Part shown: one piece after another, positions 1 to 32,886 of the stretch
How positions within the stretch are numbered: the first letter of the stretch is position 1
Layout: the number at the start of each line of letters is the position of its first letter
NCBI GenBank assembly: GCA_005787565.1
Contig: SYAP01000230.1
Span: 1-32,886 of the forward strand
Direction: 5' to 3'
Length of the DNA: 32,886 nt
Source: Verrucomicrobiaceae bacterium
GTDB lineage: Bacteria; Verrucomicrobiota; Verrucomicrobiia; Verrucomicrobiales; Akkermansiaceae
Translations under genes and position numbers: made by a program
Notes under the pieces: generated by a model
Told to the model about the DNA's origin: nothing
Seen by the model: the letters and a program-made list of their open reading frames with translations, nothing else
Database searches by the model: none

Positions 1-415
1 GGCTCAGTGCGGCGAGCTCCTTTTTGGACATCGACTTGAACTCCGGTTGTTTCTCGATGTTCTCGAGGTACTTGAGGCGCTCGATCGACTTGCGCACCGT
101 GGTGCTGTTGGTGAGCATTCCGCCCAGCCAGCGGTGGTTGACGTAGTGTTGGCCGGTAGCCTCCGCAGCTTCGCGAATGGCGTCCTGAGCTTGGCGCTTG
201 CAGCCGACGAATAGAACCTTTTTGCCTTTTCCAACGAGGTCGGCGAGGAAATCCGCAGCCTTGTCGAGTTGCTGGACAGTCTTCTCAAGGTTGATGATGT
301 AAATCCCGCCCTTGTCCTTCATAAGGTAGGGCTTCATGCGGGGATTCCATTTTTTCGTTTGGTGGCCGTAGTGGACGCCGGCGTCCACCATTTCAGTGAT
401 GAGTTCGTTGATCAT
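1..415 (-). CDS. rpsB: 30S ribosomal protein S2, N-terminal part (continues beyond the left window edge)
   Basis: Hand translation of the reverse complement from ATG at 415 gives MINELITEMVDAGVHYGHQTKKWNPRMKPYLMKDKGGIYIINLEKTVQQLDKAADFLADLVGKGKKVLFVGCKRQAQDAIREAAEATGQHYVNHRWLGGMLTNSTTVRKSIERL..., a classic S2 sequence (HFGHQT-like, NPKM-like, YVNxRWLGGMLTN). It is absent from the ORF track because it is truncated. Confidence 0.97.
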   Translation of the reverse strand, partial: MINELITEMVDAGVHYGHQTKKWNPRMKPYLMKDKGGIYIINLEKTVQQLDKAADFLADLVGKGKKVLFVGCKRQAQDAIREAAEATGQHYVNHRWLGGMLTNSTTVRKSIERLKYLENIEKQPEFKSMSKKELAALS

Positions 416-537
416 GGGATATGGGATTTCCCGCCTTGATTCAGGACGGGCGATGCTGAAGACCTGCCGCTTGGCGATTCCCTCCGGATCTTCGTTGGTT
501 GCATTGCGGCGAAGGAGGGGCGGTGGAAATAGGGAGC

Positions 538-565
538 AAAAAACCGATTGGCAAGGAAAAATCGG
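538..565 (-). terminator. Rho-independent terminator for the minus-strand gene ending at 623
   Basis: Minus strand reads CCGATT-TTTCCTTGCC-AATCGG-TTTTTT: 6-bp perfect stem plus a six-T run, about 60 nt downstream of the stop codon. Confidence 0.65.
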
Positions 566-622
566 CAAAACCACGCTAGCGAACAGCTTCGAAATCGAGG
601 GTCACCCAAAAAAATCCCCGAT

Positions 623-1366
623 TCACACAACCCACCCGATCGCCTGCCTCACCCCCGCAATGTGGCTGGCCACCCGGTCCTCCAGCGCAAGAGAACTCGG
701 CGTCTCAAACGTGTAAGACAGCGGGCAGCCCCGCTTCGCCACGTAAATCGCCTCCGGCCATCCCTCCGGCACATCCGCCTCGGCCGCATGATAAATCCAA
801 CCATCCTCCCGCGACTCATGGTCGTCGATCAACGGACCACGCTCCGCCTCAAACCACGGCCCCACCGCCTCAATGATGGACCGCGTCCGCTCAGGCCAAT
901 CCTCCCCGAGATTGATCTCGTACAAATAAAAACCCCGCGTTTCCCAATCCTCATGCAACGAAAGAAACAAATCCGGCACCGGAACCTTCTCCATCCAGCA
1001 AACATGCGCCGCAACCTCGGCTGTCGACCGCAACAAATAATCACGATTCAAGTCCACACCGCCGGAATTCTCCCGGGTCCTCGCCAACAACCCGGCGGGA
1101 TTCAGCTTCGGCACAAGCAGCCAGTGAATCCCCTCAACAAAATCCCCACCCCTCATCAACTCCAACATCGCCAGCGGTCCCGCCGGCTCATCCCCGTGAA
1201 TGCCCGAGGAAATATAGACCCGTGGCCCCTCCGCCTCCCGCTCCCAGGCAACGATCGGACCCGCAGCCGTCTCTAACAAAATCTCGCCCGCAAAGCCCCT
1301 CAACCGCGCCTCACGCGCGAATTCCGCGTCATAAACCTCGCCAACGTCCAGACTCATCCCCGCCAT
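623..1366 (-). CDS. Succinylglutamate desuccinylase/aspartoacylase family (M14-like zinc hydrolase)
   Basis: 247 aa ORF; motifs SSGIHGDEPAGPLAMLEL (zinc-binding HGDE), LNPAGLLARTRENSGGVDLNRDY, LSLHED are typical of AstE/AspA-family carboxypeptidase-fold proteins. Confidence 0.85.
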   Translation of the reverse strand: MAGMSLDVGEVYDAEFAREARLRGFAGEILLETAAGPIVAWEREAEGPRVYISSGIHGDEPAGPLAMLELMRGGDFVEGIHWLLVPKLNPAGLLARTRENSGGVDLNRDYLLRSTAEVAAHVCWMEKVPVPDLFLSLHEDWETRGFYLYEINLGEDWPERTRSIIEAVGPWFEAERGPLIDDHESREDGWIYHAAEADVPEGWPEAIYVAKRGCPLSYTFETPSSLALEDRVASHIAGVRQAIGWVV

Positions 1367-1405
1367 CCTTCACGGATTACCACCCGCCCGCAACCCGGGA
1401 AACCC

Positions 1406-2194
1406 TCATCCCTTCGCAAAAATCTCCGCGAAAAAAACCCTCATCGCCTCCCACGAACGCCGGTCCGCCGCCTCCTGATAGGCCGCCCCCTTCGACGCAT
1501 CATCACCCGCCTCCTTGTGCGTGAAACTGTGCACCGCATCCCCATACGAAACCAACTGCCAATCCGCCTTCGCCGCCGTCATCTCCTTCCCAAACGCCGC
1601 CACCTGCTCCCCCGGCACATACGGATCCGCCGCACCATGCAGCACCAGCACCTTGGCCCTCACCCCACCCTCCTTCGCCGCCATTCCCTCCGCCGCATCC
1701 AGCCCGCCGTGGAAGGAAACCACCCCCGCAACCTCAGCCCCCGCCCGCGCCATCTCCAAAACACCAGTCCCGCCAAAACAATACCCGATCGCCGCAACCC
1801 GCTCCCCATCCGTCCGCTCGTCCCCCTTCAAAACCTCCAGCCCGGCCATCAGTCGCGCCCGGAAAAGCTCACGGTCACCCTTGTATTTCCCCGCCTCCTT
1901 CCCCGATTCAGGCGGCTGCGGACGAATCCCCGCCCCGTAAACATCCGCCGCAAACACATTATAACCCAACTCCGCCAGCATCCGCGAACGCCGCTTCTCA
2001 TACTCCGAAAGCCCCGTCCACTGGTGAATCACCAACACCGCCGGCCGCTTCCCCGCCCCCGCATCATCATACACATGAAACCCCTCCAACTTCACCCCGC
2101 CCTCCTCATACGAAACCACCCGCTCCACCAAAGCCCCCGCCGCACCACCAACCATCGCCGCCATCATCATCAAGGAAACCGCCGTTGTTTTCAT
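1406..2194 (-). CDS. Secreted dienelactone hydrolase family protein
   Basis: ORF 1406..2242; a better start is MKTTAVSLMMMAAMVGGAAGA (signal peptide) at 2194. GYCFGGTGVLEMAR (catalytic Cys nucleophile), PAVLVIHQWTGLSEYEKRRSRMLAELGYNVFAADVYG, and DAVHSFTHKEA (catalytic His) fit the DLH family. Confidence 0.88.
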   Translation of the reverse strand: MKTTAVSLMMMAAMVGGAAGALVERVVSYEEGGVKLEGFHVYDDAGAGKRPAVLVIHQWTGLSEYEKRRSRMLAELGYNVFAADVYGAGIRPQPPESGKEAGKYKGDRELFRARLMAGLEVLKGDERTDGERVAAIGYCFGGTGVLEMARAGAEVAGVVSFHGGLDAAEGMAAKEGGVRAKVLVLHGAADPYVPGEQVAAFGKEMTAAKADWQLVSYGDAVHSFTHKEAGDDASKGAAYQEAADRRSWEAMRVFFAEIFAKG

Positions 2195-2306
2195 CTCGCC
2201 AATCAAGACCCATCCCCACCATCCGTCAAACCCCACCTCCACCCATTACATTTCCCGCACTTGCGGCACCCGGGCAAATGGTTACCGTCATCCTCTACCG
2301 CGTCTT

Positions 2307-5300
2307 ATGCATCGCCTCACCCGTCACCGCTGCTACGGCGCAGCACTGGTCGCCCTCCTCATCACCACCCTCATCCTTTCGATCAGAAAAGGTGAACCGC
2401 AGGAGTCCTCCGCCACCCGCCAAACCCCACCTCCAGGCCAACCCGCCACAACCCTCTCCACAGCGGAAAAAATCCAACCCACACCCACCTCCCGCAAATC
2501 CCGCGCCGCCACCCAGCCCCCACGCCAAATCCGCATGACCCACGGCGTCGAGCTCCAGCTCGCACTCGACGAAGCCATCACCCGCCAACCCGACGGCCGC
2601 GAAACATCCATCCCACTCGATCCCCCGGCCACCCTCGCCACCCTCGGAGATAGACTCGCCACCACCCGCTCCTCACCCGTCGCCTACCCCGTCGGCAAAG
2701 AAAAATCCCCCGCCAACCGCCGCGTCATCACCCGCGACCTCAGCGTCAACCTCGGCGAAGCCAACCTCACCCAACTCCTCAAAAACCACCGCCTCACCCT
2801 CAAGGAACGCCCATCCTACGCCCCAGGCTGGGTCATCCTCTCCGCCCCAGATCCCCTCGCCGCACTCGCCGTCATCGATGCCGTCCGCTCCTCCAACGGC
2901 GTCCTCGAAGCCGACATCCTCGTCGGCCGCCCACGCTTCAAACGCGCACTCCCCAACGACACCCTCATCTCCCAACAATGGCACCTCTCCAACACCAACT
3001 CCACCCGCACCCACGCCAACGTCGAATCCACCTGGAACTTCCCTAACACCGGATCACGCGGCACCGGCATCCGCATCGGCATCGTCGATGACGGCATCGA
3101 CCTCACCCACCCGGACCTCTCCCCGAACCTCGACACCACCAACGACCGCGACTTCCTCCAAAACGACAACGACCCCTCCCCCATCGTCGCCAACGAAGAC
3201 TTCCACGGCACCGCTTGCGCCGGAGTCGCCGCCGCCCGAGGAAACAACAACCTCGGCGTCAGCGGCGTCGCACCCAACGCCACACTCGTCGGCCTCAGAC
3301 TCATCTCCGACGCCACCGTCACCGTCACCGACTCCCAGGAATCCTCCGCCATGGCTTGGAGAAACGACATCATCCAGATCAAATCCAACAGCTGGGGCCC
3401 AACCGACGATGGCACCACCCTCATCACCGAACGCCCCGGCTCCCTCATCCTCGCCGCCTTCGCCAACGCCACCTCCACCGGACGCGATGGCAAAGGCACC
3501 ATCATCGTCTGGGCCGGCGGAAACGGTGGCAGCACCTCCAACCGCGACAACTCCAACTACGACGGATACGCCAACTCCATCCACACCATCGCCGTCGCCG
3601 CATCCAACTCCGTCGGCACCCGCTCCAGCTACAGCGAACCCGGCGCAAACCTCATCGTCTGCGCCCCATCCGATGGCACCAGCGCACAACTCGCCATCAC
3701 CACCACAGACCTCGTCGGCAGCGTCGGCTACAACACCGCCAGCGGCACCGCCGGCAACTACGCCACCGACTTCGGCGGCACCTCCTCCGCAACCCCCGTC
3801 GTCTCAGGCACCGCCGCCCTCATGCTCGAGAAAAACCCCAACCTCGGCTGGCGCGACGTACAGGAAATCCTCATCCGCTCCGCCTTCAAAATCTCACCCT
3901 CAGACCCCGGCTGGTCTAACAACTCCGCCGGATTCCACTTCAACCACCAGTTCGGCGCAGGCCTCGTCGATGCCACCGCCGCCGTCAACCTCGCCAATGG
4001 ATGGGTCAACCTCGCCCCGCAAACCAACATCACCGCCAACACCTCCGGCCTCCCCGTCGCCATCCCAGACAACAACCCCACCGGCATCACCCGCACCTTC
4101 ACCATCACCGACTCCATCCGCGTCGAACACGCCACCCTCCGCCTAACAGCCTCCCACACCAACCACCGCAACCTCGACATCACCCTCACCTCCCCCTCCG
4201 GAATGGTCAGCCAACTCGCCGTCTTCGACACCACCAAAGCCGGCGAATCCCTCACCAACTGGACCTTCTCCTCCGTCCGCCATTGGGGCGAAGGCTCCAT
4301 CGGCACCTGGACCATGACCATCGCCGACCGCGACAGCGGCACCACCGGCAGCCTCACCGCCGCCGAACTCCAACTCTTCGGCACACCCTCCACCCCCATC
4401 AACCAACCCCCGCAAATCACCGCCGCCTCTCTATCAGAAACCACCAACGCCTACGCAGACACCCCTCTCATCGTCTCCTCCATCACCGCCACCGATCCCG
4501 AAACCAATCCTATCACCTACCTCTATCAGTGGCAGTCCAGCACCGATGCCATCACCTTCACCAACCAGTCGGAAACCTCCGCCACCCTCTCCCCGAACCC
4601 ATCTAACACAGGAAAACTCTGGCGCTGCATCATCACCGCCAACGATGGCAACTCAAACAGCCAACCCTTCACCACCGCCGCCGTCAACCTCCTCACCCGC
4701 CCGCCCGCCACCGCCTCCCCCGGCGATCCCTTCACCTACACCAGCGGCCTCGTCCTCGCCGGCAACTCCGCCAACATCTCACGCCAAGCCATCATCAACG
4801 AATTCAGCCAAGGCCCCAGCGGCGGCTTATCCGAGTGGATTGAAATCCTCACCCTCCAATCCGGCAGCTTCCGCTACTGGGACCTCAGCTCCGACGGACG
4901 CATCCTCGTCTTCCAAGACACCTCCGTCTGGGACAACATCCCAGCCGGAACCCTCATCGTCATCTACAACGGCGCAAGTAAAGACAGCCGAATCCCCGCC
5001 GACGACACCAACCCATCAGACGGCGTCATGATCCTCAGCAGCACCAACCCCACCTATTTCGATCTGAGCTTCGACGACTGGCTCGATCTCGGAAACTCCG
5101 GCGACTACATCCAACTGAACGACGACGAGTCCACTCGCATCCACGGCCTCTCCTACGGCTCCGTCAACACCGAATCCCCCTACATCGGCTCGGTAGGCAG
5201 CGCACACTCCGCCCACTTCAACAGCGACGAAGACGCCGATGCCGACCTCGTCAGCGCCTGGACCGTCATCACCCAAGCCAGCAGCACCCCGGGCACCGGA

Positions 5301-5933
5301 AACAACACCACCAACTCCGCCTTCGTCACCGCACTTCGCAACAACACACTCAACACCCCCGCACTCTTCCGCCTCGGCACCGGCATCACCCTGCCTGCCG
5401 GCCTCTCCCTCAACACCACCACCGGCATCCTCTCCGGCACCCTATCTAACAGCATCCCCCCCGGCTCATACCCCATTACCATCGAACGCTACAACACCAC
5501 CCCCGCCACCGTCTCCCAATCCTTCACCCTCACCATCGCCGACGATCCAACCTTCGCCTCATGGATCGCCACCTTCGAACCCATCGAAAACGCCTCCTCC
5601 ACCGGCGATCCCGACCGCGACGGCCTCCCCAACCTCGTCGAATACGCCCTCGCCCTCGATCCCGAAACCCCGGAAAACCCCTCGCCCGTCATCTATCAGC
5701 CCGGCGTCTCCTCCATCACCCTCACCTACAGCGTCTCAAAACTCCACAACGACGTCACCCTCACCCCCGAATGGTCCACCACCCTCAACGGCTCCCAACC
5801 CTGGTCCACCAACGGCATCACCGTCACCATCCTCGAGGACAACACCACCAACCAGCTCCGCCGCGCCATCCTCCCCATCGATCCTCTCGATCCCCAACGC
5901 TACCTCCGCCTCCGCGCCAGCCTGACAAACTAA
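2307..5933 (+). CDS. Large secreted subtilisin-like (S8) serine protease with P-domain, lamin-tail-like region and Ig-like repeats
   Basis: 1208 aa; catalytic triad motifs IGIVDDGIDLTHPDL (Asp), FHGTACAGVAAARGNN (His), GGTSSATPVVSGTAALMLEKNP (Ser); P/Homo B-like segment (HTNHRNLDITLTSPSGMVSQLAV...WGEGSIGTWTMTIADRDSGTTGSLTAAELQLFG); lamin-tail-like segment (IINEFSQGPSGGLSEWIEIL...); C-terminal DPDRDGLPNLVEYALALDPETPENPSP calcium-binding-like motif. Confidence 0.92.
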   Translation: MHRLTRHRCYGAALVALLITTLILSIRKGEPQESSATRQTPPPGQPATTLSTAEKIQPTPTSRKSRAATQPPRQIRMTHGVELQLALDEAITRQPDGRETSIPLDPPATLATLGDRLATTRSSPVAYPVGKEKSPANRRVITRDLSVNLGEANLTQLLKNHRLTLKERPSYAPGWVILSAPDPLAALAVIDAVRSSNGVLEADILVGRPRFKRALPNDTLISQQWHLSNTNSTRTHANVESTWNFPNTGSRGTGIRIGIVDDGIDLTHPDLSPNLDTTNDRDFLQNDNDPSPIVANEDFHGTACAGVAAARGNNNLGVSGVAPNATLVGLRLISDATVTVTDSQESSAMAWRNDIIQIKSNSWGPTDDGTTLITERPGSLILAAFANATSTGRDGKGTIIVWAGGNGGSTSNRDNSNYDGYANSIHTIAVAASNSVGTRSSYSEPGANLIVCAPSDGTSAQLAITTTDLVGSVGYNTASGTAGNYATDFGGTSSATPVVSGTAALMLEKNPNLGWRDVQEILIRSAFKISPSDPGWSNNSAGFHFNHQFGAGLVDATAAVNLANGWVNLAPQTNITANTSGLPVAIPDNNPTGITRTFTITDSIRVEHATLRLTASHTNHRNLDITLTSPSGMVSQLAVFDTTKAGESLTNWTFSSVRHWGEGSIGTWTMTIADRDSGTTGSLTAAELQLFGTPSTPINQPPQITAASLSETTNAYADTPLIVSSITATDPETNPITYLYQWQSSTDAITFTNQSETSATLSPNPSNTGKLWRCIITANDGNSNSQPFTTAAVNLLTRPPATASPGDPFTYTSGLVLAGNSANISRQAIINEFSQGPSGGLSEWIEILTLQSGSFRYWDLSSDGRILVFQDTSVWDNIPAGTLIVIYNGASKDSRIPADDTNPSDGVMILSSTNPTYFDLSFDDWLDLGNSGDYIQLNDDESTRIHGLSYGSVNTESPYIGSVGSAHSAHFNSDEDADADLVSAWTVITQASSTPGTGNNTTNSAFVTALRNNTLNTPALFRLGTGITLPAGLSLNTTTGILSGTLSNSIPPGSYPITIERYNTTPATVSQSFTLTIADDPTFASWIATFEPIENASSTGDPDRDGLPNLVEYALALDPETPENPSPVIYQPGVSSITLTYSVSKLHNDVTLTPEWSTTLNGSQPWSTNGITVTILEDNTTNQLRRAILPIDPLDPQRYLRLRASLTN

Positions 5934-5958
5934 CAGATCAGCACCGCACCCAAACCCA

Positions 5959-6597
5959 TCAAACCTCCACAGAACGCGCCATCAAATCCACCGTCTGCTG
6001 CAACCAACCCTCGCGCTTGAGCTTCGAAAGCCCCGAGGTCCTCCTCAGCATCCCACCCATCAACGCCGCGGTGAAAACCTCTGCAAACGCCGCCACCTTC
6101 AAATCCTTTCTAACAAGTCCCGCCTCCATCCGCTCCTTCAGATAACATTCGATGCTCCGGTGAAACGGACCTAACACATCCCCGATCAGCTCCTTCGCCA
6201 AATTCGGCTGCCTCCGCCCCTCGCCGATCAACACCCGCGCCATCCCCTCGCAGCGCTCCATCGAAGCATTGTAAACCGTCGCGAAACGCAGCAAATCCGC
6301 GCGCAACTCCCCCGTCATCCCCTCCCGGCACTCACAAAGACTCCGGAACTCGGCGGACGTCTCATGCACCACCGCCGCCAACAACTTCTGCTTCGTCTCG
6401 AAATGCCGGAACAATGTCACTTCGTTGCAACCCGCACGCTCCGCAATCCCACGCGTCGTCGCCGCATCAATCCCCTTCTCCCCGAATTCCTCCCGCGCCG
6501 CATCAATCAACCGGCGGCGCATCGACGGCGGAACTGGCGGATCTTGTTTCAAACGAACGGCGGGCACATCCCTATTTTTGCAAGTAACCACTTGCAT
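5959..6597 (-). CDS. TetR/AcrR family transcriptional regulator, probable local repressor of the RND operon
   Basis: RRRLIDAAREEFGEKGIDAATTRGIAERAGCNEVTLFRHFETKQKLLAAVV is a canonical TetR helix-turn-helix; divergent from an efflux operon. The true start is probably internal (GTG near 6567 or ATG at 6522) because the ORF-track ATG sits inside a palindrome. Confidence 0.9.
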   Translation of the reverse strand: MQVVTCKNRDVPAVRLKQDPPVPPSMRRRLIDAAREEFGEKGIDAATTRGIAERAGCNEVTLFRHFETKQKLLAAVVHETSAEFRSLCECREGMTGELRADLLRFATVYNASMERCEGMARVLIGEGRRQPNLAKELIGDVLGPFHRSIECYLKERMEAGLVRKDLKVAAFAEVFTAALMGGMLRRTSGLSKLKREGWLQQTVDLMARSVEV

Positions 6598-6603
6598 GCA
6601 AGC
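6580..6603. promoter_or_regulatory. Candidate TetR operator: overlapping inverted repeats GCAAGT-aacc-ACTTGC and CTTGCATGCAAG
   Basis: GCAAGTAACCACTTGCATGCAAGC contains two overlapping perfect palindromes sharing the ACTTGC half-site, located between the divergent tetR and efflux genes. Confidence 0.7.
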
Positions 6604-6617
6604 GGAATCGTGTTTTC

Positions 6618-8048
6618 ATGGCGCATCCCATGTCCGCGCGCCTCCCACTCCTGAATCTGGCTCCGCTTCCGGCCGTGCTTCCCCTGCTCCTCCTCACCGC
6701 CTGCCAACCCGTCGGCCCGGACCACAAGACACCCGCCATGGACCTCCCCGCCTCGTTCTCCGATGGCGGCGTCCGCTGGAAACGCCAATCCGCGGAATCC
6801 CAACCCAAACCCCAATCCTGGTGGCGCCTCTTCGGAGACTCCACCCTCAACTCCCTCGTCGATCGCGGCCTCTCTAACAACCAGGAACTCGCCGGCGCCT
6901 CCGCACGCCTCCAACAGGCCCGCGACCTCAGCCGCGCCGCACGCACCCGCTTCTTCCCCGCCATCGCACTCAACGCAAACGGCGAACGCACCCAGTCCCG
7001 CTTCCGCGGCCCCGGCGGCGGCTCGCTCCTCCAGAACAACTACTCGGTCCCCATCGACTTCTCCTACGAAATCGACTTCTGGGGCAAAGTCCGCCGCCAG
7101 GTCGAATCCGCCACCGCCGCCGAAGCCGCCTCCAGGGAATCCCTCAACGGCATGCGCCTCTCCATCGCCGGGGAAATCGCCCAAACCTACTGGGCTCTCC
7201 GCGCCGTCGATGCCGATCGGAAACTGTTGGACGAAACCCTCGCCCTCCGCCGCAAGGCTCTCGACCTCCTCACCCGCCAGCGCGATGCCGGCGCCATCAG
7301 CGATCTCGATCTCTCACGCGCCCAAACCGAAGTATCAACCGCCGAGTCCGACCGCATCGGCCTCGACCGCGATCGCGTCGAACTCGTCAACGCACTCGCC
7401 GTTCTAACAGGATCCGCCGCCACCGGCTCCTCCGTTCCCGAATCCTCGAAATTGCCCGGCCCACCCTCGATCCCCGGCTCAATCCCATCCGAACTGCTCC
7501 GCCAACGCCCGGACATCCGCGCCGCGGAACACCGCGTCGCCGCCGCCAACGCCGACATCGGCGTCGCAACCGCGATGTTCTACCCATCCATCACGCTCAA
7601 CGCATCAGGCGGATTCGATGCCCCGGTCTTCAACCAATTGTTCGATGCCGATGCCCTCGTCTGGTCCCTCGGCGCGGGAATTTCCCAACCCATCAGCGGC
7701 CACGGCCTGCTCCGCGCCCAACGCGATGCCGCGGTCTCCGCCCATCAGGCAGCCAGCGCCGACTACCGCCAGACCGTCCTCGTCGCCCTCCGCGAGGTGG
7801 AAAACGCCCTCCAAGGAACCACCATCCTCGCCCGCCGGGAAAAGGCCCAACAGGACGCCGTAAACGCCGCCCGCAAAACCTTCGACCTCTCCTCCAAACG
7901 CTTCAACGCCGGACTCGTCAGCTTCCTCGATGTCGTCGATTCGGAACGCACCCGCCTCGATGCCGAACGCGGCCTCAACGCGATCCGCGCCGAACGCCTC
8001 GCCATCTCCGTCTCTCTCATCAAATCACTCGGCGGCGAGTGGCGCTGA
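6618..8048 (+). CDS. Efflux outer-membrane lipoprotein, NodT/OprM (TolC-like) family
   Basis: 476 aa; lipobox LLLLTAC at the N-terminus, WWRLFGDSTLNSLVDRGLSNNQELAGASARLQQARDLSRAARTRFFPAI, LLRQRPDIRAAEHRVAAANADIGVATAMFYPSITL are hallmark OMF motifs. Confidence 0.95.
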   Translation: MAHPMSARLPLLNLAPLPAVLPLLLLTACQPVGPDHKTPAMDLPASFSDGGVRWKRQSAESQPKPQSWWRLFGDSTLNSLVDRGLSNNQELAGASARLQQARDLSRAARTRFFPAIALNANGERTQSRFRGPGGGSLLQNNYSVPIDFSYEIDFWGKVRRQVESATAAEAASRESLNGMRLSIAGEIAQTYWALRAVDADRKLLDETLALRRKALDLLTRQRDAGAISDLDLSRAQTEVSTAESDRIGLDRDRVELVNALAVLTGSAATGSSVPESSKLPGPPSIPGSIPSELLRQRPDIRAAEHRVAAANADIGVATAMFYPSITLNASGGFDAPVFNQLFDADALVWSLGAGISQPISGHGLLRAQRDAAVSAHQAASADYRQTVLVALREVENALQGTTILARREKAQQDAVNAARKTFDLSSKRFNAGLVSFLDVVDSERTRLDAERGLNAIRAERLAISVSLIKSLGGEWR

Positions 8049-8082
8049 TCCGTATCTCTCATTTTCTAACACACTATCAGCC

Positions 8083-9204
8083 ATGCGCGCGCATCTCCTT
8101 CTAACATTCCTCGTCGTCGGCCTTGCCTCATGCGGCGGCAAATCGGGCAAATCCGGCGCATCCAAGGAAGCCGCCCAACCCGCCATGCAACCCCAGGCCG
8201 TGGAAGTCATGACCGTCGAGAAAATGACCCTCCGCGACACCATCAACCTCACCGGCACCATCGCCGCCAACGAAAGCGCCGAACTCCGCGCGGAAATCGC
8301 CGGCACCCTCACCGAGATCCTCTTCGAGGAAGGAGCCCCGGTGAAAAAAGGCCAACCCATCGCCCGCATCGACACCCGCGAACTCGAAGCACAACTCGCC
8401 GAAACCAAGGCCAACTTCGCCCTCGCCGAGAAAACCCTCCAACGCAATCAGGAGCTGTTAGAAAGCGGAGCCACCTCCCAGCTCGAGACCGACGGAGCCG
8501 AAGCCGAACACCAACGCCTCCAGGCCGCCATCAGCCTGCTGGAGGTGCGCCTCGCCAAATCCGTGATCATCGCCCCCTTCGATGGCATCGCAGGAGCACG
8601 CGACCTCTCCGTCGGCGACTACGTGACCCCCCAATCCGTCATCACCTCCATCCAGGACCTCTCTCGCCTCAAGGTGGAAATCGATGTCCCCGAACGCCAA
8701 CTCCCCAAGCTCCGCAAAGGCACCACCTTCACTCTCAGCACCGCAGCCTCGGGTGCCGATGCCGAAATCGCCGGCGAAGTCTATTTCGTCCCGCCCGTCA
8801 TCAACTCCGCAACCCGCTCCGTCCGAGTCAAAGGCTACGTCACCAACCCGCCCGAGTTCGTCAAACCCGGCATGTTCGCCAACGTCACCCTCGTCCTCGC
8901 CGTCGTCCAGGACACCCTCGTCGTCCCGGAAACCGCCGTGCTCGGAACCGCCCGTGGTACGGTGATCATCGTACCAGAGGAAAAGGACGGCGGCCTCTTC
9001 GCCGCGTTCGTCCCCGTCAAAACCGGCCTCAGAGTGCCCGGATACGTCCAGATCACCCCAGTCGGCCCTCCCGTCAAAGCCGGCGACCGCTTCGTCTCCT
9101 CCGGCGTCGGCGGACTCATCCTCTTCCCGGGCGTCCCGCTCAAACCGGTCGATCCCCAGGTCAAACCGGGCATCCCAGCCGATACCGACCGCAAGCTCGA
9201 CTGA
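8083..9204 (+). CDS. RND efflux periplasmic adaptor (membrane fusion protein)
   Basis: Start re-assigned to MRAHLLLTFLVVGLASCGG (lipobox LASC) at 8083 inside ORF 7930..9204; LTGTIAANESAELRAEIAGTLTEILFEEGAPVKKGQPIARID and APFDGIAGARDLSVGDYVTPQSVITSI are classic HlyD/AcrA motifs. Confidence 0.95.
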   Translation: MRAHLLLTFLVVGLASCGGKSGKSGASKEAAQPAMQPQAVEVMTVEKMTLRDTINLTGTIAANESAELRAEIAGTLTEILFEEGAPVKKGQPIARIDTRELEAQLAETKANFALAEKTLQRNQELLESGATSQLETDGAEAEHQRLQAAISLLEVRLAKSVIIAPFDGIAGARDLSVGDYVTPQSVITSIQDLSRLKVEIDVPERQLPKLRKGTTFTLSTAASGADAEIAGEVYFVPPVINSATRSVRVKGYVTNPPEFVKPGMFANVTLVLAVVQDTLVVPETAVLGTARGTVIIVPEEKDGGLFAAFVPVKTGLRVPGYVQITPVGPPVKAGDRFVSSGVGGLILFPGVPLKPVDPQVKPGIPADTDRKLD

Positions 9205-9222
9205 GCCTAACCAACATTTCCC

Positions 9223-12200
9223 ATGATCCTTTCCGACACCGCCATCAAGCGACCGGTGCTGACGATCGTCGGCGCCCTCATCATCATCGTGCTCGGCGCG
9301 CTGTCCTACCGCAGCATGCCCGTCCGCGAATACCCGGACACCGACGTGCCCACGGTCTCCGTCACAACCATCTACCGCGGCGCTTCCGCAGCCGTCGTGG
9401 AAAGCCGCATCACCGAACCCCTCGAAGAACAACTCTCCGCCATCGACGGCATCCGTGTCCTGAAATCCTCCTCCGCCGAACAGGTCTCACGCATCACCAT
9501 CGAGTTCAACCTCGACCGCGATGCCGATGAAGCCGCCAACGACGTCCGCGACCGCGTCGGCCGCGCTCGCGACCGCCTGCCCGACGAGGTCGATGAACCG
9601 GTCATCGCCAAGGAGCAGGCCGATGCCCAACCCGTCCTCTGGCTCACCTTCACCTCGGATCGCTTCACCCGCACCGAACTCACCGACGTCGTCGACCGCA
9701 TCGCCAAACAACGCATCCAAACCGTCGATGGCGTCGGCACCATCTTCATCGGCGGCGAAAGGCGATACGCCATGCGCCTCTGGCTCGACCCCGACCTGTT
9801 GGCCGCACACGAGCTCACCGCCGCCGATGTGGAAAACTCCCTGCGCGAGCAAAACGTCGATGTTCCCGGCGGCCGCATCGAATCCTACAACCGGGAATTC
9901 ACCGTCCGCACCAACGGCGACCTCGCCGACCAACAGGCGTTCGAAAACCTCGTCGTCGCCACCCGCGACAACCGCCAGATCCTCCTCAAGGACATCGGCC
10001 GCGCCGAACTCGGCTCGGAGGACTACCGCACCCGCACCTTCTTCAACGGCAAACAAACCGTCGCCCTCGGCGTCGTCCGCCAATCGAAATCCAATTTGTT
10101 AGAAGTCGCCAACGGCGTGAAATCGCTCGTCCCAGTCATCGAGGCCGAACTCCCGGACGGCATCAACGTCAGGGTCGGATACGACAGCTCCGTCTTCGTC
10201 CAACGCTCGGTCGATGAAGTCTTCATGACGATTTTCGAAGCATTCCTCATCGTCATCGTCGTGATCTTCCTCTTCCTCCGCGACTGGCGCGCGGTCTTCA
10301 TCCCCGTCACCGCCATCCCGATTTCCATCATCGGCACCTTCGCCGTCATTTCCGCCCTCGGCTTCTCCATCAACATCCTCACCCTGCTCGCCTTCGTCCT
10401 CGCCATCGGCCTCGTCGTCGACGATGCGATCGTGATGCTGGAAAACATCTACCGCAGAATCGAGGAGGGCGAATCCCGCGTCAAAGCCTCGGTGTTGGGA
10501 GCCCGCCAAGTGGCCTTCGCCGTCATCGCCACCACTCTAACACTCGCGGCGGTGTTCCTTCCCGTCGCCTTCCAATCCGGCCCCACCGGCCGCCTGTTCT
10601 ACGAATTCGGCATCTCCCTCGCCGTCTCGGTTCTGGTCTCGTCGCTGGTCGCCCTAACCATCACGCCCATGCTCTGCTCCCTGATGTTGAAAGGAGCCGA
10701 TCCCGCCACCGGTCACCCGCCGCACGGCTGGCTCTATCGAGTCACGGAGCCGCTCTTCAACCTCATCACCCGCGCCTTCGGCAGCGTGTTGAGAATCTCC
10801 CTCCGCGGCTGGCCTCTCGTCGCGGCGCTCGCCATCGGATTCATCTTCCTCGCACCACCCGCCTACAAGGGCCTGCAACGGGAACTCACACCGATGGAAG
10901 ACCGCGGCACCTTCATCTCGATCTTCAGCGGCCCGCTAGGCTCGCATCCCGATTACACGTTCCAATACGTCGAAACCATGACCGGCGCCGTGAAACGCGT
11001 CCCGGAACTGGAGCGCTACTTCTCCGCCACCGCACTGTCACGCGGCGGACCCGGCTCAGGAAATCAGGGACTCATCTTCGCCAGCCTCAAACCTTGGGAA
11101 CAACGCGAACGCAAAACTCAGGACGTCGTCGCCGAACTCAACGCCGCATACGCCTCGGAAGTCACCGGCGGACTCGCTTTCGCCATCGTCCCCAATCCGT
11201 TAGGCGGTGGCAATCTATCAGAGGGCTTCCAGCTCGTTCTCCAGGGAAGCAATTTCGACAAACTCCAGGAATACGGCGAAACGATCCTCGGCAAAATGCG
11301 CACCAGCGGCGTCTTCGAAGGAGCCCGTGCCGAACCCAAAACCGACAAACCCCAGCTCGACGTCGCCATCGACCGCGACCGCGCCGCGGACCTCGGCGTC
11401 CCCGTCGCCCGCATCGCCAGCACGCTCGAATCGTTGTTCGGCGGACGCCAGGTCACCGAATACAAACGCGAAAGCCGACAATACGACGTGATCCTCCAGT
11501 TGGAGGACACCGCACGCCTGACACCATCCGATCTCGGCCGCATCCACGTCCGCTCGGACAACGGAAACCTCGTCCAACTCTCCAACGTCGTGACATGGAA
11601 GGAAACCATCACACCCGAGGAATTCCCCCACTTCAACCGCCTGCGCTCGATCACCGTAAAAGCACGCCTCGCTCCCGGAAAAACCATCGGCGACGGCGTC
11701 GATTTCATCGAAAACATCGCCCCGGAAATCCTACCCGAAGGTTACAACCACACCTGGGACGGTGAAACACGCGAATACGTCGAAAGCTCCGCCGACACCT
11801 TCAAACTGTTCGCCCTCGGCCTGCTCTTCACCTTCCTCATCCTCGCCGCACAGTTCGAAAGCTGGGTCCACCCGGTCACGATCTACACCGGCGTCGCCCT
11901 CGCTCTAACAGGCGGAGTGATCACTCTCTACGTCTCGCGCTATTGGGGAGTGCCACTCACCAACAACCTCTTCGCCCAGTTCGGACTCATCCTCCTCATC
12001 GGCCTCATCGCCAAAAACGGCATTCTCATCGTCGAGTTCGCCAACCAGCTCCAGCTCGAAGGGAAAAAGGCCTTCGATGCCGTGCTCGAAGCAACCACCC
12101 TGCGCTTCCGCCCCATCCTCATGACCTCCATCTCCACCATCGGCGGCACCCTTCCCCTCGCACTCGCCACCGGTGCCGGCGCGGAATCCCGCAATCCCCT

Positions 12201-12375
12201 CGGCGTGGTGATCGTCGGCGGCATGACCATCGCCACCATCCTCACCTTGTTCGTCGTACCCGTTTTCTATCTGATCTTCGACTGGCTGGTCGTCAAATTC
12301 ACCGGCCACTCCAGCGCCCGCGGCCTCCGCCGTGCCGCCGATGTCGAAGCGGAAATCGAAGGAACCACCGTCTGA
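9223..12375 (+). CDS. RND (HAE-1/AcrB-like) multidrug efflux permease
   Basis: 1050 aa; starts MILSDTAIKRPVLTIVGALIIIVLGALSYRSMPVREYPDTDVPTVSVTTIYRGASAAVVESRITEPLEEQL; LAIGLVVDDAIVMLENIYRRIEEG (TM4 DD motif); FAQFGLILLIGLIAKNGILIVEFAN. Confidence 0.97.
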   Translation: MILSDTAIKRPVLTIVGALIIIVLGALSYRSMPVREYPDTDVPTVSVTTIYRGASAAVVESRITEPLEEQLSAIDGIRVLKSSSAEQVSRITIEFNLDRDADEAANDVRDRVGRARDRLPDEVDEPVIAKEQADAQPVLWLTFTSDRFTRTELTDVVDRIAKQRIQTVDGVGTIFIGGERRYAMRLWLDPDLLAAHELTAADVENSLREQNVDVPGGRIESYNREFTVRTNGDLADQQAFENLVVATRDNRQILLKDIGRAELGSEDYRTRTFFNGKQTVALGVVRQSKSNLLEVANGVKSLVPVIEAELPDGINVRVGYDSSVFVQRSVDEVFMTIFEAFLIVIVVIFLFLRDWRAVFIPVTAIPISIIGTFAVISALGFSINILTLLAFVLAIGLVVDDAIVMLENIYRRIEEGESRVKASVLGARQVAFAVIATTLTLAAVFLPVAFQSGPTGRLFYEFGISLAVSVLVSSLVALTITPMLCSLMLKGADPATGHPPHGWLYRVTEPLFNLITRAFGSVLRISLRGWPLVAALAIGFIFLAPPAYKGLQRELTPMEDRGTFISIFSGPLGSHPDYTFQYVETMTGAVKRVPELERYFSATALSRGGPGSGNQGLIFASLKPWEQRERKTQDVVAELNAAYASEVTGGLAFAIVPNPLGGGNLSEGFQLVLQGSNFDKLQEYGETILGKMRTSGVFEGARAEPKTDKPQLDVAIDRDRAADLGVPVARIASTLESLFGGRQVTEYKRESRQYDVILQLEDTARLTPSDLGRIHVRSDNGNLVQLSNVVTWKETITPEEFPHFNRLRSITVKARLAPGKTIGDGVDFIENIAPEILPEGYNHTWDGETREYVESSADTFKLFALGLLFTFLILAAQFESWVHPVTIYTGVALALTGGVITLYVSRYWGVPLTNNLFAQFGLILLIGLIAKNGILIVEFANQLQLEGKKAFDAVLEATTLRFRPILMTSISTIGGTLPLALATGAGAESRNPLGVVIVGGMTIATILTLFVVPVFYLIFDWLVVKFTGHSSARGLRRAADVEAEIEGTTV

Positions 12376-12424
12376 CTCGCCCATCGGCCCTTGCATCAAC
12401 CTGCAAACTCCCCTAGCAGAGGGC

Positions 12425-13291
12425 ATGGATCCAGCGATCGGCATCATCGGCGGCAGCGGGCTTTACGAGCTCGATGGCTTTGAAAAATCGGAGGAACGCG
12501 TGGTCTCCACACCGTTCGGAGATCCATCGGACGCGCTCGTCGGCGGTTCCCTCGCCGGCCGGCAGGTCTGGTTTCTCCCACGCCACGGCCGCGGCCACCG
12601 CCTGCTCCCAACGGAAATCAACCACCGCGCAAACCTCTGGGCACTCCGCAGCCTCAACGTCCGCTGGCTGATCTGCGTGACCGCCGTCGGCAGCCTGCGC
12701 GAGGAATACCACCCGCGCGACATCGTCCTCCCGGACCAATACTTCGACCGCACCAGCAGGCGCGAACACCACACATTCTTCGGCGGCGGAATCGTCGGCC
12801 ACGTCTCCTTCGGCGATCCCGTCAGCACCGGCATGCGCACCATCCTCCGCGAATCCGCCGAAGCCTGCTCACTCAAGGTCCACGATGGCGGCACCTACGT
12901 GAACATGGACGGCCCCGCCTTCTCCACCCGCGCCGAAAGCGAGGCAAACCGCCAACTCAGCTTCGACGTCATCGGCATGACCAACCTCCCCGAAGCCAAA
13001 CTCGCCCGCGAAGCGGAAATCGCCTTGGCAACCCTCGCCATGATCACCGACTACGATTGCTGGAAAATCGAGGAGGAGGCCGTCACCGCGGATGCCGTGA
13101 TGTCCCACCTCACCGCCAATGTCGCCGCCGCGAAACGCATTCTAACAAACGCGATTCCCCGCGTTCCTTCGATTCCCGACTGGCCGGAACACCGCTCGCT
13201 CGACGGAGCAATCATGACCCCGCGCCATCTGTGGCCCGAGAAAAAACGCCGGACCCTCTGGCCGCTCCTCGCCCGTTTCGATGGCCAGTGA
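12425..13291 (+). CDS. mtnP: S-methyl-5'-thioadenosine phosphorylase (MTAP/PNP family)
   Basis: From ATG at 12425: MDPAIGIIGGSGLYELDGFE...TPFGDPSDAL...FLPRHGRGHRLLPTEINHRANLWALRSL...GGTYVNMDGPAFSTRAESE...DVIGMTNLPEAKLAREAEIALATLAMITDYDCW. Confidence 0.95.
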   Translation: MDPAIGIIGGSGLYELDGFEKSEERVVSTPFGDPSDALVGGSLAGRQVWFLPRHGRGHRLLPTEINHRANLWALRSLNVRWLICVTAVGSLREEYHPRDIVLPDQYFDRTSRREHHTFFGGGIVGHVSFGDPVSTGMRTILRESAEACSLKVHDGGTYVNMDGPAFSTRAESEANRQLSFDVIGMTNLPEAKLAREAEIALATLAMITDYDCWKIEEEAVTADAVMSHLTANVAAAKRILTNAIPRVPSIPDWPEHRSLDGAIMTPRHLWPEKKRRTLWPLLARFDGQ

Positions 13292-14665
13292 TCAACGCTT
13301 CGCGGTCCAACCATCCACGGCGACTTCGCCATCAACACCGCACTTGAACTTTAGCGGCGCTTCCAGCCCCGCCTTCGCGGCGGTCTTCGGATTGTTCAGC
13401 AAATCAGAACCCGCAACATTCACCAGTTGGTTGTTGGAAAGCCGCGCCTTGGCGGACTCCTCATTCCGGAACAACGGCCGGGCCTTGCCCTCGCACTCGA
13501 TCCGGTTGTTCTCGAAAACAAAGGTCGAGAACTCACACCCCTGATGGAATCCGAACAACCCCTCCTCACGCGGCGTCGCCGTGGTGCGCGCAATGATGTG
13601 GTTGTTACGGACTGTTAGATTACCGAAAATCTCGTTCATCCACATCACGCCACGCCCGGGGTTATTGACCAAATTGTTGTGAAAAGCCGCCGGCCCGGGA
13701 GCAGTTACATCACCAAAGGCGGAGATCAGATTTCCATGATCCTTCGCCGGGTCGAAATCAAACAGGTTGTGCGAGATCTCCACCCCGTTCCGCACGAACT
13801 CGATCGAATACGAATCGCGGAACCAGTTGTGATGGATGTGAAACGTCCGCCCGCTCGCAGGCACCGGCCCACCGGCATGCTTCGGAATCGAAACCGTGCC
13901 ATGGAGAACGTTGTTGGAGATCTCGACGTCCTCGTCGTTCTCAAACGGAAACTCGATGGAGAAGTTCGTCTCAATCGTGTTGTGGTGGATCCTCAAACGC
14001 TTTCCCTGCCGACCCTTGATGCCGTAATAATGCTCGTTTGGCGCGGTCTTTGTGCGCAGGAAGCGGTTGTTGGAAATCTCACTGTCCGCGATCCAGATCG
14101 CAAAAATCCCACCACCCGTGATCCCGCCACCGACCCCCGGTTTTCCATTCTCCCAACGTTGCCCCGCATCGACAAACACGCAGTGATCGATCTTCGACTC
14201 CGCAAGCTGATAGGAACGGAATCCGGAATACTGGAAGTTCTCAAATCTCAGCCCGTGCAAATGCACCCGTCGGTTCGCCCAACCGTAAATCCCACCATGC
14301 AACTGCGGCCCGGTGAGCGTCAGGTCCGAAACCGAAACATCCGTGGCATCGTCCGCGAGATGGATCAGATATCCGCTCTTGTCGAATTTGCGGAAATCAG
14401 TCTCCGGATCCGGCAACGTCGCCGGATTACCACGCCATTCCGCAGCGTGGGTGATGATCGTCTTCCCCTCTCCCCCACCCTGGATCGAGACACCGGATCT
14501 CAACTCAAGCGGACGCTCTAACCGATAAGTCCCCGCATCCAGCTTGATGACATCCCCTTGCCCGGCACTCCGCACCGCCACCAACAACTCTTCCGTCGTC
14601 CGCACCGGACCGGCATCCATCAACTGGACGCATGCCAAACCAACAAGAAAATGGATCCGCTTCAT
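13292..14665 (-). CDS. Secreted right-handed parallel beta-helix protein (possible polysaccharide lyase or pectate-lyase-fold enzyme)
   Basis: Better start MKRIHFLVGLACVQLMDAGP at 14665; early signature TTEELLVAVRSAGQGDVIKLDAGTYRLERPLELRSGVSIQGGGEGKTIITHAA, then repeated ISNN/IHHN/VRNN turns diagnostic of beta-helix coils. Exact PL family not assigned. Confidence 0.82.
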   Translation of the reverse strand: MKRIHFLVGLACVQLMDAGPVRTTEELLVAVRSAGQGDVIKLDAGTYRLERPLELRSGVSIQGGGEGKTIITHAAEWRGNPATLPDPETDFRKFDKSGYLIHLADDATDVSVSDLTLTGPQLHGGIYGWANRRVHLHGLRFENFQYSGFRSYQLAESKIDHCVFVDAGQRWENGKPGVGGGITGGGIFAIWIADSEISNNRFLRTKTAPNEHYYGIKGRQGKRLRIHHNTIETNFSIEFPFENDEDVEISNNVLHGTVSIPKHAGGPVPASGRTFHIHHNWFRDSYSIEFVRNGVEISHNLFDFDPAKDHGNLISAFGDVTAPGPAAFHNNLVNNPGRGVMWMNEIFGNLTVRNNHIIARTTATPREEGLFGFHQGCEFSTFVFENNRIECEGKARPLFRNEESAKARLSNNQLVNVAGSDLLNNPKTAAKAGLEAPLKFKCGVDGEVAVDGWTAKR

Positions 14666-14749
14666 GAACCCATGAAACGCCGGAAAATTACCCGTAACTT
14701 TCACACATTTTGTTGGCGCGCACCGCAAGTTTCCCGATCTTCCACCCGA

Positions 14750-15892
14750 ATGGTCTCCATGCTTTTCCACCGCCGCACGATCACCACCGCTTTGGCGATC
14801 ATGCTGCTCGACCCCCAGTCTCTGTTAGGACAGCAAACCCCGGCCGCCCATCCCCCATACCGGCAGTGGGGCTCGGATACCTTGGCCGCCATCCGCATGG
14901 AACTTTGGCTTCCCGATCAAAAGCTCTACGCGGAGCAGACCGATCCCAAGAGCAACCGACCCGGCAACCCGGCATTCATGTGGGGCGTCGGCGTCCAACT
15001 CAGCGCTCTCTCCGCAGCCGCAGCCGTCGAACCGGAGACCTACCTCGCACCCACCAGACAATACGCCGACGCAATCCAGACTTACTGGCTGAAACACAAC
15101 GGACTCGAAGGCTTCGATGTCCAACCCGGCCCCAAAGCCTCAGACCGCTACTACGACGACAACGCATGGCTCGTGCTCGCGCTCGCGGAGGTCTTCGAAC
15201 TCACCCGGGACCGCAAATTCCTCGACCGCTCGATCGCAACCTTCCGCTTCGTCATGAGCGGCGAGGATCAAGCCATGGGCGGCGGCCTCTATTGGCGCGA
15301 AACCCCGCGCGAGACCAAAAACACCTGCACCAACGCTCCCGCCATCGTCTCCGCCCTCCGTCTCTATCAACTCACCGGCGATGACGGCTTCCTCGAAATC
15401 GCCAAACGCCTCAACGTGTGGACCAGGGGCAACCTCCAGGACGCGGATGGGCTGTTCTGGGACAACATCCACCCGAAAGGTCGCATTGACCGACGCAAGT
15501 TCTCCTACAACTCGGCGCTGATGATCCGCGCAAACTGCCTGTTTTTCGAAATCACCGGCCGCAAGGAACATCTAGATGAGGCTCGCCGCATCGCCAAGGC
15601 CGCCGAAAACCGTTGGATCCGCGAGTCCGGCGCGGTGGCGGATAGCGGACGCTTCGCACATTTGTTGTTAGAATCCTTCCTCGAACTCCACCACGTCGAC
15701 AAGGATCCCCACTGGCATGCCGTGGTCCGCAAATGCCTCGCCCACCTCCATGAACACATGAGGGACGAGAACGGCCGCCACTCCCATCACTGGGAACGCC
15801 GCCGCCCCGGACCTGTTAGGCAGGCGATCCTCCTCGACCAGGCAAGCCCCGCCCGCATCTACTGGCTCGCCGCCAAGGACCTCAAGCGCTGA
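14750..15892 (+). CDS. Secreted GH76-like (alpha-1,6-mannanase-like) (alpha/alpha)6-barrel protein
   Basis: Signal-peptide start at 14750 or 14759 (MVSMLFHRRTITTALAIMLLDPQSLLGQ); YYDDNAWLVLALAEVFELTRDRKFLDRSIATF carries the adjacent Asp-Asp pair typical of GH76; GGGLYWRETPRETKNTCTNAPAIVSALRLYQLTGD. Confidence 0.8.
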   Translation: MVSMLFHRRTITTALAIMLLDPQSLLGQQTPAAHPPYRQWGSDTLAAIRMELWLPDQKLYAEQTDPKSNRPGNPAFMWGVGVQLSALSAAAAVEPETYLAPTRQYADAIQTYWLKHNGLEGFDVQPGPKASDRYYDDNAWLVLALAEVFELTRDRKFLDRSIATFRFVMSGEDQAMGGGLYWRETPRETKNTCTNAPAIVSALRLYQLTGDDGFLEIAKRLNVWTRGNLQDADGLFWDNIHPKGRIDRRKFSYNSALMIRANCLFFEITGRKEHLDEARRIAKAAENRWIRESGAVADSGRFAHLLLESFLELHHVDKDPHWHAVVRKCLAHLHEHMRDENGRHSHHWERRRPGPVRQAILLDQASPARIYWLAAKDLKR

Positions 15893-15997
15893 GCCAAGCG
15901 GAACACGATAGGCAACTGCTCCTTGTGATGATCAATGGCACTTCCCCGCTCGAAAACCCTCCGAAACCAATTCGCAAACGGCTCTTCCGATTCTTGA

Positions 15998-17164
15998 TTG
16001 TTCCCGCCAAGCTGTCATCAACCGGGAGTGAATCCGACACCTTCGCCGAATCCAATCCCGGCCGATCCGCAAACAGCACGCCTCGACCTCAAATCCCGCA
16101 CCCTGGCAGCCGCACCACCGGCGCACCATTCGGCGATCGCCTTCCTGATCGACCACATGCCGGCCGCAGACCTCCACACGCTTTCCCCGGACTTTCTTCG
16201 CAGGAACGCATCCCTCGCCTACGAAGCCAGATCCACTTTCTCATGGGCCACACAAATTCCGGAACCGATCTTCTTCAACGAGGTGCTCCCCTATGCCGTC
16301 CTCGATGAACCACGTGAAAACTGGAGGCCCATTCTGTTGGAAAAATTCCGCCCCATCGCATCATCCGCCAAGACCGCACGGGACGCCATGTCCCTCATCA
16401 ATACAGTCATCCGCTCGGAAACCGGAGTGATCTATCACACCGCACGCCGCGCACCCAATCAGGGACCTTTGGAATCCATCGAAAGCGGCATGGCCTCCTG
16501 CACCGGTCTCTCGATCCTGCTCATCGATGCCCTCCGCGCCGTGGGTCTGCCCGCACGGATCGTCGGAACCCATTGGACCACGATGCCCGGCAACCACAGC
16601 TGGGTCGAAGTCTGGCTGCCGGAAACACAAACATGGGCACTAACAGAATACACACCCCACCGCGATGGCCTCGACCACGCGTGGTTCATCCCGGATGCCG
16701 CACGAGCCATTCCGGGCGATCCACTGCACGGAGTTTTCGCCTCCACCTGGCAACGCGTCGATAAAACCCACTTCACCCTCGCATGGAACCTCGAAGACCG
16801 CAGCCTTCCTGCCCTCGATGTGACCGATCGATACATCGCCCTCGGCCGCAACTCGCTGCCCGGGCCCGGTGAATGCGCACTCCGCATCGAAGCAATCATC
16901 GCAGGCCTCGAAGGCAGCGAATCACGCCGCCCCACCGAAATCGAAGTGCGCTGCGACGGCGAGGTTGTCGCACGCGGAATCTCTCCCTCCACCGGGGACG
17001 ACATGAACCAGTTCCTCTATCTCATCGTGAAAAACGGACGGATCTACCAAGTGGTTTCGCTTTCGCAAGGTGCCGTCCTCGCCTCCGCGGAAATCGCCAC
17101 CGACGGCATCTCCCAACTCTGGAAACTTTCACTCACAGTCCCACCCCCACCCAACCAACCATGA
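15998..17164 (+). CDS. Transglutaminase-like (papain-fold) domain protein
   Basis: Core MASCTGLSILLIDALRAVGLPARIVGTHWTTMPGNHSWVEVWLPETQTWALTEYTPHRDGLDHAWF has the Cys and His of transglutaminase-like proteins. Non-ATG start (TTG at 15998, or an internal GTG) is uncertain. Confidence 0.8.
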   Translation: MFPPSCHQPGVNPTPSPNPIPADPQTARLDLKSRTLAAAPPAHHSAIAFLIDHMPAADLHTLSPDFLRRNASLAYEARSTFSWATQIPEPIFFNEVLPYAVLDEPRENWRPILLEKFRPIASSAKTARDAMSLINTVIRSETGVIYHTARRAPNQGPLESIESGMASCTGLSILLIDALRAVGLPARIVGTHWTTMPGNHSWVEVWLPETQTWALTEYTPHRDGLDHAWFIPDAARAIPGDPLHGVFASTWQRVDKTHFTLAWNLEDRSLPALDVTDRYIALGRNSLPGPGECALRIEAIIAGLEGSESRRPTEIEVRCDGEVVARGISPSTGDDMNQFLYLIVKNGRIYQVVSLSQGAVLASAEIATDGISQLWKLSLTVPPPPNQP

Positions 17165-18540
17165 AATCCCGTAGCCAACTGCTCCTTTCGATCACCTCCT
17201 CACTCATCATCGCCGCGTCACTGGTAAACTCCGCCGCAGCGGCAGGCTATGCCATCGTCGTCTCCGCAGGCACCCGCGCCGATCCCGGATGGAGCAAAGT
17301 GGTGGACGCCCTCAAGGAAAAGCACAACGGTGAAATTCATATCTATCAGAATTCCGTCACCGAGGCGCTGCCCGCCCTGCGTGAACAGTTTCCCGCCCAC
17401 ACCTGCTTCGTCGCCACCCCCTCGGAAGCCGGAAAGGACTTCGTCGCCGCCGTCCACCAACTCGCCCGGAAACTCGACGGCGACCCATACACCGACGGCC
17501 TCTGGGGCATTCTAACAGGATACGATGCCGCCAACGCCCTCCGCATCGCCTCCCACCGCGAACCCTTGACCGTCCGCAAGGTCGCATCAGGCACCGACGT
17601 CGCCCTCGAAAAAATCGAGGAAGGAATCTGGTACTGCGAACTCAAGCAGAACCACATGGTCCGAAAGGTGAAAAACGGCAACCCGACTCCGGATAAGGCA
17701 CCGGACGACACCACCAAGCCCCTCGTCGACACGCTCAACGAATACCACGCCGACTGCTTCGTCACCTCCGGCCACGCCACCGAACGCGATTGGCAAATCG
17801 GTTTCCGGTACGAAAACGGATACTTCCGCTGCAAGGACGGCATCCTCTTCGGGCTCGATACCAAAGGCACCCAACACCCGGTGAACTCACCGAACCCCAA
17901 GGTCTATCTCCCAATCGGCAACTGCCTCATGGGCCACATCGACGGACCCGACGCCATGGCACTCGCCTTCATGAACAGCGCCGGAATCTATCAGATGATG
18001 GGCTACACAGTCCCCACCTGGTACGGATACGGCGGTTGGGGCTGCCTCGACTATTTCATCGAGCAACCCGGCCGCTACACCTTCGCACAAGCCGTCTTCG
18101 CAAACCATGCCGCCCTGATCCACCGCATCCAACCGGACTTCACCCTCGATGGAAAAAAGCTCGGCCCGCAGGACACCCAGGGCTTGCTCCACGATCGCGA
18201 TGTCGTCGCCTTCTACGGCGACCCCGCATGGATCGCCCGCATGGCCCCCGCAAAAACCTCGTGGAGCCAGCAACTCACCGAAAACAACGGCGTCTTCACC
18301 TTCGAGATCCTCCCCAACCTTGGCGAAAAATCCTTCGACCCCGTCAACACCAACGGCTCCCAACGCGGCGGCAGACCCATCATCGAGTTCCTCCCATCCC
18401 GCCTCAAAAACGTCAAAATCATCGAAGGAAACGACCTCCAACCCGTCATCACCGACGATTTCATCCTCGTCCCCAACCCGCAAACCTGCGACCCGTCACG
18501 GAAATACAAGATCGTCTTCAGCGCGGACCCCATCCCCTGA
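17161..18540 (+). CDS. Secreted protein of uncertain family; possible gingipain/caspase-like (clan CD) cysteine peptidase fold
   Basis: ATG at 17161 (MKSRSQLLLSITSSLIIAASLVNSAAAA signal peptide) overlaps the upstream stop (ATGA). VDTLNEYHADCFVTSGHATERDW (putative catalytic His) and KVYLPIGNCLMGHIDGPDAMALAFMNSAGIYQMMGYTVPTWYGYGGWG (putative Cys after a hydrophobic strand) have clan CD-like order. Confidence 0.6.
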   Translation: MKSRSQLLLSITSSLIIAASLVNSAAAAGYAIVVSAGTRADPGWSKVVDALKEKHNGEIHIYQNSVTEALPALREQFPAHTCFVATPSEAGKDFVAAVHQLARKLDGDPYTDGLWGILTGYDAANALRIASHREPLTVRKVASGTDVALEKIEEGIWYCELKQNHMVRKVKNGNPTPDKAPDDTTKPLVDTLNEYHADCFVTSGHATERDWQIGFRYENGYFRCKDGILFGLDTKGTQHPVNSPNPKVYLPIGNCLMGHIDGPDAMALAFMNSAGIYQMMGYTVPTWYGYGGWGCLDYFIEQPGRYTFAQAVFANHAALIHRIQPDFTLDGKKLGPQDTQGLLHDRDVVAFYGDPAWIARMAPAKTSWSQQLTENNGVFTFEILPNLGEKSFDPVNTNGSQRGGRPIIEFLPSRLKNVKIIEGNDLQPVITDDFILVPNPQTCDPSRKYKIVFSADPIP

Positions 18541-18702
18541 TCCCATCTCCCGACCCTCACCTTTTGCGTCAAAACTCCTCCGGTTCCGCCCTCCCGCGAA
18601 ACGATGCTTGAACCGGCGTGTCTTCAGGAATCGAATCCCCTCGATCGTTCCGGGCCACATCGCCCGCATTCAACCCATCCCCATCCTCAACCCACCACCA
18701 CC

Positions 18703-20010
18703 ATGTCCTACTTCCCAGACATCCCGAAAATCCAATACGAAGGCCCAGGCTCGAAAAACCCCTTCGCCTTCAAACAATACGACCCCAACGCCATCATCGA
18801 AGGCAAATCCATGCGCGAGCACTTCCGCTTCGCCGCAGCCTACTGGCACGTCATGCGCAACGGCCTCTCCGATCCCTTCGGCGGTCCCACCGCACTCATG
18901 CCCTGGGACGACCAATCCAACTCCGTCGACAACGCCCTCAAACGCGCCGATGTCTTCTTCGAATTCCTCGATAAAACCGGCATCGACTACTACTGCTTCC
19001 ACGACCGCGACATCGCCCCCGAACTCGAAACCCTCGCCGCATCCAATGCCGCCCTCGACAAGGTCACCGATCACCTGTTAGACCTCCAGAAGGCAACCGG
19101 CAAGAAACTCCTCTGGGGCACCGCCTGCCTCTTCTCCCACCCACGCTACGCCCAAGGCGCAGGCACCTCCCCCAGCGCCGACGTCTTCGCCTACGCCGCC
19201 GCCCAGGTCAAAGCCGCCATGGACGCAACCCTCAAGCTCGGCGGCGAAGGCTACACCTTCTGGGGTGGCCGCGAAGGATACTCCACCCTCCTCAATACCG
19301 ACATGAAACGCGAGCTCGACCACCTCGCCGCCATGCTCCACCTCGCCGTCGACTACGCGAAAAAAATCGGTTTCACAGGCCAGTTCTACATCGAACCCAA
19401 ACCCCGCGAACCCTCCACCCACCAATACGATTCGGATTCCGCCGCCTGCCTCAACTTCCTCCGCGAATACGGCCTGCTGGACCACTTCAAGCTCAACCTT
19501 GAAACCAACCACGCCACCCTCGCCGGTCACACCATGCTCCATGAAATGACCGTCGCACTCGCCGCCAATGCCCTCGGCTCCGTCGATGCCAACCAAGGCG
19601 ACGAACTCATCGGATGGGACACCGACCAGTTCCCCACCGACATCTACCTCACCACCTCCATCATGATGAAAGTCCTCGAAATGGGCGGCTTCACCACCGG
19701 TGGACTCAACTTCGACGCCAAACGCCGCCGCGAATCCCACGAACCCGCCGACCTCTTCCACGCCCACATCGGCGGCATGGACGCCTTCGCACGCGGACTC
19801 AAAATCGCCTCCGCCATCCGCGCCGACGGCCGCCTCGCCGACTTCGTCGCCAAACGCTATTCCTCATGGGATTCCGGCATCGGCGCCAAAATCGAAGCGA
19901 AGTCCATCTCGCTCGATGAAATCGCCACACACGTCCTCAGCAGCCCGGAACCCACCATCGCCTCCGGCCGCCAGGAACTCCTCGAAAACCTCATCAACGA
20001 GTTCATCTAA
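18703..20010 (+). CDS. xylA: Xylose isomerase
   Basis: From ATG 18703: [35 protein letters not shown]...FHDRDIAPE...[21 protein letters not shown]...[22 protein letters not shown]...[18 protein letters not shown]...GSVDANQGD: canonical XylA. Confidence 0.98.
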
Positions 20011-20027
20011 CACCATTCCAACCCGCG

Positions 20028-20062
20028 ACACCCCGCCCGGCCCGGCCGCGCGGGGTGTTTTC
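20028..20062 (+). terminator. Rho-independent terminator of xylA
   Basis: ACACCCCGC ... GCGGGGTGT perfect 9-bp stem followed by TTTTCTT, 18 nt after the xylA stop. Confidence 0.8.
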
Positions 20063-20073
20063 TTACACACCTC

Positions 20074-20607
20074 TCACTTCGCCAGCGCCTTCTCCACCGC
20101 ATCCGTCAGCTCCTTCGCATCCGGCTTGGTCGTCGGCTCAAAACGGGCGATCGGCTTCCCATCCCGGCCAATCAGAAATTTCCCGAAGTTCCACCGGACA
20201 TCCCCGGGAAACACCCCCTCCGGACCTGTTAGGGCCGCGTAAAGCGGATGCTGCTCCTTCCCCTTCACACTCACCTTGCCCATCAGCGGAAAGGTCACGT
20301 CATACTCGGTTTTGCAGAATTCCTGGATCTCCTCGATCGTCCCCGGCTCCTGCCCGCCAAAATCGTTGCAGGGAAACGCCAACACCACCAATCCCGCCTC
20401 CTTGTGTTTCTGATAGAGAGCTTCCAACCCCTCATACTGCTTCGTCAATCCGCACTTCGACGCCACATTCACCACCAGAATCGCCTTCCCCTCCCACGCC
20501 TTCAACGACGTCTCCTTGCCCGCCGCGTCCTTGAACGCAATTACTGATAGATCGGCCGCGTGGGCACTGGCCATGATGACTGCCGGAATGATGATTCGAT
20601 GAAGCAT
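20074..20607 (-). CDS. Secreted glutathione peroxidase (Cys-type)
   Basis: Signal peptide then VVNVASKCGLTKQYEGLEALYQKHKEAGLVVLAFPCNDFGGQEPGT...FPLMGKVSVKGKEQHPLYAAL...WNFGKFLIGRDGKPIARF; all GPx signature motifs. Confidence 0.96.
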   Translation of the reverse strand: MLHRIIIPAVIMASAHAADLSVIAFKDAAGKETSLKAWEGKAILVVNVASKCGLTKQYEGLEALYQKHKEAGLVVLAFPCNDFGGQEPGTIEEIQEFCKTEYDVTFPLMGKVSVKGKEQHPLYAALTGPEGVFPGDVRWNFGKFLIGRDGKPIARFEPTTKPDAKELTDAVEKALAK

Positions 20608-20972
20608 GGCCGAAGCTTACCACGCTCCATCAAAAATGCAAAAAATCTGCCACGCAGTCCCGCCCAGATCGAAAAATCCGCACACGAACCACCGCAACCA
20701 ATTCATCTCGCAATCAACCATCAACCTCTCGTCCCGCCCGCAAGACCTCGCTCACCCACCCCTCTCCACCCCGGATGAAGGAAAAAACCGAATCCACTTC
20801 AAACACTCCGCCCCTCCAGACGCGTTGACAGTCGAGGCGGTCAACCAGCGGTTGAAAACTGGCCACGCACCATTGGAAAGCCGAACCCCGGCGGGATCTT
20901 GGGCACTGCTTGAGATACAAAAGAATCGAAAGGACTAGCACAGGCGCCGCCGTGTCGGTCAGCATTCGCGGC

Positions 20973-22541
20973 ATGAGCGATCACCGATGTCGTGAATCAA
21001 CCCCGGACGGCTGCAGGAATCCGCCGGAATCGTTCCGGGACATCCTCCGCCAGCTCGGCCCGGGCCTCATCATCGCCGGATCGATCGTCGGCTCGGGCGA
21101 GCTGATCGCGACCACAGCCGTCGGTGCCGAAGCAGGGTTTGTGCTGCTTTGGCTGATCATCATCGGCTGCCTGATCAAGGTTTTCGTCCAGATCGAATTC
21201 GGCCGCTACACCATCACCTCCGGCCGGACCACTCTGGACGGCCTCAACGAGGTTCCCGGTCCACGTAAACGGGTCAACTGGATCTGCTGGTTCTGGCTGA
21301 TCTTCACCGTCGTCGCGCTCGTCCAACTCGGCGGGATCATCGGTGGTGTCGGACAAGCGCTTGCAATCCAACACCCCCTCACAGAATCCGGTCGCGAAAT
21401 GAACGCACGCCAGGATGCCGCCATCCGGTTACAGGTCGCCGAAAGCATCACCTCCCGATTCAAAGACGACAAAACATCCGCACCGATGCTCGAGAAACTT
21501 CACGCGGAGAAAAAACAAGCCAAAGCCGAACTCTCCAGCCGGTCAGGCACTCCGGAACCGAAATCCAATGACCCGCTGATCTGGGCAACCGTTATCACGG
21601 GGATCTCCATCATCCTCTTGGTCATCGGCCGCTACCGGATGATCCAGAATGTCTCCACCGCTCTCGTCGCCACCTTCACCCTCGTGACCATCGCCAACCT
21701 GCTCTATCTGCAATTGCTGCCGGAATGGCGCGTTTCATGGCCGGACCTTGTCTCCGGAATGAGCTTCCAGATTCCGGAAGGCAAGGGATTGGTCACCGCG
21801 CTTGCGGCCTTCGGAATCATCGGCGTGGGCGCGACCGAACTGATCCAATACCCCTACTGGTGCAGTGAAAAAGGCTACGCCAAATGGACAGGACCGCGAG
21901 ACGGAACTCCGGAATGGGACCATCGCGCGCGCGGCTGGGTGCGTGTTCTTCGCTGGGATGCCTGGTGCTCGATGATCGTCTATACCTTCGCCACCGTCGC
22001 ATTCTATCTGTTAGGAGCTGCGATCCTGGGGCGAACCGGCCTCGATCCCGATGGCTCACAAATGATCCGCACCCTGGGCCAGATGTACGTCCCGGTCTTT
22101 GGCGCGTCCGCCCAGCATGTCTTCTTCTTCGGCGCCTTCGCCGTGTTGTATTCCACGTTCTTCGTGGCCACCGCCAGCCATGCCCGCGTCTGCTCGGATG
22201 CGCTGCGGGTGTTCGGCGTCGCCGCAAACGATGAACGCTCCCATCGCTCACGGGTCCGCATCTTCTGCATCGTCCTGCCCCTGCTTTTCCTGGCGAGCTA
22301 CGCCTATTTCAAAGCTCCGAAACAACTGGTCCTCGCCGGCGGATTCATGGGCGCATTGATGCTGCCGCTGCTCGGCATCGCCGCGCTATACTTCCGCTAT
22401 CGCCGTTGCGATCCCGCACTCTCACCTGGCCGCCTCTGGGATTTCGGCCTCTGGTTGAGCTGCGCCGGTCTCTTCGTCGCCGGCGGCTATGCGTTCTACA
22501 CCACCGTCATTCTCGATCTCCTCGGAAACTCCCGTGGTTAG
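20973..22541 (+). CDS. Nramp-superfamily-like membrane transporter
   Basis: Start re-assigned to MSDHRCREST at 20973. ILRQLGPGLIIAGSIVGSGELIATTAVGAEAGFVLLWLIIIGCLIKVFVQIEFGRYTITSGRTTLDGL resembles Nramp TM1-TM3; multiple TM helices follow. Confidence 0.82.
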   Translation: MSDHRCRESTPDGCRNPPESFRDILRQLGPGLIIAGSIVGSGELIATTAVGAEAGFVLLWLIIIGCLIKVFVQIEFGRYTITSGRTTLDGLNEVPGPRKRVNWICWFWLIFTVVALVQLGGIIGGVGQALAIQHPLTESGREMNARQDAAIRLQVAESITSRFKDDKTSAPMLEKLHAEKKQAKAELSSRSGTPEPKSNDPLIWATVITGISIILLVIGRYRMIQNVSTALVATFTLVTIANLLYLQLLPEWRVSWPDLVSGMSFQIPEGKGLVTALAAFGIIGVGATELIQYPYWCSEKGYAKWTGPRDGTPEWDHRARGWVRVLRWDAWCSMIVYTFATVAFYLLGAAILGRTGLDPDGSQMIRTLGQMYVPVFGASAQHVFFFGAFAVLYSTFFVATASHARVCSDALRVFGVAANDERSHRSRVRIFCIVLPLLFLASYAYFKAPKQLVLAGGFMGALMLPLLGIAALYFRYRRCDPALSPGRLWDFGLWLSCAGLFVAGGYAFYTTVILDLLGNSRG

Positions 22542-22772
22542 ACAATCATCACGGCATGGCGCTGCAAATTGCCAGGAATCCCCACAAATGGCAGGAACCA
22601 GCTCGGGCGAAAAGCCCACCCATCCCAACGCCACCCTCACCTTCCGTGCGCTGATCCGCGCAACAACGAGAGACCGAGCCCATCCAACATCATCAACATA
22701 ACAGAGCCGCATGAAACCTCGCGGCCGATCACGCTCCAACTAGAACCACCACCCTCCATCAATCGCCTTTCA

Positions 22773-24098
22773 TCACGCCGGTCGCGGCGGCTTCTTTCCC
22801 TGCGGGCGGGGAGGGCCGAGTTTCTTTTTGGCGGGGTGATGCGCTTTTACCTTGGCGGAAGTCTTCGATGGCGTCTCCTGCTTCTTCTGCTCCCGCTCGC
22901 GCGTGCGTTTGCGCCAATCGCGCTTGGCTGGCTTCTCACCCGGGAGAGTGGGCGGGATTGGGGCGTTGTAGTTGAATCCCTTCAGGCGCTTTCTAACAAG
23001 ACGACGCCCGATGAAAAATTCTAGGTGGGTCAGAAGATTGAGATCGTGCGGCGGGACAAGGCTAACGGCATCCCCGCTCGCTTCGGCCCGGCCGGTGCGG
23101 CCGATCCGGTGGATGTAATCCTCTGGATTCACTGGGAAATCGAAATTGACCACATGAGTCACACCATCGATGTCGATCCCGCGCGCAACGATGTCGGTGG
23201 CGACAAGCACCTGGATCTTGCCATCCTTGAAGTCCTGCAAAGCATGCGTCCGCTGCTCCTGCGAGCGGCTGGAATGCAGCTTCGCCACACGGACACGCGA
23301 GGAACGCAGATACTCCGTCAACCGGTCGGCCCCGTCCTTCATTCTAACAAAAACCAACACTCGTTGCCATTTCGGATGTTGCAGCAATTCTAGAAGCAGC
23401 TTGTTCTTCAAATGCGCGGCGACTTCGTAAACACATTGCTCGACGGTGTCCGCAGGGTTCGCACGCTTGCCGATCTGCACCATCTTCGGCTCCCTCTGGA
23501 AACGGCGTGCGAGCGATTCGATTTCCTTCGACAGGGTCGCGGAAAACATCAGCGTCTGGCGTTGCCTCGGCAGGCCCTCCACGATCTTTTCAATGTCCGG
23601 CAAAAACCCCATGTGGAGCATGCGGTCCGCCTCATCGAGAACCAACAGATCCAGCCCGGAAAAATCGAGACTCTGCTTTTCCAACAGCGCCATCAGCCGG
23701 CCCGGAGTCGCCACCACGATGTGCACGCCCTTCCGCAAAGTCTTGATCTGCGCCGCTTCATCGACCCCGCCGAACACCGCCGCCACACGGATCGGCAGGT
23801 GCTGTCCATACGTGCCGATGTTTTCCATGATCTGCACCGCCAGCTCGCGGGTCGGAGCCAGAATGAGCACGCGGAATTTCCCCATCCGCCCTGCGCGCTG
23901 GGCGAGCGAAAGCCGGTGCAGCATTGGCAGGACAAACGCCGCTGTCTTTCCCGTACCGGTCTGTGCGATGCCGATCAGATCCTGCCCAAGCATCACCTTG
24001 GGGATCGCGGCGGTTTGCACCGGTGTGGGGCGGACGTATCCCGCTTTCTGAACGGCGAGGAGGATTTCGGGCTCGAGACCGAATTGACTGAACGGCAT
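22773..24098 (-). CDS. rhlE: DEAD-box ATP-dependent RNA helicase, RhlE-like, with basic C-terminal tail
   Basis: FSQFGLEPEILLAVQKAGYVRPTPVQTAAIPKVMLGQDLIGIAQTGTGKTAAFVLPML, PTRELAVQI, VLDEADRML, MFSATLS, VATDIVARGIDIDGVTHVVNFDFP, YIHRIGRTGRA; K/P/R-rich tail. Confidence 0.95.
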   Translation of the reverse strand: MPFSQFGLEPEILLAVQKAGYVRPTPVQTAAIPKVMLGQDLIGIAQTGTGKTAAFVLPMLHRLSLAQRAGRMGKFRVLILAPTRELAVQIMENIGTYGQHLPIRVAAVFGGVDEAAQIKTLRKGVHIVVATPGRLMALLEKQSLDFSGLDLLVLDEADRMLHMGFLPDIEKIVEGLPRQRQTLMFSATLSKEIESLARRFQREPKMVQIGKRANPADTVEQCVYEVAAHLKNKLLLELLQHPKWQRVLVFVRMKDGADRLTEYLRSSRVRVAKLHSSRSQEQRTHALQDFKDGKIQVLVATDIVARGIDIDGVTHVVNFDFPVNPEDYIHRIGRTGRAEASGDAVSLVPPHDLNLLTHLEFFIGRRLVRKRLKGFNYNAPIPPTLPGEKPAKRDWRKRTREREQKKQETPSKTSAKVKAHHPAKKKLGPPRPQGKKPPRPA

Positions 24099-24242
24099 GC
24101 GCGGAGCCTAAACCCATTCCCTCCGGATTGACACGGATATAAATCGCACACCCGCATCCGGTTTCCCTGTTAGACTAAACCCGATACCATCGATTGTTGC
24201 CTTGCCGAGGAGTGTCCCATCGCTCAGTTTCATGAAGGAATC

Positions 24243-24680
24243 ATGCGAGATTTGCCAGTCATCACCTTCTGTTCCACCGCCTGTGCTCTCCTTTTCGCCG
24301 GCTGCGCGGGAAATTCCACACCCGGTGCAGAAGCCGTTTCCGACGGCTCCTTTGATTCTGTGAAGACCGTGCTGGAACGCCAATGCGTCCACTGCCATGG
24401 CTCCGCACGCTTAGCCGGAATGCCCGCACTCTCCAATACCCGTGAACTGGCCACTTTGATCGGAACCGACCGCTGGATCGTCCCAGGCTCTCCGGAACAC
24501 AGCCGGCTCTATCAGGTGGCGACGCTCTCGGATTACAACCCGGGCGCCATGCCGCCGACCGGACATGCCATATCACCAAAAGACCTGGCCACCTTGCGCG
24601 TATGGATCGAAAAGGGAGCGCCCCTTCCCGCCCAAGAAACCACACTCACTCCACGCGGCACAGCACCGCGTTCGCGCTGA
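24243..24680 (+). CDS. Small lipoprotein c-type cytochrome domain protein
   Basis: Lipobox LLFAGC; VLERQCVHCHGSARLAGMPAL (CxxCH heme site); NPGAMPPTGHAISPKDLATLRVWIEKGAP (distal Met region). Good SD-like GAAGGA upstream. Confidence 0.85.
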   Translation: MRDLPVITFCSTACALLFAGCAGNSTPGAEAVSDGSFDSVKTVLERQCVHCHGSARLAGMPALSNTRELATLIGTDRWIVPGSPEHSRLYQVATLSDYNPGAMPPTGHAISPKDLATLRVWIEKGAPLPAQETTLTPRGTAPRSR

Positions 24681-24779
24681 GACCATTCCAATCTAACATC
24701 CATTTTGTAATGCAACCAGACGCCGATTTTCCCGATGTCGCTTGCTCTGCGGCTGGGTTTCCGGTCAAATCAACTCGTT

Positions 24780-25664
24780 ATGAAACCCACGAAATCCATC
24801 ATTGCGGGCGTTGATTTTTCTGCGGCATCCCCTTCCGTCATCCGCCATGCGGTTCATGCTGCGAAACACGGAGGTTGCCAAGTCACGGCGGTGCACGTGT
24901 TGGACAGCGGAAGCTTGGCCCACCGGGCCGCAAGCGGCGGCGTCAACCCGGTTCTCGAACAACTCGAGGCCCAAGCTAGACAGCGCTTGCAAACCCTCAT
25001 CGCCAACGAAGCTTCCGGAGCGGAAGTCGCGATCGAAATCCGCAACGGCCGCCCTGCCGATGAAATCCACCGCTTGATCGGGGAATGCCAGTCACCGCTG
25101 CTGGTCATCGCCGCGAACGATCTAACCAAAAAGCGCCTCGGATCGATCGCCTCTCGCTGCGCTCGTTCCGCTCCTTGCGATGTCCTGGTCCTGCGTGATT
25201 GGCAGGACGGCGACTTCCGGAAGGTGATCGTGTGCGCGGATTTTTCACCATCGTCTAGCAAGGTCCTGGAGCGCGGTGTCGCCCTAGCGGAGGAAAACGG
25301 AGCAGCTCTTGAAATCGTCCACGTCATGTATCCTCCATCGAAGGACATCTGGGGCGAAGTCCTCGATCATGCAATGGACTCGCCGCTGAGTTACGCGGAT
25401 GAGTGCCGCACAAAGGTGAAACGGGAAATGGATGCGTTGCTCTCCAGCCAATCCGCCAACCTCACGAAAATCCAGCACCAACCGGTCATTCTCGAATCCG
25501 AGTCCTCGGCCATGGCCCTCACCCGATACGCCCAGGAAAGTGGGGCCGATCTGGTAGTCATGGGGACGCGCGGCCAGTCCAAGCTGGCCAGCCATTTCAT
25601 CGGCACAAATGCGGAAAAACTGATGCAAGACGCCACCGTCTCGGTGTTCGCGGTCCGGTTCTGA
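24780..25664 (+). CDS. Universal stress protein, tandem UspA domains
   Basis: Start MKPTKSIIAGVDFSAASPSVIRHAVHAAKHGGCQVTAVHVLD at 24780; second domain VIVCADFSPSSSKVLERGVALAEENGAALEIVHV and ADLVVMGTRGQSKLASHFIGTNAEKLMQDATVSVFAVR. Confidence 0.94.
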   Translation: MKPTKSIIAGVDFSAASPSVIRHAVHAAKHGGCQVTAVHVLDSGSLAHRAASGGVNPVLEQLEAQARQRLQTLIANEASGAEVAIEIRNGRPADEIHRLIGECQSPLLVIAANDLTKKRLGSIASRCARSAPCDVLVLRDWQDGDFRKVIVCADFSPSSSKVLERGVALAEENGAALEIVHVMYPPSKDIWGEVLDHAMDSPLSYADECRTKVKREMDALLSSQSANLTKIQHQPVILESESSAMALTRYAQESGADLVVMGTRGQSKLASHFIGTNAEKLMQDATVSVFAVRF

Positions 25665-25703
25665 TCATCCTTGCAACCCGATTTCCGCAACACCGCAGAA
25701 CGA

Positions 25704-26735
25704 TCATTCCTCAGGTTGCGGCTTCAGCGGGCGGTCGACCAAAAATTTCCATCCCCATCCACCATCCCAGGCGTGGATTTTCTTTCCGTCCTCCCACTTG
25801 GATGCTGTTAGACCAGTCTTCACCCGGTATGCGGCGCGCAACCGGTCGTCCGTGATGCGGATGACGAAAAAACCGACATCGGTGTGGCCGTCGTTGATCC
25901 AGTGGATCGGCTTGGCACCCTCATCCGGTGCCCATTTGCCGATACCCGTGCCGGTATGGCCGAATAGATAGAGGACTAACTGATAGGGCTCCACAACCTG
26001 ATGAAATGCTTTCCAATCCTCCTCGCACCACCAATTCGTGTCGAATCCGCAATGCGCCGCAATCACCACGGGACGCCCGCTTTTCCCAACTTTCTCCGCC
26101 AGATCCAGCTTCAAAAACGACAGCGCGTCCTGCGGATCATGCCACACTGGCGAATACCGGACGCTCTGATGCTGCGCGTCCGCCGGATAGATGTTGAGTT
26201 GCACGAAATGCACGTCCTCCCAATCCCACGAATAGTGCAATCCGTTCGCGGAGACATGGCTGATCAGCCCCTTTTCCTTCCGGATGCGGTTGCGCTCGAT
26301 GATCATCGCCTGGGTGCTGAATCCATGCTTCTCACGCCCCACCGGCGGTCCGTCATGATTGCCGAAACCCTCGAAAACCGGGATGGTTAGAAGCCCGTCG
26401 CTGCCATCCAAGCCGAAATCCCTGACAAACATGCCGAACTGCTCGCGGGTGACGTTGCGCCCGTTCCGCAGGCGATCGCCGTCATCTATCAGATCCCCCG
26501 GCATCAGCAGTCCTTGGGGTTTCGCAATCGGCCCGCCACCAAGTTCCTGGGGCCAGGACTCCTCATGCATCCGGTTCATTTCGATGACCGAAGCGCGGAT
26601 CAGATCGTTGTGATGACCTTGCTTGTGATCATTTTCCCGATAATGGCTGTCCGAAGTGGAAAGAAATGTTAGATCGCGCGCGTCGGTCGTCGTGATCGTC
26701 AGGCAGCCGAACAGAAGGTGGGCCAGGGTTTTCAT
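25704..26735 (-). CDS. Secreted calcineurin-like metallophosphoesterase
   Basis: Start MKTLAHLLFGCLTITTTDA at 26735; LTFLSTSDSHYRE, LLMPGDLIDDGD, FEGFGNHDGPP, VVIAAHCG, LYLFGHTGTG match the metallophosphoesterase metal-binding motifs. Confidence 0.9.
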   Translation of the reverse strand: MKTLAHLLFGCLTITTTDARDLTFLSTSDSHYRENDHKQGHHNDLIRASVIEMNRMHEESWPQELGGGPIAKPQGLLMPGDLIDDGDRLRNGRNVTREQFGMFVRDFGLDGSDGLLTIPVFEGFGNHDGPPVGREKHGFSTQAMIIERNRIRKEKGLISHVSANGLHYSWDWEDVHFVQLNIYPADAQHQSVRYSPVWHDPQDALSFLKLDLAEKVGKSGRPVVIAAHCGFDTNWWCEEDWKAFHQVVEPYQLVLYLFGHTGTGIGKWAPDEGAKPIHWINDGHTDVGFFVIRITDDRLRAAYRVKTGLTASKWEDGKKIHAWDGGWGWKFLVDRPLKPQPEE

Positions 26736-26801
26736 GGGATTCACCCCACGGATACGCTTGCATCGGGCGATTGTTCCAAATGCATGAAACCGCATGCAAA
26801 A

Positions 26802-27413
26802 TCACAGCAACAGTGCGATCTGCTCGCCGGGTCCATGGACGCCTTCGATGAGAATGCCTTCAACATCGGCGGTCTTCGAAGGGCCGGTGCACCAGATGAT
26901 GTTGGGACTTTCGCCGAAGGCGGAAATCGCGTCAGGGATCGTGCGATGGATCGTGCCCCGCTCCAAAACCGCCACGTGCACCCACGGCGAAAGCGCGGCG
27001 AGACGATGCGAGGTCAAGTCGTCATCGATGATCACCGAGCCGGACTCGGCGATCGCGCCGGTCGCCCGGGTGATGCCGAACTCGTAATCATCATAGCGGT
27101 CGCGGTCGTAGGTCGTTTCAACCGTCAAGCCGGCCGCGGCAAGCGGCGCGCCAATGGCATCGAACAGAACGGGGTCACAATATCCATGCAGACGCTTCCC
27201 GTCTTTCAGAAACCCGATCAGAGTCTCTAACGAATCCATCGGGCGGCCGTTCACGGCGGTGAAATTGCGGGAAAAGATCGCCCACAAATCGTCGCCAGCG
27301 AGCTTCGGCTTCGAATGGAGCACCGCCGGATCATACCGCGGATACACCGCACGGGCTTTGAGCGCGGACGTGGCGGACTCGATTTTCTCGAAAATGGCGG
27401 AACGGGAATCCAT
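26802..27413 (-). CDS. LUD-domain (LutC/YkgG family) protein
   Basis: Start MDSRSAIFEKIESATSAL at 27413; GITRATGAIAESGSVIIDDDLTSHRLAALSPWVHVAVLERGTI and CTGPSKTADVEGILIEGVHGPGEQIALLL are characteristic of LUD/DUF162 proteins. Confidence 0.92.
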   Translation of the reverse strand: MDSRSAIFEKIESATSALKARAVYPRYDPAVLHSKPKLAGDDLWAIFSRNFTAVNGRPMDSLETLIGFLKDGKRLHGYCDPVLFDAIGAPLAAAGLTVETTYDRDRYDDYEFGITRATGAIAESGSVIIDDDLTSHRLAALSPWVHVAVLERGTIHRTIPDAISAFGESPNIIWCTGPSKTADVEGILIEGVHGPGEQIALLL

Positions 27414-27522
27414 GCCGCGACGATGGCCGATGGACTGCGGCGGAGTCAACCGCAGAGGCTTCGCCAGTCCTTGCGGCGGCATTTTCAGTTGCCCGCCGCC
27501 CGCTGGCCGCGCACCGTCGGGC

Positions 27523-29322
27523 ATGGGTCGCGGAGCAACAGGATTGCGTTGGACCGGCGCGCTGGCGTCCGGCGGAGCGGTGGCGTTGCTGATTCCCCCG
27601 TTTAACTTCGGCGGGCTCGCATGGCTCGCCCTTGCACCGATGCTGATCGCCCTCTGGTCGGTGCGCGGGAAACGGGCCGGACTTCGCGGCTTCCTGTTAG
27701 GTTGGGCGGCAGGCGCGCTTTCATTCGGCCTCCAACTCTGGTGGATCAGCGTGGTTTCAAGCCTCGGCGCAATGGTGATGGCGGTCTATCTTGGGCTTTT
27801 CTGGGGACTCTTCGGCTGGTTTGCCGCCACGATCGGAAATCCATGGCGCGAGCGTGATACCGCCGCCACCGACCCTCGGGCCGAGCGTCGTGCGCGAATG
27901 ATGTCGGTCGATGCGCCCGGTAAGACTTCCGCCGCGCGCGCAAGCCTGCGCACCGCCTTCTGCCACGGCGCGGTCTGGGCGGGACTTGAATGGCTGCGCA
28001 GCTGGCTCTTCACCGGCTTCGGGTGGAACGGGCTTGGCGTGGCCTTCCACGAAACACTCGTCATGGCCCAGGCGGCGGATCTGTTAGGAGTCGCCGGGCT
28101 TTCACTGGTGCTTGTGTTCTTCCAAGCCACCTTCGTCCAGGCCGGTAGGCGACTATTTGAAAGCGCTCGCGAGGGCAAACGCTGCGCGCGTTGGGACTTC
28201 ATCGTCGCGGCCACGGTCATCGCCCTTCTGATGGGCTACGGCCTCATCCGCATGGCCGCCACCAGCCGCACGGAATCCGTTAGACTGAAGGCCTTGTTGA
28301 TCCAGCTCAACATCCCGCACGAGGGAGCAAGACAGCTTTGGGACATGTTCCAGGTCCACCAAGGTTACGAGGAAGAGACCGCAAAAGCCCTCGAAGAGAT
28401 CGCCGCAGGGGACCAGCAACGCCTCAAGGATGCCATGGACGCCTCCAACGAAGGCGGAATCACCACCCGCTGGCCGGACTGGGTCCTCTGGCCCGAGTCC
28501 GCCCTCACCGGCCGTCTCCTCCGGGCCGACGATGGCGCTTGGGGCATGTGGATGGAAAACATCGAAACCATCCGCCAGGTCCGCCAAGCCGGACCATTCT
28601 CCCTCATCTATGGCCTCAACGAACTCGAAGCCGACCTCAATGGCGAAAATCTCGTCCAGCGACCCAAAGGCCGCGCCTTCAATTCCCTCGTCACCATGAC
28701 CCCGGAGGACGACCTCCAAAGCTTCCGCAAACGCCACCTCGTCATCTTCGGAGAAACCATCCCGTTCGTCGATTCCCTCCCCTGGCTCAAGAAAATCTAC
28801 GAACAACAGAGCGGCCAGGAATTCGGCGGCTCCTTCAGCCCCGGCGACTCGCTCGACCCGCTCCCGATGAACCTCAACGGCACACCCATCGGCATCATCC
28901 CCAGCATCTGCTTCGAAGACACCGTCCCCCGCCTCACCCGCCGCTTCGTCCGCCCTGGCCCTCAGATCATCGTCAACGTCACCAACGACGGCTGGTTCAA
29001 GGAGAGCCCAGCCGCCGCCCAACATTTCGCCAACGCCCGCTTCCGCGCCATCGAACTCCGCCGCCCCATGCTCCGCTGTGCCAACTCCGGCGTCAGCGCC
29101 GCCATCCAAGCCAACGGCTCCACCTCCCATCCTAACACCGGAAAACCCCAAATCCTCCGCGATCAAAACGGCAGCCACTTCACCCGCGGCTCCCTCCTCG
29201 CCGAGATCGACATCCCGCTCCAACCCGGCTTCTCACTCTACGCGATCATCGGCGACTGGGGCATCATCCTCATCGCCCTCTCCGGCCTCTCCATCGCCTG
29301 GCTCACCCGCAGGGCCGCCTGA
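27523..29322 (+). CDS. lnt: Apolipoprotein N-acyltransferase
   Basis: ORF 27154..29322; likely start at 27523 (uncertain). PPFNFGGLAWLALAPML, GFGWNGLG, VLWPESALTG (catalytic Glu), RHLVIFGETIPF, IGIIPSICFEDTVP (catalytic Cys), VNVTNDGWF, NARFRAIELRRPMLRCANSGVSAAI. Confidence 0.95.
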   Translation: MGRGATGLRWTGALASGGAVALLIPPFNFGGLAWLALAPMLIALWSVRGKRAGLRGFLLGWAAGALSFGLQLWWISVVSSLGAMVMAVYLGLFWGLFGWFAATIGNPWRERDTAATDPRAERRARMMSVDAPGKTSAARASLRTAFCHGAVWAGLEWLRSWLFTGFGWNGLGVAFHETLVMAQAADLLGVAGLSLVLVFFQATFVQAGRRLFESAREGKRCARWDFIVAATVIALLMGYGLIRMAATSRTESVRLKALLIQLNIPHEGARQLWDMFQVHQGYEEETAKALEEIAAGDQQRLKDAMDASNEGGITTRWPDWVLWPESALTGRLLRADDGAWGMWMENIETIRQVRQAGPFSLIYGLNELEADLNGENLVQRPKGRAFNSLVTMTPEDDLQSFRKRHLVIFGETIPFVDSLPWLKKIYEQQSGQEFGGSFSPGDSLDPLPMNLNGTPIGIIPSICFEDTVPRLTRRFVRPGPQIIVNVTNDGWFKESPAAAQHFANARFRAIELRRPMLRCANSGVSAAIQANGSTSHPNTGKPQILRDQNGSHFTRGSLLAEIDIPLQPGFSLYAIIGDWGIILIALSGLSIAWLTRRAA

Positions 29323-29391
29323 CCACCCTCATTTCCAACATTTGCGCACTCTTTCTGGCCCTCCCGCACGGTTCCTGCTGTAACCCCCCGC

Positions 29392-32055
29392 GTGACACGC
29401 GAACATCAACGCCTGCTGGAAGACCGCCACCGCGGAAACAACTGGAAACGTTGGGGCCCCTATCTCAGCGAACGCCAATGGGGCACCGTCCGCGAAGACT
29501 ATTCAGACCACGGAAATTCCTGGTCCGTCTTCCCTCACGACCACGCCCGCCGCCGCGCCTACCGCTGGGGCGAGGACGGCCTCCAAGGCTGGTGCGACCG
29601 CCAATGCCGCATGTGCTTCGCCCCCGCCCTCTGGAACGGCAACGACTCCATCCTCAAGGAACGCCTCTTCGGCCTCGGCGGAAACGAAGGCAACCACGGC
29701 GAGGACGTGAAGGAATGCTACTACTACCTCGAATCCACACCCACCCACTCCTACACCAAAGCCCTCTACAAATACCCCCACGCCAAATTCCCCTACACCG
29801 AAATCCGAGAGGAAAACACCCGCCTCGGCCGCGAAGGCCCCGAACTCGAACTCGCCGACATGGGCCTCTTCAACCAAGGCCGCTACTTCGACGTCATCCA
29901 GGAAATCGCCAAACGCAGCCCAGAAGACATCCTCTGGCGCATCACTCTAACAAACCACGGCCCGGACCCCGCTCCCGTCCACCTCCTCCCCACCCTCTGG
30001 TTCCGCAACATCTGGAAATGGGGCAGCCCACACGAAGCCCCGCTCCGCAAACCCTCCATCGCCCTCCACGAAGGCCACCTCTTTGCCTCCCACGAAACTC
30101 TCGGCGACTTCCTCTTCCACGCCGACTCCCCCGATCTAACAAACCCACCCGCCTGGCTCTTCACCGAAAACGAAACCGACAACCCCACCATCCACGGCAC
30201 CCCTAACAACGGCCCCGTCAAGGACGCCTTCCACAAACACCTCATCCACGCCGACAAGGACGCCCTCTCGCCGCTCCCCATCGGCACCAAGGCCGCCGCC
30301 CACTTCTCCTTCACCATCCCCGCCGGAGCCACCGTCACCGTCCGCTGCCGCCTCCATCCCGCAGGAAAAAACAATGGCATCGAAGCACTCCAACAATTCG
30401 ACGAAACCTTCGCCGAACGCATCGCCGAATGCGACGAATTCTACAACCACGTCATCCCAAAGGAACTCTCACCCGAAGAATACCTCATCTGCCGCCAAGG
30501 ATACGCCGGCCTCCTCTGGACCAAACAATTCTATCACTACGTCATCAAGGACTGGCTCGCCGGAGACAAATGCTTCCCCCCTCCCCCGGCCTCCCGCTAC
30601 CACGGCCGCAATGCCGATTGGCAGCACTTCTTCGCACGCGACATCCTCTCCATGCCCGACAAATGGGAATACCCATGGTTCGCCGCGTGGGACTCCGCGT
30701 TCCACATGATCCCCTTCGCCTCCATCGATCCGGACTTCGCCAAACAACAACTCCTCCTCCTGCTCCGCGAGTGGTACATGCACCCGAACGGACAACTCCC
30801 CGCCTACGAATGGAACTTCTCCGACGTCAACCCCCCCGTCCACGCATGGGCCGTCTGGCGCGTCTATAAAATCGCCGACCCCAAAGGCTCCCGCGACCTC
30901 CTCTTCCTCGAACGCTGCTTCCAGAAACTCCTCGTCAACTTCACCTGGTGGATCAACCGCAAGGACGTCGAAGGCCGCCACGTCTTCGGCGGCGGATTCC
31001 TCGGCCTCGACAACATCGGCGTCTTCGACCGCTCCCACGCCCTCCCCGATGGCGGACGCCTCCATCAGGCCGACGGCACCGCATGGATGGCCTCCTACTG
31101 CCTCCTCATGCTCGCCATGTCACTCGAACTCGCCACCGAAAACCCCGCCTACGAGGACATCGCATCCAAATTCTTCGAACACTTCGTCGCCATCACCGAT
31201 GCCATCAACTCCCTCGGCGGCACCGGCCTCTGGGACGAACAGGACGGCTTCTACTACGACCAGCTCATCATCAACCACGACGCACCCATCCCCCTCCGCA
31301 TCCGCTCCCTCGTCGGCCTCCTCCCCATGTGCGCCGTCACCGTCCTCAAACAAACCACCATCGAAGCCCTCCCAGGCTTCCGCAAACGCATGGATTGGTT
31401 CCTCAGCACACGCCCCGAACTCCTCAAATACATCAAGGTCCGCCGCGGCCCCGACGGCGTGAAATCCGGACACTGCCTCCTCGCCATCCCCTCCGAGGCA
31501 CAACTCCGCCACACCCTCCGCCGCATGCTCGACTCCGCCGAATTCCTCTCCGACTTCGGCATCCGCTCCCTCAGCAAAGCCCACGACGCCACCCCCTTCG
31601 TCTTTGAACACGGCGGCCGACGCAACGAAGTCCGCTACACCCCCGGCGAATCCAACACCGACATGTTCGGCGGCAACTCCAACTGGCGCGGCCCCATCTG
31701 GTTCCCCACCAACTTCCTCATCATCGAAGCCCTCGAACGCTACCACCACTTCTACGGCGACTCCTTCAAAATCGAATACCCCACCGGCTCCGGCATCGAA
31801 AAATCCCTCAAGGAAATCGCCATCGACCTCTGCGACCGCCTCATCTCCCTCTTCTGCCCTAACAAAAACGGAGACCGCCCCTGCTTCGGCGACGCACCCC
31901 GCTACTCCGACGTCCCCCACTGGCAAAACCTCCTCCTCTTCCACGAATACTTCCACGCCGAAACCGGCGAAGGCCTCGGCGCCTCCCACCAAACCGGCTG
32001 GACCTCCCTCGTCGTCAAACTCGTCAAAGACCGCCGCGAAAAACTCATCAACTGA
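29392..32055 (+). CDS. GH63-like glucosidase
   Basis: 887 aa, GTG start; EHQRLLEDRHRGNNWKRWGPYLSERQWGTVREDYSDHGNSWSVFPHDHARRRAYRWGEDGLQGWCDRQCRMCFAPALWNGNDSILKERLFGL...NEGNHGEDVKECYYYLESTPTHSYTKALYKYPHAKFPY is the well-conserved bacterial glucosidase family sequence; NSNWRGPIWFPTNFLI. Confidence 0.9.
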   Translation: MTREHQRLLEDRHRGNNWKRWGPYLSERQWGTVREDYSDHGNSWSVFPHDHARRRAYRWGEDGLQGWCDRQCRMCFAPALWNGNDSILKERLFGLGGNEGNHGEDVKECYYYLESTPTHSYTKALYKYPHAKFPYTEIREENTRLGREGPELELADMGLFNQGRYFDVIQEIAKRSPEDILWRITLTNHGPDPAPVHLLPTLWFRNIWKWGSPHEAPLRKPSIALHEGHLFASHETLGDFLFHADSPDLTNPPAWLFTENETDNPTIHGTPNNGPVKDAFHKHLIHADKDALSPLPIGTKAAAHFSFTIPAGATVTVRCRLHPAGKNNGIEALQQFDETFAERIAECDEFYNHVIPKELSPEEYLICRQGYAGLLWTKQFYHYVIKDWLAGDKCFPPPPASRYHGRNADWQHFFARDILSMPDKWEYPWFAAWDSAFHMIPFASIDPDFAKQQLLLLLREWYMHPNGQLPAYEWNFSDVNPPVHAWAVWRVYKIADPKGSRDLLFLERCFQKLLVNFTWWINRKDVEGRHVFGGGFLGLDNIGVFDRSHALPDGGRLHQADGTAWMASYCLLMLAMSLELATENPAYEDIASKFFEHFVAITDAINSLGGTGLWDEQDGFYYDQLIINHDAPIPLRIRSLVGLLPMCAVTVLKQTTIEALPGFRKRMDWFLSTRPELLKYIKVRRGPDGVKSGHCLLAIPSEAQLRHTLRRMLDSAEFLSDFGIRSLSKAHDATPFVFEHGGRRNEVRYTPGESNTDMFGGNSNWRGPIWFPTNFLIIEALERYHHFYGDSFKIEYPTGSGIEKSLKEIAIDLCDRLISLFCPNKNGDRPCFGDAPRYSDVPHWQNLLLFHEYFHAETGEGLGASHQTGWTSLVVKLVKDRREKLIN

Positions 32056-32142
32056 CCCTGCCCCACCACTCCCCCCGCCCATCCCCGGATTTTCCTTGCA
32101 TTCCCCCACCCCGCGCGCTTCATTCCGCGCCCACACCTAACC

Positions 32143-32170
32143 TGGGACGGCCCGGCGAACGCTGGTCCCA
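32143..32170 (+). promoter_or_regulatory. Candidate rpsO leader hairpin just upstream of the start codon
   Basis: TGGGAC (32143-32148) pairs with GTCCCA (32165-32170), about 12 nt before the rpsO ATG at 32183. Confidence 0.35.
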
Positions 32171-32182
32171 TCCCCTACCAAC

Positions 32183-32440
32183 ATGAGCGACAACGCAATC
32201 AACCTGAAAGACTACCAACTTCACGAAGGTGACACCGGTAGCGCACCCTATCAAGTGGCCCTGATGACCCAGCGCATCTTCCACCTCACGGACCACCTCA
32301 ACATTCACAAAAAGGATTTCTCGTCCCGCCGCGGCCTGCTCAAGCTGGTCTCGCAACGCCGGAAACTCCTCGACTACATCAAGGCAGGCTCCGAAGAGAA
32401 ATACCAGCAGGTCATCCAAGGCCTCGGACTCCGCCGCTAA
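32183..32440 (+). CDS. rpsO: 30S ribosomal protein S15
   Basis: 85 aa; [72 protein letters not shown] is canonical S15. Confidence 0.98.
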
Positions 32441-32450
32441 CCCCATTTTT

Positions 32451-32488
32451 GCAAAACCGCCACGAGGAATCCCCCGTGGCGGTTTTGC
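32451..32488 (+). terminator. Strong hairpin/terminator between rpsO and pnp
   Basis: GCAAAACCGCCACG-aggaatcccc-CGTGGCGGTTTTGC: perfect 14-bp stem, 10-nt loop, with the TTTT tract on the 3' arm. Confidence 0.75.
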
Positions 32489-32527
32489 CAATACCCCCGG
32501 ACACCTCCTGTTCCGTCCGGGGCTCGG

Positions 32528-32576
32528 GACAAAATTCCATCCGCCCGCCGCCTCTCCGCGACTGGCGGGTTTTGTC
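32528..32576 (+). terminator. Second hairpin in the pnp leader (attenuator or RNase-processing candidate)
   Basis: GACAAAA (32528-32534) pairs with TTTTGTC (32570-32576), nested with CCCGCC (32544-32549)/GGCGGG (32564-32569); bulged stem with a 3' TTTTGTCTT. Confidence 0.5.
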
Positions 32577-32654
32577 TTGAAAGAACCAACGCCCCGAAGG
32601 CATCCGGCCAACTGGGCACCGCAGGCACAGAAAAAGAAGAAAGAAGAAAAGACA

Positions 32655-32886
32655 ATGAACATCCATACCCTCACGGCCGACGTCGGAACCAACCCGATGA
32701 CGTTCGAAACCGGCAAAATTGCCAAACTCGCCGATGGCGCCGTCACCGTCCGCTGCGGCGACACCATCATCCTCGTCACCGCCGTTTCCGCCACCAAGGT
32801 GAAATCCGGCCAGACCTGGTTCCCACTTTCCGTGGAATATAAGGAAAAAGCCACCGCTGCCGGCGTTTTCCCCGGCGGCTACTTCA
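32655..32886 (+). CDS. pnp: Polyribonucleotide nucleotidyltransferase (PNPase), N-terminal part (continues beyond the right window edge)
   Basis: Hand translation from ATG 32655: MNIHTLTADVGTNPMTFETGKIAKLADGAVTVRCGDTIILVTAVSATKVKSGQTWFPLSVEYKEKATAAGVFPGGYF..., canonical PNPase N-terminus. Confidence 0.96.
   Translation, partial: MNIHTLTADVGTNPMTFETGKIAKLADGAVTVRCGDTIILVTAVSATKVKSGQTWFPLSVEYKEKATAAGVFPGGYF

Follow-up and report, generated by a model that had tools for sequence, protein, structure and literature searches.

C25-type peptidases and transglutaminase-like proteins are both already known kinds of protein. The C25 family (PF01364) includes the gingipains and PorU, and gingipain R is built from an N-subdomain, a caspase-like subdomain with the His and the Cys at two strand ends, and an 84-residue Ig-like domain (PMC4357240). 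PorU has the C25 clan CD fold and a surface location, and acts as a dedicated transpeptidase alongside secretion partners. Transglutaminase-like proteins of the Transglut_core type (PF01841) have a core with Cys and His motifs and an acidic third residue. The locus described here brings the two kinds together. In the window, by which we mean the whole stretch of 32,886 nucleotides that was analysed (a contig of 32.9 kb from a draft genome of 4.0 Mb that is 78% complete), two open reading frames follow one another on the plus strand, at 15998-17164 and then 17161-18540. The first encodes a transglutaminase-like protein, while for the second our results support a divergent C25-like (clan CD) presumed cysteine enzyme. 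The features of the locus are the following.

15995-15997, plus strand: in-frame TGA directly 5' of the TTG start of the first gene (sequence; N-termini of relatives)
15998-17164, plus strand: transglutaminase-like protein, 388 aa from TTG, with Pfam Transglut_core and homology to relatives from about residue 22
16499-16501, plus strand: Cys168 (ASCTG), presumed transglutaminase nucleophile (sequence motif)
16595-16597, plus strand: His200 (GNHSW), presumed catalytic His (sequence motif)
16646-16648, plus strand: Glu217 (WALTEY), presumed third acidic residue instead of Asp, kept in relatives and in L108
17161-17164, plus strand: ATGA stop/start overlap, with the ATG at 17161-17163 and the TGA at 17162-17164
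17161-18540, plus strand: exported C25-like (clan CD) presumed cysteine peptidase, 459 aa, of an unnamed family (alignment, hhalign, AlphaFold2)
17161-17247, plus strand: signal peptide region, MKSRSQLLLSITSSLIIAASLVNSAAAAG (sequence; hydrophobic N-termini in most family members)
17248-17553, plus strand: N-terminal alpha/beta subdomain, residues 30-131, with DPYTDxxWGILTG (AlphaFold2 secondary structure; conservation)
17773-17775, plus strand: His205 (TSGHATER), invariant in 36 of 36 sequences and aligned with the invariant His of C25
17923-17925, plus strand: Cys255 (GNCL), invariant in 36 of 36 sequences and aligned with the invariant Cys of C25
18214-18231, plus strand: YGDPAW motif closing the catalytic subdomain; a similar GDP motif ends C25 members
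18262-18537, plus strand: C-terminal beta-strand domain, residues 368-457 (AlphaFold2), in the position that the IgSF domain has in gingipain R (PMC4357240)

Searches of Pfam, NCBIfam, PADLOC and PDB sequences gave nothing significant for the second protein; none of the PADLOC defence-system models matched, the PDB sequence search gave no match with either the protein or its profile, and the family had no match on plasmids or viral contigs. The second open reading frame is nevertheless kept over its full length by dozens of genomes, so it is not a chance one. The family is large, with members in Verrucomicrobiota, Kiritimatiellota and Planctomycetota, and the metagenome-assembled genomes (MAGs) that carry it are named Planctomycetaceae, Phycisphaeraceae, Opitutia, Verrucomicrobiales, Kiritimatiellales and Akkermansiaceae. 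Of the 388 genomes sampled from the window's phylum, 73 have it, and so do 45 of the 246 in a sample centred on a Phycisphaeraceae MAG, where some matches comprise the N-terminal domain only. Within the window's genus it is patchy (14 of 73), and the closest relatives of the window's gene, which include sequences from Planctomycetota, are about 60% identical to it. In an alignment of 36 members Gly253-Asn254-Cys255-Leu256 is invariant, and DPYxDxxWGIxTG and YGDP are strongly kept.

The decisive evidence on the kinship of the family comes from profile-profile comparison: with hhalign it aligned to 21 C25 members from the phylum with a score of 59 and a probability of 92.5% (P 5e-7), over positions 33-380 on 1-339 and end to end at lower stringency; reversed or column-shuffled C25 profiles scored 14-21. 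His205 and Cys255 fall in register with the invariant His and Cys of C25, and the two families also share a GDP motif and export. The match derives mainly from the distant members of the new family, which gave 91%, compared with 29% for the close subset alone. Against caspases (C14) the score was 18 (0.4%) and against CHAT it was 12 (0.05%); caspase C14, CHAT and transglutaminase profiles were each below 1% probability and were ruled out as kin of the second protein. The differences from C25 are considerable. The His and Cys are 50 residues apart, compared with 23 in gingipain R (His221/Cys244, PMC4357240), the motifs are GHAT and GNCL instead of GHG and xC, and the Pfam C25 model does not recognise the window protein, which gave no match up to E 1 and did not pass the curated cut-off.

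Intermediate proteins lend support to the kinship with C25. One of them, L242, which includes the N-terminal domain of the family, scores above the Pfam C25 cut-off (33.9 versus 23 bits) and is the only related protein to do so. Four sister proteins (L241, L244, L246 and L247) read GGHGMPWEI...FNYAC...ILYGDPA, and several Planctomycetota proteins combine the N-terminal domain of the family with a textbook GGHG...AC dyad and ILYGDPA. Two proteins from the Planctomycetota side (L239 and L240) have the N-terminal domain and GDPA with no obvious GHG/AC dyad by simple pattern, and are possibly inactive or divergent relatives.

An AlphaFold2 model of the second protein, made from 11 sequences (pLDDT 88, pTM 0.88), has an alpha/beta domain at residues 30-131, a second alpha/beta domain that carries His205 and Cys255, and a strand-rich domain at 368-457. 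His205 follows strand 199-202 and Cys255 follows strand 247-251, so that both lie at strand ends as is typical of clan CD. The order of the secondary structure fits gingipain R, with its N-subdomain, catalytic subdomain and C-terminal beta domain, and Foldseek gave no significant gingipain match. Foldseek searches of the model returned nothing significant against PDB (best E 7e-3) or against viral models, and the clan CD proteins separase and SAVED-CHAT appeared only among the weak matches. The clan CD-like nature guessed for this protein in the earlier note therefore gains support from the C25 profile match with the dyad in register, from the intermediate sequences and from the gingipain-like layout of the model.

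The assignment of the first protein as transglutaminase-like, made earlier from its motifs, is borne out by Pfam Transglut_core, which matches residues 120-213 with an E of 2.2e-11 and a score of 44.4 bits, above the curated cut-off of 23 bits. It differs from Transglut_core in having Glu for Asp and an extra N-terminal region. Relatives in the same genus (G415, G399, G420 and a second, intact-looking copy that the window's own genome has on contig C122) are 50-53% identical. The earlier note had pointed to the Cys, the His and a third position reading WALTEYTP, with no DP, and had suggested that the chemistry may differ. Cys168, His200 and the WALTEYTP reading are as it described, but the suggestion of unusual chemistry falls, as Glu is common to the close relatives. 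The genus relatives, and L108 likewise, read TEY or VEY at this position, other members of the subfamily have Glu or Asp a few residues later, and the linked transglutaminases of Planctomycetota described below (L265 and L266) have Asp (WLDIDSG). An acidic third residue is thus kept, as Glu or Asp, and no special chemistry is needed. A structure model of the first protein, made from two sequences, was poor (pLDDT 39). Four other members of this transglutaminase subfamily (L101, L102, L103 and L109) are 735-800 aa long and end in an alpha/beta-hydrolase domain (DLH/S9-like, weak scores), which is another recurrent partner of the subfamily.

The junction of the two genes reads CAACC-ATGA-AATCCC, which confirms the noted overlap at 17161/17164 and makes co-translation of the pair plausible. 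The second gene has a convincing start in ATG 17161, where a clear signal peptide begins. The start of the first gene is less clear. TTG 15998 is doubtful as a start, since an in-frame TGA lies right before it and the signal peptide of the closest relatives is missing; a comparison of N-termini shows that this signal peptide sits exactly where the window protein stops being homologous. There was no intact signal peptide in any frame upstream of the gene between 15893 and 16100, and a weak candidate in the frame of an open reading frame at 15925-16308 suggests a frameshift or an assembly error. In the window copy the signal peptide is either missing or out of frame. The 5' end may reflect a damaged gene, a contig error or a product that is not exported. 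This atypical 5' end makes the finding weaker for this particular window.

Conservation of the pair was the check proposed in the earlier note, and its outcome is mixed. None of 13 other members of the genus that have the second gene carries a transglutaminase of the subfamily within several kilobases, so the overlapping gene pair as such is not kept, but the domain pair recurs in distant lineages. Fusions with the C25-like domain first and the transglutaminase second were found in L047, L049, L074, L075, L078, L038 (partial), L261 and L268, and fusions in the opposite order in L068, L069 and L265, the last with TPR repeats between the domains. Adjacent separate genes occur in the window, in L266 and in L260. 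In L266 the transglutaminase precedes the C25-like gene, as in the window, with 1 base from the stop to the ATG; in L260 the order is opposite and the frame of the second gene is broken by Ns. A linked transglutaminase is present in 13 of the 60 rows of a tree of C25-like family members and absent from 47, and the tree forces at least 8 gains or losses of the linkage. The linked transglutaminases span several subfamilies (the A3-type and those of L261, L265 and L268), and this variation in the partner indicates repeated joining and not a single inherited cassette. There are about 7 transglutaminase genes in the 4 Mb genome, and by our own rough estimate chance would place a transglutaminase next to a given gene in about 0.4% of loci. 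Among 50 neighbours of the C25-like family there was no conserved operon other than that with the transglutaminase.

The two families also occur together at the level of genomes. Both were present in 52 genomes (of 73 with the C25-like family and 67 with the transglutaminase subfamily), where 12.6 were expected. The number of shared genera was 15, compared with 2.3 expected, and 10, compared with 1.4 expected, once the genera with a linked pair were removed, although counting by genus removes the kinship of genomes from these figures only in part. C25 proper and C14, used as controls, had no excess of co-occurrence with the transglutaminase subfamily. The functional link that had been supposed for the two enzymes is thus upheld by fusions and adjacent genes in several lineages and by co-occurrence, and the C25-like and transglutaminase domains very probably work together.

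We tentatively favour, with somewhat less than even confidence, an exported two-enzyme thiol-peptidase module with a shared substrate that breaks down exogenous (glyco)protein. The signal peptide of the second gene would send the C25-like enzyme out of the cytoplasm, where it would cut a protein or peptide by means of a dyad formed by His205 and Cys255. The papain/transglutaminase-fold enzyme encoded by the first gene, with Cys168, His200 and Glu217 as its putative active residues, would then target an amide bond in that protein or peptide and most probably hydrolyse it, and both steps would serve breakdown and uptake of exogenous (glyco)protein. This scheme presumes that both proteins are enzymatically active, that the substrate is shared and that the window transglutaminase is exported. 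The window copy has no recognisable signal peptide, and the two products may therefore occupy different compartments. The broader suggestion, of a system that processes peptides or crosslinks in two steps, is reasonable though tentative. That the process would be degradation and not tailoring is suggested, as a weak and circumstantial indication, by fusions of the C25-like domain to an M16 metallopeptidase (L061, L063) and to GH127 (L058), and by the lack of a steady substrate-like neighbour. One fusion, to a Ser/Thr kinase (L254), speaks against this reading.

Covalent tailoring would use the same enzymes to a different end, with a transpeptidase that works like the PorU of Bacteroidota and an isopeptide-forming transglutaminase anchoring or cross-linking surface proteins. 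The PorU sortase belongs to C25 (PMC8545088, PMC4560394), transglutaminases are capable of cross-linking, and the module is exported with a swappable partner. However, there was no conserved substrate, sorting-signal or secretion gene among the neighbouring genes scanned, nor any counterpart of the secretion partners of PorU, and the M16 and GH127 fusions point to breakdown, so that we consider tailoring unlikely. Its most ambitious form, an unrecognised exported machine for tailoring surface proteins in Planctomycetota, Verrucomicrobiota and Kiritimatiellota that works without type IX secretion, appears very unlikely; in it the PorU-like C25-like enzyme would cleave and transfer proteins, and the transglutaminase-fold partner would form or edit isopeptide bonds. 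It is also conceivable that one of the two enzymes controls the other, through zymogen maturation or inhibition, and that outside substrates are handled by a single member of the pair. In clan CD, regions attached to the enzyme commonly activate it or keep it self-inhibited (PMC4357240), and such self-processing would explain fusions in both orders, but the linkage of several transglutaminase subfamilies is easier to reconcile with a shared substrate than with a specific regulator and most members of the C25-like family stand alone, which leaves this explanation decidedly improbable.

The window itself may be a poor example of a real association, if here a C25-like gene was acquired behind a 5'-damaged transglutaminase gene and the copy is accidental or decaying. 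The missing signal peptide and the stop codon directly upstream would be in keeping with this, as would the intact-looking second copy on contig C122, the patchiness of the C25-like family in the genus and the finding that the closest relatives of the second gene have no linked transglutaminase. On the other hand, the 388-codon frame is open and keeps all presumed catalytic residues, the overlap is a classic coupled junction, the tight transglutaminase-then-C25-like order recurs in L266, and the 5' end could stem from a sequencing error, the contig being a draft. We regard a decaying copy as rather unlikely; the link at the level of the families would hold even so.

As far as the libraries and literature searched extend, what is new is the unnamed C25-like family with GHAT and GNCL and its repeated joining with transglutaminase domains; the literature searched held no description of the family or of its pairing with transglutaminases. 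The family is a widespread group of presumed cysteine peptidases that is invisible to the databases searched, and its link to C25 extends clan CD. Through the repeated joining, two groups of uncharacterised exported proteins gain a definite partner and a function open to testing. They belong to a superphylum in which proteolysis at and beyond the cell surface is poorly understood.

The C25-like domain also has other partners. In an Akkermansia-like genus of the same bacterial family (g2), proteins of about 1500 aa (L061:5177-9736 and L063:5352-9770) consist of an M16 metallopeptidase with the same C25-like domain as their C-terminal part. They differ from the window in this partner, and their C-terminal third has no Pfam annotation. 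The transglutaminase relative of this genus (383 aa) is encoded elsewhere in the genome and not beside the M16-C25-like gene. The peptidase Amuc_0576 of A. muciniphila may be a fusion of this type, which is no more than a lead. Amuc_0576 was reported to be enriched in the outer-membrane fractions of cells grown on mucin (PMC4960237). The kinase fusion, in a Planctomycetota-side genome (L254:3207-7625), joins a Ser/Thr protein kinase domain to the C25-like domain and may represent a signalling use of the latter. Elsewhere in the window, a 363-aa open reading frame without a Pfam match lies on the minus strand at 25707-26795, and positions 2307-5930 encode a large exported subtilase with a P-domain and a putative Ig domain, another presumed secreted peptidase.
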